Below are positions 1-64,000 of a stretch of 64,000 nucleotides of DNA, in pieces. The position numbers and the translations under genes were made by a program. The stretch is from Pseudomonas sp. BSw22131. Lineage in GTDB: Bacteria > Pseudomonadota > Gammaproteobacteria > Pseudomonadales > Pseudomonadaceae. The DNA is taken from NCBI RefSeq assembly GCF_026810445.1, contig NZ_CP113949.1, positions 2,728,001-2,792,000 on the forward strand. The letters are read 5' to 3'. The notes under the pieces were generated by a model. That model had not been told where the DNA came from and did not search any database. It saw nothing but the letters and a program-made list of their open reading frames with translations. Each line of letters opens with the position of its first letter. Position 1 is the stretch's first letter.

Positions 1-121
1 GAGCATTGGAAACGGCAGGTTGGGTGATGCCGACGATCTGGCCGGCGCGGGTCAGATTGGCTTCGGTGTAGATGGCGTCAAACACAATAAAGAGGTTGAG
101 ATCGACCTTGCTCAGGTTCAT
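1..121 (-). CDS. LysR-family transcriptional regulator, N-terminal part (runs off the window)
   Basis: The reverse strand opens with an ATG at 121 and reads without a stop to the window edge, about 40 codons. The peptide begins [20 protein letters not shown] and continues with the [18 protein letters not shown] pattern. That is the typical first half of the winged helix-turn-helix of LysR regulators (LNLF..vfdai... followed by the recognition helix ..tQpavS.a). It is divergent from the acyl-CoA dehydrogenase gene at 280, the usual arrangement in which a LysR protein controls its neighbour and itself. Effector and regulon cannot be told because the ligand-binding domain lies outside the window. 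Confidence 0.85.
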
Positions 122-163
122 CGCTGTGCGCCTCGTGCTGTTTTTGTTTTTGGGATTAATTGC

Positions 164-178
164 CCGATCATATATCGG
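164..178. promoter_or_regulatory. Inverted repeat in the LysR/acyl-CoA dehydrogenase intergenic region
   Basis: CCGAT-N5-ATCGG, a perfect 5-bp inverted repeat, lies in the AT-rich spacer 42 bp upstream of the LysR start and about 100 bp upstream of the dehydrogenase. LysR proteins bind short inverted repeats of this size (T-N11-A type). Assignment to this regulator is inferred from position only. Confidence 0.35.
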
Positions 179-279
179 TTATGAATGTTTATACACGCCG
201 AGAATAGGTTAGATAAATGGTAGGCCGTGTTTTAGCATCCGGAGCATGACTTAAATAATTTGCTTATAAGGGTGCTGCC

Positions 280-1512
<1,233 letters not shown>

Positions 1513-1559
1513 AGAACCGAACGGCCTGTGGCCTTCACGCTCAGGGGTGAATAGCCGAT

Positions 1560-2903
1560 TCACTCCACCCAGACTTCAACGCGGCGGTTTTTGATTCGGC
1601 CTTCGTCGGCGTCGTTGCTGGCCACCGGCATCACGTCGCCGAACCCCAGTACATCGCGCAGGATCACCTGGTTTTTGACCAGTTCCCTGCGCACCGCCAG
1701 CGCGCGCAGCCTGGACAGCAGCCGCGCCCGCGCCGAATCGTCCTTCGCATCGCCGAAGCCTGCCAGTGTTACCCGCTGATTGAGCTTGTCGTGATCGCGC
1801 AAGTAGTCCACCACCCGTTGCACATCCATCTTCGCTTTGTTGTCCAGCGAGGCGCTGCCCCGGGCGAACCGGAAATTGACTGAAAGCCTTTCGCTGTCAC
1901 GGGCCAGGGCCTGATATTGGGCGGGCATGTCCGGGTTTGCGCGTATTTTCACCGCCTGCACGGTTTGCGACACAAAGCCATTGGCAGCGACGATGGCTTG
2001 GCCCGCAGCGCTTTGAGTGAAGCGCACCAGCTCTTGCGCCCACCGTTGAGTGGACTGCGGGGGCAGATAAAAATACAGACGCCGCGACAGCGGATAATCT
2101 TCGGTCGCGATCAGGCCGACGGTGGGCAACATTGGTCTGGATTCCCCGTCGATGATCGCCACTGCCCTGGCGCGGCGTACGTACGGCAACCCGATGAAGC
2201 CAATGGCTTGCCGATCCTGACTGACTTCATCGGACAACTGCTCGCTGGACTCGAAGCGCAGGGCCCCGGTGGTCAGGGATTTCCCGGATTTGGCCAGTAC
2301 CAGCTCATGGAAGGTGTCATACGTGCCGGACTGCTGATCGCGTGCGTACACCTTGATCGGTCCCGGCGGGCCGCCGAGTTGCTGCCAATCCTGAATATCA
2401 CCGGAAAAAATCTTCGCCAGTTGAACGATGCTCAACTCGCGCACCGGATTGGCCGGGTGCAGGATGACGGCGACGCCATCAATGGCAATCACGTGCTCGG
2501 CATCATGGCTTTTGAGGTCGCCCAATGCGCGTAAGTCGTTGGCCTCGGTGTCCTTGATGGGGCGTGATGACGCGGCCAGATCAGTATTGCCAGCCTTTAA
2601 TGCAGTAAAACCGGTGCTTGAGCCATGGGCGGCAACGTCGACATGAAGCAGCTGCCCGGTGCGCGTGCGACCCCTGATGCGCACCTCATTGGCGTTGGCC
2701 AATGGCTGCTTTTCAATAGCAGAGAAACCTTGCTCCGCCAGCAGGCCGTCGACCAGGGCGGGCCCGAGCTGGGCGCCGATGGTGTTGGAGCCCTGAATGC
2801 GCAGCACGGGGGCACTGTCCTGCGCCGAAACGGCCAGTGCTGACAACGGCCAGAGCCCGATCAGCAGCGCGTGAAGGACTGAATAACGCAAAGAGCGCAG
2901 CAT
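1560..2903 (-). CDS. PstS-like phosphate/anion-binding protein fused to an OmpA domain
   Basis: A 447-residue envelope protein. A signal peptide (LRSLRYSVLHALLIGLWPLSALA) precedes a type 2 periplasmic binding domain of the PstS kind, with RIQGSNTIG at its start and SGTYDTFHELV in the middle, the serine/threonine loops that hold phosphate in PstS. From about residue 330 the protein changes to an OmpA peptidoglycan-binding domain (VNFRFARGSASLD near its start, GFGDAKDDSARARLLSRLRA in the middle, KNRRVEVWVE at the end). The combination suggests an anion-binding protein tethered to the cell wall rather than a simple ABC-transporter partner; no pst transporter genes lie nearby. The ATG at 2903 is preferred over an upstream TTG because AGGAAG lies at a workable distance. 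It converges with the dehydrogenase gene. Confidence 0.85.
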   Translation of the reverse strand: MLRSLRYSVLHALLIGLWPLSALAVSAQDSAPVLRIQGSNTIGAQLGPALVDGLLAEQGFSAIEKQPLANANEVRIRGRTRTGQLLHVDVAAHGSSTGFTALKAGNTDLAASSRPIKDTEANDLRALGDLKSHDAEHVIAIDGVAVILHPANPVRELSIVQLAKIFSGDIQDWQQLGGPPGPIKVYARDQQSGTYDTFHELVLAKSGKSLTTGALRFESSEQLSDEVSQDRQAIGFIGLPYVRRARAVAIIDGESRPMLPTVGLIATEDYPLSRRLYFYLPPQSTQRWAQELVRFTQSAAGQAIVAANGFVSQTVQAVKIRANPDMPAQYQALARDSERLSVNFRFARGSASLDNKAKMDVQRVVDYLRDHDKLNQRVTLAGFGDAKDDSARARLLSRLRALAVRRELVKNQVILRDVLGFGDVMPVASNDADEGRIKNRRVEVWVE

Positions 2904-3001
2904 CTGCGGCAACTTCCTGTGAGCAGAAATGCCACGAGAATAAGACAGGCGCGTTACTGCGAGATGACAGCCCGCCGCGGCAGATTTGCGATCCCGCAGG
3001 T

Positions 3002-3814
3002 TTAGCTCAATTCGAGCCAGATAGGGGCATGGTCCGAAGGTTTTTCCATGCCGCGCAGGTCGTAATCCACGCCCGCCGCTTTTATCCGCGGCTGCAACCC
3101 ATGGGACGCCATGATCAGGTCGATGCGCAGGCCGCGCTTGGGTAAATCCTCGAAGCCGCGGCTGCGGTAGTCGAACCAGCTGAACTGATCAATCACTTCA
3201 GGGTAGAGATGACGGAAACTGTCCACCAATCCCCAATTTTTCAATTTCGCCATCCACTCGCGCTCTTCGGGCAGGAAGCTGCACTTCCCGGTCTTCAGCC
3301 AGCGTTTGGCGTTGTCCGGGCCGATGCCGATGTCGCTGTCTTCCGGTGAGATGTTCACATCGCCCATGACCACCAGCGCCTGATCATTGCTGAAACGCGT
3401 TTCCAGCAACTGCTGCAAGTCGGCGTAGAAACGCTGCTTGGCGGGGAACTTGGTGGGGTGCTCGCGGCTTTCGCCCTGAGGGAAGTAGCCGTTCATGATG
3501 GTCACCGGTACACCGTTGCGATCAGCGTAGGTGCCCCAGATGAAGCGCTTTTGCGCTTCCTCATCATCAGTGTCGAAACCTTTGTGCAGTGCTAGCGGCG
3601 GAAGACGCGAGAGCAGGGCGACCCCGTAATGCCCTTTTTGTCCGTGAAAATGCACGTGATAACCCAGGGCTTCGATCTCGGCGTGGGGAAACTGCTCGTC
3701 GGACACCTTCGTTTCCTGGAGGCCGATGACATCCGGCTGGTGTTTTTCGATCAGCGCCGCCAGCTGATGCGGACGGGCTCGCAGGCCGTTGATGTTAAAA
3801 GACACAATTTTCAT
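3002..3814 (-). CDS. xthA: Exodeoxyribonuclease III
   Basis: A 270-residue Mg2+-dependent 3'-5' exonuclease and AP endonuclease of base-excision repair. The EEP-family motifs appear in order: [14 protein letters not shown] at the start, [14 protein letters not shown] (the metal-binding glutamate), [25 protein letters not shown] (Asp/Asn catalytic pair), the LRIDLIMAS segment, and a C-terminal [10 protein letters not shown] with the catalytic Asp-His pair. The length matches E. coli XthA (268). The start is placed at the methionine beginning MKIVSFN; an upstream in-frame methionine would add an unconserved PGLPP leader. It is a monocistronic housekeeping gene, divergent from the acetyltransferase at 4039. 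Confidence 0.96.
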
Positions 3815-4038
3815 GGGCGGCAGTCCTGGCAAAAAACAAAACGCGATGCTAGCTGACCTTCACGGAGACGGCCAGCGCAGCGGCAGCTCATGGCTGCGTC
3901 TGGGTGCCGGCTACGCCTGAACGTCGCAATAAGAAAAAAGCGTGAACTGTCAGCGCCTGCGCTGACTCGAAGTCACATATTGCATACGCTTGCGTCATCA
4001 TGCGCGTCATGCGCGTCGCCACCACGAGGTCGAAATCC

Positions 4039-4701
4039 ATGCCCGAATCTGCACATGCGCCCGCGCTTATCCGCCAACTGGACGGCGGTTACTCACGAGA
4101 GGCACGCTCGCTGCTGTATCAGGCTTATCGACACGAACCGAGCTTCGCCTACTTGTTCGAGTCAGACCGGGAGGGGTACGAGGAGCGGGTTCGCGCGACC
4201 ATCCGTGAACTGGTCAAACAGCATTTCCTGCAGGACTTGCCAGCGCTTGGGCTGTTTGTTGGGGACCGTCTGATCGGCGTTGCCCTGATCGCGCCTCCGT
4301 CTCGTCGTTTGGGTATCACCGAGAGCTGGGCATGGCGTTTGCGCATGGTGATGCGCACCGGGTTACGCTGCACCCAGCGCTATCTTGAGTATTACCACGC
4401 TGTGCTGGCCTGCCTGCCGTCCGATGCCGTCCACGTATTGCCGTTGGTGGGCGTGCATCCGGATTTTCAGGGCCAGCGTTACGGCGAACAGTTGCTCGAA
4501 GCGCTGCATGACTGGTGCGCAGTTGACGAACATTCCGAAGGCATCGTGCTCGACACGGGTAATGTCCACTACCTCGATTTTTACAAACGCCATGGCTACG
4601 AGGAAATTGGAGAGGTCGCTGTAGGGCCCATCCGCGAGCACGTGTTTTTTCACCCAAATCCTCAAGCGCGTTCTCGGGTTGCCGACGAGGCTATGGTCTG
4701 A
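4039..4701 (+). CDS. GNAT-family N-acetyltransferase
   Basis: A cytoplasmic protein of about 220 residues with the GNAT fold. Motif A is visible as PLVGVHPDFQGQRYGEQLLE, containing the Q/R-x-x-G-x-G/A acetyl-CoA loop (Q-G-Q-R-Y-G). It is followed by a long beta-bulge segment GIVLDTGN and a C-terminal FYKRHGYEEIGEV strand typical of motif B. The substrate is unknown. Three in-frame ATGs exist (4000, 4009, 4039); 4039 is chosen because GAGG lies 9 bases upstream and the first residues of the longer forms (MRVMRVATTRSKS) look non-native. It is followed 68 bp later by tamA on the same strand, but a functional link is not evident. Confidence 0.82.
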   Translation: MPESAHAPALIRQLDGGYSREARSLLYQAYRHEPSFAYLFESDREGYEERVRATIRELVKQHFLQDLPALGLFVGDRLIGVALIAPPSRRLGITESWAWRLRMVMRTGLRCTQRYLEYYHAVLACLPSDAVHVLPLVGVHPDFQGQRYGEQLLEALHDWCAVDEHSEGIVLDTGNVHYLDFYKRHGYEEIGEVAVGPIREHVFFHPNPQARSRVADEAMV

Positions 4702-4769
4702 ATGCACGAAAGTTCTGACAACCTGTGGGGGTCCAGTTCACCCCACAGCTCGTGCTAGCATTCGCGCCT

Positions 4770-6500
4770 ATGAAGCTTCCCAGTCGATACGCCAGCGGTT
4801 TTCTCCTTATGTTCTCCAGTGTCACGGCGTTTTCCGCCGATCAACTGGATGTACGGATCAAGCCATCCAATGCCGCGCTCAAAGCCAATATCGAAGGTTA
4901 CGTCGGCGATCTTGGCGAGCGTGATGAGCAAGCGCTTGAACGCTTCAGCGTTGGCGCCGTCGAGCAAGCGCAAAAGGCTGCGCAAGCCTTGGGTTATTAC
5001 CAGGCGCAGATCGACACCGAAATCAAAACTCTGGGCAATAGCCCTCAACTCGTTATGAACGTTCAAGCGGGCGAGCCTATTCACCTGCGTCGCGTCACCG
5101 TGCGTATCGACGGCCCGGCCCATGATTTGAAGGCGTTTCGCGTCCCCAAGACAGATGCCCTCGCACCCGGCGCAGTGCTCAATCACGGGTATTACGAAGA
5201 CGCCAAACGCTTGATCCAGAATCAGGCCGCGCGCTACGGCTTCTTCAACGGACGGTTCACCTCACAACGGTTGTCGGTTGACCCCAGAGCGGGCGTTGCC
5301 GACATCGAGCTGGTTTACGACAGCGGCCCGCGCTTTTCACTGGGCAAGGTCTCATTCAGCGGTGACGCGCCGTTTGACGATGACCTGCTCAAGCGCATGG
5401 TGCCCTTCAAGGAAAACACGCCGTATGACTCCGAGCTGATTGCCGAGCTCAATCAGGCGATGCAGGCCAGCGGTTATTTCGAAGGCGTACGTGTCGATGC
5501 CACGCCGACCTCCGCGCAGGGGCAGGTGATTCCGGTCGAGGTCCAGCTCGAGACCCGCAAGCCGCGCACCATGGGCCTGGGCCTGGGTTACTCCACCGAC
5601 GTGGGCCCACGCGCCAAAGCCAACTGGACGCGCCATTGGGTCAATGCCCAGGGCCACAGCTACGGCGCTGAAATGGAGCTGTCGGCGCCCCGGCAGAACG
5701 TCGGTCTCTGGTATGACATTCCGCTCGACCCGCCGCTCACCGATAAGCTGCGTTTCGCTGGCGGGTATCAGTACGAAGAAATCGCCGACACCGACAGTTT
5801 GAGCAAACTGCTGACGCTCGGCCCTGAGTGGCACAGCAAGTTGCCCAGCGGATGGGAGCGGGTGGTATCGCTCAAGTGGCAGCGCGAGGAGTACCGCCTA
5901 GGCAATGACACGGGCCTGAGCACCTTGCTGATGCCCGGAGTGAGTTACTCCTATCTGCGCAGTGACAATCGCATCGACCCGCATAACGGTTATCGCTTGC
6001 AGTTCGAAACGCAGGTGGCTAAGGAGGGCCTTGGGTCCGACGCCAATCTGGTTCATGGCACGGCCCTGGTCAAAGGCTTGACCACGCTGTGGGATAACCA
6101 CCGGTTTTTAGGGCGGGTGCAGGTCGGCGGTAGCTTCACCAATGGCTATAAATCGATTCCGCCATCGCTGCGGTTCTTCGCAGGTGGGGATCAAAGCGTG
6201 CGTGGCTATGACTATCAGTCGCTGTCTCCGGAAAACTCCGACGGCGACAAGATCGGCGGGCGTTACATGATGACGGCCAGCGCCGAATACCAATATTCGA
6301 TTGCCGAAAAGTGGCGCATCGCGACCTTCGTCGATCAGGGCAACTCGTTCAATAGCCTTGACCTGCCGAGCCTGAAAACCGGCGTCGGCATCGGCATTCG
6401 CTGGGTGTCGCCGGTGGGGCCTCTGCGCCTTGACCTGGCGCACGCGCTGGATGACGACGGCGGTATTCGTCTGCATTTCTCGATGGGACCTGAACTGTGA
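4770..6500 (+). CDS. tamA: Autotransporter assembly outer-membrane protein TamA (Omp85 family)
   Basis: The outer-membrane half of the translocation and assembly module, which with TamB helps insert some beta-barrel proteins and move lipids across the envelope. The start at 4770 gives a signal peptide (MKLPSRYASGFLLMFSSVTAFSA) and 576 residues; a GTG at 4725 would place 15 residues in front of it. After the signal come POTRA repeats (about residues 25-270), e.g. YYQAQIDTEIK and RYGFFNGRFTSQRL. The rest is a 16-stranded Omp85 barrel with the lid-lock motif as VRGYDYQSL (canonical VRGY/F) near residue 480 and a terminal strand rich in alternating hydrophobics (IRLHFSMGPEL). The stop overlaps the start of tamB by four bases, so the two are translationally coupled. 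Confidence 0.95.
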   Translation: MKLPSRYASGFLLMFSSVTAFSADQLDVRIKPSNAALKANIEGYVGDLGERDEQALERFSVGAVEQAQKAAQALGYYQAQIDTEIKTLGNSPQLVMNVQAGEPIHLRRVTVRIDGPAHDLKAFRVPKTDALAPGAVLNHGYYEDAKRLIQNQAARYGFFNGRFTSQRLSVDPRAGVADIELVYDSGPRFSLGKVSFSGDAPFDDDLLKRMVPFKENTPYDSELIAELNQAMQASGYFEGVRVDATPTSAQGQVIPVEVQLETRKPRTMGLGLGYSTDVGPRAKANWTRHWVNAQGHSYGAEMELSAPRQNVGLWYDIPLDPPLTDKLRFAGGYQYEEIADTDSLSKLLTLGPEWHSKLPSGWERVVSLKWQREEYRLGNDTGLSTLLMPGVSYSYLRSDNRIDPHNGYRLQFETQVAKEGLGSDANLVHGTALVKGLTTLWDNHRFLGRVQVGGSFTNGYKSIPPSLRFFAGGDQSVRGYDYQSLSPENSDGDKIGGRYMMTASAEYQYSIAEKWRIATFVDQGNSFNSLDLPSLKTGVGIGIRWVSPVGPLRLDLAHALDDDGGIRLHFSMGPEL

Positions 6501-9500
6501 CGAACACTGCACGGCTCAAACGCGCTGGCATCATCGGCGCCCTTGCGCTCCTCCTCATGATCCTATTGCTGGTGGTGGGCGTCAGTCTGGTGCTGGGCAC
6601 TCAGGTTGGCAGCCGATGGGCGCTGGGCTGGGTGCCCGGTTTGCACGTCGACAATTTTGCCGGACGTCTGGGTGGGCGCTGGAGCGCCGATCATCTGCGC
6701 TGGGCGTCGGGGGCCGACTCGGTCGAGGTCGATGCGCCGGTCTTCGACTGGTCGCCACTGTGCCTGACTCGTATGACGCTGTGCATCAACACCCTCAACA
6801 CGGGTGATGTCCGCCTGCAATTTGCGCCGTCTACCAGCGAACCATCCTCCGGGCCTTTGACATTGCCGGACCTCAAGCTGCCGCTGGCAATCGAGTTGGG
6901 CGACGTCAAGCTCGGCAGTGTGCGACTCGACGGCACAGAGCAGTTGCGAGACCTGACGCTTGCTGCGCACTGGACCGCAGAGGGCCTGAAGATCGACTCG
7001 GCGCACCTGCAACGCGATGACCTGATTCTCGATCTAAACGGGTTGCTCAAGCCTCAGGCGGACTGGCCATTGACTGCGCAGGGCAAGTTGCAGTTGCCTC
7101 CGGTTGCCGGTCAACCACTCTCTCTGGCGCTGAACATCGATGGCGATCTACTGAAAACCCTGAAGCTCAATGCACAAAGCACGGGCTATATCGACGCGAA
7201 GATTGTCGGCGAACTACAGCCACTGGTTGAAAACCTGCCCGTCGAGCTGACCGTGACGGCGGACCGGTTCACGCCAGCCGCTGATTTACCTGAAACCTTG
7301 CAGCTCAATCAACTCACACTCAATGCCAAAGGCGATCTTGCCCGTGGCTACGCAATTCTGGGCAACGCGAGCCTGCCTGCCGAGCAGGGGCCGATTGCGC
7401 TGGCGCTACAAGGCCGGGTGGATGCAAAAGGTGCCGACATCGCAGCGCTTGACCTGACTGCCAGCGATGCCCAGCGTTTCAAGCTAAGTGGCAGACTCGA
7501 TTGGCAGAAAGGCTTGAGCGCGGATGCCAAAGTCGACTGGCTGGACTTTCCGTGGCACCGCCTGTATCCCGTTATCGCGGAGCCAGACGTCAAGGTTCAT
7601 ACCTTCAACGGCGAGATTTCCTACACCGACGGTCAGTACCTGGGCAATTTCTCGGGCGACTTCACCGGTCCGGCAGGCCCGTTCAGCCTCACCAGCCCCT
7701 TCAGCGGCGATCTGCAGAAAATTTTCCTTCCCCAGCTTGAGCTGATTGCCGGCAAAGGCAAGGCGGCCGGGCATCTGGATATGCAGTTCGCTGACGGAAT
7801 TGCCTGGGATACGGCGTTGGACCTTAGCGCGTTCGACCCTTCCTATTGGGTGGCTGAGCTGCCGGGCACGCTCGCCGGTCCGCTGCGCAGCAAGGGCTCG
7901 TTGAAAGACCAGGTGCTGAGTGTCAGCGCCGACCTGGACCTCAAAGGCCGGCTTCGCGGTCAGCCGGCCGTGCTGCAAACCAAAGCCAGCGGCGTCGGGC
8001 AAAGCTGGAATGTCAGCGTGGTGGACATTCGTCTGGGCGATAACCGGATTCAGGGGAGTAGCAGTCTTCAGCAAAAACTGGTCGCGCAGCTGGATCTGAA
8101 TCTGCCACGCCTGGCGCAACTCTGGCCACGCTTGCAGGGGCAGGCCAAAGGCCGTCTGGATCTTGCGGGCACGTTGCAATCGCCTCAAGGCCAGCTTGCG
8201 CTTCTGGGTTCGCAGCTCGCCTTCGAAGACAATCGCCTCCAGTCGCTCGCGTTGAATGCCAGGCTTGATGCTGCGCAAAAGGCGGTGGTCGATCTGAAAA
8301 CCGTTGGCATCAGGGCTGGCGATACCGAGCTGGGCACTTTGAACGTCAACGCTCAGGGCGACGTCAAGCGTCAGCAGGCCAAGCTGGACCTGCAAGGTCC
8401 ATTGCTCAAGCTGGCACTGGCGCTGGATGGCACGCTTGATAAAGGCAACTGGCGAGGCCGGCTTGCCAGTGGCGACATCCAGACCGGTGGCCAGGACTGG
8501 CGCCTGCAACAGCCCGCCAAACTGGAGCGGCTGGCGGATGGCAAGGTCAACTTCGGCGCTCACTGCTGGCTGTCCGGGCCGGCGAGCCTGTGCGGTGAAG
8601 ATCAGCGGCTTATGCCCGACCCCCGCCTGCGTTATCACCTCAAGCAATTCCCGCTGGAAAGTCTCGCGCAATGGCTGCCCAAGGATTTCGCCTGGAAAGG
8701 CGCACTCAACGCCGATGTGCAACTGGACCTGCCAGCGTCCGGCCCCAGCGGGCAGCTGTCGGTGGACGCCAGCGGCGGTACGTTGCGGATGCGTGACAAG
8801 ACTCAGTGGCTGGATTTCCCTTATGAAAGCCTGAAAGTGACCAGCACGTTCAAGCCCAAGCGTGTCGACGCCAATCTGGATTTCAGGGGCGGCAAGCTGG
8901 GATCGTTGCAATTGAATGCCACGATTGATCCGCTGGCCAAAGACAAAACCATCAACGGCGACTTCAAACTGACGGGCCTGGATATTTCCGTTGCGCGACC
9001 TTTTGTATCGATCGTCGAAAAACTCAATGGCCGTCTCAATGGCAGCGGTCGCATCTCTGGCGGGCTGTTGGCGCCTCAGGTTAACGGCAATGTAGTGCTG
9101 AGCGACGGCGAAGTGTCCGGCCCCGAACTGCCTGTCAGTCTGGAAAAGCTCAATGTTCAGGCGGTGATTGCAGGTGAGGCAGTGCAGTTGCAAGGGCGAT
9201 GGAACAGCGGTCCAAACGGGCAGGGCACCTTGGCCGGGCAGATTGCGTGGGCGCAAGGACTGGATGTTGATGTGAGCCTCAAAGGCACACGGCTGCCCAT
9301 CACGGTCGAACCTTACGCCAAGCTTGAAGCGGCGCCGGATCTCAAAATCAGCCTTCAGGGAGACAAGCTGGCGGTGTCCGGCAAGGTGCTGGTGCCTACG
9401 GGCGACATCACCGTTCGCCAGTTGCCTCCGTCCACCGTCAAGGTGTCGGATGACACGGTGATCGTTGGTCAACAGACGGAGCAAGGCAAACCGCCAATGG

Positions 9501-10189
9501 CAATTGCCATGGACATTGATGTCGAGGTCGGCAAAGACAAGCTGACCTTTACCGGGTTTGGCCTGACTGCCAATCTCGCGGGGCGTGTGCACATTGGTGA
9601 CAACCTCGACACGCGCGGCGAGCTGAATCTGAATGACGGCCGCTACCGGGCTTATGGGCAGCGGTTGACCATCCGCAAGGCCCGGCTACTGTTTGCCGGG
9701 CCTATCGATCAGCCATATCTGGACATCGAAGCCATTCGCCAGACTGACGAGGTCATCGCAGGCATACGCTTGACCGGCAGCGCAGAGCAACCCACGACAG
9801 AAGTGTTTTCCGAACCGGCCATGAGCCAGGAACAGGCGCTGTCGTATCTGGTGCTCGGTCGTCCGTTGAGCACCAGCGGGGAAGACAGCAACATGATGGC
9901 CCAGGCCGCGTTGGCTCTCGGGTTGGCCGGAAGCTCCTCAACTGCTGGCAAGCTGGCAACAGATTTGGGGATCAAGGATTTCGAGCTGGACACTTCAGGG
10001 AGTGGCAACACCACGGCGGTAGTGGCCAGCGGTAAGATCACCGACAAGCTCAGCCTGCGTTACGGGGTTGGGGTATTTGAGCCTGCCAACACCCTTGCTT
10101 TAAGGTATTTGCTTAGCAAAAAGGTGTATCTGGAGGTGGCGGGAGGCGTGGCCAGTTCGCTGGATATTTTCTACAAACGGGATTTCTAG
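6497..10189 (+). CDS. tamB: Inner-membrane anchored translocation and assembly module protein TamB
   Basis: A 1230-residue AsmA/TamB-family protein with an N-terminal membrane anchor (about residues 13-35, LALLLMILLLVVGVSLVLG) and a very long periplasmic body made of repeated beta strands. This is the taco-shell groove proposed to carry lipid or barrel substrates between the membranes. The C-terminal DUF490 domain is clear: YLVLGRPLSTSGEDSNMMA, then SLRYGVGVFEPANTLALRY and the final DIFYKRDF. The start is a GTG inside the tamA stop (GTGA overlap). The length is close to E. coli TamB (1259). Its context with tamA makes the assignment secure. Confidence 0.95.
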   Translation: MTNTARLKRAGIIGALALLLMILLLVVGVSLVLGTQVGSRWALGWVPGLHVDNFAGRLGGRWSADHLRWASGADSVEVDAPVFDWSPLCLTRMTLCINTLNTGDVRLQFAPSTSEPSSGPLTLPDLKLPLAIELGDVKLGSVRLDGTEQLRDLTLAAHWTAEGLKIDSAHLQRDDLILDLNGLLKPQADWPLTAQGKLQLPPVAGQPLSLALNIDGDLLKTLKLNAQSTGYIDAKIVGELQPLVENLPVELTVTADRFTPAADLPETLQLNQLTLNAKGDLARGYAILGNASLPAEQGPIALALQGRVDAKGADIAALDLTASDAQRFKLSGRLDWQKGLSADAKVDWLDFPWHRLYPVIAEPDVKVHTFNGEISYTDGQYLGNFSGDFTGPAGPFSLTSPFSGDLQKIFLPQLELIAGKGKAAGHLDMQFADGIAWDTALDLSAFDPSYWVAELPGTLAGPLRSKGSLKDQVLSVSADLDLKGRLRGQPAVLQTKASGVGQSWNVSVVDIRLGDNRIQGSSSLQQKLVAQLDLNLPRLAQLWPRLQGQAKGRLDLAGTLQSPQGQLALLGSQLAFEDNRLQSLALNARLDAAQKAVVDLKTVGIRAGDTELGTLNVNAQGDVKRQQAKLDLQGPLLKLALALDGTLDKGNWRGRLASGDIQTGGQDWRLQQPAKLERLADGKVNFGAHCWLSGPASLCGEDQRLMPDPRLRYHLKQFPLESLAQWLPKDFAWKGALNADVQLDLPASGPSGQLSVDASGGTLRMRDKTQWLDFPYESLKVTSTFKPKRVDANLDFRGGKLGSLQLNATIDPLAKDKTINGDFKLTGLDISVARPFVSIVEKLNGRLNGSGRISGGLLAPQVNGNVVLSDGEVSGPELPVSLEKLNVQAVIAGEAVQLQGRWNSGPNGQGTLAGQIAWAQGLDVDVSLKGTRLPITVEPYAKLEAAPDLKISLQGDKLAVSGKVLVPTGDITVRQLPPSTVKVSDDTVIVGQQTEQGKPPMAIAMDIDVEVGKDKLTFTGFGLTANLAGRVHIGDNLDTRGELNLNDGRYRAYGQRLTIRKARLLFAGPIDQPYLDIEAIRQTDEVIAGIRLTGSAEQPTTEVFSEPAMSQEQALSYLVLGRPLSTSGEDSNMMAQAALALGLAGSSSTAGKLATDLGIKDFELDTSGSGNTTAVVASGKITDKLSLRYGVGVFEPANTLALRYLLSKKVYLEVAGGVASSLDIFYKRDF

Positions 10190-10230
10190 GGTAAGGCCGG
10201 TGCGTCTCAGACTTAGAGGTAGCCATTGAA

Positions 10231-10326
10231 GCCGCCTCGCCAACAAGTTGGCTCCTACAGAATCAGGTTCGCCGTTCGCGCGGGGTTTTACCCCCATATT
10301 TATCTGTAGGCGCGAATTCGTTAGCG
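10231..10326. repeat. REP-like paired palindromes after tamB
   Basis: GCCGCCTCGCCAACAAGTTGGC...CTACAG (10231-10260) faces a copy of CTGTAGGCGCGAATTCG (10304-10320) in opposite sense. The same two half-elements form the inverted repeat at 52205-52284, so this is one dispersed family (BIME-type). Part of the gene-free stretch 10190-10543, which holds only such repeats. Confidence 0.7.
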
Positions 10327-10390
10327 TAGCGCCCCGTTGCTCATGAGTGCTGCAGGAACAAAAACGGTAAGAGACGGCCCGATTGCTTTT

Positions 10391-10480
10391 TGTAGGAGTT
10401 GACGAGCCAGCGCGAGGCCGCGATTGCGGTGTGTCAGACACATTGCATCGCGGCCTCGCCAGGGCTCGTCAGCTCCTAAA
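10391..10480. repeat. Long hairpin repeat (copy 1 of 2 in the window)
   Basis: A 90-bp imperfect palindrome: TAGGAGTTGACGAGCC...GCGAGGCCGCGAT...ATCGCGGCCTCGC...GGCTCGTCAGCTCCTA. The outer arms and the inner GCGAGGCCGCGAT / ATCGCGGCCTCGC arms pair, with a GTGTCAGACAC-like loop. An almost identical copy lies at 47326-47410. It is positioned between the converging tamB and aldo/keto reductase genes and could serve as a bidirectional transcription stop or gyrase/IHF site; that role is inference. Confidence 0.8.
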
Positions 10481-10543
10481 GAATCGGTGGCCGACCTGTA
10501 GCCGCGAATTCATTCGCGTGGCGGCGCAATTGATTCAAGCCGG

Positions 10544-11539
10544 CTAGCCGTTCACCAGCTTTAACGACGCTTCGGTATACCGTTTACCCGCCACCGCGCT
10601 GACCGGGAAAAGATCTTTAAGCGCTTTCAGTTCCTCGGCGCTGAGGGAGATGTCCAAGGCTGCGACGTTCTCCTCGAGGTATTTACGCTGCTTGGTGCCG
10701 GGGATCGGGATCACGTCATTGCCCTGGGCCAGAACCCACGCCAGCGCCAGCTGACCTGCCGTAACGCCTTTGTCTGTCGCAAGCTTCTGTACTTTGTCCA
10801 CCAGCAGCAGATTTTTGGTGAAGTTCTCACCTTGAAAGCGCGGACTGTTGCGGCGGTAGTCGTCGGCGGCGAAATCATCGGGGCTTTTCAACGTTCCGGT
10901 CAGAAAGCCTCGGCCAAGCGGGCTGTACGGGACAAAGCCAATCCCCAGTCGGCGACAGGTTTCGAGCACGCCGTTTTCCTCGGGGTCGCGGCTCCACAGC
11001 GAATATTCGGTCTGCAACGCGGTGATTGGATGCACCTTCTGCGCGCGCTCCAGTGTGGCGGAGGACGCTTCGCTCAATCCCAGATAGCGAACTTTGCCTT
11101 CCTTGACCAGTTCAGCCATGGCGCCTACCGATTCCTCGACCGAGATTTGCGGGTCGATGCGGTGTTGGTAATACAGGTCGAGCGTGTCGATTTTCAGGCG
11201 CTGCAACGTGCCTTCGATGGCCGTACGAATGTATTCCGGGCTGCCATTGACGCCTCGCGCCGCGGCATCGTTGGCGTCACGTACAAAGCCGAATTTACTG
11301 GCGAGAAACACCTGGTCGCGCTTGCCCTGCAAGGCTTTGCCAATCAGCTCTTCATTGGTGTGCGGGCCATACATGTCTGCGGTATCGAGCAGCGTCACGC
11401 CCAGCTCCAGTGCGCGATGGAGGGTGGCAATGGCCTCGCGGGTATCGGTGCCGGTGGTGTAGAAATCGGTCATGCCCATGCAGCCCAGACCTATGGCTGA
11501 GACTTGAGGACCGTTCTTGCCGAGTTGACGGGTTTGCAT
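10544..11539 (-). CDS. Aldo/keto reductase
   Basis: A 331-residue NAD(P)H-dependent aldo/keto reductase, predicted TIM-barrel and cytosolic. The start [20 protein letters not shown] has AAGGA upstream. The catalytic tetrad is visible in family positions: [21 protein letters not shown] (Asp and Tyr), VFLASKFGF (Lys) and [10 protein letters not shown] (His). The cofactor-binding C-terminal [20 protein letters not shown] is also present. It belongs to the YajO/Tas-like group of general stress or aldehyde reductases (AKR13-like by its [10 protein letters not shown] segment). The divergently transcribed LysR gene at 11668 is its probable regulator. Confidence 0.92.
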
Positions 11540-11619
11540 GAAAGAATCCTTGCTGGATAAAAAGACCGCCCATTGTTACCCCTCGACAGAACAGGAATAA
11601 ACCGGCTAAAAGTGCTTTC

Positions 11620-11642
11620 ACTGTTCGGATTTTCTAAACAGT
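11620..11642. promoter_or_regulatory. Inverted repeat between the reductase and its LysR regulator
   Basis: ACTGTT-N11-AACAGT, perfect 6-bp arms, ends 26 bp before the LysR start codon and lies 81 bp upstream of the reductase start. Size and placement fit a LysR operator serving both divergent genes. The protein-site link is inferred. Confidence 0.4.
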
Positions 11643-11667
11643 CATCCAGAAAAGGTCAGGAATTGCC

Positions 11668-12609
11668 TTGGACAAATTCAACGCCATGCGCGCGTTCACG
11701 CGCATTGTCGAGCTGGGAGGGTTCGCCAAGGCCGCCGACGATCTGCACATGCCACGCGCCTCGGTGACCATTCTGATCAAGCAGCTTGAGGCGCATTTGG
11801 GCGTGCAGCTCCTGCAACGCACCACCCGGCACGTCAGCCCGACACTGGACGGTCAGGCTTATTACCAGCGCTGCGTCTCCCTGCTCAGCGACCTCGAAGA
11901 AACCGAAACCGCTTTTTCTGCCATCGGCAGCGCCCCAAAAGGCGTGCTGAGAATTGATCTGCCCGCAGGCTTCGGCCGTCTGATCGTCATGCCCGCGCTG
12001 CCTGAGTTCACGAATCGCTATCCGCAGATAGAGCTGGAAGTGGGCATGACGGACCGGCCGGTGGACCTGATCCGTGAAGGCGTCGATTGCGTGGTGCGCG
12101 GCGGTCAGTCGCTGGACCATTCATTGGTTGCGCGTCCTTTGGCCCAGATGCGGCAGGTCGTGTGTGCCAGCCGGGAATACCTGGAGCGCCACGGCATGCC
12201 CCTGACCCTTGACGACCTGGCTCAGCACAAGGTGATTGAATATTTCTCCAGCGGCTCCAACAAGCGCTACGGGCTGGAGTTTGTGATCGACGGCAGGGAC
12301 CGAGAAGTCAGCATGGCCAAAGCCTTGTCGATCAACAGCGCCGATGGTTATCTGGCTGCCTGCGAAGCGGGCTACGGCCTGGTGCAGACGCCTTACTACC
12401 ATGCTGCGGAACCGTTGCGCTGCGGTGCTCTAATCGAGGTGCTGGGACTTTTTCCCCAGCCGCGGCTGCCGTTGACTGCGTTGTATCAGGCGCATCGGCA
12501 AATGTCGCGAAGGGTGAGGGTGTTCATCGACTGGCTGGTCGAACTGTGCCAGCGTCCCGGACTGCTGGACAAGCTCGATACGTGTGAACAAACTGGCCAC
12601 CACCCGTAG
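11668..12609 (+). CDS. LysR-family transcriptional regulator (divergent from aldo/keto reductase)
   Basis: A 313-residue LysR regulator: N-terminal winged HTH (residues 1-60; FTRIVELGGFAKAADDLHMPRASVT...) and a type 2 periplasmic-like co-inducer domain (about 90-295) with GVLRIDLPAGFGRLIVMPALPEF and VDCVVRGG strands. It belongs to the DsdC/CrgA-like group that often represses an adjacent oxidoreductase. The start is a TTG at 11668 (MDKFNAMRAF), with AGG about 8 bases upstream; no better ATG precedes the conserved region. It is probably autoregulated through the inverted repeat just upstream. Confidence 0.9.
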   Translation: MDKFNAMRAFTRIVELGGFAKAADDLHMPRASVTILIKQLEAHLGVQLLQRTTRHVSPTLDGQAYYQRCVSLLSDLEETETAFSAIGSAPKGVLRIDLPAGFGRLIVMPALPEFTNRYPQIELEVGMTDRPVDLIREGVDCVVRGGQSLDHSLVARPLAQMRQVVCASREYLERHGMPLTLDDLAQHKVIEYFSSGSNKRYGLEFVIDGRDREVSMAKALSINSADGYLAACEAGYGLVQTPYYHAAEPLRCGALIEVLGLFPQPRLPLTALYQAHRQMSRRVRVFIDWLVELCQRPGLLDKLDTCEQTGHHP

Positions 12610-12685
12610 GTCGCTCAGCACTTTCGTGGTTAACTTCGTGGTTTTCTGAAACCCAGCATTGCAACTCAACACAAGGACCCAGCTC

Positions 12686-13186
12686 ATGCCTCAAGTGACT
12701 CGTCGCGGCACCCCGGTTCAGATCAAAGGTGAATTGCCCCAGGTTGGCAGCACCGCCCCAGCATTCACACTGGTGGGTGGCGATCTGGCGGACGTAACCC
12801 TTGAAACCTTCGCTGGCAAGCGCAAGGTGCTGAATATTTTTCCAAGCGTCGATACCCCGACCTGCGCCACTTCCGTGCGTAAGTTCAACGCGCAGGCCAA
12901 CGATGTGAGCAATGCCGTGGTGCTGTGTATTTCGGCTGATCTGCCGTTCGCACAGGCTCGATTCTGCGGCGCCGAAGGCCTGGACAACGTGAAGAATCTG
13001 TCCACCATGCGTGGCGCGGACTTCATGGAAACCTACGGCGTTGCCATTGTTGATGGCCCGATGGCTGGCCTGACCGCGCGTGCGGTCGTGGTACTGGATG
13101 AAAACAACCACGTGCTGCACAGCGAACTGGTACCGGAAATCGGCCAGGAGCCAGACTACGACGCAGCGTTGTCAGTCCTCAAGTAA
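12686..13186 (+). CDS. tpx: Thiol peroxidase (atypical 2-Cys peroxiredoxin)
   Basis: A 166-residue periplasmic/cytosolic peroxidase that reduces H2O2 and alkyl hydroperoxides using thioredoxin. The peroxidatic cysteine is C60 in SVDTPTC and the resolving cysteine is C94 in [11 protein letters not shown], the spacing characteristic of Tpx. The start at the ATG of MPQVTRRG is supported by AAGGA 9 bases upstream; an in-frame upstream codon (12659) would add an unconserved leader. Full family length. It is followed by a strong intrinsic terminator at 13238, so it is a single-gene transcript. Confidence 0.96.
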
Positions 13187-13237
13187 CGTGGTTGTCGCCC
13201 GATAGGTACCTATAGGGTACACACGGGCAATATTCGG

Positions 13238-13265
13238 CGGCCTGACCTGTTCAGGCCGTTTTTAT
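13238..13265 (+). terminator. Intrinsic terminator of tpx
   Basis: A perfect 8-bp stem CGGCCTGA / TCAGGCCG with a 5-base loop is followed by TTTTTATTT. It lies 52 bp after the tpx stop and isolates tpx from the efflux operon. Confidence 0.9.
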
Positions 13266-13394
13266 TTATGCTTCAGCACCTTAACCAAAGTAAGCACTAG
13301 GTAAATTGCCGGTAAAGGCGCTTTGCGCTGGCCTTATCTGTGCTTATTGTTCAGCTTCCCGAAGACGCTCACGCGCACACTGGTTGATATATAC

Positions 13395-14720
13395 ATGCAA
13401 TCGTCTGGCCCTCGTAATTCCCGTCGCTGGCTGATTAGCCTGTTGGTTTTGTTGATCATTGCGGGCCTTTGCTGGTGGTTCTGGCCAGGTTCAGGCGTGC
13501 ACAAAGGCGCCACGGCCACCTCCGGCGAGACCACCCAAAAAGGTGCAAGCCGCTCGGGCGGCGCTGGCAAAGCCGTTTCCAACCGTCCGGGTTTCGGTGG
13601 CTCGACGGGTCCGATTCCTGTGCGCGTCGCTGCTGCGACAACGGGTGATTTCCCGATCCTCTACAAGGCGCTGGGCACGGTCACGGCGATGAACACCATC
13701 AACGTGCGCAGTCGAGTGGCGGGGGAGTTGGTCAAGCTCAATTTCCAGGAAGGACAACTGGTCAAGGCTGGCGACCTGCTGGCGGAAATCGACCCGCGCA
13801 GCTATCAGATTGCGTTGCAGCAGGCCGAAGGTACGCTGATGCAAAACCAGGCGCTGCTCAAGAACGCCCAGATCGACGTGCAGCGTTACCGGGGCTTGTT
13901 CAAAGAAGACAGCATCGCCAAACAGACGCTCGACACCGCTGAGTCCCTGGTCGGCCAGTACCAAGGCACGATCAAGACCAATCAGGCCGCCGTCGGCGAC
14001 GCCAAGCTGAACCTCGACTTCGCCAAGATCCGCGCACCGATCTCCGGCCGTATCGGCCTGCGTCAGCTGGACGTCGGCAACCTGGTGGCCGCCAACGACA
14101 CCACCGCGCTCGCGGTTATCACGCAAACCAAACCCATCACTGTCAATTTCACCTTGCCCGAGAAAGACCTGTCGGCGGTCATCGCCCGCTACCGCAGCGG
14201 CGACAAACTGCCGGTCGAGGCCTGGGACCGCGGCGACGTGAAGCTGCAATCAACTGGCGTACTCGCAAGCCTCGACAACCAGATCGACATCACCACCGGC
14301 ACGCTCAAGTTCAAGGCCCGTTTCGACAACCAGGATGAAGTGCTGTTTCCCAACCAGTTCGTCAACGTGCGCCTGCGTGCCGACACGCTCAAACAGGTCG
14401 TGCTGGTGCCGACAGCGGCCGTGCAGTTTGGCGTGAACGGTACGTTCGTGTACGTGATGGAGGGTGACAAGAAGGTCAAGATTCGCTCGCTGAAAACCGG
14501 TGCCAGCGACGAGGTTTCGACCGTCATCACCGAAGGCCTGGCCGCGGGGGATCGCGTGGTGCTTGAGGGCACTGACCGACTCAAGGACGGCAGCGAAGTC
14601 GAAGTGGTCAACGACAGCAAGGACGTACCCACCACCCCGGGCCAGCATTTGCAGGGCCAGCCGTCAAAGACGTCGGGTGAGTCCGCAGACACCGGCGCCG
14701 TGAAAAAAGGCAACGTATGA
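13395..14720 (+). CDS. muxA: RND efflux periplasmic adaptor MuxA (MdtA-like)
   Basis: A 441-residue membrane-fusion protein of the MdtABC/MuxABC-OpmB multidrug pump. It has an N-terminal membrane segment (about 11-30, [19 protein letters not shown]) and a Gly/Ser-rich linker. The biotinyl-lipoyl-like halves are [31 protein letters not shown] and [21 protein letters not shown] (each shown here by its landmark residues), with an alpha-hairpin between (about 125-205) and beta-barrel and membrane-proximal domains after. The start is the ATG at 13395; a TTG 72 bases upstream would give an odd leader. The stop overlaps muxB (ATGA). The adaptor joins MuxB/MuxC in the inner membrane to the OpmB channel. 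Confidence 0.93.
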
Positions 14721-17700
14721 ACCTGTCTCGCCTGTTCATCCTGAGGCCGGTCGCAACCACGCTGAGCATGCTGGCGATTGTGCTGTCCGGCCTGATCGCC
14801 TACACGTTGCTGCCGGTGTCAGCGTTGCCGCAGGTGGATTACCCGACGATACGGGTGATGACGCTGTATCCCGGCGCCAGTCCGCAAGTGATGACCAGTG
14901 CGGTGACGGCGCCCCTGGAACGCCAGTTCGGGCAGATGCCGGGACTCACGCAGATGGCCTCGACCAGTTCTGGCGGCGCCTCGGTGATCACCCTGCGTTT
15001 CAGCCTGGACCTCAACATGGATGTGGCCGAGCAGGAAGTGCAGGCGGCAATCAACGGCGCGACCAATCTGCTGCCGACCGACTTGCCGGCGCCTCCCACC
15101 TACAACAAGGTCAACCCGGGCGACACCCCGGTGTTGACCCTGGCGATCACTTCCAAAACCATGCTCCTGCCCAAGCTCAACGATCTGGTCGATACGCGCA
15201 TGGCGCAGAAGATCGCCCAGATCAGCGGCGTCGGCATGGTCAGTATTGCCGGCGGTCAGCGCCAGGCCGTGCGGATCAAGGTCAACCCCGAGGCGCTCGC
15301 GGCCAATGGCCTGAACCTGGCCGATGTGCGTACGCTGGTCAGCGCGTCCAACGTCAATACGCCCAAAGGCAACTTCGATGGCCCGACGCGGGTGTCGATG
15401 CTCGACGCCAACGATCAGCTCAAGTCCCCCGAGGAATACGCCAACCTGATCCTCGCGTATGCCAACGGCGGACCGCTGCGGTTAAAGGACGTGGCGCAGA
15501 TCGTCGACGGTGCGGAAAACGACCGCCTCGCCGCGTGGGCCAATGAAAATCAGGCCGTGCTGCTCAATATTCAGCGTCAGCCCGGCGCGAACGTGATCGA
15601 CGTGGTCGACCGGATCAAGACGCTGCTGCCAAGCATCACCGACAACCTGCCCGCAGGGCTGGACGTAACAGTGCTCACGGACCGCACGCAGACCATTCGC
15701 GCCTCGGTCACTGACGTCCAGCACGAGTTGCTGATTGCCATTGTGCTGGTGGTGTTGGTCACCTTTCTGTTCCTGCGCCGGTTCAGCGCCACGATCATCC
15801 CTTCGGTTGCGGTGCCTCTGTCGCTGATCGGTACGTTTGGCGTGATGTACCTGGCCGGCTTCTCGATCAACAACCTGACCCTGATGGCGATGACCATTGC
15901 CACCGGCTTTGTGGTGGACGATGCCATCGTCATGCTGGAGAACATTTCCCGGCACCTGGAGGAGGGTGAAACACCTTTGCAGGCCGCGCTCAAGGGCGCC
16001 AGGCAGATTGGATTCACCCTGATCTCCCTGACCGTTTCGCTGATTGCCGTGTTGATCCCGTTGCTGTTCATGGCCGACGTGGTGGGACGGCTGTTTCGCG
16101 AATTCGCCATCACATTGGCGGTGGCGATCCTGATTTCGCTGGTGGTGTCGCTCACCCTGACACCGATGATGTGCGCGCGATTGCTCAAGCGTGAGCCCAA
16201 GGAAGAAGAGCAGAGCCGGTTTTACCGCGCGAGTGGCGCGTGGATCGACTGGCTCATCAGCGGTTACGGGCGTGGGCTGCGTTGGGTGCTCAAGCATCAG
16301 CCCCTGACCTTGCTGGTGGCGATTGCGACCCTGGGTATCACCGTTTTGCTGTATCTGGTTGTGCCCAAGGGGTTTTTCCCGGTGCAGGACACAGGTGTCA
16401 TTCAGGGCATTTCCGAAGCGCCGCAGTCGGTGTCGTTCGCGGCCATGAGCGAGCGTCAACAGTCACTGGCGAAGATCATTCTGCAAGACCCCGCCGTGGC
16501 CAGCCTGTCGTCCTACATTGGCGTGGACGGCGACAACGCCACGCTCAACAGCGGGCGCTTGCTGATCAATCTCAAGGCGCATGCACAGCGTGACTTGACC
16601 GCGGCGCAGGTGATTCAGCGCCTGCAACCGAAGTTGGCGGATCTGCCGGGCATTCGTCTTTACATGCAGCCGGTACAGGACCTGACCATCGAAGACCGGG
16701 TCAGCCGCACGCAATACCAGTTCAGCATGTCATCGCCCGATCCCGACCTGCTCGCGCTGTGGAGCGGCAAGCTGGTGGACGCTTTGGCTCAGCGGCCCGA
16801 GTTGACGGATGTCGCCAGTGACCTGCAGGACAAAGGTCTTCAGGTGTACCTCAACATCGACCGCGACGCTGCGAGCCGCCTGGGTGTGACGGTGGCCAAC
16901 ATCACCGACGCACTGTACGACGCGTTCGGTCAGCGGCAGATTTCGACCATCTACACCCAGGCCAGTCAGTACCGTGTGGTGCTGCAGGCCGCGTCCAGTG
17001 CCGATATCGGGCCTCAGGCGCTGGAGCAGATTCACGTCAAGACCACCGATGGCGGGCAGGTCAAACTGTCGAGTCTGGGCAAGGTCGAGCAACGTCAGGC
17101 GCAACTGGCGATCGCTCACATTGGCCAGTTCCCGGCGGTGATGATGTCGTTCAACCTCGCCGAGGGCGTTGCACTCGGGCACGCGGTGGACATTATCGAG
17201 CAGGTGCAGAAAGACATCGGCATGCCGATTGGCGTGCAGACGCAATTTCAGGGTGCGGCCGAGGCGTTTCAGGCGTCGCTGTCGAGCACGCTGTTGCTGA
17301 TACTGGCGGCCGTGGTCACGATGTACATCGTGCTGGGGGTGCTGTACGAGAGTTACATCCACCCGATCACAATCTTGTCGACCCTGCCATCGGCGGCCAT
17401 TGGCGCGTTGCTGGCGCTGCTCATCAGCGGTAATGACCTGGGGATGATCGCGATCATCGGCATCATCCTGTTGATCGGTATCGTCAAAAAGAACGCGATC
17501 ATGATGATCGACTTTGCGCTGGACGCTGAGCGCAACCGTGGCGTTGACCCGGAAACCGCCATCTATGAGGCTGCGCTGTTGCGCTTCAGACCGATTCTGA
17601 TGACCACCATGGCGGCGCTGTTTGGCGCTATCCCGCTGATGCTGGCCACCGGTTCCGGCGCCGAGTTGCGTCAGCCCCTGGGGCTGGTGATGGTCGGCGG

Positions 17701-17812
17701 TCTGCTGGTCAGTCAGGTGCTGACGCTGTTCACCACGCCGGTCATTTATTTGTACTTTGATCGGCTGGGTCGCAGGTTTAGCCGCAAAGCCGATACCGAG
17801 GTGGCAGGGTGA
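14717..17812 (+). CDS. muxB: RND efflux inner-membrane transporter MuxB (MdtB-like)
   Basis: A 1031-residue proton/drug antiporter of the HAE1 RND family. It begins [18 protein letters not shown] with TM1, followed by the large periplasmic loop. The TM4 proton-relay pair is D401-D402 in [17 protein letters not shown], and the second half shows the matching TM10 region [12 protein letters not shown] with its conserved lysine. The protein duplicates internally (residues 1-500 and 501-1031), as all RND pumps do. It forms a mixed trimer with MuxC, as MdtB does with MdtC. ATGA-overlapped with muxA. The gap to muxC is unusually long for this operon (124 bp) and is filled by a hairpin repeat. Confidence 0.93.
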
Positions 17813-17819
17813 CGGGCGC

Positions 17820-17936
17820 TTGTGAGCTGCAAGCGTCAAGCTTCAAGCCGCAAGCTAGAAGCAGGACTGCGCACGCCGTGGCTTTTGCTTCTGCTTTTAC
17901 TTGCAGCTTGAAGCTTGCCGCTTGGAGCTGCTGCTC
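17820..17936. repeat. REP-like inverted repeat inside the mux operon
   Basis: GAGCTGCAAGCGTCAAGCTTCAAGC (given as halves GAGCTGCAAGCGTC and AAGCTTCAAGC) is mirrored by GCAGCTTGAAGCTTGCC and CTTGGAGCTGCTGCTC; the arms pair imperfectly around GCACGCCGTGGC. The 3' arm ends directly at the muxC start codon, and its GGAG (17924-17927) is the only ribosome-binding sequence for muxC. Related AGCTTGAAGC/GCAAGC blocks occur at 35521-35614. Confidence 0.75.
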
Positions 17937-20900
17937 ATGAATCTCTCAGGTCCGTTCATCCGCCGCCCCGTGGCAACCATGCTCCTGAGTCTGGCGATCA
18001 TGCTGCTGGGTGGTATGAGCTTTGGCCTGTTGCCTGTAGCGCCGCTGCCCAACATGGATTTCCCGGTGATCGTGGTTTCGGCCTCGTTACCCGGTGCCAG
18101 CCCCGAGATCATGGCGTCCAGCGTGGCAACCCCGCTGGAGCGCTCGCTGGGCTCAATTGCCGGCGTCAACACCATGAGCAGTCGCTCAAGCCAGGGCAGC
18201 ACGCGGGTCATTTTGCAGTTCGACATGGACCGCGACATCAATGGCGCCGCGCGGGAAGTGCAAGCGGCGATCAACGCGGCGCGCAGTCTGTTGCCCAGCG
18301 GTATGCGCAGCATGCCGACCTACAAGAAGGTCAACCCTTCGCAGGCGCCGATCATGGTCCTGTCTCTGACCTCTGACGTGTTGGAGAAGGGTCAGCTTTA
18401 CGATCTGGCCTCGACCATTCTGTCGCAAAGCCTGTCTCAGGTGACTGGCGTGGGGGAGGTGCAGATTGGGGGCAGTTCGTTGCCGGCAGTGCGGGTCGAG
18501 CTGGAACCGAAAATGCTCGACCAGTACGGCGTGTCGCTGGATGAGGTGCGCACCACCATCTCCAATTCCAATGTTCGCCGACCCAAGGGTTCGGTCGAAA
18601 ACGCACAACACAACTGGCAGGTTCAGGCCAATGATCAGCTGGAAAAAGCCAAGGATTATGAGCCGCTGATCATTCGCTACAAAGACGGTGCGGCGCTGCG
18701 TATCAAGGATGTGGCCAAAGTCAGGGATTCGGTCGAGGACCGTTACAACAGCGGTTTCTTCAATGAAAAGGCCGCCGTGCTGCTGGTGATCAACCGTCAG
18801 GCCGGGGCCAACATCATCGAGACGGTGGCCAGCATCAAGGCGCAATTGCCGGCGTTGCAAGCGGTGTTGCCGGCGAGCGTAACGCTGGACCTTGCGATGG
18901 ACCGGTCCCCGGTGATCAAGGCCACGCTGCACGAAGCGGAAATGACCCTGCTGATCGCCGTAGTGCTGGTGATTCTGGTGGTGTTCGCGTTTTTGGGTAA
19001 CTTCCGTGCCTCGCTGATCCCCACGCTGGCAGTGCCGGTGTCGCTGGTCGGCACCTTCGCGATCATGTACCTGTTCGGCTTTTCGCTGAACAACCTCTCG
19101 CTGATGGCGCTGATTCTGGCTACCGGGCTGGTGGTGGACGATGCCATCGTGGTGCTGGAAAACATTTCCCGGCACATCGATAAAGGGGTGCCGCCGATGG
19201 AGGCCGCGTACTTGGGCGCCAAAGAAGTCGGCTTTACCTTGCTGTCGATGAACGTGTCGCTGGTGGCTGTGTTCATCTCGATCCTGTTCATGGGCGGTCT
19301 GGTGGAGAGCCTGTTCCGCGAGTTCTCGATCACCCTGTCGGCCTCGATCATCGTGTCGCTGATCGTCTCGCTCACCCTGACGCCAATGCTCTGCGCGCGG
19401 TGGCTCAAGCCGCACGTGCCGGGACAGGAAAACCGCCTGCAACGCTGGAGCCAGCGGGTCAATGACCGCATGGTGGCAGGCTACGATCGCAGCCTGGGCT
19501 GGGTGTTCAAGCACCGCCGCCTGACCCTGCTGACACTGCTGATCACGGTGGGCGTGAACATAGCCTTGTACATCGTGGTGCCCAAGACCTTCCTGCCGCA
19601 GCAGGATACCGGTCAGCTCATGGGCTTCGTTCGCGGCGACGACGGTCTGTCGTTCTCGGTCATGCAGCCAAAAATGGATATCTACCGCACGGCCATCCTC
19701 AAGGACCCTGCGGTGGAGAGCGTTGCCGGGTTTATCGGCGGTAACGGCGGCACCGGCAACGCGTTCATCATCGTGCGTCTCAAACCCATCAAGGAGCGCG
19801 GGATCGGTGCTGAACAGGTGGTTGAGCGGCTGCGCAAGGAGATGCCCAAAGTGCCGGGCGGGCGTTTGTTCCTGCAACCGGATCAAGACCTGCAACTGGG
19901 CGGCGGTCGCGAGCAGACCACCTCGCAGTATCAATACATCCTGCAAAGCGGTGATCTGGACAGCCTGCGTCTGTGGTACCCGAAAGTCGTGGCGGCGCTC
20001 AAATCCCTGAAGGAGCTGACGTCCATCGACGCCAACGATGGCGGCGGCACCCAGCAAGTGACGCTCAAGGTTGATCGTGATGCCGCAAAGCGTCTGGGCA
20101 TCGACATGAACATGGTCACCACGGTGCTTAACAACGCCTACAGCCAGCGCCAGGTTTCGACCATTTATGACCCGCTCAACCAGTATCAGGTGGTGATGGA
20201 GGTCAATCCCAAATACGCCCAGGACCCCGCCACGCTGGAGCAGGTGCAAGTGATCACTGCCGATGGCGCGCGGGTGCCGCTGTCGGCATTCGCCCATTAC
20301 GAGCGCAGCCTGGAAGATGACCGGGTGGTTCACGATGGCCAGTTCGCGTCAGATAACGTCTCGTTCGACCTGGCCGAGGGCGTCTCGCTGGATCAGGCGA
20401 CCACCGCCATCGAGCGTGCAGTCGCGGCGGTGGGCTTGCCCGAGGACGTGATCGCCAAAATGGCCGGCACCGCCAACGCATTCGCCGCCACCCAGAAAAG
20501 CCAGCCGTGGATGATTCTCGGGGCGCTGGTGGCGGTGTACCTGGTGCTGGGGATTCTCTACGAAAGCTACGTTCACCCTCTGACGATTCTCTCGACACTG
20601 CCTTCGGCGGGTGTCGGTGCACTGCTCAGCATTTACCTCACGGGTGGGCAGTTCAGCCTGATTTCCCTGCTGGGCCTGTTCCTGCTGATCGGTGTGGTGA
20701 AGAAGAACGCCATCCTGATGATCGACCTTGCGCTGCAGCTTGAGCGTGACAGCGGCATGACCCCGCTGGACTCCATTCGTCATGCCTGCCTGCAGCGCCT
20801 GCGGCCGATCTTGATGACCACGCTGGCCGCCATTCTTGGCGCTGTGCCGCTTCTTCTGAGCAGTGCCGAAGGTGCGGAAATGCGCCGGCCCCTTGGCCTG

Positions 20901-21044
20901 ACGATCATCGGCGGGCTGATCCTCAGCCAGATACTCACGCTGTACACCACCCCGGTGGTTTACCTTTATCTCGACCGTCTGCGTCATCGCGTCAACAAGT
21001 GGCGCGGTGTGCGGACGGATGCTGCCCTGGACACTCCGCTATGA
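17937..21044 (+). CDS. muxC: RND efflux inner-membrane transporter MuxC (MdtC-like)
   Basis: A 1035-residue second RND subunit, paralogous to MuxB. It starts MNLSGPFIRRPVATMLLSLA and carries the same proton-relay pair at D401-D402 (LVVDDAIVVLENISRH) and a matching TM10 KKNAILMIDLALQLE. In MdtB2C trimers the two subunits have different roles (one couples protons, one binds drug); which role MuxC takes cannot be read from the sequence. The ATG at 17937 is used because the conserved MNLS start aligns with MuxB; upstream codons fall within the repeat element. The stop overlaps opmB (ATGA). Confidence 0.93.
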   Translation: MNLSGPFIRRPVATMLLSLAIMLLGGMSFGLLPVAPLPNMDFPVIVVSASLPGASPEIMASSVATPLERSLGSIAGVNTMSSRSSQGSTRVILQFDMDRDINGAAREVQAAINAARSLLPSGMRSMPTYKKVNPSQAPIMVLSLTSDVLEKGQLYDLASTILSQSLSQVTGVGEVQIGGSSLPAVRVELEPKMLDQYGVSLDEVRTTISNSNVRRPKGSVENAQHNWQVQANDQLEKAKDYEPLIIRYKDGAALRIKDVAKVRDSVEDRYNSGFFNEKAAVLLVINRQAGANIIETVASIKAQLPALQAVLPASVTLDLAMDRSPVIKATLHEAEMTLLIAVVLVILVVFAFLGNFRASLIPTLAVPVSLVGTFAIMYLFGFSLNNLSLMALILATGLVVDDAIVVLENISRHIDKGVPPMEAAYLGAKEVGFTLLSMNVSLVAVFISILFMGGLVESLFREFSITLSASIIVSLIVSLTLTPMLCARWLKPHVPGQENRLQRWSQRVNDRMVAGYDRSLGWVFKHRRLTLLTLLITVGVNIALYIVVPKTFLPQQDTGQLMGFVRGDDGLSFSVMQPKMDIYRTAILKDPAVESVAGFIGGNGGTGNAFIIVRLKPIKERGIGAEQVVERLRKEMPKVPGGRLFLQPDQDLQLGGGREQTTSQYQYILQSGDLDSLRLWYPKVVAALKSLKELTSIDANDGGGTQQVTLKVDRDAAKRLGIDMNMVTTVLNNAYSQRQVSTIYDPLNQYQVVMEVNPKYAQDPATLEQVQVITADGARVPLSAFAHYERSLEDDRVVHDGQFASDNVSFDLAEGVSLDQATTAIERAVAAVGLPEDVIAKMAGTANAFAATQKSQPWMILGALVAVYLVLGILYESYVHPLTILSTLPSAGVGALLSIYLTGGQFSLISLLGLFLLIGVVKKNAILMIDLALQLERDSGMTPLDSIRHACLQRLRPILMTTLAAILGAVPLLLSSAEGAEMRRPLGLTIIGGLILSQILTLYTTPVVYLYLDRLRHRVNKWRGVRTDAALDTPL

Positions 21045-22534
21045 CCGATCGCCTGCACCTTTCTCTGCAACTGCGGACACGCGCCTTTAAACGGCGTTTC
21101 GGCATCGGCCTGTGCGCGTTGCTTTTGGGCGGCTGCGCGGTGGGCCCCGATTACCGCACCCCGGACATGCCTGCACCGGCGCAATTCAAGCAGGCCGAGG
21201 GCTGGACCCAGGCAACGCCGAGCGACGCCATGGCCCGCGGCGCGTGGTGGGAGGTCTACAACGACCCGCAGCTCAATGGCCTGGTGGAGCAACTCAACCG
21301 CTCCAACCAGACGGTTGCCCAATACGAAGCGCAATATCGCCAGGCTCAGGCCCTGGTGCGCAGCGCCCGCGGGGCCTTCTTCCCGACGCTGGATCTGACA
21401 GGCAGCAAAAACCGATCCAGCCAGGGCACCGGCAGCAGCAGTTCGAGCCTCAGCAGCTCCAGCAGCGGCATTCGCGACACTTATAACGCTCAGTTGGGCG
21501 TCAGTTGGGAGGCAGACATCTGGGGCAAGTTGCGCCGCGGCCTGGAAGCCGACAAGGCCAGTGCCCAGGCCAGCCTTGCCGATCTGGCATCGATGCAATT
21601 GAGCCTGCAATCGGAACTGGTTCAGAACTACCTGCAACTGCGGGTGCTCGATGAGCAAAAGCGCTTGCTCGAAGCGACCGTCGATGCGTACCAGCGCTCG
21701 CTCAACCTCACTCAAAACCAGTACCGCGCCGGCATTTCCGGCCGCGACGCCGTGGCCCAGGCGCAGACCCAGCTCAAAAGCACGCAGGCGGACCTCATCG
21801 ACCTGGCCTGGCAACGCGCCCAGTTCGAAAACGCGATTGCGGTGTTGATGGGCCGTGCTCCGGCAGATTTTGATCTGGCGATCACCAAAGACATTCCAAT
21901 CCTGCCGCAGATTCCCGTGCAGGTGCCGTCGCAATTGCTGGAACGACGTCCGGACATTGCCGCGGCTGAACGCTCGGTGATGGCGGCCAACGCCAATATC
22001 GGCGTGGCCAAGGCCGCTTATTACCCGGACCTTTCCCTGAGCCTGAGTGGCGGTTACAGCAGCAGCATCTTCAGCAACTGGATCAGCTTGCCTAACCGGT
22101 TCTGGTCGGTCGGGCCGCAATTGGCGATGACGCTGTTCGACGGTGGGCAGCGTGCCGCCGAAGTGGACCGCACCGAAGCGGTCTACGACCAGACCGTGGC
22201 TCAATACCGGCAGACCGTGCTCGACGGTTTCCGTGAAGTCGAGGACTACATGGTTCAGCTCAAGGTGTACGAGGACGAGGCAGGCATACGCGCCGAGGCC
22301 CTCGCCGCCGCCCGCGAGTCGCTGCGTCTGACCAGCAACCAGTACAAGGCCGGGCTGATCGGTTATCTGGATGTCGTGAACGTTCAAGCCACTGCGTTGA
22401 GCAATGAGCGAAGCGTGCTGAACGTGCTGCAAAGCCGGCTGATTGCCAGTGTCCAGCTGATTGCTGCGCTGGGCGGCGGCTGGAATGCTCAGACGGGCTT
22501 AAGCGAACCTGCGCCGCGAGTCTCGGAGCGATAG
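21041..22534 (+). CDS. opmB: Outer-membrane efflux channel lipoprotein OpmB (TolC/OprM family)
   Basis: A 497-residue outer-membrane channel that completes the Mux pump. The start is the ATG overlapping the muxC stop. A lipoprotein signal peptide ends in the lipobox LLLGGC, followed by AVGPDYRTPDMP, the standard OprM-family mature start. Two outer-membrane-factor repeats follow, each with long alpha-helical stretches (about 60-260 and 280-480), with YNAQLGVSWEADIWGKLRRG in the first half and LERRPDIAAAERSVMAANAN in the second, both family hallmarks. A Ser-rich run (about residues 130-150) lies in a loop. Confidence 0.94.
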   Translation: MTDRLHLSLQLRTRAFKRRFGIGLCALLLGGCAVGPDYRTPDMPAPAQFKQAEGWTQATPSDAMARGAWWEVYNDPQLNGLVEQLNRSNQTVAQYEAQYRQAQALVRSARGAFFPTLDLTGSKNRSSQGTGSSSSSLSSSSSGIRDTYNAQLGVSWEADIWGKLRRGLEADKASAQASLADLASMQLSLQSELVQNYLQLRVLDEQKRLLEATVDAYQRSLNLTQNQYRAGISGRDAVAQAQTQLKSTQADLIDLAWQRAQFENAIAVLMGRAPADFDLAITKDIPILPQIPVQVPSQLLERRPDIAAAERSVMAANANIGVAKAAYYPDLSLSLSGGYSSSIFSNWISLPNRFWSVGPQLAMTLFDGGQRAAEVDRTEAVYDQTVAQYRQTVLDGFREVEDYMVQLKVYEDEAGIRAEALAAARESLRLTSNQYKAGLIGYLDVVNVQATALSNERSVLNVLQSRLIASVQLIAALGGGWNAQTGLSEPAPRVSER

Positions 22535-22663
22535 AGAACAAATAACTGGCTCATTGCTATTACTGTGTTAGAGGTAGGCGACTTTTCTGTTCCAATCGGT
22601 ACAATCGCGTAGTGGCTATTTAGCCTCTTCTACCGTTCTATCGTGCAGTCTTGAGTCGCCGCC

Positions 22664-24753
22664 ATGTTAATTGGGCAGTACACGTTCTCTCTGGTCCTGA
22701 TTTCCACTCTGGTCGCGAGCCTTGCCTCTTACACAGCGCTTGATCTGACAGGTCGAATTACTTCGGCCAAAGGCCGCGCGGTCTGGGTGTGGATCGGCGG
22801 TGGCGCCATGTCGATGGGCATCGGCGTATGGTCGATGCACTTCATCGGTATGCTTGCCTTCAGCCTGCCGATTGATATGGGCTTCGATATCCCCATCACG
22901 CTGTTGTCGCTGGCCATCGCCATCCTGTCCTCGGGACTTGCGCTGTGGCTGGTAACACAACCGCTGTTTCCGTTCTGGCAACTGGCGCTCGCCGCGCTGG
23001 CGATGGGCATGGGTATCAGCGCGATGCACTACACCGGCATGGTCGCCATGCGCATGCAGCCGGGCATCGACTACGACCCCGCGTTGTTCGTCGCCTCACT
23101 GCTGATCGCGGTGACGGCGTCCGCTGTGGCCCTGTGGATCGCTTTCAGGCTGCGTCAACAAACGCCTCACGTGGTGCTGGCGCGCAGCGGCGCGGCAGTG
23201 GTGATGGGCTTCGCCATCGTCGGCATGCATTACACCGGCATGGCGGCCGCCAATTTTGACGAAGGCAGCTTTTGTGGTGCGCTCGATGGCGGGCTGCGCA
23301 CCGATGGGCTCGGCAAACTGGTGCTGGTCACCATCCTTGCAGTCCTCACCATCACCTTGCTGACCTCAATCCTCGACGCCCGCATGGAGGCGCGCACCGC
23401 CGAGCTGTCCAACTCGCTGCACGAAGCCAATCGTGAGCTGATCCAGTTGGCGTTGCATGACACGCTCACCGGTTTGCCCAACCGCGTCCTGCTGGCTGCT
23501 CGCATCGAACAGGCGATGGCCAAGGTCGATACGGAGGGCGGCATGTTTGCCCTGATGTTCATGGACCTGGACGGCTTCAAACCCGTCAATGATGCGTTCG
23601 GTCATCACGTGGGTGACCAATTGCTTCGCGAAGTCGCGTTGCGCCTGCGCGAAAACTTTCACCGCCACGACACGCTGGCGCGCATTGGTGGCGACGAATT
23701 CGTGCTGTTGGTTGAAGTCGACAGCCCCGACGACGTCAGCGTGGTTGCTGCTCGGCAGGTCTCGTTGATCGCCAGTCAGTTCTGCGTTGGCGACCAGTCG
23801 TTACAGGTCTCGGTGAGCATCGGAATCACCTTGTATCCGGGCAACGGTGTCACGCAGCAAGAGTTGCTGATGAACGCCGATGCCGCGATGTACCACGCCA
23901 AAAGTGCCGGCAAAAACGGCTACAGCTTCTTTGATGTATCGATGAACACCAATGCGCGCAACCAGTTGCAGTTGCTGCAAGACCTGCGCGTTGCCGTGCG
24001 AGAGCAGCAGTTCTGCCTGCATTACCAGCCCAAATTCAATGCCGCCGATGGCCAGCCTTTAGGCGCTGAAGCGCTGGTGTGCTGGAATCACCCGCAGCAG
24101 GTTTGCTGATGCCCGATAAATTTATCGCACTGGCAGAACGCACCGGTCTGATCATTCCCCTGGGCGACTGGGTGCTGAATGAAGCCTGTCGGCAGATGCG
24201 GGTCTGGTACGACATGGGGTTTAGCCATTGGCGCATGGCGGTCAACCTGTCGGCGGTCCAGTTCTGTCACGCGGGGCTGGTTGCGACGGTGGCCGATGCC
24301 CTGCAAACACACGGTTTGCCGGCCAACAGCCTGACCCTTGAAATCACTGAAACCACGGCCATGAGCGACGTCGATGCGAGCATGGCGGTGCTGGAGCAGT
24401 TGTCGGCAATGGGCATCGACCTGTCCATCGATGACTTCGGCACCGGCTATTCGAGCCTGATGTACCTCAAACGTCTGCCGGCCAACGAGCTGAAGATTGA
24501 TCGCGGCTTTGTACGCGATCTGGAGAACGACAGTGACGATGCCGCAATTGTGTCGGCCATCGTCGCGCTGGGCAGGGCGCTTAACCTGCGCATCGTCGCC
24601 GAGGGCGTGGAGACCAGCAGCCAGCAACGTTTCCTGACCCGCCTTGGCTGCGACGCGCTACAGGGTTATTTACTGGGACGCCCATTGCCAGCCGAGCGTT
24701 TCATGGCCGATATTAATGCCGCGCAACGACAGCCTCTTGAGCCCAGCGACTGA
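22664..24753 (+). pseudogene. MHYT-GGDEF-EAL cyclic-di-GMP protein, interrupted by a -1 frameshift
   Basis: Two adjacent frames together encode one 696-residue MHYT-GGDEF-EAL protein. Residues 1-250 hold seven membrane helices with the MHFIGM, MHYTGM and MHYTGM motifs of the MHYT sensor. GGDEF follows (RIGGDEF, residues 340-346, intact active site; the I-site arginine is replaced by histidine). The EAL domain starts normally (EALVCWNHPQQ) but at about 24100 the reading frame slips to VC-stop. The next frame resumes exactly at the expected GLLMPDKFIALAERTG and runs to 24753 with DDFGTGYSS intact. One missing G in the run at 24100-24101 explains it. Either an authentic mutation (truncated cyclase without EAL) or a sequencing error; the rest of the EAL shows no decay. 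The Cys in ALVCW replaces the usual Arg. Confidence 0.9.
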
Positions 24754-24807
24754 CCGTTTTCGCTTGGCTCACAATAAAGCAGTGGCATTAATTCGGAAGA
24801 ACTCTTC

Positions 24808-25554
24808 ATGGACAAGAATTTACTGATCACCGGTGGATCGCGCGGAATTGGCGCGGCCACCGCGCTTCTCGCGGCGGCGCAGGGTTATCGTGTGTGCATC
24901 AACTACCTGACCAACCACGCAGCAGCGGAGCGGGTGTGCGGGCAGATTCGCGAAGCCGGTGGTCATGCCATCGCCGTGCAGGCCGATGTCAGTAACGAGG
25001 ATGAGATCATTCATCTGTTCGCGCGGGTAGATGCCGAACTGGGGCGCCTGACGGCGCTGGTCAACAACGCCGGCACTGTGGCGCAAGCGTCGCGGGTTGA
25101 GTCGATGTCGGAGTTTCGTCTGCTCAAGATCATGATGAGCAACGTGGTGGGCCCGATGCTGTGCAGCAAACACGCCTTGCAGCGCATGTTGCCGCGCCAT
25201 GGCGGGCGGGGTGGCAGCATCGTCAACGTGTCGTCCGTGGCCGCGCGGCTGGGGTCGCCGGGTGAGTACGTGGATTATGCCGCTTCCAAGGGCGCGCTGG
25301 ACACCTTCACCATTGGCCTGGCGAAAGAAGTGGCCGGCGAGGGCGTGCGGGTCAACGCGGTGCGTCCCGGTTATATCTTCACCGAGTTTCACGCCCTGAG
25401 TGGCGACGCGCAGCGCGTAAGCAAACTCGAACCGACCATTCCCATGGGGCGCGGCGGCCTGGCCGATGAAGTGGCCGAGGCGATTGTATGGTTGCTCTCG
25501 GACAAGGCTTCGTACTCCACCGGCACGTTCATAGATTTGGGTGGCGGTCGCTGA
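24808..25554 (+). CDS. SDR-family NAD(P)-dependent oxidoreductase
   Basis: A 248-residue classical short-chain dehydrogenase/reductase. The cofactor loop is TGGSRGIGAATALLAA (residues 7-22, TGxxxGIG), followed by the NNAG motif (VNNAGTV). The catalytic Ser, Tyr and Lys are in SSVAARLGSPGEYVDYAASKGA (YxxxK), and the PG motif is VRPGYIFTEFH. The ADP-ribose pocket residues (CINYLTNHAAAERV) suggest NADPH. It resembles glucose 1-dehydrogenase/FabG-like enzymes of unknown substrate. GGAAGA lies upstream of the ATG. It is 54 bp after the broken cyclic-di-GMP gene and seems independent. Confidence 0.92.
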   Translation: MDKNLLITGGSRGIGAATALLAAAQGYRVCINYLTNHAAAERVCGQIREAGGHAIAVQADVSNEDEIIHLFARVDAELGRLTALVNNAGTVAQASRVESMSEFRLLKIMMSNVVGPMLCSKHALQRMLPRHGGRGGSIVNVSSVAARLGSPGEYVDYAASKGALDTFTIGLAKEVAGEGVRVNAVRPGYIFTEFHALSGDAQRVSKLEPTIPMGRGGLADEVAEAIVWLLSDKASYSTGTFIDLGGGR

Positions 25555-25556
25555 AT

Positions 25557-25954
25557 TCACATCGCCGCGCAATCTTCACCCTGCGCGACACCCATGCTGC
25601 GGTGGCGCCTGTCCCTGGCATTTTCAACCTGCAGCGCGTCCACTGCCCAGCAGGGACGGGGCTGACGGCGCAGCCTTGAGCCGCGTGGTTCAGGGGATCG
25701 TCGCCGGGATTGGATTTCTCGGGGCTGGCACGATCTTGAAGGGCAAGGAAATCAACACCAATCAAGTGAAGGGCCTGACCACCGCAGCAGGCTTGTGGAT
25801 GACCGCAGCCATCGGCATCGCGGCCGGTATGGGCCGCGAGGCGACTGCGGTGCTGAGTACGATGCTGGCGCTGGGCATTTTCAGCCTGATGCCATGGATC
25901 GTTAACCGTTTCGATCCACCGGCCGATAGCGGCGTTGAGACCGATCAGCCCTAA
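25557..25954 (+). pseudogene. Remnant of an MgtC/SapB-family membrane protein
   Basis: The last about 95 codons (from 25675) read as a clean MgtC C-terminal half: SRVVQGIVAGIGFLGAGTIL, then GLTTAAGLWMTAAIGIAAGMG and a C-terminal hydrophobic helix. Upstream, where the first membrane helices belong, only fragments remain in a different frame (HRRA.FTLRDTH.., resembling the hRaAGLRTHmLVa segment of MgtC), with no start codon or ribosome-binding site. At least one frameshift and a 5' deletion are needed to explain this. MgtC supports growth at low Mg2+ by inhibiting F-type ATP synthase; this copy is unlikely to work. Confidence 0.75.
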
Positions 25955-25972
25955 CGCTCATCGGCTGACAGG

Positions 25973-26146
25973 CTATTCCGGGAATCCGTCGTCAAGCACC
26001 GCTGGCGGCTCTTTCGACGGCGGGTCGCCCACCGGAGGCTCGATCACCGGGGGCATGGTGTCAGGCGGATCCTGTGGCTTTGGCACCGGCAGGTTGGGGT
26101 CGTCGATGTTCGGTTCGGGGGTTTCAGCCGGAATTGGAATGCTCAT
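25973..26146 (-). CDS. Small proline-rich protein of unknown function
   Basis: A 57-residue protein starting MSIPIPAETPEPNIDDPNLP; it is about one-quarter proline, acidic, with repeated P-x-P, DPP and EPP units (PPVIEPPVGDPP, SKEPP) and no predicted helix or signal. A strong ribosome-binding site (GAAGGTGA) precedes the ATG at 26146, which argues that it is a real gene rather than chance. An in-frame extension further upstream lacks such a site. It is divergent from glgE. It is probably disordered; no function is assigned. Confidence 0.6.
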   Translation of the reverse strand: MSIPIPAETPEPNIDDPNLPVPKPQDPPDTMPPVIEPPVGDPPSKEPPAVLDDGFPE

Positions 26147-26333
26147 TGCTTCACCTTCAATACGTTGCGTTGCGTGGGTGACACGTTGCGTGAGGAAAGA
26201 CACAGGCACTGCTACCTTCTTGTGACCACGCCCCTCGCGCAATGACTCAGCACAGATTCCCTGCCCGCGGTGTCGGTTGCAGCAGCGCGTGAAACGCCAG
26301 CATCGAAAGCGTATTTCAAAGCACAAGCTCTTT

Positions 26334-26361
26334 GAACTTTACCCCTCGGCCCACGTTCGGA
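26334..26361 (+). promoter_or_regulatory. Possible AlgU/sigma-22-type promoter for the glgE operon
   Basis: GAACTT (26334) and TCGGA (26357) are separated by 17 bp, close to the envelope-stress/osmotic sigma AlgU pattern GAACTT-N16/17-TCtgA, with one departure in the -10. It is 120 bp upstream of glgE. Osmotic induction of trehalose/glucan genes through AlgU is known in Pseudomonas, which makes the site plausible but unproven. The surrounding gene-free stretch (26147-26481) holds nothing else recognisable. Confidence 0.35.
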
Positions 26362-26481
26362 ACCTATGCGGCGACGTTGGACGTCTTTTGCTCCGACGAG
26401 CTCGCCTTCTTCTATATAACGGATATCGAATTGAATGGACTCGCACAAGGAGCGTCCCTGGGGCGTGAGGAGTGATGCTCG

Positions 26482-28518
26482 ATGAATGTGACTGCTGATC
26501 AGCCATACGGTCCGGATTCCCTGGCCACTGATGTTCCCCATCCAACCCGGCCGCTGCCGCTGACCCAAGCGTTGCAGCTGCCCAGAATCGTCATAGAAGA
26601 CACGACGCCCGTCATTGATGGCGGCCAGTTCGCGGCCAAAGCCATCGTCGGGCAGTCAGTGTCGGTCACCAGCAAGGTCTACGCCGATGGCCACGACAAG
26701 ATGGCCGTACGTGTCTGCTGGCGAGCCGCTGACGAAGAGCAATGGCACACCGCGCGGCTGCGTGAGTTGGTCAATGACAGCTGGGTCGGTGAGTTCACCC
26801 CTACCAGCGTTGCCCGCTATGTATTCCGCCTTGAAGCCTGGATAGACCAGTTCGCCAGCTACCGCTACGAGCTGGAGAAAAAGTACGCCGCCAGCGTGCC
26901 GATCGGTCTTGAGCTGGAAGAGGGACGCCTGCAACTGGTGCACGCTATTGAGCGCAGCACGGGCGAGGTGCGTTCGCAGATTGAAGCTTTGCTCAAGCAG
27001 TTCACGCAAAGCCCTGACCAAGATGTGCAGGTCACGTTGCTGTTGAGCCCCGAGACTCAGGCGACGATGGCCCAGGCCGATAATCACGCTTACCTGAGCC
27101 GCAGCCTCGAATTCCCGCTGGATGTCGAGCGCGAACTGGCGCAATTCGCCAGCTGGTACGAGCTGTTCCCGCGCTCGATTACCGACGACAAAGCGCGCCA
27201 CGGCACGTTCAAAGACGTCCATAGTCGCCTGCCGATGGTTCGCGACATGGGTTTTGACGTGCTCTACTTCCCGCCGATCCACCCGATTGGCCGCGCTCAC
27301 CGTAAAGGGCCGAACAACTCCCTTCAGGCAGGCCCCGATGATCCGGGCAGCCCATATGCCATCGGCAGTGCCGACGGTGGGCACGAAGCGATTCACCCGC
27401 AATTGGGTACTCGCGAGGACTTCCGTGAGCTGGTGGCTGCGGCCGCTGAGCATGGTCTGGAAATCGCCCTCGATTTCGCCATCCAGTGCTCCCAGGACCA
27501 CCCTTGGCTCCAGCAACACCCAGGCTGGTTCTCGTGGCGCCCGGACGGCACGATCCGTTACGCGGAAAACCCGCCGAAGAAGTATCAGGACATCGTCAAC
27601 GTCGACTTCTACGCGCCGGACGCCGTCCCGGGCCTCTGGCTGGAACTGCGCGACGTGGTGTTGGGCTGGGTCGAGGAAGGGGTGAAAATCTTTCGCGTCG
27701 ACAACCCGCACACTAAGCCGCTGCCATTCTGGCAATGGATGATTGCCGACATTCGCAGTCAGCACCCGGACGTGATGTTTCTGGCTGAAGCGTTCACCAA
27801 GCCGGCGATGATGGCGCGCCTTGGCAAGGTGGGTTACTCGCAGAGCTACACCTATTTCACCTGGCGCAACACCAAAGCCGAGTTAACCGAGTACCTGACC
27901 CAGCTCAATGAAGCACCGTGGCGCGACTGCTACCGGCCGAACTTCTTCGTCAACACGCCGGACATCAACCCACCGTTCCTGCATTCATCGGGGCGCCCGG
28001 GTTTCTTGATCCGCGCCGCACTGGCGACCATGGGCTCTGGCCTGTGGGGCATGTATTCGGGGTTTGAGTTGTGCGAGTCGGCACCGGTGCCGGGCAAGGA
28101 AGAGTATCTGGACTCGGAGAAATACGAGATCCGGCCGCGTGACTACACTGCGCCCGGCAACATCATCGCCGAGATTGCTCAGCTCAACCGCATTCGTCGA
28201 CAGAACCCGGCTTTGCAGACGCACTTGGGTCTGAAGATCTACAACGCGTGGAACGACAACATTCTGTACTTCGGCAAGCGCAGCGCTGACGGCAGCAACT
28301 TCATTCTCGTTGCCATCAGCCTCGATCCTGTCAACCCACAAGAGGCGAATTTCGAATTGCCGTTGTGGGAATTGGGCTTGCCCGATGACGCAGTGACTAC
28401 CGGCGAAGACTTGATGACCGGTCACACTTGGAACTGGCATGGCAAAAGTCAGTTCATGCGTCTCGACCCGTCGTATCAGCCTTTCGGCATCTGGCGTTTT
28501 GAAGCCGCTAACCAATAA
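26482..28518 (+). CDS. glgE: Alpha-1,4-glucan:maltose-1-phosphate maltosyltransferase GlgE
   Basis: A 678-residue GH13_3 enzyme that adds maltosyl units from maltose-1-phosphate to the end of alpha-1,4-glucans. An N-terminal beta domain and helical insert are followed by the catalytic barrel. The nucleophile is D407 in FRVDNPHTK, the acid/base E436 in FLAEAFTKP and the third acid D494 in NTPDINPPFL. The C-terminal beta domain ends IWRFEAANQ. A GGAG lies upstream of the ATG. The next gene, a TreS-maltokinase fusion, makes its substrate; both genes are 18 bp apart and, with glgB, form one operon. GlgE is otherwise best known from mycobacteria. Confidence 0.96.
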   Translation: MNVTADQPYGPDSLATDVPHPTRPLPLTQALQLPRIVIEDTTPVIDGGQFAAKAIVGQSVSVTSKVYADGHDKMAVRVCWRAADEEQWHTARLRELVNDSWVGEFTPTSVARYVFRLEAWIDQFASYRYELEKKYAASVPIGLELEEGRLQLVHAIERSTGEVRSQIEALLKQFTQSPDQDVQVTLLLSPETQATMAQADNHAYLSRSLEFPLDVERELAQFASWYELFPRSITDDKARHGTFKDVHSRLPMVRDMGFDVLYFPPIHPIGRAHRKGPNNSLQAGPDDPGSPYAIGSADGGHEAIHPQLGTREDFRELVAAAAEHGLEIALDFAIQCSQDHPWLQQHPGWFSWRPDGTIRYAENPPKKYQDIVNVDFYAPDAVPGLWLELRDVVLGWVEEGVKIFRVDNPHTKPLPFWQWMIADIRSQHPDVMFLAEAFTKPAMMARLGKVGYSQSYTYFTWRNTKAELTEYLTQLNEAPWRDCYRPNFFVNTPDINPPFLHSSGRPGFLIRAALATMGSGLWGMYSGFELCESAPVPGKEEYLDSEKYEIRPRDYTAPGNIIAEIAQLNRIRRQNPALQTHLGLKIYNAWNDNILYFGKRSADGSNFILVAISLDPVNPQEANFELPLWELGLPDDAVTTGEDLMTGHTWNWHGKSQFMRLDPSYQPFGIWRFEAANQ

Positions 28519-28536
28519 TCAGAACGGATGTGACCC

Positions 28537-31500
28537 ATGGCGAAAAAGCCTCGGAATGCTGCCTTTATCGACGATCCTCTTTGGTACAAGGACGCCGTGA
28601 TCTATCAGGTACACGTCAAGTCCTACTTTGATTCGAACAACGACGGGATTGGTGACTTCCCGGGACTGATCGCCAAGCTCGACTACATTGCCGAGCTTGG
28701 GGTCAACACCATCTGGTTGCTGCCGTTTTATCCCTCGCCACGGCGCGACGACGGGTATGACATCGCCGACTATCGCGGTGTCCATACCGACTACGGCACC
28801 ATGGCCGATGCCAAGAAGTTCATCGCCGAAGCGCACAAGCGCGGGCTGCGCGTGATCACCGAACTGGTCATCAACCACACCTCTGACCAGCACCCGTGGT
28901 TTCAGAAAGCCCGCACCGCCAAGAAGGGCTCCAAGGCCCGGGATTTCTACGTCTGGTCCGACAGTGACCAGAAGTACGACGGCACGCGGATCATCTTTCT
29001 GGACACCGAAAAGTCCAACTGGACCTGGGACCCGGTGGCCGGACAGTACTTCTGGCACCGCTTCTATTCCCACCAGCCGGACCTGAACTTCGATAACCCG
29101 CAAGTGATGAACGCGGTGCTTGAAGTGATGCGTTACTGGCTGGACATGGGCATCGACGGCCTTCGCCTGGATGCCATTCCGTACCTGATCGAGCGTGACG
29201 GCACCAATAACGAAAACCTGCCGGAGACCCACAACGTCCTCAAGCAGATTCGTGCCGAGATCGACGCCAATTACCCCGACCGCATGCTGCTGGCTGAAGC
29301 CAACCAATGGCCGGAAGACACTCAGTTGTATTTCGGGGACAAGAAGGGCAAAGACGGCGACGAGTGCCACATGGCGTTCCACTTCCCGCTCATGCCGCGC
29401 ATGTACATGGCGGTGGCGCAGGAGGACCGTTTCCCGATCACCGACATTTTGCGTCAGACGCCGGAAATTCCGGAAAACTGCCAGTGGGCGATTTTCCTGC
29501 GTAACCACGATGAGCTGACGCTGGAAATGGTCACCGACCGTGAACGTGACTACCTCTGGAACTACTACGCTTCTGACAAGCGAGCGCGGATCAACCTCGG
29601 CATTCGTCGTCGCCTCGCGCCGTTGCTGCAGCGTGATCGCCGTCGGGTCGAGTTGCTCAACAGCATGCTGTTGTCGATGCCTGGCACGCCGACGCTGTAC
29701 TACGGCGATGAAATCGGCATGGGCGACAACATCTATCTGGGCGACCGCGACGGCGTGCGTACCCCGATGCAGTGGTCCATTGACCGCAACGGTGGGTTCT
29801 CCCGCGCCGATCCGGCAAGCCTGGTGCTGCCACCGATCATGGACCCGATGTACGGATACCAGTCGGTCAACGTCGAAACGCAGAATAACGACCCGCATTC
29901 GTTGCTGAACTGGACGCGGCGCATGCTGGCCGTGCGCAAGCAGCAGAAAGCCTTCGGGCGCGGCACCCTTAACATGCTATCGCCGAGCAACCGCCGGATC
30001 CTGGCCTACACCCGCGAATACACGGGGCCGGATGGCAAGACCGAGATCATTCTGTGCGTGGCCAACGTGTCCAGCGCCTCACAGGCAGCGGAACTCGAAT
30101 TGTCGAACTACGCCGGCACTGTGCCGGTCGAGATGCTTGGCGGCAGCGCTTTCCCACCTATAGGCCAGTTGAACTATCTGCTGACGTTACCGCCTTACGG
30201 CTTCTACTGGTTTGTACTTGCAACGGAGAATCAGATGCCCAGCTGGCATGTGGAACCGGCGCAGAGCTTGCCGGATTTCCCGACGTTGGTCCTCAAAAGT
30301 CGTCTGGAAGAATTGCTCGAACAACCCCTGCGCGGGACGATGGAAAAGGCTTCATTGTCGGCTTACCTGCCAAAACGCCGCTGGTTTGCCGGCAAGGGCA
30401 CGGCCATCGACAACGTCAACATCGCCTATGCCGTGCGCTTTGGCGATGCGCAAAGGCCTGTCCTGTTAAGCGAAATCGAGGTCACTTCGGGTGGCGAAAC
30501 GGTCCGGTATCAGTTGCCGTTCGGCTTGCTGGCCGAGGACGACATCAGCAGCCCGCTGCCGCAGCAACTGGCGCTGGCACGCGTGCGCCGCGGCCGTCAG
30601 GTTGGGCTGATCACAGACGCCTTTACGCTGGAACCGTTCATTCGCTCGGTGATTCAGGGCATGCAGGATGAAACCGTGTTGCCTTGCAACGACGGCGAAC
30701 TGCGCTTTGAACAGACGTCGCAATTGGCGCCGTTGGGTCTCAACAGTGAGTCAGAAGTGCGTTACCTGTCCGCCGAGCAGTCCAACAGCTCGGTGGTGGT
30801 GGGCAAGGCGCTGGTGCTGAAGATGATCCGCCGGGTGGCGGCGGGCACGCACCCGGAACTTGAAATGGGCGCGTTCCTGACCGAGGCCGGCTACAAGCAC
30901 ATTTCGCCGTTGTTGGGCGCCGTGGTGCGCATCGATACAGAAGGGCAAAGCAATTTGCTGATGATCGCTCAGGGGTATTTGAGCAATCAGGGCGATGCGT
31001 GGGAATGGACCCAGAACAACCTTGAGCGCGCCGTGCGTGACGAGATGACCCGGGGTCGCTCCGAGCAGGAGCAGCACGTCAACGCACTGCTTGAGCTGGA
31101 AGACTTCGCCGGCTTGCTGGGACAGCGACTGGGCGAAATGCACATGGTCCTGAGTGCGTCCACCGACAACCCGGACTTCAAGGCCGAAACCACCACCGTC
31201 AAGGACAGCCAGGCGTCGGCCAAGAGCGTCACTGCTCAGGTCGAGCGTGCGCTGAAGCTGCTTGAGCAGCACCGCGATACGCTTGAGGCGGACGATCAGC
31301 AACTGGTCAGCGAGCTGTTGGGCAAGCGCAAACAGCTGTTGGCCCACGTGCAAACCCTGGCGAAACGTTCCGTCGGTGGCCTGCGTATTCGGGTCCACGG
31401 CGACTTGCACCTTGGGCAAATGCTGGTGGTGAAGGGCGATGCGTACCTCATCGACTTCGAAGGCGAGCCCGCCCGTGCGCTGGAAGAGCGACGCGGCAAA

Positions 31501-31857
31501 TACAGCCCGTTCAAAGATGTCAGCGGCGTGCTGCGTTCTTTCGACTACGCTGCCGCTATGGCGGTCCGCAATGCTCAGAGTGCGGACAACTCGCCGCAGG
31601 CGTCCATGGCGCGCAGTCATGTGGCGCAGACCTATTTGACTCAGGCGCGGGACGCATTTATCGGCGGCTATCGCAAGGCCACCGTGAACATGGCCCACGT
31701 CTGGAAAGACGCCAAGGGCGAAGACGCCGCGCTGGCGTTGTTCACCCTGGAAAAAGCTGCTTATGAAGTGGCCTACGAAGCTGAAAACCGCCCGACCTGG
31801 TTGTCCGTGCCGTTGCAAGGCTTGCGTGGGTTGCTGACATTGTCTGATGGAGAGTGA
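28537..31857 (+). CDS. treS: Trehalose synthase / maltokinase fusion (TreS-Mak)
   Basis: One 1106-residue protein with two enzymes. Residues 1-550 are TreS, a GH13_16 mutase interconverting trehalose and maltose: nucleophile D212 (DGLRLDA), acid/base E254 (LLAEANQW), third acid D325 (LRNHDEL). From about 585, beginning with an RRWFAGKG segment, is a maltokinase (Mak/Pep2) domain with the aminoglycoside-phosphotransferase-like catalytic loop HGDLHLGQ (D956) and the metal-binding DFEGEP (D973). ATP-dependent phosphorylation of maltose yields maltose-1-phosphate for GlgE. In many organisms these are two proteins that associate; fusion keeps the intermediate local. The stop precedes glgB by 2 bases. 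Confidence 0.96.
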
Positions 31858-31859
31858 AA

Positions 31860-34103
31860 ATGAGTGCGTCTGACCAATTCGGCGAAGGCAACCACACGTT
31901 GTTGCCTGGTGCCGGCGATATGGACGCGTTGATTCGCGCCGAACACCGTGACCCGTTTTCCATGCTTGGCCCGCACAGTGATGGCGCTGACGGCCAGGTC
32001 ATCCGCGCCTATCTGCCCGGCGCGTTGTCCGTTCGTGTGTTGTCCAGAGACGACCACCAGGACCTGGGCGAGTTGACCATGAGTGACAAGCCGGGCTTTT
32101 TTGCCGGCCATTTCAAGACGCGTCAGCCCTACCTGCTGAAAATCAACTGGGCCACCGGCGAGCAAATCACCGAAGACCCTTACAGCTTTGGTTTGCTGCT
32201 GGGCGAGATGGACTTGTACTTGTTCGCCGAAGGCAACCACCGCGACCTGAGCTCCGCCATGGGCGCTCAGGTGGTTAATGTCGACGGTGTTGCGGGTGTG
32301 CGTTTCTCGGTGTGGGCACCTAACGCGCGCAGGGTGTCGGTGGTGGGTAACTTCAACGCCTGGGACGGCCGTCGCCACCCCATGCGTCAACGCGACCCTT
32401 CTGGCGTGTGGGAAATCTTCATCCCGCGTCTGACGCCCGGCGAAGTGTACAAATACGAAATCCTCGGCCAGCACGGTATCTTGCCGTTGAAGGCCGATCC
32501 GCTGGCACTGGCCACGACCCTGCCACCCGACACGGCATCACGCGTTGCCACGCCGTTGCAGTTTGACTGGCAAGACAACGACTGGATGCAGTCACGCGGC
32601 GACAAGCACGGACTCGATGCACCGCTGTCGATCTACGAACTGCATGCCGGGTCCTGGCAATGGCACCACGGCGGTGACGACGAGCCGGACCGTCCGTACA
32701 ACTGGCATGAGCTGGCCGACAAGCTGATCCCGTACATCAAGGATCTGGGTTTCACCCACATCGAGCTGATGCCCATCATGGAGCATCCGTTTGGTGGCTC
32801 GTGGGGCTATCAGTTGCTCTCACAATTCGCGCCGTCGGCCCGTTACGGCACGCCGGACGATTTTGCAGCGTTCGTCAATGCCTGCCACCAGAACAGCATC
32901 GGGGTGATTCTCGATTGGGTGCCTGCGCATTTCCCGACCGACACTCACGGTCTGGCGCAATTCGACGGCACTGCGTTGTACGAGTACGCCAACCCGCAAG
33001 AAGGCTTCCACCAGGATTGGGACACGCTGATCTATAACCTCGGTCGCACCGAGGTGCACGGGTTCATGCTGGCGTCCGGGCTGCACTGGCTCAAGCATTT
33101 CCACATTGATGGCCTGCGGGTCGATGCAGTGGCGTCGATGCTGTACCGCGACTATTCGCGCAAGGCTGGCGAGTGGGTGCCGAACCGTTACGGCGGCCGG
33201 GAAAACCTCGAAGCCATCGATTTTCTGCGCCACCTGAACGAAGTCGTCGCGCTGGAAGCACCGGGTGCGCTGGTCATCGCCGAGGAATCCACGGCCTGGC
33301 CGGGTGTGACCAATCCCGTGCAAGAGGGCGGTCTGGGCTTCAACTACAAGTGGAACATGGGATGGATGCACGACACGCTGCATTACATCGAGCAGGACCC
33401 GATCAACCGCAGCCATCACCATGGCGAGCTGAGTTTTGGTCTGATGTACGCGTGGTCCGAGCGTTTCATTCTGCCGATCTCCCACGATGAAGTGGTCCAC
33501 GGCAAACACTCGCTGATCGACAAGATGCCCGGCGACCGCTGGCAGAAGTTTGCTAACCTGCGCGCGTATCTGGCGTTCATGTGGACCCACCCTGGCAAGA
33601 AGCTGTTGTTCATGGGTTGTGAGTTTGGGCAGTGGCGTGAGTGGAACCACGATACCGAGCTGGATTGGCACTTCCTGCAATACGCCGAGCACAAGGGCGT
33701 TCACACGCTGGTCAGCGACCTCAACCGGCTGTATCGCTCGGAAAAAGCTCTGCATGAGCAGGACTGCGATCCTAAAGGGTTCCAGTGGTTGATCGGCGAT
33801 GACGCGGCCAACAGCGTGTATGCGTTCCTGCGTTGGAGCAAAGAAGGTGAGCCCGTGCTGGTGATCGCCAACATGACGCCGGTACCGCGAGAGGACTATC
33901 GCATCGGCGTGCCGTTTGGTGGCAAGTGGACCGAGTTGCTCAACAGCGACGCCGGCACCTATGCGGGCTCGAATGTGGGTAACGGCGGTGGTGTGAAAAC
34001 CGATGAGATCGGCAGCCACGGCCAACCGCTGTCGCTGGTATTGAACCTGCCGCCACTGGCGGTGCTGATCCTCAAGCCGGCACAAGGTGACAGCGAGGAC
34101 TGA
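31860..34103 (+). CDS. glgB: 1,4-alpha-glucan branching enzyme GlgB
   Basis: A 747-residue GH13_9 enzyme making alpha-1,6 branches in the glucan extended by GlgE. Two N-terminal CBM48-like modules (one with [19 protein letters not shown] and DG.RHPM) precede the catalytic barrel with nucleophile D422 ([11 protein letters not shown]) and acid/base E475 ([10 protein letters not shown]), plus the diagnostic loop [13 protein letters not shown]. The ATG at 31860 is chosen over an in-frame GTG at 31854 because GGAG (31849-31852) is well spaced. It is the last gene of the glgE operon, closed by the terminator at 34140. Confidence 0.96.
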
Positions 34104-34139
34104 TTTCCTCGCGTTACTAAGTCACCTGCAACACCCAAG

Positions 34140-34169
34140 CGCCCCCGCAGCCATTTGCGGGGGCGTTTT
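34140..34169 (+). terminator. Intrinsic terminator of the glgE-treS-glgB operon
   Basis: A 10-bp stem CGCCCCCGCA / TGCGGGGGCG with a 6-base loop is followed by TTTT, 37 bp after the glgB stop. Confidence 0.92.
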
Positions 34170-34578
34170 GGTATTAACGCCTTATTCTCTGTCGATGTTG
34201 CTTCTGCCGGAGGGGTGGGAACTGCCTGTCACCCGACATCACGCCAGATGCAAATCCTGTAGGAGATCCCCCGTCGTCCAGACGCCGCGCCGTCGCGCAG
34301 CAAACATTGGCAGCACACGCTTCTGTTTTTGCTTCTGTCCGAATGGCGTGGAAGCTGGCCGGGCGGTGTTCCGTTTGCCTGCGATCTGCCGCGAAGCGGC
34401 AGTGAATCCTGACAGAGCGGCGTGTCAGAAACGACTAGGGCGTCTGGTTTCAGGACTGCTGCGCAGCCCATCGCTGGCAAGCCGAGCTCCCACGCCTGCG
34501 GCAGAAGCGAAATTTTGGGGCCTTGTAGATTAACGACATATCTTATGTTTGATGAGAGGGAGCTTGCTCGCGATGGCG
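34170..34578. other. Gene-free stretch with degenerate REP sequence
   Basis: About 400 bp between the glgB terminator and the end of glxR. Open frames in it lack ribosome-binding sites and family motifs. It contains decayed repeat fragments: TGTAGGAGATCCCC near 34258, GCTGCGCAGCCCATCGCTGGC near 34460 and GGAGCTTGCTCGCGATGGCG near 34559, the last a common Pseudomonas REP core. No RNA gene was recognised. Confidence 0.5.
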
Positions 34579-35481
34579 TCACTGCGGCGTGTGATCCCCC
34601 CGAATCGAGAAGCTGGCCATGTGTTCAAGCCCTTTGATCAGCGCCGAGTGATCCCAGTCGCTGCCGCCCAGCGCCGCGCAGGTGCTGAACACTTGCTGGG
34701 CGTTGGCGGTGTTGGGCAGGTTTAGGTTCAGCTCTCTTGCGCCTTGGAGCGCGAGATTGAGGTCCTTTTGGTGCAGCGATATCCGGAAACCGGGGTTGAA
34801 GGTGCCCTTGATCATGCGCTCGCCATGTACTTCCAGAATCCTGGACGACGCAAATCCCCCCATCAACGCCTCCCGCACCCTGGCCGGGTCGGCGCCGTTT
34901 TTGGACGCGAACAACAGCGCCTCGGCCACCGCCTGAATATTCAGCGCAACAATTATCTGGTTAGCGACTTTCGCCGTCTGGCCGTCGCCGTTGCCGCCAA
35001 CACGCGTGATGTTTTTGCCCATGGTCTGGAACAGCGGCAGCGCGCGCTCGAAGGTCTCTTGATCACCGCCGACCATGATGCTCAGCGTCGCGGCCTTGGC
35101 GCCCACCTCGCCGCCGGACACCGGGGCATCGAGGTAGCGAGCGCCGGTGGCGTTGATTTTCTCGGCGAAGGCCTTGGTGGCGGAGGGCGAGATCGAACTC
35201 ATATCGATCACCACCTTGCCGGCCCCCGTTCCAAGCCCGACGCCGTTTTTGCCGAACAGCACGTCGTCTACCTGCGGGGTGTCGGGCAGCATGACGATGA
35301 TGAACTCTGCCTCTTGGGCCACTTCTTGCGGGTTGCCCAACACCCTCGCGCCAGTGTCGACCAGCGAAGTGGGCGGCGCACTGAAGTGACGTGACAGAAA
35401 CAATTGATGCCCTGCATTTTGCAGATTATGCGCCATGGGCAGCCCCATGATGCCGGTGCCGATAAAGCCGATGTTAGCCAT
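34579..35481 (-). CDS. glxR: 2-hydroxy-3-oxopropionate (tartronate semialdehyde) reductase
   Basis: A 300-residue beta-hydroxyacid dehydrogenase reducing tartronate semialdehyde to D-glycerate. The Rossmann motif GFIGTGIMGLPMA is at the N-terminus (residues 4-16), the substrate loop DAPVSGGEVGAKAATLSIMV in the middle and the catalytic lysine in GDGQTAKVANQI. The length matches GarR/GlxR. It is third in the gcl-hyi-glxR set on the minus strand, 133 bp after hyi with a repeat-rich spacer between. The genes that often follow in Pseudomonas (hydroxypyruvate reductase ttuD, pyruvate kinase) are absent here. Confidence 0.94.
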   Translation of the reverse strand: MANIGFIGTGIMGLPMAHNLQNAGHQLFLSRHFSAPPTSLVDTGARVLGNPQEVAQEAEFIIVMLPDTPQVDDVLFGKNGVGLGTGAGKVVIDMSSISPSATKAFAEKINATGARYLDAPVSGGEVGAKAATLSIMVGGDQETFERALPLFQTMGKNITRVGGNGDGQTAKVANQIIVALNIQAVAEALLFASKNGADPARVREALMGGFASSRILEVHGERMIKGTFNPGFRISLHQKDLNLALQGARELNLNLPNTANAQQVFSTCAALGGSDWDHSALIKGLEHMASFSIRGDHTPQ

Positions 35482-35520
35482 GATGACCTCTTGTTTTTTT
35501 GGAAGATCGATATGTCTGTG

Positions 35521-35614
35521 GGGTCAGCTACACGTTTTAAGCCCAAGCTCCAAGTTTGAAGAGCCAGCTGCGCGTCTTGCAGCTTGTAGCTAACAGCTTG
35601 AGGCTGCCGAAGGC
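35521..35614. repeat. REP-like repeat between hyi and glxR
   Basis: Blocks such as CCAAGCTCCAAGTTTGAAG, GCCAGCTGCGCGTCTTGCAGC and CTTGTAGCTAACAGCTTGAGG belong to the same AAGCTTGAAGC/GCAAGC family as the muxB-muxC repeat at 17820. The element again lies inside an operon between two co-directional genes. Confidence 0.6.
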
Positions 35615-36397
35615 TCAAATCAGGTTATGGGTCTTCAGCCAGCCAAGCCCGGCCTGGGTAGTGGTCAGCGGTTTGTATTCGCAACCGATCCAGCCGCGAT
35701 AGCCCAACCGGTCCAGATGCTCAAACAAAAACGGATAATTGATCTCGCCCGTCCCGGGCTCATGGCGGCCGGGGTTGTCTGCCAGTTGCACGTGGCGAAT
35801 CGCCGGGAGATGCTCTTCCATCGTGCGCGCCAAGTCGCCCTCCATGATTTGCATGTGATAAATGTCGTATTGCAGCGACAGGTTACGGCTGCCGACCTTC
35901 TCGCGAATCGCCAGCGCCTGCCGGGTATGTGTCAGGTAAAACCCAGGGATATCGCGGGTGTTGATCATCTCCATCACCAGGTCGATACCCTCGGCTTGCA
36001 GCCTGTCGGCGGCGTAACGCAGGTTGCCGACCAACGTTGTTTCCAGCTGTTGCTCATCGGGCCCATGCGGCCTTATCCCGGCCAGACAGTTGACCTGCGT
36101 GTTCTCCAGCACCTTGGCGTAGGCGATGGCGAGGTCGACCCCGGCCCGGAATTCCTCGACCCGGTCAGGGTGGCAGGCGATCCCTCGCTCACCGTTGGCC
36201 CAGTCGCCTGCGGGCAGGTTGAACAGCACTTGTGTCAGTCCGTTGGCCTCAAGCTCGGCCTTGATCTGCGCGGAACTGAAGTCATAGGGGAACAGATATT
36301 CGACACCGCTGAAGCCCGCGCGGGCGGCCGCTTCGAAGCGCTGCAAAAACGGCAATTCCGTGAACAGCATGGAAAGATTGGCGCATAAACGTGGCAT
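35615..36397 (-). CDS. hyi: Hydroxypyruvate isomerase
   Basis: A 260-residue TIM-barrel isomerase of the xylose-isomerase-like superfamily that interconverts hydroxypyruvate and tartronate semialdehyde. The start MPRLCANLSMLFTELPFL is the standard Hyi N-terminus; GAGGAAA lies 8 bases upstream of the ATG at 36397, so the longer form beginning at 36418 is rejected. Metal-binding residues fall in family positions: VMEMINTRDIPGFYL (Glu), LQYDIYHMQ (Asp/His), IGCEYKPL (Glu). It is 37 bp after gcl and co-transcribed with it. Confidence 0.94.
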   Translation of the reverse strand: MPRLCANLSMLFTELPFLQRFEAAARAGFSGVEYLFPYDFSSAQIKAELEANGLTQVLFNLPAGDWANGERGIACHPDRVEEFRAGVDLAIAYAKVLENTQVNCLAGIRPHGPDEQQLETTLVGNLRYAADRLQAEGIDLVMEMINTRDIPGFYLTHTRQALAIREKVGSRNLSLQYDIYHMQIMEGDLARTMEEHLPAIRHVQLADNPGRHEPGTGEINYPFLFEHLDRLGYRGWIGCEYKPLTTTQAGLGWLKTHNLI

Positions 36398-36434
36398 ATC
36401 AGTTTCCTCATTGCTCAAGCATCAGGGCGAGCGA

Positions 36435-38210
36435 TCAATTCATCAGGCTGATGGCGGTCGGCGCATCGGCGCGGGTTTCGGCCAGCGCTTCGAACTCATT
36501 GATTGCGTTTATCTCGGTGCCCATCGCAATGTTGGTCACGCGCTCCAGAATGATCTCGACCACCACCGGCACGCGGTGCTGCTGCATCAAGCGTGTTGCT
36601 TGTGCGAACGCCGCTTGAAGCTGTTCCGGGTCGGTGACCCGAATCGCCTTGCAACCCAGCCCCTCGGCGACCGCGATGTGATCGACCCCGTAGCCCTCAA
36701 GCTCCGGCGCATTGATGTTGTCGAAACCCAGTTGCACGCAGAAATCGATGTCGAAGTTGCGCTGCGCCTGGCGGATCAACCCCAGGTAAGAATTGTTCAC
36801 CACCACATGGATGTACGGCAGCTTGAACTGCGCGCCCACGGCCAGCTCTTCGATCATGAACTGGAAGTCATAGTCGCCCGACAATGCCACCACCTGGCGG
36901 CTCGGGTCGGCCTTCACCACGCCCAGCGCGGCGGGAAGGGTCCAGCCCAGCGGCCCTGCCTGTCCGCAGTTAATCCAGTGCCGTGGCTTGTAGACGTGCA
37001 GAAACTGCGCCCCGGCGATCTGCGACAAGCCGATGGTGCTGACGTAACACGTGTCCTTGCCGAAGTACTGGTTCATTTCCTCGTACACGCGCTGGGGCTT
37101 GACCGGAATGTTCTCGAAATGGGTCTTGCGTTTCAGCGTGCGCTTGCGTTCCTGGCAACTGGCGAGCCAGGCGCGTCTGTCCTTGAGTTTCCCTGCGGTG
37201 TGCCATTCCCGGGCGACCTCCAGCAGCATGTCCAGTGCCGCGCCTGCGTCGGACACTATCCCGAGGTCGGGCATCAACACTCGCCCGATCTGCGTGGGCT
37301 CGATGTCGATGTGAATAAAAGTGCGACCTTGGCTGTAGACCGAGACCGTGCCGGTGTGGCGATTGGCCCAACGATTGCCGATGCCCATCACCATGTCGGA
37401 GGCGAGCAGGGTGGCGTTGCCGTACCGGTGAGACGTTTGCAAACCGACCATGCCGGCCATTTGCGGATGATCATCGGGGATGACTCCCCAGCCCATGAGC
37501 GTAGGAATCACCGGGATGCCGGTCAGCTCCGCGAACGCCACCAGCGCCTCGCAAGCGTCGGCATTGATGACGCCGCCGCCCGCGACGATCAGCGGCCGTT
37601 CGGCTGCATTCAGGAGGGTGAGAGCCTTTTCGATCTGCTTGCGGCTTGCGCGAGGCTTGACGACAGGCAGCGGTTCGTAGGCCTCGATGTCGAACTCGAT
37701 CTCAGCCATTTGTACGTCGAACGGAAGGTCGATCAGCACCGGCCCTGGCCGACCGCTGCGCATCAACTGGAAGGCTTTTTGAAACACGTACGGCACCTGG
37801 CCCGGCTCCATGACCGTGGTCGCCCATTTGGCAACCGGTGCAGCGATGCTGGCGATATCTACCGCCTGAAAGTCTTCCTTGTGCAGCCGCGCGCGAGGGG
37901 CTTGCCCGGTGATGCACAAAATCGGGATCGAATCGGCCGACGCCGAATACAGGCCGGTGATCATGTCAGTGCCCGCAGGACCGGAGGTGCCAATGCACAC
38001 GCCAATGTTCCCGGCCACTGCGCGTGTGTACCCCTCAGCCATGTGCGACGCGCCTTCAACGTGCCGCGCCAGCACGTGATCGACGCCGCCAAGCTTTTTG
38101 AACGCGGCGTACAGCGGGTTGATTGCAGCGCCGGGGATACCGAATGCGGTATCGACCCCTTCACGGCGCATCACCAGAACGGCGGATTCGATGGCTCTCA
38201 TGCGGGTCAT
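36435..38210 (-). CDS. gcl: Glyoxylate carboligase (tartronate-semialdehyde synthase)
   Basis: A 591-residue ThDP- and FAD-binding enzyme joining two glyoxylates to tartronate semialdehyde with loss of CO2. Where nearly all ThDP enzymes carry a catalytic glutamate, this protein has valine: V51 in [14 protein letters not shown], the hallmark of Gcl. The ThDP-Mg motif is seen as [27 protein letters not shown]. The length matches E. coli Gcl (593). The start at 38210 ([14 protein letters not shown]) has AGGAGA upstream; an extension to 38468 would overlap the divergent regulator and is rejected. First gene of the glyoxylate operon, probably controlled by the LysR protein at 38319. Confidence 0.97.
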
Positions 38211-38259
38211 TTTGCTAGTCTCCTGACTCAGTAGTTTTTGTATGTCGCCAGACTGAATC

Positions 38260-38271
38260 GAAAGCGCTTTC
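38260..38271. promoter_or_regulatory. Palindrome between gcl and its divergent LysR gene
   Basis: GAAAGCGCTTTC, a perfect 12-bp palindrome flanked by CTGA...CAG, lies midway in the 108-bp gcl/LysR intergenic region, 50 bp upstream of gcl and 48 bp upstream of the regulator. It is a likely operator; binding by this LysR protein is inferred. Confidence 0.45.
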
Positions 38272-38318
38272 AGGTGAATAGCTGTTTTTATCCTTTCTGT
38301 CGGTATCGGGAGTATCGA

Positions 38319-39227
38319 ATGGACCGCTACACAGAAGTGCGCAGTTACGTGCTGGTGGCGACACGCGGCAGCTTTGCCGCCGCGGCATTGGTGGAAGGTG
38401 TGACCCCGGTGATCATGGGCCGCCGCCTGAGTGCACTGGAGGATCGGCTGGGCGTGAAGCTGATCCATCGCTCGACCCGTGGGCTGACCCTGACCGACTC
38501 AGGGGAGTCGTATCTGGAAAACGCCAAGGCTGTGTTGCAGTCGTTCGAGGACCTGGACGCCAGCATCAGTGAGAACGAAAACAGCGTGCGTGGGCACTTG
38601 GTGATATCAGCACCCGCCGGTTTCGGTCGGCACCACGTTGCGCCGCATGCCCCGGAATTTCAGGCGCGATTCCCTGATCTGCAACTGTCGTTCAACCTGA
38701 CTGACAGCGTGGTGGACCTGGTGCAGGAGGGGTATGACATGAGCATCAGGATTGGCGAAGTGCTCGACCCCAACTACGTGGCGATCAAGCTGTACGCCAA
38801 CAAGCGCGTGGTGTGTGGCGCACCGTCGTACTTCGAGCGCCACGGCAGGCCGCTGCAACTGGAAGACCTCGCGGGGCATAACTGCCTGTCGTTCAACTTG
38901 CAGGGCGGGCAGCACAGGGGCTGGACGTTTCAGCGCGACGGCAAGCCCGTGGCGATCAAGGTCGGCGGCAATCTTTACTGCAACGACGGCGAGTTGCTGT
39001 TTGACTGGGCAAAACGCGGCCTGGGCTTGAGCTGGCGTTCATGGTGGGAGATTCAGAGCGCGGTGCAAAACGGAACATTGATCACCGTGCTGGACGATTT
39101 CGCGCTGCCCAGCTACGACATTCAGGCGGTGTATCCGCAGCAGCACTACTTGCCGGCAAAAGTGCGCTTTTTTATCGCGTTTCTTAAAGAGGTTTACAAC
39201 CGGCCGGGGTACTGGCTGCAGGGCTGA
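38319..39227 (+). CDS. LysR-family regulator, probably of glyoxylate catabolism
   Basis: A 302-residue LysR regulator. HTH residues 1-60 read [20 protein letters not shown] through [18 protein letters not shown]; the effector domain (about 90-290) includes [19 protein letters not shown] and [12 protein letters not shown]. The start at 38319 has GGGAG 8 bases upstream; an upstream in-frame ATG (38238) would add an unlikely 27-residue leader. It is divergent from gcl-hyi-glxR, so a role in switching that operon is likely. The inducer (glyoxylate, allantoin or another) cannot be seen. Confidence 0.9.
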
Positions 39228-39253
39228 GGTCAGGCAGATCAGGATTCAACTTA

Positions 39254-39395
39254 CCGACAGGGACCTGTCGGAGCGTGGCCTGCCCGCGAAGGGGACTGTT
39301 CAAACGACTGATTTGTCGATTGACACAGCGTGTTCGCGGGCAAGTCGGAAGCCGCCACTCCAACAGGTCGTGGGTGATTCAATATCCGACGCCGC
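39254..39395. repeat. Cluster of REP-like palindromes
   Basis: CCGACAGG-GA-CCTGTCGG (39254-39271, perfect 8-bp arms) is followed by an inverted pair TGCCCGCGAA (39281) / TTCGCGGGCA (39333), and by AAGCCGCCACTCCAACAGG. It fills the gap between the converging LysR and hydratase genes and could act as a bidirectional transcription stop. Confidence 0.7.
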
Positions 39396-39465
39396 CTTGA
39401 CAACACGTTGGCTCTAAAGGCTCACAGTGAGCTTTGGCGACGGGTGTTCCTACGGATTCAGTCCA

Positions 39466-40230
39466 TCACACCAGCTCGAAAGAGATCGGTGGCAAGCCGC
39501 GGATTTCTCCCACTGCCAGGCCTGCGCCCTGGGTCCGATACATCCCGGTGTAAGAGCCGGTGGTGATGATGATCTCCGGGGTCAGCGTGTTGCCTTGTGT
39601 GGTGTAGTGATTCACCAGCCATGGCAGCAACCGCCGTGGATCGCCTGCCGGGTTGGCGCCGTCGCCGGGGACGATGTCCTCGTCGGCATAAGTCAGCGTC
39701 AGTGCGGGTTCGATAAACGGGAAGTCGGGCTCGTAATCAACAAATTCACCCACAATCAGCGCCCCGTGATTGAGCAGGTCACCCAGCGCCAGCAGAGGCT
39801 CGATCTTCGGCCATGCGGCGAAACGGCTTGAAACCACTTCTATGGTTGCCCCCATCGAACCGATGCTGCTCAGCACCTCTTCATCGGAGTAAGGCTGCTC
39901 GCGTGGCGTGAAGGCGCGGTTGAGGCGAAAGGCGATTTCAAGCTCCAGGATAGGCGACGGGTAATCGGTGTACTCGAGCTGGCTACCACTGGCGAACAGC
40001 CCGTCATCCGGCAGCAGAGACCCCTGAATGGGGCCGGTAGGAGATTTGGAGCCGACCTTCCATCCGCCAATGGTCGTGTCACGCAGTTTGAGGATGTGTT
40101 GTTGCAGGGCGTACGCGCTAACTTTATCGACAGGCACGTAATGGGGATGAATCTCGGTGATCTTCTGGCCCTGACGCATGGCGTCGACTATCAATTCGGC
40201 GACAGTGGCTTCGTGAGAGGTTTGATTCAC
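39466..40230 (-). CDS. 2-keto-4-pentenoate hydratase family protein
   Basis: A 254-residue member of the FAH/MhpD-like hydratase family that adds water to 2-hydroxypentadienoate-type products of aromatic ring cleavage. Typical segments are KVGSKSP (metal/substrate region), a SPILELEIAFRL motif carrying the paired glutamates that bind the divalent metal, and IITTGSYTGMY near the end. The start is a GTG at 40230 with AAGGAAG upstream. No ring-cleavage genes lie nearby, so the actual substrate is uncertain; isolated paralogues of this family are common. Confidence 0.85.
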   Translation of the reverse strand: MNQTSHEATVAELIVDAMRQGQKITEIHPHYVPVDKVSAYALQQHILKLRDTTIGGWKVGSKSPTGPIQGSLLPDDGLFASGSQLEYTDYPSPILELEIAFRLNRAFTPREQPYSDEEVLSSIGSMGATIEVVSSRFAAWPKIEPLLALGDLLNHGALIVGEFVDYEPDFPFIEPALTLTYADEDIVPGDGANPAGDPRRLLPWLVNHYTTQGNTLTPEIIITTGSYTGMYRTQGAGLAVGEIRGLPPISFELV

Positions 40231-40365
40231 TCGGGACTTCCTTCATTTAATTGAACGGAAAACACGGCAGCGAAGGGCCGCGCGCAGGGTAGCTGGGCTA
40301 CCGTGCTGCGAAACCACTTTAACCCTCAATTGATCATAGCGGCAGTGCGAAAACGCGTCGTTTTC

Positions 40366-40641
40366 TCAGCCACTCTGGCAGCCATCGCCCAGACGGGTGT
40401 ATTCAAGGTTGTGTTTCACGCCTTTGCTGTCGAGGTAGACCATGTGTGACTCGACCGGACCACACGCAGTGGCGACGTCGGCAGCGGTCGTAATGTCGAT
40501 CACTTTCGCGATGTCGAGCGTTTGCGAATAAGTGTACGCCACGGCCTCAGGCACCGGCTGGGCCCTGGCGGTATCGACAGCACCGTTGGCCGACGCGAAT
40601 GTGCTGAACAACGAAAGGGCGATGAACGTCGGATATTTCAT
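40366..40641 (-). CDS. DUF2790 small secreted protein
   Basis: A 91-residue protein with a signal peptide MKYPTFIALSLFSTFASA, then a compact domain containing YTYSQTLDIAKVIDI and the closing VYLDSKGVKHNLEYTRLGDGC, which is the DUF2790 pattern found almost only in Pseudomonas. Two cysteines (in TACGP and DGC) could form a disulfide in the periplasm. The start is placed at the methionine of the signal peptide (40641). Several paralogues per genome are usual; some are metal-stress induced, but no function is established here. Confidence 0.78.
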   Translation of the reverse strand: MKYPTFIALSLFSTFASANGAVDTARAQPVPEAVAYTYSQTLDIAKVIDITTAADVATACGPVESHMVYLDSKGVKHNLEYTRLGDGCQSG

Positions 40642-40787
40642 GTGAGTGCTCCAAAGGGTTGCGTCGTCGTCAAGCACATGACCCAGCGTGCTTTGTGTAT
40701 CCGACTAGCCTGTGCCCTGGGTTGCTCATCAAGAAATGCTGATTGTCGATACACGGCATGATCGAAAGCAATTGCGCCGTTTGACCT

Positions 40788-41414
40788 TCAAGCCCGCAGC
40801 CCGGCGACTGATTTGCCCATGCCTGTAAACCCCGGAAGTGCTTCAACGTGTTCGAGCCATGCGCGCACGTTCGGGTAGGGCTGCAACGAGACATTGCCTT
40901 CGGGGCCGTGGGCAACGTAAGCGTAATTGGCGATATCCGCGAGGGTAGGTGTGTCGCCAGCCAACCAGTCCCGCGAGGTCAATTCCTGCTCCATGACCGC
41001 GAGCAATGCGTGGCTGGCGGCAATCAGCGGAGCGGGTGCATAGGGCGCGTCGAAAACAGTCACCAGCCGTGCCCGACACAACTCATACGCCAATGGGCCG
41101 GCCGCGGCCGAGAGCCAGCGTTGAACCTGTGCCGCGCCGACAGGATCCTCCGGCAACCATTGCCGTCCTCCGTACTGGATGGCGAGATAGACAAGGATGG
41201 CGTTGGCGTCGGCGAAAACCTGGCCGTTGTCGTCAATCACGGGCACTTGGCCGAAGCTGTTCATCGACAGGAACGGCTGCCTTCTGTGTTCGCCGTTGGC
41301 CAGATCGACCTCGATGATGTCGTACTCAAGCCCTAGCAGGCTCATCATCAGTTGAACGCGATGGCAGTGGCCGGACAGTGCTGCGCGATAGAATTTGATG
41401 GGCTGGCGGTTCAT
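40788..41414 (-). CDS. Glutathione S-transferase family protein
   Basis: A 208-residue cytosolic GST. The thioredoxin-like N-terminal domain begins MNRQPIKFYRAALSGHCHRV, with the catalytic serine/cysteine in SGHCHR, the cis-proline loop in FGQVPVIDD and the glutathione-binding ADANAILVYLA. The all-helical C-terminal domain carries the N-cap motif LADIANYAY. The ATG at 41414 with AGAGGA upstream is preferred to an extension to 41489. It lies 84 bp downstream of, and co-directional with, the LysR gene at 41499. Confidence 0.92.
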   Translation of the reverse strand: MNRQPIKFYRAALSGHCHRVQLMMSLLGLEYDIIEVDLANGEHRRQPFLSMNSFGQVPVIDDNGQVFADANAILVYLAIQYGGRQWLPEDPVGAAQVQRWLSAAAGPLAYELCRARLVTVFDAPYAPAPLIAASHALLAVMEQELTSRDWLAGDTPTLADIANYAYVAHGPEGNVSLQPYPNVRAWLEHVEALPGFTGMGKSVAGLRA

Positions 41415-41498
41415 GGTGATGAGTCCTCTGGGGGCCGCATTGACTGCGCAAAAGACTATTGTGGGGAATAGCTTCGGCATGCGGAACAACCAGCGCCC

Positions 41499-42422
41499 TC
41501 AACTGAGCATTGCAGGTTTTGCAACGCTGTAATCCAGGTCCTCACGCAGTCGGGTCACGCAAAAGTCCACGAAAGAGCGCACTTTAGACGAGCCCTTGCG
41601 ACCCTCCGCATACACCACATGCACCGGCAAACCCGGTACTTCAAACCCTTCAAGCACCGTGCACAAACGGCCGGACTCAAGGTGTGCACGAACCTGGTAG
41701 GACGGCACTTGTGTCAGCCCCCACCCGTCAAGTGCGACGTGAATCGCAGCGTTAAACGAGGTCAGCGACAGCCTTGAATGCACGTTCAATGTCTGCCGCT
41801 GGCCGTCGATGGTGAATGTCCAGGCTGGGCTGCGTTCGGCCATCACGGCGCTGACCGTGGCTCGGTCGATCAGCTCATGGGGGTGGTGCGGGCTGCCGTG
41901 GACCGCGAGATAAGCGGGCGATGCACAGACCATGCGTCGCACGCTGCCCACAGCAACAGCGGTCAGCGACGAATCCGGCAGGTGGCCGATGCGCACGGCC
42001 ACATCAATGCCTTCGTCAAGCATTGGCGCGACGCGGTCCATCAGCAGGCCACGGATTTCGACCTGCGGGTTGAGTGCCAGGTATTGGGCGAGCACGGGCG
42101 TTACATGAAGATCGCCAAACACCTGGGGCGCAGTGACCGTCAACAGGCCGCTAGGGCTGGCGTGAATCCCTGCGGCGGAGCTTTCGGCTTCGCTCAGATC
42201 AGCCAGCAAACGCCGGCAGTCTGCGGCGAAACGAACGCCTGATTCGGTCAGTCGCAGCTGGCGTGTGGTGCGTACCACCAGCAGCGTCCCCAGTCGGCGC
42301 TCCAGTTGCGCAACGGCGCGGGTAACTGTCGCCGTCGACACCACGAAGTGCCGCGCCACAGCGGCAAAGCTGGCGTGTTCGGCGACGGCAACGAAAATCG
42401 TCATTTCCTGAATACGGTCCAC
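41499..42422 (-). CDS. LysR-family regulator (divergent from MFS transporter)
   Basis: A 307-residue LysR regulator of the DsdC/CrgA-like group. The HTH reads MDRIQEMTIFVAVAEHASFA then VVSTATVTRAVAQLERRLG, and the effector domain contains GLLTVTAPQVFGDLHVTPVL and VRIGHLPDS. The start is a GTG at 42422 with only a weak ribosome-binding site; no in-frame ATG precedes the conserved MTIF. It faces the MFS drug-exporter gene across a 169-bp region with a clear inverted repeat, so it is the likely regulator of that exporter and possibly of the downstream GST. Confidence 0.88.
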   Translation of the reverse strand: MDRIQEMTIFVAVAEHASFAAVARHFVVSTATVTRAVAQLERRLGTLLVVRTTRQLRLTESGVRFAADCRRLLADLSEAESSAAGIHASPSGLLTVTAPQVFGDLHVTPVLAQYLALNPQVEIRGLLMDRVAPMLDEGIDVAVRIGHLPDSSLTAVAVGSVRRMVCASPAYLAVHGSPHHPHELIDRATVSAVMAERSPAWTFTIDGQRQTLNVHSRLSLTSFNAAIHVALDGWGLTQVPSYQVRAHLESGRLCTVLEGFEVPGLPVHVVYAEGRKGSSKVRSFVDFCVTRLREDLDYSVAKPAMLS

Positions 42423-42496
42423 GGCGCGTCCGGTTCGAGGGCGAATGGCCGGTGAGCATGAAGGAAATAGTGGCGACGGAGAAGATCAAATTGTGT

Positions 42497-42511
42497 ATTC
42501 CATTTGGGAAT
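42497..42511. promoter_or_regulatory. LysR-type inverted repeat between regulator and MFS gene
   Basis: ATTCC-N5-GGAAT is a perfect T-N11-A LysR box, 75 bp upstream of the LysR start and 80 bp upstream of the MFS start. Confidence 0.5.
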
Positions 42512-42591
42512 CCTCAGTATAAAAAACATGAATTTTATGTATCCGTCAGCAACCACTACCGTGACATTTCGATCCCGTGCATGGCCTTCTT

Positions 42592-43827
42592 ATGACTGAT
42601 TCTCCGGCTCAATACCTCACAGATGTCTACTGGAAACGCAACCTCGCGGTCTGCGTGATGGGTGCGTTCACCACCATTGTCGCGATGACGTTGCTGCTGC
42701 CGTTCCTGCCGTTGTACGTCGAACATCTTGGCGTGAGTGAGCCTGCAGCTATCGTGCAATGGTCGGGCGTGGCGTTTGGTGCGACCTTCTTGTCGGCTGC
42801 CCTGACGGCGCCTTTGTGGGGACGACTCGGGGACCGCTACGGTCGCAAATTGATGCTGATCCGCGCCAGCCTGGGCATGGCTATTGCGATGTCGTTGATT
42901 GGCCTGGCGGAAAATATCTATGAGTTGGTGGGGCTGCGCTTGCTGGCAGGATTGCTGGGCGGGTACGCGTCGGGGGCAATCATTCTGGTGGCCACGCAAA
43001 CCCCACGGGAGCGCTCAGGTTGGGCGCTGGGCATGCTGTCCTCGGGGATCATGGCCGGCAACCTTGCAGGGCCACTGATTGGCGGTTTCCTGCCGCCGCT
43101 GATCGGCATTCGCAATACGTTTTTTCTGGCGGGCGGGGTGATCTTCATCACGTTTCTGGCGACGCTGCTGCTCATGAAGGAAGCACCCCGACCCACCCGC
43201 GCAGTCGGTGAAAAGCGCCCGCCCTCGGTTCGCCCGTGGTCCGTCATCAGCGACAAAGTACCCGTCATCACCATGCTGGTGGTCGCGTGCCTGGTGATGT
43301 TTTCAATCATGTCCATCGAGCCGATCATCACCGTTTACCTGAGCCAGCTGCATACCGAAAACGTCACGCTGATGGCCGGCCTGGTGATGTCGGCCACGGC
43401 GTTCGCCAGCGTATTGTCGGCGTCGCGCATCGGTAAGCTGGCGGACCGGGCAGGGCACTGGAACGTGGTGATGATCTGCCTTGCATCGGCGGCGGTGACG
43501 CTGATACCGCAGGCATTCGTGACGAACGCCTGGCAACTGGTCGCGTTGCGTTTTGTGATGGGCATTGCCTTGGGCGGGCTGTTGCCGTGCATAGCGGCGA
43601 TCATTCGTCACGCCGTGCCAGACAGCGTGGCCGGGCGAATGCTGGGTTATTCGACGTCCAGTCAATACGTTGGCCAGGTCCTGGGACCGTTGACGGGCGG
43701 GTACATGGGTGGCCATTTCGGTATGCCGCTGGTGTTTATCGTCACCTGCGTGCTGATGGCCGGATGCGCAGCGGCGATGTTTTGGCTCAGGCCGGATAAC
43801 CGATCCGTTCGCCCTCAGACACCCTGA
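42592..43827 (+). CDS. MdtG-like MFS multidrug exporter
   Basis: A 411-residue, 12-helix major facilitator (DHA1 family). The start MTDSPAQYLTDVYWKRNLAV fits MdtG-type proteins, whose first helix is followed by LPFLPLYVEHLGV. Motif A is GRLGDRYGRKLMLI between helices 2 and 3. A drug/H+ antiporter motif C-like segment (LGMLSSGIMAGNLAGPLIGG) lies in helix 5. The ATG at 42592 is preferred over an in-frame GTG at 42577; neither has a strong ribosome-binding site. The divergent LysR neighbour suggests induction by a drug or phenolic compound. The substrate is unknown. Confidence 0.88.
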   Translation: MTDSPAQYLTDVYWKRNLAVCVMGAFTTIVAMTLLLPFLPLYVEHLGVSEPAAIVQWSGVAFGATFLSAALTAPLWGRLGDRYGRKLMLIRASLGMAIAMSLIGLAENIYELVGLRLLAGLLGGYASGAIILVATQTPRERSGWALGMLSSGIMAGNLAGPLIGGFLPPLIGIRNTFFLAGGVIFITFLATLLLMKEAPRPTRAVGEKRPPSVRPWSVISDKVPVITMLVVACLVMFSIMSIEPIITVYLSQLHTENVTLMAGLVMSATAFASVLSASRIGKLADRAGHWNVVMICLASAAVTLIPQAFVTNAWQLVALRFVMGIALGGLLPCIAAIIRHAVPDSVAGRMLGYSTSSQYVGQVLGPLTGGYMGGHFGMPLVFIVTCVLMAGCAAAMFWLRPDNRSVRPQTP

Positions 43828-43860
43828 CAGCCGATCCCTCGATTTTGACGAAACCATGAC

Positions 43861-43942
43861 ATGCCACGCAGGATAATCCTTCTTCGCGACCTGCAACACG
43901 GGCCGCGACGTACAGACGGAATCGGCTTTCGCATGGAACTCC
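43861..43942 (+). pseudogene. Possible C-terminal scrap of a response-regulator gene
   Basis: In the 115 bp before the histidine kinase, one frame reads LRDLQHGPRRTDGIGFRMEL. The end resembles the last beta-hairpin of OmpR-type response regulators (..tvrGiGyRlE), and the position, immediately before a sensor gene, is exactly where such a gene belongs. No receiver domain, start or complete winged helix is present, and the frame runs into the kinase gene without a stop. Short similarity only; chance cannot be excluded. Confidence 0.25.
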
Positions 43943-45229
43943 ATGGACATCAAACACAGCTTGAAGCAACGAATCGTCATCGTGTTCGCGCTGATGAGTG
44001 CAGTCGTCGCCGGTATATTTGCGATCGGCATCATCGCCACTGTGCACGTGGTTGAGAAAAAACTTGCGACCGTCAGCCTGAGCGGCAATCTGCACCGGCT
44101 GATGGTGATGGAAAACATGAGCGACTGGCGGCACCGTCCTGAGAAAGACGAGCTGTTTTACGCTCAAGAGGGCAGAGAAGAACTGGCGCTCACCGACGAT
44201 CTCAAGGATCTCGCGCCCGGTTTTCAAGAGCTTTTTCGCGGCGATAAAGCCTATTACGCGATGGTCCAGCTGGTCGGTGACCGACGCTACGTGCTGTTGC
44301 GCGATCAACGCCTTTTCGAGAAGCGTGAGCGAATTCTGTTCGGCATCGTGCTGGTGGGTTTTGTACTCAGTGTGCTGCTTGCGGTGCTGCTGGGGCGCCT
44401 GTTGGCGTCCAGGGTGATGGCGCCGGTAGCACGTCTTGCAGGGCAGGTTCATCACCGCGATCAGTTGCTGGACGTGGCGCCGGCGCTGGCCGAGAACTAC
44501 GCCAAGGACGAAGTCGGTGCGCTGGCGGTGTCTTTCGATGAAACCCTTGGCCGGCTGCGCGGCACATTGAGCCGCGAAAAACTGTTCACCAGCGACGTCA
44601 GCCACGAACTGCGCACGCCGTTGATGGTACTGGCGTCGTCCTGCGAACTGCTGCTGGAATACCCGGGGCTCGATGAGCGCTCGCGCATGCAGGTGGTGCG
44701 CATCAACAACGCGACGCTTGGCATGAAGCAACTGGTCGAAACGTTTTTGCTGCTGGCACGCACCGAAGGCCGGCATTCGCATGAGGGCCGGCAGTCGACC
44801 CTGCGGCAGATCGCCGATGAGCTGACCGAGCTGTGGCGGGGGCCCATCGAAGAAAAGAACCTGAGATTCGAGTACCTGTCCCGCGATGACAATGCGGTGC
44901 TGTACAACGGCCCGTTGCTGCGTTCGGTGATGGGCAATCTGTTGCGCAACGCCTGGCATTACACCGACGAAGGGTTTATCCGACTAACGCTGACGGCCAC
45001 CGGCTTCACCGTCGAGGACAGCGGCATCGGTATTCCCGAAGAGAAACGTGCGGCGATGTTCCAGCCCTTTGTGCGGGGCGACGAGCAACGTGGGGAGGGC
45101 CTGGGCCTTGGGCTTTCGCTGGTTCAGCGGATCTGCGCCAACCAGGACTGGAGCGTAACGCTGATCAGCCGGCAACCTTCGGGGTGTTGTTTCGAGGTGT
45201 CGCTGGTGTCGGCAACCGGTCCGGTTTGA
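43943..45229 (+). CDS. Membrane sensor histidine kinase without adjacent response regulator
   Basis: A 428-residue sensor with TM1 (about 9-34), a short periplasmic sensor domain (35-130), TM2 (131-153), HAMP-like linker, HisKA with phosphoacceptor H221 in SDVSHELRTPL, and HATPase with N-box MGNLLRNAWHY, G1 VEDSGIGIPEE and G2 GLGLGLSLVQRI. All catalytic boxes are intact. Kinases of this size and layout normally sit one base from an OmpR-type regulator gene; here the upstream neighbour is an MFS exporter and only a possible scrap of a regulator remains. Downstream and convergent is a PAP2 phosphatase gene. The signal is unknown. Confidence 0.92.
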   Translation: MDIKHSLKQRIVIVFALMSAVVAGIFAIGIIATVHVVEKKLATVSLSGNLHRLMVMENMSDWRHRPEKDELFYAQEGREELALTDDLKDLAPGFQELFRGDKAYYAMVQLVGDRRYVLLRDQRLFEKRERILFGIVLVGFVLSVLLAVLLGRLLASRVMAPVARLAGQVHHRDQLLDVAPALAENYAKDEVGALAVSFDETLGRLRGTLSREKLFTSDVSHELRTPLMVLASSCELLLEYPGLDERSRMQVVRINNATLGMKQLVETFLLLARTEGRHSHEGRQSTLRQIADELTELWRGPIEEKNLRFEYLSRDDNAVLYNGPLLRSVMGNLLRNAWHYTDEGFIRLTLTATGFTVEDSGIGIPEEKRAAMFQPFVRGDEQRGEGLGLGLSLVQRICANQDWSVTLISRQPSGCCFEVSLVSATGPV

Positions 45230-45255
45230 GCGCGTCCGGTTGCGACAAGGTTTTA

Positions 45256-46074
45256 TCAGGTAGTTGCGGGTGCTGTCCGGGCCCGGTCGGGCGCAACGTA
45301 GTCAGGATCGAGCCTCGCCCGGCCGTAGAACGCCATCGCCGTGAAGAACATCGAGAACCAGACGATCACCCCGGCCCAAGGCGTGTGAGACATGAAATGC
45401 CAGCCCTGGAAGATCCGCGTCGTGCCGTAGAAGAATCCCAGCAGCAGGGTCGCGACCAGCACCGCCTTGGCATGTCTCCAGCGATAACGTAACGCGACGA
45501 AGTACAGCGCCATCATGGTGAAGCCGCCTGACGCGTGACCGCCCGGCCAGCACCGGCCTTTGCCCGCTTCGTGGAGCAGGTTGAAGTTTTCGAACCACTC
45601 GCGCTTCTCTTCAATACCGCCATACAGCGTGGTTTCCACCGGGCAGAACACGCTGGTGTGGCTCTTGAAGTAGTGGATGAAACCGGTGGTCACGGCGAAT
45701 GAAACCACCACAAACAGCAAGTCCCGGCGATGGCGAGTCAAGAACTGCAAGAACTGCGCAACGCGGGTTCTTTCCATCCAGGCGATGATTGACGCGTGTT
45801 TGTCGGCCCGAAAAAGCGGCCAGACAAACGACAGAAACGCGCCAATCATTGCGGCTTCTCCCGTCCAGTTCGGAATGATGCGCGCCCACCGGTGAGTGAA
45901 GTTTTCGAACAGTTTGTTATGACCCAGCACAAACTCATGGGTGGTGGTGTTGTACAGCGCGTCACTGATCAGCACGTCGAGGTTGGTCAGGTCGAACGCT
46001 AGAAACAGCCCGAGTGCGATCAGCAGCGGAATCCCGATATTGATCAGGTAAAAGCGATAGCGAGTGTGGTTCAC
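45256..46074 (-). CDS. PAP2-family membrane phosphatase
   Basis: A 272-residue membrane protein with about six helices and the acid-phosphatase triad in degenerate form: a KGRCWPGGHASGGFTMMAL segment (C1 plus the PSGH-like motif, here GGHASG with the catalytic His) and TRIFQGWHFMSHTPWAG (C3, SRxxxxxHxxxD-like, with the nucleophilic His and the last Asp replaced by Trp/Ala). Such LpxE/PgpB-like enzymes dephosphorylate lipid A, phosphatidylglycerol phosphate or undecaprenyl pyrophosphate. The start is a GTG at 46074. It lies tail-to-tail with the sensor kinase, a common pairing for envelope-modification genes. Confidence 0.87.
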   Translation of the reverse strand: MNHTRYRFYLINIGIPLLIALGLFLAFDLTNLDVLISDALYNTTTHEFVLGHNKLFENFTHRWARIIPNWTGEAAMIGAFLSFVWPLFRADKHASIIAWMERTRVAQFLQFLTRHRRDLLFVVVSFAVTTGFIHYFKSHTSVFCPVETTLYGGIEEKREWFENFNLLHEAGKGRCWPGGHASGGFTMMALYFVALRYRWRHAKAVLVATLLLGFFYGTTRIFQGWHFMSHTPWAGVIVWFSMFFTAMAFYGRARLDPDYVAPDRARTAPATT

Positions 46075-46507
46075 GTGGTCTTTCCCGAGAGGGGGGTGGC
46101 GTTGAGTACAGGCTTGGTCAACATACGCGGCATCGGGTGAATGGCGGGTGAACAGCTTGTGAAAAGGCCATTCACATATCGTCTTTCTTACGAGTCAGCG
46201 GGTTCCGGACAATGCTGAATTAGAGGTGTTTCGCGGCTCACGAGCGCCAAAGTCCTGCAACGTTCAAGGAATTGTCTGACGAATGTCACGCCTCTGTAGT
46301 GAACCCGAGACTTTTTCGGCGGTCTGTTGACCACTGCGCGGCAAGCTGTGCCGGGGTCTTATGGCTTCGGGTTCTTCACGATTTTCTTGCGCGCCCGACT
46401 TCTCCAGCAGTTGCAGCATTGTGTTTGTGTTGCAGGCGCAGGCTATGTCCATCGTCACCGGCCCGACCATCCAGGCCTTTTCTTTTTTATTTTGTGAAGA
46501 TCCCTCC
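46075..46507. other. Gene-free stretch upstream of the SH3-domain gene
   Basis: About 430 bp between the divergent PAP2 phosphatase and SH3/coiled-coil genes. Open frames here lack ribosome-binding sites and recognisable domains. It presumably holds both promoters; no clear palindrome or RNA gene was seen. Confidence 0.4.
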
Positions 46508-47185
46508 ATGCCGCCACTTCAGTCTTCTTCCCGTCTTCGTTTTACGTTTTCCAATCCGGTCGCTCGACGCCGTTTGCTCAGCGCCGGCCTGTTGGGAAGC
46601 ATGCTTCTTGTGTGCGTCGATGCGCGTGCCGAAACCAGCGGCAAGGATCGCTGGGTCAGTGACACGTTGAGCACTTACGTGCGCAGCGGTCCAACCGACG
46701 GTTACCGGATTGTCGGCACGCTCAAATCGGGTCAGAAAGTTGAGCTCGTCAACACTCAGGGCGACTACAGTCAGGTGCGTGGCACGTCCGGCGAGACGGT
46801 GTGGATTCCGTCCAGTGATCTGCAGCAAGTGCCTGGCCAGACCGAACGCTTGCCGCAACTCACGCAGCAGGTCAGTGACCTCAGTGGTCAGTTGAAGACC
46901 ATCGACGATGACTGGAAAACCAAAGTGCAGGGCATGCAGGAAACCCTGGATTCGCGCAAGAAACTGGTGGACGAGCTCGAGGCTCGCGCCAAGGACTTGA
47001 ACGCCCAGTTGACCGACGCCCAGTCCGAGTTGCGTGCCACCCAGGCCAAGCTCGGCGATGAGAATAATCAGGTGCTGATGCGCTACATGGTTTATGGCGG
47101 CAGCATCGCCGGGGCAGGGTTGCTGCTGGGCCTCATCCTTCCGGCGCTGACCCGCGGCCGCAAGCGCAACGATCGCTGGTTCTGA
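46508..47185 (+). CDS. SH3-domain / coiled-coil membrane protein (YgiM-like, TIGR04211)
   Basis: A 225-residue envelope protein: signal peptide or anchor (to about residue 42, ending DARAE), a bacterial SH3 domain (about 45-115; TYVRSGPTDGYRIVGTLKSG and GETVWIPSSDL), a long coiled coil (about 120-190) and a C-terminal membrane helix (VYGGSIAGAGLLLGLILPAL) followed by a basic tail RGRKRNDRWF. This matches the TIGR04211 architecture of E. coli YgiM. The start is placed at the ATG 46508 (MPPLQSSSRLRFTF); a much longer open frame upstream has no signal-like start. Proposed to bind peptidoglycan; function not firmly known. Confidence 0.88.
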   Translation: MPPLQSSSRLRFTFSNPVARRRLLSAGLLGSMLLVCVDARAETSGKDRWVSDTLSTYVRSGPTDGYRIVGTLKSGQKVELVNTQGDYSQVRGTSGETVWIPSSDLQQVPGQTERLPQLTQQVSDLSGQLKTIDDDWKTKVQGMQETLDSRKKLVDELEARAKDLNAQLTDAQSELRATQAKLGDENNQVLMRYMVYGGSIAGAGLLLGLILPALTRGRKRNDRWF

Positions 47186-47325
47186 GCCGACACGGGCGCT
47201 AAAAAGCCTATGCCTGGCACTGAACCTGGAGATGCGAATTCATTCGCGACGGGCCGGGTTTTACTGCCCAACGCAATTGCCTTTTATCGGCGTTGAAGAG
47301 ACTGCGAGATGCTCTTATTGCTTTT

Positions 47326-47410
47326 GAGCTGACGAGCCGGCGCGAGGCCGCGATTGCAGTGTGTCAGGCAGATTGCATCGCGGCCTCGCCCAGGCTCGTC
47401 AGTTCCAAAA
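47326..47410. repeat. Long hairpin repeat (copy 2 of 2)
   Basis: GAGCTGACGAGCCGGCGCGAGG...ATTGCATCGCGGCCTCGCCCAGGCTCGTCAGTTCC repeats the element at 10391-10480 (given here as ends). The inner arms GCGAGGCCGCGAT/ATCGCGGCCTCGC and the GTGTCAGGCAG loop are retained. It lies between the converging SH3 and MFS genes, the same kind of position as copy 1. Confidence 0.8.
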
Positions 47411-47434
47411 GGAGGGGACTGATCTGTCACATGT

Positions 47435-48718
47435 CTATAACGAACGGGCGACGTCCACCGGAACGGCCTCTTTTGACATTGAAAAGGTAAACCGTCCTCC
47501 GCTGAATCCCGCTTTCAAATCCCGGTATTTCACCAGATAACGGGTCCACACCAGCGCGGCGGCGATGCCTGATGCTCCGCCGATCACCATCGCCCAGCGC
47601 GGCCCGAAGGTATCGGCGACCCAGCCCACGATCGGTGCGCCAATCGGTGTGCCGCCCAATGTCGTCGCCAGCAGGATAGCCATCACACGTCCGCGCATCA
47701 GCGGGTCTGTCGACAGTTGCACCATGCTGTTGGAGGAGGTGGTGAAGGTCTGCGCCGAAATACCCAGCACGAACAGCGCGGCGCCGAAGAGCCAAAAGTT
47801 GGGCATGATCGCCGCCAACGCAAAGCCTCCACCGAAGATCGAAATCGCCACCAGCAACAACCTCGCACTGGGCCTGCCACGCCGTGCGGCCAGAAGGGCG
47901 CCGGTTACCGAGCCGATGGCCATGATCGACGTCAGCAAACCGTAGTGGCCGGAGCCTGCGCCGTAGACGCTGACCGCCATGGTCGAGATGAAAATCGGAA
48001 AATTCAGCCCGAATGTCCCCACCAGAAACAGCATGAGCAGCATCGCCTTCAAGTCAGGCCGCCGCCACACATAGCGAAAACCTTCCATCAGATTACCCCT
48101 TGCCCGGACGGGCCTGGCCCGCACGTTCATCTCCCTGACCCGCAGCAGGCTCAACGCGTAAATCATCGCGATAAACGTGATGGCATTGCTCAACAGCACC
48201 CAGCCAGTCCCCAGAAACGGTATCAACCCACCGGCAACCGCAGGGCCGATCATGCGCGCTGCGTTGAACGACAACGAATTGAGCGCGACAGCGTTGGATA
48301 ACTGGTTTTCGTCCACAAGATCCGAGACAAATGTCTGCCGCGCGGGTGCATCGAACGCCGCAACGCAGCCCGACAGAAAGGCAAAGACATACACCTGCCA
48401 TAGCGTCACGTGGCCGGTTACGGTCAGCAAACCCAGGCCGAGTGCCAGCAAGCCCATGATCACTTGCGTGGCGATCAGCAATTTGCGCCGGTCGAAGTGG
48501 TCCGCCGCGGCACCACTGAACGGCAAGAGCAGCAACATCGGGCCAAACTGTAGCGCCAATACCACGCCCAGCGCCGTGGCGTTTTGTTCGGTCAGCTGAG
48601 TCAGCACTAGCCAGTCCTGTGCGGTGCGCTGCATCCAGGTGCCGATGTTGGAGATGAGGGCGCCGATGGCCCATATGCGGTAGTTGTAGCCCTCAAGGGA
48701 GCGGAAAGTGCGGGCCAT
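47435..48718 (-). CDS. MFS transporter (EntS-like)
   Basis: A 427-residue major facilitator of the DUF894/EntS group. It begins MARTFRSLEGYNYRIWAIGA and continues SNIGTWMQRTAQDWLVLTQL; the first-helix tryptophans and the QRTAQDWLVL segment are typical of EntS/YbdA exporters. Motif A is GAAADHFDRRKLLIATQ. The start at 48718 has AGGA upstream; an in-frame extension to 48769 is not conserved-looking. EntS exports enterobactin, but many relatives move other compounds and no siderophore genes are nearby, so the substrate is open. Confidence 0.88.
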   Translation of the reverse strand: MARTFRSLEGYNYRIWAIGALISNIGTWMQRTAQDWLVLTQLTEQNATALGVVLALQFGPMLLLLPFSGAAADHFDRRKLLIATQVIMGLLALGLGLLTVTGHVTLWQVYVFAFLSGCVAAFDAPARQTFVSDLVDENQLSNAVALNSLSFNAARMIGPAVAGGLIPFLGTGWVLLSNAITFIAMIYALSLLRVREMNVRARPVRARGNLMEGFRYVWRRPDLKAMLLMLFLVGTFGLNFPIFISTMAVSVYGAGSGHYGLLTSIMAIGSVTGALLAARRGRPSARLLLVAISIFGGGFALAAIMPNFWLFGAALFVLGISAQTFTTSSNSMVQLSTDPLMRGRVMAILLATTLGGTPIGAPIVGWVADTFGPRWAMVIGGASGIAAALVWTRYLVKYRDLKAGFSGGRFTFSMSKEAVPVDVARSL

Positions 48719-48850
48719 CGGAAATCCTGTGCGGGGTTCACGGGGGGGCTTGAACAGTGGACTGAGCATCTAAGTAACAGCGCGGGGATAGCGCTTGGTG
48801 GTTTGCCGGACACGATAGTCATGGTCTGCCACCAAAGAACACCCTCCTGA

Positions 48851-49045
48851 GACCACAGCAGTGGTGCAACGTCGTCGGCCGACGAAGATTTCGTCGCATC
48901 GGCATCGGCATCGGCATCGGCATCGGCATCGGGTAAGGCGATCCTGGTGGGCGCGCCATCGCTGGGCGGCAAACCGGTGGGCAACAACCGGTTTTACGGC
49001 GCCAACGACCCACGTCGTAATACCGGCCTGTCTCTGGGCTACTGA
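48851..49045 (+). pseudogene. C-terminal gene fragment carrying a Ser-Ala tandem repeat
   Basis: An open frame of 64 codons with no start codon reads DHSSGATSSADEDFV, then (Ala-Ser)x6, then GKAILVGAPSLGGKPVGNNR and FYGANDPRRNTGLSLGY-stop. The end, with alternating polar/hydrophobic residues and a final aromatic residue, resembles the last strand of an outer-membrane barrel or exported protein. It is in a different frame from the HRHRHR and GIGIGI readings of the same repeat. A hairpin follows at 49055. Probably the tail of a gene whose 5' part was lost; not matched to any family. Confidence 0.35.
48896..48932. repeat. GGCATC hexanucleotide microsatellite, six units
   Basis: Six perfect tandem copies of GGCATC. 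Copy number can change by slippage, and since six is a multiple of three the change would keep the frame, altering the number of Ala-Ser pairs in the surrounding open frame. Confidence 0.9.
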
Positions 49046-49054
49046 GTCAGCCAC

Positions 49055-49093
49055 CACTGGGCCGGGCATTGCGAGGCATGCCCCGGCTCAGTG
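49055..49093. terminator. Strong hairpin between two converging reading frames
   Basis: CACTG-G-GCCGGG-CAT / ATG-C-CCCGGC-T-CAGTG pairs almost fully around an 8-base loop. There is no T-run on either strand, so if it ends transcription it is Rho-assisted or a REP-type structure. It is just beyond the patB stop. Confidence 0.45.
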
Positions 49094-49111
49094 TGACTCA
49101 GCACAGTGTTC

Positions 49112-50284
49112 TCAGTCCGCGTGACGAAGCCTGGCAGCTTCATCCGCCAGGCTTCGCTCCAGGCGCGAGAGGCCTTCTTCAAGCATGTCGCGCGGGCAGC
49201 CGAAGTTCAGGCGCACGAACTGCCCGCAGTCTTCGCCGAACTCATGGCCTGCGCTCAGCGCGACCTTGGCGTTCTCCAGGAAAAACTGTTGCGGGTTGTC
49301 CAGCCCCAAGCCCGAGCAGTCCAGCCATGCCAGGTAAGTGCTTTGTGGCACATGCATCTTGATACCCGGCAAACGTGCGCGAACGGCCTCGGCCAGGTAA
49401 TCGCGGTTGCCTTGCAGGTACGCCAGCATCTGCCGCAACCAGTCGGCGCCTTCGCTGTATGCCGCTTGCGTAGCGTCCAGCCCCAACGCATTAACGCTGT
49501 CCACCATCCCCAGACGCCCAGCGTTGAAGCGCTGCCGCAGCTCGGGATTCTGGATCACTGCAAACGCAGTCTTGAGCCCGGCAATGTTCCAGGCCTTGCT
49601 CGCCGACATCAGCGTCACGCTGCGTGACGCGATCTGCGGACTGATTGATGCGATGGGGATATGACGTCTGCCGTCGAACAGGATATCGGCGTGGATTTCA
49701 TCGGAAATGAGCAGCACGTCATGGCGAACGCAGGCGTCGGCAATCAGTTGCAGTTCTTCGTCATGAAACACTTTGCCGAGCGGGTTGTGCGGATTGCTCA
49801 GCAACAACGCGCCAGCATGTTTGAGCGCCTCATCGAGCGCCGCAATGTCCGTGTGGTATTCGCCGTGGGCATCCGCCCGAAGCGGCAGGTCGATGCGCGG
49901 CAGACGCCAATGGGAGGGCGCTTGCAGCAGGGGCGAGTAATTGGGGGTCTGAACCGCGACGCCCGCGCCGCTTGGCACCAATGCGTGCAACGCCATGTTC
50001 ACACCCGGCTCGACACCGGGTAAAAACACCAGGTCTTCTGACTGGATGCGCCACGCGTAAGCGCTCCAGAGGTGCTTGACCAGTGTTTCCCGCAGGCTGT
50101 CCTGAACCACGGCATAGCCCAGCAGTGGATGCTCAAGCCGAGCCTGCAAGGCCGCGAGAATGGCCGGCGCCACGGGGAAGTCCATGTCCGCGACCCACAT
50201 CGGCAGCACGTCGTCGGCGTATTGACTCCATTTCTTGCTGCCCGTCGCGCGGCGTTCGATGGCGGTATTGAAGTTAATCGTCAT
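49112..50284 (-). CDS. patB: PatB/MalY-family PLP-dependent C-S lyase
   Basis: A 390-residue class I/II aminotransferase-fold enzyme of the PatB/MalY group, which cleaves cystathionine or similar C-S bonds to homocysteine, pyruvate and ammonia. Diagnostic are MWVADMDFPV near residue 30, NPHNPLGKVF, ISDEIHADILFDG (PLP-phosphate and Asp that pairs with the pyridine nitrogen) and the PLP lysine K230 in SASKAWNIAGLKTAF. The start MTINFNTAIERR is typical. Full family length. A small upstream frame ending at its start codon is judged non-coding. Sulfur metabolism or a MalY-like regulatory side role are both possible. Confidence 0.93.
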   Translation of the reverse strand: MTINFNTAIERRATGSKKWSQYADDVLPMWVADMDFPVAPAILAALQARLEHPLLGYAVVQDSLRETLVKHLWSAYAWRIQSEDLVFLPGVEPGVNMALHALVPSGAGVAVQTPNYSPLLQAPSHWRLPRIDLPLRADAHGEYHTDIAALDEALKHAGALLLSNPHNPLGKVFHDEELQLIADACVRHDVLLISDEIHADILFDGRRHIPIASISPQIASRSVTLMSASKAWNIAGLKTAFAVIQNPELRQRFNAGRLGMVDSVNALGLDATQAAYSEGADWLRQMLAYLQGNRDYLAEAVRARLPGIKMHVPQSTYLAWLDCSGLGLDNPQQFFLENAKVALSAGHEFGEDCGQFVRLNFGCPRDMLEEGLSRLERSLADEAARLRHAD

Positions 50285-50547
50285 TTCAGTCTCGTATCAG
50301 GCGTAAGGGCCAATTCTGGTGCAGTGGCGCATTGTTGAGAAGCTTGCGTTTCACCGACTGGTAAAAACTCTGACTTGCCGAAGCGCCGGCCCGCGACTGC
50401 ATTACGACCCCCGAATACTTCGCCGCGAATGTCCTGGGCCCGCACGGTTACAGCGTTGAGTTCGTTTGCAAACGCTGGCAGCAAGGGCATTGATGTGGAG
50501 CGGCAGGGCGATGTCGGGTGCGTGGTAGGGTCGATGGTCGGTGGTAA

Positions 50548-51246
50548 TCAAGTCGCCAGCAAATCAGTAATCCACTGAATCTTGCGGACGAGGTCCTGCA
50601 ATTTTTCCTCAGGCAGGGATTGCCGCGCTCGGGCGAGGTGGGTCAGGGTTTTCTGTTTCTGACGCAACCTGCGCTGCCACTTGAGCAGGAAAGCCGGGCT
50701 GCGTGCCTGCATTTGCAGCGGGCCGAAGTACAGCTCCTGGTCGCTGTACATGACCGGTCCGACACGCTCGGCGACGATGATTTCGTAGTCAAACCGGTTT
50801 TCCCGGAGCACTTCCTCGTGAACAAGGCGATAGCCGTTTTCCATCAACCATTGGCGCAGCGGTTGCTCGCCGCCGTTGGGTTGCAGGATCAGACGCTCCT
50901 TGCCGTTCAGGCGCACCTTGCCCTCGTCGAGAATGTCGCGAATGGTCTCGCCGCCCATGCCGCAGAGACTGATCGCGGTGATGCAGTCCTCGGGCTGGAT
51001 CGCCTCCAGACCGTTGGCCAGACGCACGATGATCAACGACTCGAAACCGTTTTCCCGAACGTTGCGTTCAGCCGAGAGCATCGGCGTCAGCGCCACTTCG
51101 CCCGCCACGGCTGCGACGATGACGCCACGTCGCATCAGCGCCACCGGCAGGTAGCCGTGGTCCGAGCCGATGTCAGCCAGTCGGGCGCCTTCAGGCACCT
51201 GAGCCGCCACGCGCTCAAGACGCGCAGACAATGTGTGTTCGTTCAA
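50548..51246 (-). CDS. trmK: tRNA (adenine-22-N1)-methyltransferase TrmK
   Basis: A Rossmann-fold SAM-dependent methyltransferase of about 232 residues that methylates N1 of A22 in tRNA. SAM-binding motif I is LADIGSDHGYLPVALM, followed by the acidic strand end AGEVALTPMLSAERN, then ITAISLCGMGGETI and LILQPNGGEQPLRQWLMENGY, all characteristic of TrmK/YqfN (COG2384). The start is taken as TTG at 51246 (MNEHTLSARLERV), the usual N-terminus, with AAAAGGGG upstream; a GTG at 51279 is the alternative. It is better known in Gram-positives but widespread in Pseudomonas. Confidence 0.88.
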   Translation of the reverse strand: MNEHTLSARLERVAAQVPEGARLADIGSDHGYLPVALMRRGVIVAAVAGEVALTPMLSAERNVRENGFESLIIVRLANGLEAIQPEDCITAISLCGMGGETIRDILDEGKVRLNGKERLILQPNGGEQPLRQWLMENGYRLVHEEVLRENRFDYEIIVAERVGPVMYSDQELYFGPLQMQARSPAFLLKWQRRLRQKQKTLTHLARARQSLPEEKLQDLVRKIQWITDLLAT

Positions 51247-51533
51247 CGCCAGCCCCTTTTCAACATCAACCTCCGGCACAGCAGGCCGGGCGGGACGCGA
51301 TTCTGTGCGGCAATGCAGCAGATTTCAACGCGCGGGTCGTTATGGCCAGGCCTGTGGGGCGCACGGGTTAGGGTCGAGGGCAGCATTTCGGGCTTGTGCG
51401 CTGGCGCTGTCGCAGTAGATTTACCTATGCTGGCGGCACCACTGCTTGTCGAGAATGACCCTCACCCGTAGGACATCGCCGACTTATCTGAGCGTCGAGC
51501 AAACGACGCTGTATCCGTTTCGAGGTTATTGCC

Positions 51534-52097
51534 ATGGCCATTCAATCACGCCTCACACCGCTGCACGAAGCGAGCATGGACGACGCCCAGCGCGCCGTGC
51601 TCAAGGAGATCGTCAGCGGCCCGCGAGGCAATCTGGACGGCCCGTTTCTGGCCTGGATTCACAGCCCGGCGCTGGCTGATCACGCCCAGCGACTGGGCGC
51701 GTTCTGTCGGTATGGGACGCGTCTTGAGTTACGCCTCACCGAACTGGCCATCCTCTTTACTGCCGCCTGGTGGCAGTCCCAGGCCGAGTGGCAGATCCAC
51801 GAGCCCATCGCGCGCTCGGCGGGCGTGTCGGAGGCAGTTATCGACGCGCTACACAAGCAGACGCTGCCACCGTTTACTCGGGACGACGAGCGTTTGATCT
51901 ATGGATTCGGCAAGGCGTTGTATGAGACCCGACGTATCGACGACGACCTTTACGCGCAGGCGGTGCAGGCGTTTGGAGAGCCCGCGGTTGTCGAACTGAC
52001 CGGGTTGTTGGGGTATTACGCACTGGTGGCGATGACCCTGAACGTATTCGCCGTGCGCCGGGGCTCCGAGGAGCCGCTGCCGTTTGATGAGCCGTAG
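51534..52097 (+). CDS. Carboxymuconolactone decarboxylase family protein
   Basis: A 187-residue all-helical CMD-family protein: start MAIQSRLTPLHEASMDDAQR, and a core containing FLAWIHSPALADHAQRLGAFCRYGTRLELRLTELAILFTAAWW (landmarks: R.TELAIL, then a Gln-Ser-Gln-Ala-Glu-Trp-Gln-Ile-His box). The redox CxxC plus His of AhpD is not present, so peroxidase activity is unlikely. Relatives decarboxylate gamma-carboxymuconolactone or have unknown roles. GAGG precedes the ATG. No aromatic-degradation neighbours. Confidence 0.85.
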   Translation: MAIQSRLTPLHEASMDDAQRAVLKEIVSGPRGNLDGPFLAWIHSPALADHAQRLGAFCRYGTRLELRLTELAILFTAAWWQSQAEWQIHEPIARSAGVSEAVIDALHKQTLPPFTRDDERLIYGFGKALYETRRIDDDLYAQAVQAFGEPAVVELTGLLGYYALVAMTLNVFAVRRGSEEPLPFDEP

Positions 52098-52204
52098 CGG
52101 CGGTCTCAGGGATTGGATCTGGCCGAACGTCTCGCGAATGAATTCGCTCCTGCAGGTTCTACGTACGGCCAGGATCGCCCATACACCCTAAAACTACAGG
52201 CTAT

Positions 52205-52284
52205 CTGTAGGCGCGAATCCATTCACGCGGCGTCAGCTCGGGTTCAACACGCAAGCCGCCTCGCCAACACGTTGGCGCCTACAG
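52205..52284. repeat. REP/BIME-type inverted repeat
   Basis: Outer arms CTGTAGGCGC (52205) and GCGCCTACAG (52275) are perfect, and an inner hairpin CGCCAAC-AC-GTTGGCG sits at 52262-52277. Same family as 10231-10326. Located between the CMD gene and the chemoreceptor, which converge. Confidence 0.8.
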
Positions 52285-52295
52285 AGGCCGAGGGC

Positions 52296-53945
52296 TCAGG
52301 CACGTTTCGCGGTGTTGAAATACGCGACCTTCTGCGTGAGACGATCCGCCAGCTGCGTCAGCTCCAGACTGGCGGCAGCCACTTGGTGCGAACCGGTCGC
52401 CGATTGCACGGTTGAACCGTGAATACGATTGATGTTGAGTGAAACGTCCTCGGCAACGGTGCTTTGCTGCATGGATGCACTGGCGATCTGTGCGTTCATG
52501 TGGTTGATTGCGCCCACTTCCTGACTGATCTTGGACAGCGCGCCCTGAGCGTTACGTGTTTGCTCCACGGTTCGGTTCGCCAGCTCGCAGCTATCACGCA
52601 TCGTCTGCACTGCGGTCACTGTACCGGTCTGCAAGGTGCTGATCATTTCACGGATATCTTGCGTCGACTGTTGTGTGCGGTTGGCCAGTGAGCGAACTTC
52701 ATCGGCCACCACTGCAAATCCTCGCCCATGCTCGCCAGCCCGCGCCGCTTCGATAGCGGCGTTGAGCGCCAGTAGATTGGTCTGGGAGGCGATTGAATTG
52801 ATCACTTCGATGACCGACTCTATCTGTTCGCTCTGAGTGGACACCTGCTCGACCGTCCTAGTGGTTTCAACCAGCGAACTGGCCAGTTGCTCAACTGCCA
52901 GGGTGGTGCTCGCAACCAACTGGTTGCCACTTTCAACTTCGTTGTCTGCCTGGCGGGCGGCGTCGGCCGCCTGAGCTGCGTAACCCGACACCTCGCTGGC
53001 AGTGGCGGCCAGTTGAGTGATCGCCGCCGCAACCTGTTCCGCTTCGCGGGTTTGCAGGCCAATGTGTTCGTTGTTGGTGGACGAAGTCGCGGACAGCAGC
53101 GTTGACGAGTCGGTGACCTCCCGGGCAGCTTCACGCACTTGAGTGATGGTGTCAGCCAGGCGCATCAGCGCGGTTTTCAGGACGCCCATTACGCTGTTGG
53201 GGTAAGCCGTCTCGATGCGCTGCTGCAAATCTCTCGCAGCCAATCGCTGAATGGCGTGCGCAACCTCGGCAGGCTCCGCGCCCAGCGTCGATTTGACAAA
53301 CCGAATGATAAACGCCGACAGGATGATGCTCAGCAGTAGCGCGACCGCGGTGGCTACCAGCATCAAGCCACGAAACTGGCTGGCGGTGGCTTGCACTGAG
53401 TCCAGTTGGGACTTGATCGAAGCCTCTTCATGGTCGATCAGCAGGTTGATGCGTTTGAGCCATTCGCTGTAGCTGGCCGATGTCTGGTTCAGCAACAGCG
53501 CCCGCGCTCCGGCAATATCACCGCTGCGCCTTAAGGTGACCAACGTAGTGGTGGCGGCCAGCGTTTGCTTCTCAATGTCTTTGATGTCACTCAACAACGC
53601 TTGCTCGCGCGCAGACACCCCCGGTCCTTTGAACAGCTGGTCCATTGCCACAGCAGAATCGGTGTAGGCCTTTTCCAGTTGGCTGACTTCGTTCAAGTGC
53701 AGTTCCAAGTCTTGGGTGTTATCAACCAGGACCGCATCACGTATGGCAATCGCCCGGTTATGTACGCTGCCACGAAAGTTGATGGCATAACGCTGAACCT
53801 TGGCGGCGTTCTGGCCAACGTCCTCAAGCGTGGATTCGATAAAGCCTACCCGCTGGATACCGACAGCCGTTATCAGGATAAGAAGAGAAACCACGGCCGC
53901 AAAGCCAAGGCCTATGCGGGCGCTGAGTGGAATGGGGGTTTTCAT
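52296..53945 (-). CDS. Methyl-accepting chemotaxis protein
   Basis: A 549-residue chemoreceptor: TM1 (about 10-30), a four-helix-bundle ligand domain (35-190) preceding TM2 (about 192-212), a HAMP linker ([21 protein letters not shown] with the extra aromatic-site Asp replaced) and the cytoplasmic signalling domain (about 270-549), whose tip reads [32 protein letters not shown], the CheW/CheA contact found in all MCPs (shown by its ends). Methylation-helix glutamates/glutamines are visible ([20 protein letters not shown]). No C-terminal CheR pentapeptide. The ligand is unknown; the start lacks a good ribosome-binding site. Confidence 0.94.
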
Positions 53946-54239
53946 GAGGAGGACTCGCGGGATCTGTTACGTAACACGCGATATCAATGCGCCATCTTTT
54001 CGTGTGATCGCAAAGGTATTTCAGGGTCTTGCCATTGCCTAATTGATCGTCTCTACCATATGCATGTCTTCATGCTATGGAACTATCCTGATATGCACAT
54101 CTTTCCATGCAATGCAGCACTACGTGGCTGTAGTAGCATGATTCGCCTCAGGGGGCAAAGCCTTCTGCAAAGGACGCAGCGGCCACGATCGTACAAGTTG
54201 ATCGTTCAAGGCAATGGCTCAACATGACGGAGACTCACC

Positions 54240-54956
54240 GTGTCATCTGCTGAAAATTTCCCCTACCAGCTTAGCCTCAACGAGGTATGGGCAGGCTTCA
54301 AAAGCCTGCTGCCCATCTCTTTTTTTGTCATTGTTTTTGGCGTGGCGTTCGGTCTTGCCGCCGTTCAGGCAGGGCTTGAAGAAACCTCGATTGTCGCCAT
54401 GAGCACCTTGGTGTTTGCAGGCGCCTCGCAGTTTGCCGTGCTCAAGTTGTGGGGCGATCAGGTGCCGCTTATTCCGCTGATCGTTACCGTCTTCGCGATC
54501 AACGCGCGGCATTTGCTCATGGGGGCGAGCCTGTATCCATGGCTGCGCGAGCTGCCTCGGGCCAAACGCTATGGCGTAATGCTCGTGGTCTCGGACGCCA
54601 ACTGGGCAATGTCGATGCAGGCGTTCGGTCGTGGCGAGTCGGGACTGGGTTTGCTCTTCGGCGGCGGTATCGCGCTTTGGGCAGCCTGGTCGCTGGGCAG
54701 CTGGATGGGCATTTATTTCGGAAGCGCGATCCACGATCCCGTCAGTTGGGGGCTGGACATGGTGATGGGATGTTTTCTGCTCGCGATGGTGATTGGCGGA
54801 CAGAAAAGCCTGCGCATGGTGGTCATCTGGACAGTCGCGGCTTGCTCATCACTGCTGGCCTACCGGTATCTGCCGGAAAACAGCCACGTGGTCGTGGGTG
54901 CGCTGGCCGGCGGGATTCTGGGGGCTATATGGCTGGAGAAGAAGCATGAACATTGA
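54240..54956 (+). CDS. azlC: AzlC-family branched-chain amino-acid exporter, large subunit
   Basis: A 238-residue membrane protein of the AzlC/BrnF family with about seven helices: GFKSLLPISFFVIVFGVAFG near the N-terminus, the conserved FAGASQFAVL and NARHLLMGASLYPWL motifs and a C-terminal GGILGAIWLEKK. It exports valine, isoleucine, leucine or methionine together with the small AzlD subunit encoded next. The start is a GTG at 54240 with GGAG upstream. The end overlaps azlD by 11 bases. Confidence 0.92.
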   Translation: MSSAENFPYQLSLNEVWAGFKSLLPISFFVIVFGVAFGLAAVQAGLEETSIVAMSTLVFAGASQFAVLKLWGDQVPLIPLIVTVFAINARHLLMGASLYPWLRELPRAKRYGVMLVVSDANWAMSMQAFGRGESGLGLLFGGGIALWAAWSLGSWMGIYFGSAIHDPVSWGLDMVMGCFLLAMVIGGQKSLRMVVIWTVAACSSLLAYRYLPENSHVVVGALAGGILGAIWLEKKHEH

Positions 54957-55254
54957 GTCGGGCGGTTACGGTACTTTGATCATCGTGCTGATAATGGCAG
55001 TGGTGACGCTGGCGACGCGATGGGGCGGGGTCTTCGTGATGTCGTTTGTGCCGATCAGCTATCGGGTCCAGATGTTCATCAGCGCGATGTCGGGATCAGT
55101 GCTTGTGGCAGTGCTCGCCCCCTTGGCTGTCACCGGTGACAACGGCGCACGGCTGGCATTGCTGACCACGGCGGGAGTGATGTTGCTGACCAAAAAGCCG
55201 CTTGCGGCCATTACTGCGGGGATTGTCGCCGCTGCTTTGTTTCGGCAGCTTTGA
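54946..55254 (+). CDS. azlD: AzlD-family exporter, small subunit
   Basis: A 102-residue, four-helix partner of AzlC: MNIESGGYGTLIIVLIMAVV, TLATRWGGVFVMSF (the conserved R/GG of AzlD helix 1-2), VLVAVLAPLAV and a TKKPLAAITAGIVAAAL end. The ATG at 54946 lies within the last codons of azlC, so translation is coupled. A longer in-frame reading starts inside azlC and is not used. Confidence 0.92.
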   Translation: MNIESGGYGTLIIVLIMAVVTLATRWGGVFVMSFVPISYRVQMFISAMSGSVLVAVLAPLAVTGDNGARLALLTTAGVMLLTKKPLAAITAGIVAAALFRQL

Positions 55255-55276
55255 ATTGAGTCCGGACGTTGGGCTG

Positions 55277-55636
55277 TTACTGATCGGTCACGGCTCGACC
55301 TCGACCATCAGCGAACTGATCGCCAGGATAACCGCGTGCCTTGAGGGCATGGATCTCGCCACAGCTGTCGTCCAATTGCGCAGGCGTGTAGGCCAGATCG
55401 AACCAGCAAACGCCGTCCACAATCGGACGCTCACACGGCGAGGCGCCAAACGCCCATGCCAGATCGCCAAACTCAGGCTCGAAGAACACCACGGTTTCAG
55501 AACTGAACGTATTAAGAGTGAGCGTGAAAGGCGATTGTGCTTTGGGGCAAAGTTCATAGCGTAATTGTTCAAGCCAGTTCAACGACTGGTAAACGCTTTC
55601 GCCGTATCCCAAGGATTTGCTGTGCCAGTTGCGCAT
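55277..55636 (-). CDS. Hypothetical protein
   Basis: An open frame of 119 codons beginning MRNWHSKSLGYGESVYQSL and ending GRGRAVTDQ. Its composition is protein-like (mixed polar and aromatic, with LTLNTFSSETVVFFEPEFGD and VCWFDLAYTPAQLDD resembling beta strands), and no overlapping better candidate exists; a competing 94-codon frame looks poorer. No ribosome-binding site precedes the ATG and no family was recognised. It converges with azlD. It could be a cytosolic protein of unknown function or a chance frame. Confidence 0.45.
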   Translation of the reverse strand: MRNWHSKSLGYGESVYQSLNWLEQLRYELCPKAQSPFTLTLNTFSSETVVFFEPEFGDLAWAFGASPCERPIVDGVCWFDLAYTPAQLDDSCGEIHALKARGYPGDQFADGRGRAVTDQ

Positions 55637-55762
55637 ATCGGTTCACGGAGGTTGGTGGGTACTAATGTCGGACGAAATGGTTGAGCATTCGTTCAGTGAT
55701 TAATGACCAGCGCCTGACAAACGCGATCACCGCAACCGCGCATCGATATTGGCAGCGAGCAG

Positions 55763-55780
55763 CGATACCAGTTGGTATCG
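55763..55780. promoter_or_regulatory. 18-bp palindrome upstream of the hybrid kinase
   Basis: CGATACCA-GT-TGGTATCG, perfect 8-bp arms around a 2-bp centre, 124 bp before the kinase start. It looks like a dimeric regulator site; the binding protein is unknown. Region 55637-55903 has no gene. Confidence 0.45.
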
Positions 55781-55903
55781 TGTCGTGCATTTTTTTGAGT
55801 CGCGCGGGTCGGGTGCGATGTCTGTAAAAGACGCTGGCTTGGGATGAGCCGAATTGAGCTCTTCAGACTTTCGAGTAACACCCAGGATGAGTATTGAGCC
55901 CAT

Positions 55904-58270
55904 ATGCGGTTGAACCCATTGAATTTGCTTCTGGTTGAAGACAGCCCCCGCGATGTCGAGCTGATACTCATGGCGCTGGAAAAATTTGGCCTGCAGATCG
56001 ACCCTGTGGTTGTTTACGATCACCACGGTGCGCGGGCGGCGCTGGAGCGTAGCCGATTTGATGTGATTGTCTGCGATTTCATCTTGCCCTCATCTTCCGG
56101 CATTCATGTGCTCGACGTCGCCAAAGAGATCGCGCCCGACACGCCCTTTATCTTCCTGTCCGGGATGTTTGGCCAACAGAAAGCCGTCGAAACCATGCGC
56201 CTGGGCGCCGTCGATTACGTCCTCAAGCAAAACCTCAACCTGCTGCCCAAGGCGGTCAAGCGTGCCGTTATCGAAGTCTTCGAGCGTCAACGGCGGCGGG
56301 ACGCCGAAACCGCGCTGGAAGAAATCAAGGCTCGGGCACAGCTGGCTATTGAAGCCGCAGACATGGGTGTCTGGGAGCTGGACCTGAAAACCAATGCGGT
56401 GATTTGGGATGAACGGTGTAAGGCGCTCTATGAACTGCCGCCCAATGCCATGCTGGACGCGGATCAGGTTATCGGACTCTGCCACCCCGATGACACGGCG
56501 ATACTGGCCGCCAAAGTTGACGAAGCCCTCGGCCAGGAATCCGATTTCCACGTTGAATACCGAATACTGCTGCCGGGTGATCGGATCCGCTGGCTGCTGT
56601 CCAATGGTCGCTCGATCTTCAAGGACGGCCAATGCGTGAGGTTTTCTGGCGTGATCCAGGACATCAGCGAACGCCGAAAAGCCACGCAAGCGTTGGTGCA
56701 GCTCAATGAAACCCTGGGGGAGCGCGTCGAGCAGCGCACACGCGAGCGAGACCGCACCTGGGAACTGTCCCGCGAGTTGCTGGCGGTATTGCGCTTCGAC
56801 ATGACGCCCGTTGCGTTCAATCCGGCGTGGGAGTCGGCCTTGGGCTGGTCGCGTGAGCACATCAGCGGCTTGCGATTGTGGGAGTTGATTCACCCGCTAG
56901 ACCTTGACGCCACGATCAGGGAAACCCAGAGCATCTCCAGCGGCAACGTCTCCACCCGGTTCGTCAACCGGATGCGTCATTCGAACGGGGATTTCCGTTG
57001 GCTGTCCTGGACCATCGTCCCGGAGGACGGCCTGATGTACGCCGCTGTGCGGGACATTACAGATGAACGTACGATCGTCGACGAGTTGGCGGCCACCAAC
57101 CTTCGCTTGCGCGAGCAGATCGAGCAGCGGGAAAAGGTTGAGGCCGAGCTTCAGCAAATGCAGCGCCTTGAAGTGGTGGGACAATTGACGGCAGGCGTGG
57201 CACATGATTTCAATAATCTTCTCACCGTCATCCTGACCAGTGCCTCGCTGGCAATGAAGGCCATCGACCGTGGCGTGACGGACAGAGTCAAGCCCCGTCT
57301 TCAGCACATCAAGGACGCCGGCGAGCGGGGCGCCAAACTGACTGCCCAACTGCTCTCCTTTTCCCGCCGTCAGCGGCTGGCCCCGACCGCCATCAATCTG
57401 AACGCGACTGTCGAAGGCATGAGGAATCTTCTGGTCAAGGCGATGGGCGCAAGCGTCTGGTTTGAAACCTCTCTGGCGCAAGACTTGTGGACGGCTTCTG
57501 CCGACCCGACGCAAACCGAAATGATCATCCTCAACCTGGCGATCAATGCCCGCGACGCCATGGTCGCGGGGGGCTCTCTTCATCTGCGCACCTATAACGA
57601 AGTGGTTGAGTGGCCTGCTCAGCGTCCCGGGCACCCGGAACCGGGCAACTATGTGGTGATCTCCGTGCGCGATACCGGCAGCGGGATGAGTCCCGAGACG
57701 CTGGCGAAGGCGTTCGAACCGTTCTTCACCACCAAGGAGGTCGGCAAGGGCTCGGGGCTTGGACTGGCGCAGGTATTCGGCTTCGCCAAACAGTCGGGAG
57801 GCGGCGTGCGCATCGAGACGGCGGTGGAACAAGGCACTACGGTGTTTGTGTACCTGCCGAGCATGGGTTGTGTTCCGCTCGCCGCAGTTCGCCCCGCGCC
57901 ACCCGAAATCGAGCCGCACAACGGCACCCGCGCGACGATCATGCTGGTCGATGACGATGAGGCGGTGCGCAGCGTGACGGCGATGATGCTGGAGTCCATG
58001 GGTTACAACGTGGTTCAGGTGGCAGATGGCGCACGCGCCATCACTCAGGTGGATGGTCGCATTGATCTGGTGTTGTCCGATTACGCCATGCCCGGCATGA
58101 ACGGTGCTGAACTGGCAGCACTGGTTGCAGCCGCTCACCCCACATTGCCGGTGATCTTCATCACAGGCTACGCAGATACCGATGTGCTCGGGCTGGCGGG
58201 CGCGTCCGTCATCCAGAAACCGTTTTCCGAGCATGATCTCCAGGCAAAGATTTCGGCGGCGCTGGCCTAG
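55904..58270 (+). CDS. Hybrid sensor kinase: REC-PAS-PAS-HisKA-HATPase-REC
   Basis: A 788-residue cytosolic signalling protein with no membrane segment. REC1 (about 6-125) has phosphoacceptor D58 in VIVCDFILPS and the Lys/Thr switch residues. PAS1 is at about 145-262 (IEAADMGVWELDLKTNAVIW) and PAS2 at about 285-395 (FNPAWESALGWSREHI). HisKA has H434 in GVAHDFNNLLTVI. HATPase (530-645) has ILNLAINARDAM and RDTGSGMSP. REC2 (672-788) has D726 in LVLSDYAMPGMNG. Starting with a receiver means another kinase may switch it; PAS domains sense a small molecule or redox state. Its output partner is not nearby. The start has AGGAT upstream. Confidence 0.95.
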   Translation: MRLNPLNLLLVEDSPRDVELILMALEKFGLQIDPVVVYDHHGARAALERSRFDVIVCDFILPSSSGIHVLDVAKEIAPDTPFIFLSGMFGQQKAVETMRLGAVDYVLKQNLNLLPKAVKRAVIEVFERQRRRDAETALEEIKARAQLAIEAADMGVWELDLKTNAVIWDERCKALYELPPNAMLDADQVIGLCHPDDTAILAAKVDEALGQESDFHVEYRILLPGDRIRWLLSNGRSIFKDGQCVRFSGVIQDISERRKATQALVQLNETLGERVEQRTRERDRTWELSRELLAVLRFDMTPVAFNPAWESALGWSREHISGLRLWELIHPLDLDATIRETQSISSGNVSTRFVNRMRHSNGDFRWLSWTIVPEDGLMYAAVRDITDERTIVDELAATNLRLREQIEQREKVEAELQQMQRLEVVGQLTAGVAHDFNNLLTVILTSASLAMKAIDRGVTDRVKPRLQHIKDAGERGAKLTAQLLSFSRRQRLAPTAINLNATVEGMRNLLVKAMGASVWFETSLAQDLWTASADPTQTEMIILNLAINARDAMVAGGSLHLRTYNEVVEWPAQRPGHPEPGNYVVISVRDTGSGMSPETLAKAFEPFFTTKEVGKGSGLGLAQVFGFAKQSGGGVRIETAVEQGTTVFVYLPSMGCVPLAAVRPAPPEIEPHNGTRATIMLVDDDEAVRSVTAMMLESMGYNVVQVADGARAITQVDGRIDLVLSDYAMPGMNGAELAALVAAAHPTLPVIFITGYADTDVLGLAGASVIQKPFSEHDLQAKISAALA

Positions 58271-58328
58271 TTCCCCGACTTGATGATGGGCGACTCTAGC
58301 GTCGTCCACAGCGTTGGATCTCCTTTTT

Positions 58329-58402
58329 GTAGCCCCCCGAGGCTACTCGCTTGGATGTAGCCTTTGGAGGTTACATTTTAAAATGTAGCCTCTTTAGGCT
58401 AC
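58329..58402. repeat. Three phased 18-bp palindromes upstream of the satD-like operon
   Basis: GTAGCC-CCCCGA-GGCTAC (58329), GTAGCC-TTTGGA-GGTTAC (58357, one mismatch) and GTAGCC-TCTTTA-GGCTAC (58385) recur at exactly 28 bp, each an 18-bp palindrome plus a 10-bp spacer; the second spacer ATTTTAAAAT is itself palindromic. The third copy is followed by a T-run and ends 18 bp before a -10-like TATAGT (58421), so it would overlap the -35 region. Two more copies, again 28 bp apart, follow the operon. These are probable operator sites for the downstream HTH protein; transcription termination for the kinase gene is the alternative. Confidence 0.85.
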
Positions 58403-58459
58403 TTTTTTTCGCACATGGCCTATAGTGATGAAACCGCTCCGATGATTCAGGATGTGTCC

Positions 58460-59077
58460 ATGACCATTAAAGCAGTGCTGACCGGCGATTTGATTCATTC
58501 ACGCTCGGTCGGCGACACCCAGGCCTACCTCGCAGCCTTGAAACAGGTCCTCGCGGATCTCCAGCACATCTACGGCTTCACCGCCGATATCTATCGCGGT
58601 GACGGGTTTCAGGTGGTGCTTGATGAAGCCACTCACGCGCTCAAGTGCGCACTGGCTATACGCGCAGGTCTGATTTCAGCAAGCCCCGATAAAGAGCGCT
58701 GGGATGCGCGCGTGGCCGTTGGCATTGGCAGCGCGGAATCTGACTTTACGTACGGCGAGGCGTTCATCCTCTCAGGTCAAGGCCTGGACAGCATGAAAAA
58801 AGCCACGCTGGCGGTGTTTAGCAACGACGAAAGGTTTAACGAACGCACCGAACTCACCACAGACTTTGTCGCTGCCATCGTCGAGAAGTGGACCGTGGTG
58901 GAGGCGCGAACCTATTGCATGCATCTGGTCGATGATGACAGTCAGGAAACAATCGCCCAGGTCTTGGGCAAATCCCGAATTACGGTCAACAAGACCTTGA
59001 GACGGGCTCAAGCACGATTGCTGGATCGTTACCTCCAGCGCGTAGGTCAATGGATTAAGGAGCTTGCCGATGCGTGA
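58460..59077 (+). CDS. SatD-like regulator: cyclase-like domain plus C-terminal helix-turn-helix
   Basis: A 205-residue protein resembling the SatD family. The N-terminal half shows, in order, VLTGDLIHSR (residues 6-15, metal-loop-like Asp), DIYRGDGFQVVL (43-54, a GDG hairpin), then RVAVGIGSAE (84-93) and GEAFILSGQGLDSMKKA, the same order and spacing as motifs of class III nucleotidyl cyclases (Fx.Di, GDg..a, R.Gi..G, G.avn.a.rl). Residues 161-190 are a helix-turn-helix (SQETIAQVLGKSRITVNKTL). AGGA lies 7 bases before the ATG at 58460. It overlaps the DUF3307 gene by 8 bases. Inferred: a nucleotide-binding DNA-binding protein acting at the GTAGCC palindromes. Confidence 0.7.
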   Translation: MTIKAVLTGDLIHSRSVGDTQAYLAALKQVLADLQHIYGFTADIYRGDGFQVVLDEATHALKCALAIRAGLISASPDKERWDARVAVGIGSAESDFTYGEAFILSGQGLDSMKKATLAVFSNDERFNERTELTTDFVAAIVEKWTVVEARTYCMHLVDDDSQETIAQVLGKSRITVNKTLRRAQARLLDRYLQRVGQWIKELADA

Positions 59078-59801
59078 CGTTCAGGTGTTGCTGCTGGTGC
59101 TGATCCTCGCGCATATGGGCCTGGATTATCTGTCGTCTGCCTGGCGCGCAAAAGCACGCTCTCCCCGTGGACGTTGGCTGGACCTGACGACGGTCGTCGC
59201 TTACGTGTGCGTGTTCGGCGCCATCTTGGTGTTGTTCGGGCACGGCGCGCTTTTCGGCGTGTTGGCGGGGGTGGCAGTCGGTGTCTGCTGGGTGCTGGCG
59301 CGCTGGCTGATCGGCCAACTCAGCTGGAAGTTCGCCTTCGTGCTGCGTTACGCGGTGAATATTGCGGTGGTCTGCGTCGTCTGGATGATTGCCGAGGGCA
59401 ATTGGCTCTCGGTCGGGGCGTCGGCCAAAGCATTGATCAATCCACACAATCTGGTAGTGGTGTTGGGTTACGTGATCGTGCTGCGGCCGTCATCATTATT
59501 GATCGGCGCAATCCTTAATCCGTGGCTGGCGTCGGTTGACACGCAGGGGACGTTGAAGAGCGCTGGCGCACTGATCGGCTATCTCGAAAGGGCGTTGATT
59601 CTGACGTTCGTTTTGCTGGCACAGTGGCAGGCCATCGGCTTTCTCCTCACTGCGAAAAGCATTCTGCGATTCAACGACATCAAGGGGGTCGAGCAACGCG
59701 CCCTGAGCGAGTACGTGCTGCTGGGCACGCTGCTCAGTTTCAGCACCAGCATCGCAATTGGCTTGGCAGTGACGAAATTGTTGAGTGTGTTAGCCGGCTA
59801 A
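59070..59801 (+). CDS. DUF3307-domain membrane protein, partner of the SatD-like regulator
   Basis: A 243-residue integral membrane protein with about seven helices; the first (LLLVLILAHMGLDYLSSAW) carries the His/Asp pattern of DUF3307 (aHll.Df). Others are near 38-55, 60-77, 95-115, 128-150, 175-195 and 215-240. No transport or enzyme signature is visible beyond this. AAGGAG precedes the ATG at 59070, inside the end of the satD-like gene, so the two are translated together. SatD/DUF3307 pairs occur in unrelated bacteria, which supports a joint function; that function is unknown. Confidence 0.75.
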   Translation: MRDVQVLLLVLILAHMGLDYLSSAWRAKARSPRGRWLDLTTVVAYVCVFGAILVLFGHGALFGVLAGVAVGVCWVLARWLIGQLSWKFAFVLRYAVNIAVVCVVWMIAEGNWLSVGASAKALINPHNLVVVLGYVIVLRPSSLLIGAILNPWLASVDTQGTLKSAGALIGYLERALILTFVLLAQWQAIGFLLTAKSILRFNDIKGVEQRALSEYVLLGTLLSFSTSIAIGLAVTKLLSVLAG

Positions 59802-59833
59802 GCAGCGTCGGTTAATCTTGATGCGGTCCCAAA

Positions 59834-59879
59834 GTAGCCCCTGAAGGCTACTTTCTGAGTAGTAGCCTGCCAAGGCTAC
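59834..59879. repeat. Two phased 18-bp palindromes downstream of the satD-like operon
   Basis: GTAGCC-CCTGAA-GGCTAC (59834) and GTAGCC-TGCCAA-GGCTAC (59862) repeat at 28 bp, exactly as upstream; arms extend to 9 bp (AAAGTAGCC/GGCTACTTT and GTAGTAGCC/GGCTACTAC). They lie between the converging DUF3307 and cysteine desulfurase genes, so they may hold a terminator role, but identity in unit and spacing to the upstream array favours a shared protein-binding site. Confidence 0.85.
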
Positions 59880-59896
59880 TACGCGTTCAAATCAGC

Positions 59897-61051
59897 TCAC
59901 CAGAAGGTCGGTTGAGCCGCCAGGCACTCACTCAGCGCCTCAATGGCTTTCTCGACGTCTTCGCGCTGGGTGTATCGGCCCAGGCTCAGGCGTACGCCGG
60001 TTGCGGCTTTTTCAGGGCTCAGTCCCATCGCCAGCAACACATGCGAAGCACCGCCCGCCGCAGAGTTGCAGGCTGATGTCGAGGACACCGCCAGCGCGTG
60101 AGACAAGCTCATGATATTAAAGCCCGGGCTCTGGACGCAGACGTTGAGCGTGTGAGGAATGCGCTGTTGCGGGCAGCCATTGAGCATCACGCCGGGCAAC
60201 TTCAGAAGCCCTTCCAGCAACTGCGCAGACAGCGCGCCGATGCGCCGGGTTTCTTCATGCATCTCGGCGCTGGACAAGGCAAAAGCCGCGCCCATACCGA
60301 CGATTTGGTGCGTGGCCAACGTACCGGACCTGAACCCTTGCTCGTGACCGCCACCGTGCATCTGCGCCTGGAGCAGCGCGTGCGCGCGCTCGCCGACGTA
60401 GAGCGCGCCAATGCCTTTCGGGCCATAGGTTTTGTGTGCGGAGAATGACATCAGGTCAACGTCGAGACTGCTGAGGTCAATGGCGACTTTGCCGGTGCCT
60501 TGTGCGGCGTCAACGTGGAAGATTGCACCCTGTGCACGAACCAGTCGGCCGATGCTGGCGATGTCGGTCAACGTGCCCAGCTCGTTATTGACCAGCATCA
60601 GAGACACCAGCAGCGTGTCGTCACGCAATGCCTGGCGCACTGCATCAGGCTGGATCAACCCCTGGCTGTCAGGCTCAAGCCAGGTCACGGGATGACCGGC
60701 TAGTTCCAGTTGCCGAACGGTGTCGATCACCGCCTTGTGTTCAATACGACTGCTGATCAGATGGCGCCGACCGCTTATGTCGCCCAGTGCGATGCCTTTG
60801 ATGGCCAGATTGTTGGATTCCGTTGCGCCCGAGGTCCACACCAGTGCCTGTGCTTGAGCGCCGACCAGTTCAGCCACCTGACGGCGGGCGAGTTCGACGG
60901 CCTGACGGGCCTGATTACCGTAAGCGTGAGAGTTGGAAGCGGGGTTGCCAAACGTGCCTTCTTGACCCAGACACGTAACCATCTGCTGGATGACACGGTC
61001 GTCGACAGGCGTGGTGGCTGCGTAATCGAAATAACGAGGAAAAGTGGACAT
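59897..61051 (-). CDS. Cysteine desulfurase (NifS/IscS-type class I)
   Basis: A 384-residue PLP enzyme that removes sulfur from L-cysteine giving alanine and an enzyme-bound persulfide. The cofactor lysine is K207 in SFSAHKTYGPKGIG, the stacking histidine H105 in SRIEHKAV, and the nucleophilic cysteine C328 in SSTSACNSAAGG in a long loop, the class I pattern. It is a stand-alone copy (no iscU, iscA or sufBCD nearby), so sulfur may go to other uses such as tRNA thiolation or cysteine removal. It is divergent from an Lrp/DecR-like gene, suggesting cysteine-responsive control. Confidence 0.9.
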   Translation of the reverse strand: MSTFPRYFDYAATTPVDDRVIQQMVTCLGQEGTFGNPASNSHAYGNQARQAVELARRQVAELVGAQAQALVWTSGATESNNLAIKGIALGDISGRRHLISSRIEHKAVIDTVRQLELAGHPVTWLEPDSQGLIQPDAVRQALRDDTLLVSLMLVNNELGTLTDIASIGRLVRAQGAIFHVDAAQGTGKVAIDLSSLDVDLMSFSAHKTYGPKGIGALYVGERAHALLQAQMHGGGHEQGFRSGTLATHQIVGMGAAFALSSAEMHEETRRIGALSAQLLEGLLKLPGVMLNGCPQQRIPHTLNVCVQSPGFNIMSLSHALAVSSTSACNSAAGGASHVLLAMGLSPEKAATGVRLSLGRYTQREDVEKAIEALSECLAAQPTFW

Positions 61052-61140
61052 GGTCGGCCTGCGCTGTCTGAAGATGTAAAAATGGTACTAGCGTCAAACC
61101 GAAAAAAAATTGATAAGTGCTCGGGTTAATACAGATTAAT

Positions 61141-61162
61141 GCGAATATATTTCCTCATTCGC
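61141..61162. promoter_or_regulatory. Inverted repeat between the desulfurase and Lrp-like gene
   Basis: GCGAAT-N10-ATTCGC, perfect 6-bp arms, in the 213-bp divergent intergenic region. Lrp/AsnC proteins bind paired AT-rich half-sites on this scale. Assignment inferred. Confidence 0.35.
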
Positions 61163-61264
61163 GGTCTGGGCCGGATTTTTATTTCATGCTCCGCTCATTC
61201 GGGATTATCGTTGTACCCAATTGGCATAAAGACAGGCGATGTCTGCCGCATGAGAGGTGATGAC

Positions 61265-61726
61265 GTGGACAAGTTCGACCAGGCAATCCTGAGCATTCTT
61301 CAAACCGATTGCACACGGCCGATTGCCGAAATCGCCGACGCAATCGGTCTCGGCAGCACGGCTTGCTGGCGGCGGGTTCAGAAACTGGAGGAGCAAGGCA
61401 TCATCCGCCAGCGCGTGGCGCTGCTCGATCCCTTGCAATTGAAGGTGTCGGTGACGGTGTTCGCGGCCATCCGCACCAATCAGCACAACGCCGATTGGCT
61501 TGACCGCTTCCATGCACTGATGGCCACGCTCCCTGAAGTGGTGGAGTGCTATCGCATGGCGGGGGACACCGATTACATGCTGCGCATGGTGGTGCCGGAC
61601 ATCGCAGGTTATGACGCCGTTTATAAGCGCTTGATTCGGCTGCCCGGCATCACCGACATCAGCTCCAGCTTTGCCATGGAGCAGATCAAATCGACCACCG
61701 AGCTGCCACTCGGGTACCTCAGTTAA
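61265..61726 (+). CDS. Lrp/AsnC-family regulator, DecR-like
   Basis: A 153-residue Lrp/AsnC protein: N-terminal HTH (about 1-60; QAILSILQTDCTRPIAEIAD, GLGSTACWRRVQKLEEQGII) and a RAM/ligand-binding domain (70-145). The end reads ITDISSSFAMEQIKSTTELPL, close to the DecR/YbaO C-terminus (SSFAMEQIKyTT.LP), and the DC and CWRR residues also fit that cysteine-sensing group. The start is a GTG at 61265 with GAGAGG upstream; an ATG at 61250 is the alternative. Divergence from the desulfurase gene suggests it activates cysteine breakdown. Confidence 0.88.
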   Translation: MDKFDQAILSILQTDCTRPIAEIADAIGLGSTACWRRVQKLEEQGIIRQRVALLDPLQLKVSVTVFAAIRTNQHNADWLDRFHALMATLPEVVECYRMAGDTDYMLRMVVPDIAGYDAVYKRLIRLPGITDISSSFAMEQIKSTTELPLGYLS

Positions 61727-61740
61727 AGCAGACCCTGCCG

Positions 61741-62130
61741 TTAAAGCTCGCCGGTCAGAAACTGCGCGCGACCATGACCGAAGCTCCAGTCTGCATCGCT
61801 GTTGACGACGATAGACACCATCAGGTCCGTGGGCTCTATACCGCAGTGCTCCTTCAACGATTGCGCCAGTAGCTGGTAAAACCGCGTTTTGGAAGCTTCG
61901 GTGCGCGGTCGGCTGGTGATGCTGATCACCACCACGTCTTGAGTGCGCGGGATGCCGAGCCCGGTGTCTTCGACGATCAACCGGCTGGGGCGATGCTCGT
62001 TGACGATCTGATAGCGGTCGCCTTCGGGGACTTCAAATGCCTCGACAACCGCACGGTGGACGGTGTCCAGCAACGTCTTGATCTGGTCGTCAGAACGGCC
62101 TTCAACGATATCGATTCTAATCAGCGGCAT
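61741..62130 (-). CDS. Tautomerase-superfamily protein
   Basis: A 129-residue member of the 4-oxalocrotonate tautomerase superfamily. Proline follows the initiator methionine (MPLIRIDIVEGRSD), giving the catalytic Pro1 after methionine removal; a conserved RPRTEASKTRFYQLLAQSLKE helix and a GHGRAQFLTGEL end suit the longer MSAD/trans-CaaD-like group. AAGGT precedes the ATG. Substrate unknown (dehalogenation, decarboxylation or side activity). It shares its promoter region with the LysR gene at 62262. Confidence 0.85.
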   Translation of the reverse strand: MPLIRIDIVEGRSDDQIKTLLDTVHRAVVEAFEVPEGDRYQIVNEHRPSRLIVEDTGLGIPRTQDVVVISITSRPRTEASKTRFYQLLAQSLKEHCGIEPTDLMVSIVVNSDADWSFGHGRAQFLTGEL

Positions 62131-62261
62131 TGGGTGTTTACCTTATGAGTTAAAGTCTGGGGCCTGGTTGGGCAGGGCGTGACGCCTAAGATAGGGCTTT
62201 GCGTTGTTCATGGCGAGATGCAAAGATTGAACTCATTGTTTTCATTGGCGAACAATCGCGC

Positions 62262-63215
62262 ATGCAAAAAGATCAAATCGAGGGGCTTTGGACTCACGTG
62301 CACTGGCTGTCGGTGCTGGAAGATCAGGGCACCTACACCGCCGCAGCCCTGCGGCTGGGCGTCAGCAAATCAGCTGTCAGTCAGCGCATTGCCGAGCTGG
62401 AAAAAGCAACGGGCTTGCGTCTGGTTCAGCGCACCACCCGCAGCGTCAAGCTGACCGAAGCCGGGCAATTGCTGGTCGATGAAGTGCGCAGCGCCTACGC
62501 GCACATTGCCCGCAGCTTTTCTCAAGTAAGGGATTCGGCTGGGGGAATCCGTGGCTTATTACGTCTGACTGCACCCGTGGCGTTCGCCCGACAGCAGTTG
62601 GTACCGCAGCTGGCCGGATTTCTCGACGCGCACCCCGAGGTGCGGGTACAACTCGACGTTTCGGACCAGCTCAGCTCTATCACCGCCGACGGCTACGACC
62701 TCGCGATCCGCCACAGCCAGCAAGTGCCGGACACGCATGTCGCGTGGAAACTGTGTGAGACACGCTCGGTGCTGGTTGCCACCCGGTCCTACCTTGATCG
62801 GGTCGGAACGCCCAAATCCCCGCATGAACTCTCGGACCATAACTGCCTGTTCTACCCCAGAGGCGTCGACGCACCCGCTTGGACGTTTGAGCGTTCGATG
62901 TCGCGAAAAGCCATCCCGGAACGCATCACCGTCCCGATCAAGGGCTCCTTCGCCACCAACAACAGTGAAGCGCTACGCGATGCGGCGCTGACTCACCTGG
63001 GCATCGCGCTACTGCCGGACTTCAGCGCCCAGGCCGGGCTGGCCAATGGTCAACTGGTTCAGGTACTGCCCAAATGGCAGCTTCATGGTGCGTTCGCGGA
63101 CGAAATCAACTTGATCCGCCCATATTCCCCGCAGGTGCCCAAGGCGGTCAGCGCGTTGGTGGAATACCTGCGCGAGCGCTTCAGCGGCGGATTTGGGTAC
63201 ACCACCAAGCCTTGA
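62262..63215 (+). CDS. LysR-family regulator (divergent from tautomerase)
   Basis: A 317-residue LysR regulator: HTH (about 10-68; LSVLEDQGTYTAAALRLGVS, KSAVSQRIAELEKATG) and effector domain (about 95-310) with GLLRLTAPVAFARQQLVPQL and YDLAIRHSQQVPDT. The start at 62262 (MQKDQIEGLWTHVHW) is preferred; a frame opening at 62199 adds an unconserved 21-residue leader. It ends just before a bidirectional terminator. A role in controlling the divergent tautomerase is likely. Confidence 0.88.
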   Translation: MQKDQIEGLWTHVHWLSVLEDQGTYTAAALRLGVSKSAVSQRIAELEKATGLRLVQRTTRSVKLTEAGQLLVDEVRSAYAHIARSFSQVRDSAGGIRGLLRLTAPVAFARQQLVPQLAGFLDAHPEVRVQLDVSDQLSSITADGYDLAIRHSQQVPDTHVAWKLCETRSVLVATRSYLDRVGTPKSPHELSDHNCLFYPRGVDAPAWTFERSMSRKAIPERITVPIKGSFATNNSEALRDAALTHLGIALLPDFSAQAGLANGQLVQVLPKWQLHGAFADEINLIRPYSPQVPKAVSALVEYLRERFSGGFGYTTKP

Positions 63216-63240
63216 AGCCCACCCCTTGAACCCTGGATCG

Positions 63241-63283
63241 AAAAACGCCCACTGCATGCCGGCGATGCGATGGGCGTTTTTTT
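63241..63283. terminator. Bidirectional intrinsic terminator
   Basis: AAAAACGCCCA (63241-63251) and TGGGCGTTTTTTT (63271-63283) pair perfectly over 11 bp; an A-run on one side and a T-run on the other allow termination in both directions. It ends the LysR transcript. Confidence 0.92.
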
Positions 63284-63298
63284 ATGCTCTGCAAATGC

Positions 63299-63391
63299 TC
63301 AATCCTGCGCCAGTTGCTCCATCAACCAGGCCTTGAATCGCTCGACTTTGGCGCTTCGTTTTCGCGCCGTGCGATAACCCAGAAATTGCAT
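63299..63391 (-). pseudogene. C-terminal scrap of a GcvA-like LysR regulator
   Basis: Thirty in-frame residues end the fragment: MQFLGYRTARKRSAKVERFK, then AWLMEQLAQD-stop. The VerFkaWLmeql pattern is the final helix of GcvA-like LysR proteins. Upstream in frame only a few more residues precede a stop (TAA at 63431), and no effector or HTH domain is present. It borders the tpsB gene and probably marks an old insertion/deletion edge. Confidence 0.55.
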
Positions 63392-63452
63392 CTCAAGACG
63401 CAGGCAAGTCTCTAGGAGGGGTCTTGGGTTTTAGTTTATGAGGTGAACACGG

Positions 63453-63499
63453 CTGTAGGAAAAACTACAGTCGGTGCAAGGCATTTAATTGACGTCAAT
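63453..63499. promoter_or_regulatory. Hairpin and palindrome upstream of the TpsB gene
   Basis: CTGTAG-GAAAAA-CTACAG (63453-63470) and the perfect 12-bp palindrome ATTGACGTCAAT (63488-63499) lie 63-110 bp before the start codon of the secretion transporter gene, in an AT-rich tract unlike flanking DNA. They are likely operator elements; the regulator is unknown. Confidence 0.4.
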
Positions 63500-63561
63500 G
63501 GATTGAACTGAGTAACATCGGTCCGTCAACTGATATCACTGTGCTACTGCAAGGACGCTCT

Positions 63562-64000
63562 GTGTACTTTTCCCTCTCCAGAGGCGCGCTGTGCGTGCTG
63601 CTCGCCGCCGCATCATTGCCTGCCTTCGCAGCGCCCACGCCCGGTGAACAGGACTTGATCCGTGATCGCCAGGACCGTTTACTCGAAGACCAGCGCCGTA
63701 GGCTCGAAGAGCTCAAGGAACTGCCTGGTAAACAGTCAACGCCCTCTGTCGAGCCAGCGCCTGTCGACATCCGCTGCTTCACCATCAACACCATCACGCT
63801 CAAGGGCGCCGATGCGCTTTCAGCCAGTGATCGCGACACCTTGCTCAAGCCTTATCTCCGTCAATGCATGGGCGTGCCTCAGCTCAATGGGCTGCTGAAG
63901 GTCATCACCGACTGCTATCTGGAGAAAGGCCTGGTCACCAGCCGTGCCTACCTGCCGCAGCAGGATCTGTCCAAAGGGCACCTTGACGTGCTGGTCATCG
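63562..64000 (+). CDS. Two-partner secretion transporter TpsB (ShlB/FhaC/CdiB family), N-terminal part
   Basis: Runs off the window after 146 codons. A signal peptide (MYFSLSRGALCVLLAAASLPAFA) is followed by a charged plug helix (EQDLIRDRQDRLLEDQRRRL) and then a POTRA domain (ACIRC..-like DIRCFTINTITLKGADALSA, followed by YLEKGLVTSRAYLPQQDLSK), the order seen in FhaC, ShlB and CdiB. The start is a GTG at 63562 with AAGGA 8 bases upstream. It exports a large TpsA partner, which is expected just beyond the window; that could be a hemagglutinin/adhesin or a contact-dependent inhibition toxin. Confidence 0.92.
   Translation, partial: MYFSLSRGALCVLLAAASLPAFAAPTPGEQDLIRDRQDRLLEDQRRRLEELKELPGKQSTPSVEPAPVDIRCFTINTITLKGADALSASDRDTLLKPYLRQCMGVPQLNGLLKVITDCYLEKGLVTSRAYLPQQDLSKGHLDVLVI

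Follow-up and report, generated by a model that had tools for sequence, protein, structure and literature searches.

Phased palindrome arrays flanking a SatD-like/DUF3307 gene pair in Pseudomonas and their counterparts in phages

In autoregulated operons with phased cooperative operators, the promoter has multiple palindromes at regular intervals, while in REPIN/RAYT systems paired palindromes flank a gene and are also found alone. The locus described here, a satD-like gene and a gene for a DUF3307-family membrane protein set between palindrome arrays, can be compared with both. It differs from phased cooperative operators in that the arms diversify at a fixed phase, the arrays lie on both sides of the operon and copies occur in phages. 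It differs from REPIN/RAYT in that the arrays enclose no transposase, have very few copies and keep a fixed 28-bp phase; no RAYT transposase was found between the arrays of the window (the whole 64-kb stretch of DNA analyzed). With respect to the proteins, SatD is predicted to share its palm fold with class III nucleotidyl cyclases and GGDEF domains, from which it differs in that the palm is fused to an HTH. Two invariant aspartates of SatD lie in motifs that we take to be comparable to those of class III cyclases and GGDEF domains.

The relatives of the window genes are SatD (PF16264)/DUF3307 (PF11750) pairs, which have the same gene order, the motifs GD...S and RGD.[FW]Q and a DUF3307-type membrane partner; the window proteins, however, miss the Pfam cut-offs, and no operator array was found described for the family. 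Among published ideas, Panoptes (mCpol plus a membrane effector; PMC12657218) comes closest, as it likewise places a small palm-domain nucleotide enzyme beside a membrane partner; the words SatD, DUF3307, HTH and transcription are absent from its main text. A literature search returned no paper joining SatD and DUF3307, and the papers searched contained nothing on such phased arrays. DUF3307 appears in a jumbo-phage gene list (PMC8504454), "SatD family" appears in an annotation study (PMC10326533) and the subject of PMC4886424 is DUF2652. The anti-phage models of PADLOC 2.0.0 gave weak matches to the HTH region of SatD and none to its partner.

The gene pair and palindromes of the window

Five palindromes surround the gene pair in two clusters, with starts at 58329, 58357, 58385, 59834 and 59862 and a 28-bp period within each cluster. 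These starts and this period were given in the first-pass annotation and were recovered when re-derived from the window sequence. That annotation also counted five copies of GTAGCC-N6-GGCTAC: four are exact, but the copy at 58357 (GTAGCCTTTGGAGGTTAC) has one mismatch. The features of the locus are as follows:

58329..58346, no strand, palindrome 1 of the upstream array: GTAGCC-N6-GGCTAC, exact
58357..58374, no strand, palindrome 2 of the upstream array: one mismatch, right arm GGTTAC
58385..58402, no strand, palindrome 3 of the upstream array: exact; followed by a T-run and hence also terminator-like
58421..58426, + strand, TATAGT: candidate -10 element, inferred from position; same layout in G152 and G235
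58460..59077, + strand, satD-like gene: 205 aa; palm domain ~1-123 (class III cyclase/GGDEF-type), C-terminal HTH ~146-190
59070..59801, + strand, DUF3307-family membrane protein gene: 8-base overlap with satD
59834..59851, no strand, palindrome 4 of the downstream array: exact
59862..59879, no strand, palindrome 5 of the downstream array: exact

With up to two mismatches allowed, the 64-kb window contains these five matches and none besides. Finding five matches is not in itself unusual (the mean over shuffles is 1.68, and five are reached in 4 of 100), and it is exactness and phase, neither of which was scored in the shuffles, rather than number that set the palindromes apart. The exact palindrome occurs at seven places in the 5.74-Mb genome: four in the window, two at 4307487 and 4307515 (again 28 bp between copies) and one at 5336824 (G000:5336824, L009:3025). 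The last is a lone palindrome without a phased partner and is probably due to chance. Genome-wide, there are 243 palindrome matches with up to two mismatches versus 365 for a reversed control, so only near-exact, phased copies carry information.

The names SatD-like and DUF3307 had been assigned on first inspection; both window proteins miss the Pfam cut-offs, but homology to relatives supports the naming. Window SatD scores 12.2 bits against PF16264 (E-value: 0.14), below the gathering cut-off of 29, and its relatives score at most 24.5 bits. The second protein has no Pfam match at E ≤ 1 and does not reach the PF11750 cut-off, although it can be aligned with DUF3307 proteins and with its relatives (32-59% in tblastn). 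Because relatives are alignable and some of them (L031, L033 and L037) pass the PF11750 cut-off, the window pair was assigned to SatD/DUF3307.

Columns D10, S14, R46-G47-D48, Q51, D82, R84 and G106 of SatD are kept in two alignments, and the GD-S and RGD..Q motifs are invariant and common to window SatD and its satD-DUF3307 relatives. The AF2 model of SatD is confident, and over its ~120 N-terminal residues it resembles class III cyclases, GGDEF domains and Cas10 palms; the predicted architecture is a palm of class III cyclase/GGDEF type joined to an HTH. By analogy with cyclases, the invariant D10 and D48 are assumed to be putative metal-binding aspartates. The HTH is sigma-r4-like, with all HTH matches under the family cut-offs. 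The membrane partner is helical by prediction (pTM 0.66), and a PDB fold search with its model gave no match at E ≤ 0.001. No second satD was found in the window genome.

Arrays beside satD and alone in other genomes

The pair is rare. Matches to satD were found in 10 of 298 Pseudomonas genomes: eight full length (including the window), a remnant in G085 and a weak partial match in G156 that was not recovered by profile search. A SatD profile at 1e-6 detected 9 of 398 genomes, and across the class satD-like matches occur in 7 of 369 genomes, window counted; the genome draws of 298, 278 and 398 are overlapping sets. Locations of the operon include several chromosomal sites as well as plasmids. 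Fifteen plasmid records matched satD, nine of which were examined in detail; the pair is the main cargo of a 3.77-kb E. coli plasmid and is also carried by a Segatella copri plasmid. When E. coli genomes were searched with the small-plasmid pair, only short matches were found, none covering more than 80% of the query. On an Enterobacter plasmid (L039), AAA-ATPase and helicase genes precede satD-DUF3307 by ~2 kb and an IS3 transposase lies in the interval, possibly a defence neighbourhood. In G085 (L022 and L080), a stop-broken satD remnant lies at the NifS-Lrp place, and the genome has three phage-type GTAACC arrays. The flanking names LysR, DUF72, GGDEF, NifS and Lrp used here were assigned by eye, from no family search.

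As L011 is the same genome as G251 and L012 the same as G152, there are ten distinct Pseudomonas/Halopseudomonas operons. The first-pass annotation had suggested looking for arrays beside other Pseudomonas satD pairs, and they are present in every case: phased palindromes flank all ten operons on both sides, and arm type agrees between the two sides in all ten, imperfectly in L013 and L014. Bracketing of the operon is thus common to Pseudomonas and Halopseudomonas, but only an upstream array is found in L033, L034, L037, L039, L041 and L042; downstream arrays occur in Pseudomonas, Halopseudomonas and Salinivibrio. At a 28-bp period, the arms are TTAGCC in Vibrio lentus and Salinivibrio, GTAACC in Pseudoalteromonas, AATCAA in Segatella, and AATCAC and ATATCT in two further genomes of the class. 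An Enterobacter plasmid and one viral contig have a 29-bp period with TCAACC/TGTCAA arms. Arrays adjoin satD in Bacteroidota as well as Gammaproteobacteria.

The 250 bp upstream of 25 satD genes were scanned for periods of 20-45 bp with any arm of at least three different letters. This set omits L016 and L021 (genomes of L011 and L012), L022 and L023 (fragments) and L032 and L035 (near copies of L031 and L036). The single best period was 28 bp in 16 regions and 29 bp in three, with one weak tie (L048, the score of which is reached by 11 of 60 shuffles), and 19 of the 25 regions beat all 60 shuffles. No array was detected upstream in five loci (L038 and L043-L046), where the partner gene is present (partial in L046). 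The arrays belong to the gene pair, with spacing kept while arms vary by lineage, which fits sites that the HTH protein of the operon reads in a spacing-dependent manner and gives indirect support to the original reading that SatD binds them. Residue 175 of the recognition helix is T in 7/7 GTAGCC proteins and A in 2/2 GTAACC ones, a link to arm type that is suggestive only: T175A is one of 16 columns that set the arm groups apart, and the two GTAACC proteins may come from a single clade, which would make the change one event. In a viral contig (L047:3302-3893), the array occurs twice, each copy before a satD start, which suggests that the array and the satD 5' end were duplicated in tandem.

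An exact phased pair occurs in 10 of the 298 Pseudomonas genomes, six with satD and four (G112, G124, G173 and G239) without. With up to three mismatches, the TAGCC pair is found in 21 of the 298 (ten exact, 11 only with 2-3 mismatches); at 2-3 mismatches, a reversed control gives about 40 of 298, counted by eye. All four solo arrays have exact arms and sit between the same LysR-like and DUF72-like genes. Gene order is LysR-array-satD-DUF3307-array-DUF72 in G010 and LysR-array-DUF72 in G112. The right flank of G112 aligns with that of G010 starting at the array, and its short left flank aligns with the G010 left flank; the right flanks of G124, G173 and G239 align more poorly. No divergent satD was found in the solo-array genomes with either a single sequence (E ≤ 1e-3) or a profile (1e-6). 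The simplest account of these alignments is that the operon was gained and then lost between the arrays, and the exact solo arms are possibly the result of recent satD loss. Three loci examined closely (L088, L093 and L100) have no array at this place and have a GGDEF gene after LysR instead. In the solo arrays L053, L058, L063 and L072, the two loops can pair with each other at 5-6 of their 6 positions, such that 46 bp could form one long hairpin.

A proposed regulatory role and its alternatives

TATAGT is present at 58421-58426 as first noted, and the right arm of palindrome 3 is roughly at the -35 position relative to it. Overlap of palindrome and promoter, as originally proposed, agrees with the layout of 3/10 loci (the window, G152 and G235), in which TATAGT lies 16-18 bp past the last palindrome, but a consensus scan detected no promoter. 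In the other seven loci, the array ends 29-35 bp upstream of the start codon, which would place a promoter within the array or next to it. We infer that this layout favours autorepression. Spacing that is fixed while arms change alike on both sides is best accounted for by an operon-encoded protein that reads the arms and touches its neighbour on the DNA; within the pair, the HTH of SatD is the sole candidate for this. Cooperative binding of the array by SatD at its own promoter, with autoregulation as the result, is the most likely scenario.

The locus would be an accessory signalling cassette of two genes, a SatD-like regulator and a DUF3307-family membrane partner, and would carry a cognate operator of its own. 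Dimers of SatD would bind the palindromes via the C-terminal HTH, and neighbouring dimers 28 bp apart (29 bp in one subfamily) would touch, making binding cooperative and phase-dependent. The upstream array at the promoter would provide autoregulation, most likely repression, while the downstream array would insulate the operon or permit bridging. The palm domain (D10, D48) may bind or make a nucleotide, and this nucleotide would set DNA binding or act on the membrane partner. We consider it probable that this scheme, from a cognate operator read by SatD through phase-dependent cooperative binding and autoregulation to a nucleotide-linked palm domain, explains the cassette as a whole. Against SatD as the reader, exact arms are kept in solo and phage arrays where no SatD was found, five of the 25 scanned satD loci show no array, the consensus scan gave no promoter and the HTH matches stay under the family cut-offs.

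The exact arms in the four genomes in which satD was not found would also fit arrays read by another host protein. This is quite unlikely given that arm type varies within one genus yet matches across the two sides of each operon, and that arrays adjoin satD in Bacteroidota and Gammaproteobacteria alike. An unlikely alternative of a different kind is that the arrays mark the termini of a small mobile element; the operon would then be transferred or lost together with both arrays, and solo arrays would be left behind as footprints of the element. Neither gene is a recombinase, and several distant relatives have an upstream array only. The presence of arrays on both sides, the spread of the operon over chromosomal places and plasmids, and the matching flanks of array-operon-array in G010 and the single array in G112 would suit such an element, but recombination between arrays accounts equally for solo arrays, and LysR-GGDEF-DUF72 genomes (three examined closely) have no array there.

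It is very unlikely that the palindromes are RNA hairpins (terminators, attenuators or stability elements) instead of protein sites. Palindrome 3 is terminator-like, phage arrays lie 12 nt upstream of a start codon, and the loop complementarity of the four solo arrays is also found in the upstream arrays of L011, G225, G010 and G297; in the window, L012 and G235, however, it is just 2-3 of 6 positions. At least five T among the eight bases past the last upstream palindrome are found in only 4/10 loci, and an Rfam search returned no family at cut-off. Furthermore, arm sequence is fixed within a clade beyond what pairing needs, and separate hairpins would give the fixed 28/29-bp phase no role. 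An operator read by SatD remains the preferred explanation.

Arrays in phages and the host regulator

Among viral contigs, exact phased pairs were found in seven for TAGCC arms (L025 and six from a single family) and in 62 for TAACC arms. A chance origin was rejected: the same arms at a 26-bp control phase gave no viral contigs, and control arms TACGC gave two, both low-complexity repeats, versus seven and 62. In 53 of the 62 TAACC contigs, a ribosome-site-plus-start pattern comes right after the array; across 63 array loci flanked in this way, the distance from array to start codon is 12 nt in 52 loci and 13 nt in six. Of 63 clustered cases, 49 have a methyltransferase-like or PAPS-reductase-like gene before the array (by eye, using cluster representatives). 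The prophage array at 4307487 in the window genome is of the same kind as the phage-family arrays; by PHROGs, its neighbours encode a DNA methyltransferase, PAPS reductase and cysteine dioxygenase, with an integrase farther on. A phage spacer, TTTTCGAGAT, is identical to the spacer of the G297 downstream array. The expectation that arrays would occur beside satD and nowhere else in the genome is contradicted by this prophage pair, by the solo arrays in satD-free genomes and by the arrays in phages.

Another conserved boundary of the family is present in 63 viral contigs, of which 47 have the array (44 exact, three with one mismatch), 13 are without a pair in the available upstream stretch and three have too little sequence. 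Among the 13, a single palindrome is kept in L203 and L220, and in L201 and L216 the gene junction is present but holds no palindrome. As boundary-bearing contigs exist without the pair, the array is optional for the phage. Phage loci L024, L026-L028, L030 and L050 have short, highly conserved intergenic boundaries between exchanged gene cassettes, such as TTGCCTGCTGCGTATGCGGCGAGG and ACGTATAGCCCACCACCAACCTATT. L025, a viral or integrative contig, has a TTAGCC phased pair (L025:4371-4416) adjoined by HipA-like and HTH genes (named by eye); no satD was found in the stretch examined.

A full-length SatD family profile, which found the distant SatDs of L047 and L048 at 1e-54 or better, detected no phage-encoded SatD in 72 loci (754 kb; best E-value: 0.09). 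An HTH-only model of Pseudomonas-type SatD matched 6 of 50 whole viral records at E ≤ 1 (best 0.0024), three in frames of 71-80 aa and three over ~20 residues of 248-aa frames. Because this model misses distant SatDs, including that of L047 among the 50 (2-5 bits), it makes only a Pseudomonas-type HTH unlikely in the viral records. A pattern-based scan of viral contigs identified satD in two (L047 and L048). In INPHARED phages, two queries found no SatD, and the array search gave no array and only two weak partial matches.

Five Pseudomonas genomes have arrays at sites other than the satD locus and the LysR place, with GTAGCC arms in G000 and GTAACC arms in G085 (three copies), G235, G152 and G068; that of G152 has one mismatch and different surroundings. 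An intact satD with matching arm type is present in G000, G235 and G152, G085 has a satD remnant with one GGTTAC half-site left in its upstream stretch, and no satD was found in G068. With kinship ignored and the four solo-array genomes left out, the satD-array association is nominally strong, at 1.4e-6 for 4/5 genomes (G085 remnant counted) and 9.7e-5 for 3/5 (intact satD); G085, G152 and G235 share the NifS-linked satD place. Adding the solo-array genomes weakens it to 3.4e-5 (4/9) and 7.8e-4 (3/9), again with kinship ignored. Within the 298-genome list, the GTAGCC-type satD genomes G010, G044, G225, G251 and G297 have no array elsewhere.

Because no full-length SatD was found in the phage sequence searched, host SatD is the likeliest candidate reader of the phage arrays, which may be a decoy or hijacked control. 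We tentatively put forward, as a possibility short of an even chance, that SatD-DUF3307 is phage-facing and that a Pseudomonas phage family captured its operator, with matching arms at the edge of a methyltransferase-type cassette; the arrays would titrate host SatD or put phage genes under it, in an arms race. If this phage-facing reading is true, the arm turnover in hosts and the two arm types in phages would be two sides of a race over a DNA code. A previously uncharacterized pair, with chromosomal and plasmid copies in Gammaproteobacteria and Bacteroidota, gains a concrete candidate DNA target, and its arrays suggest a testable code in which spacing is fixed and arms are changeable. As phages carry apparent operators of a host accessory regulator, conflict over the binding site of that regulator becomes directly testable.
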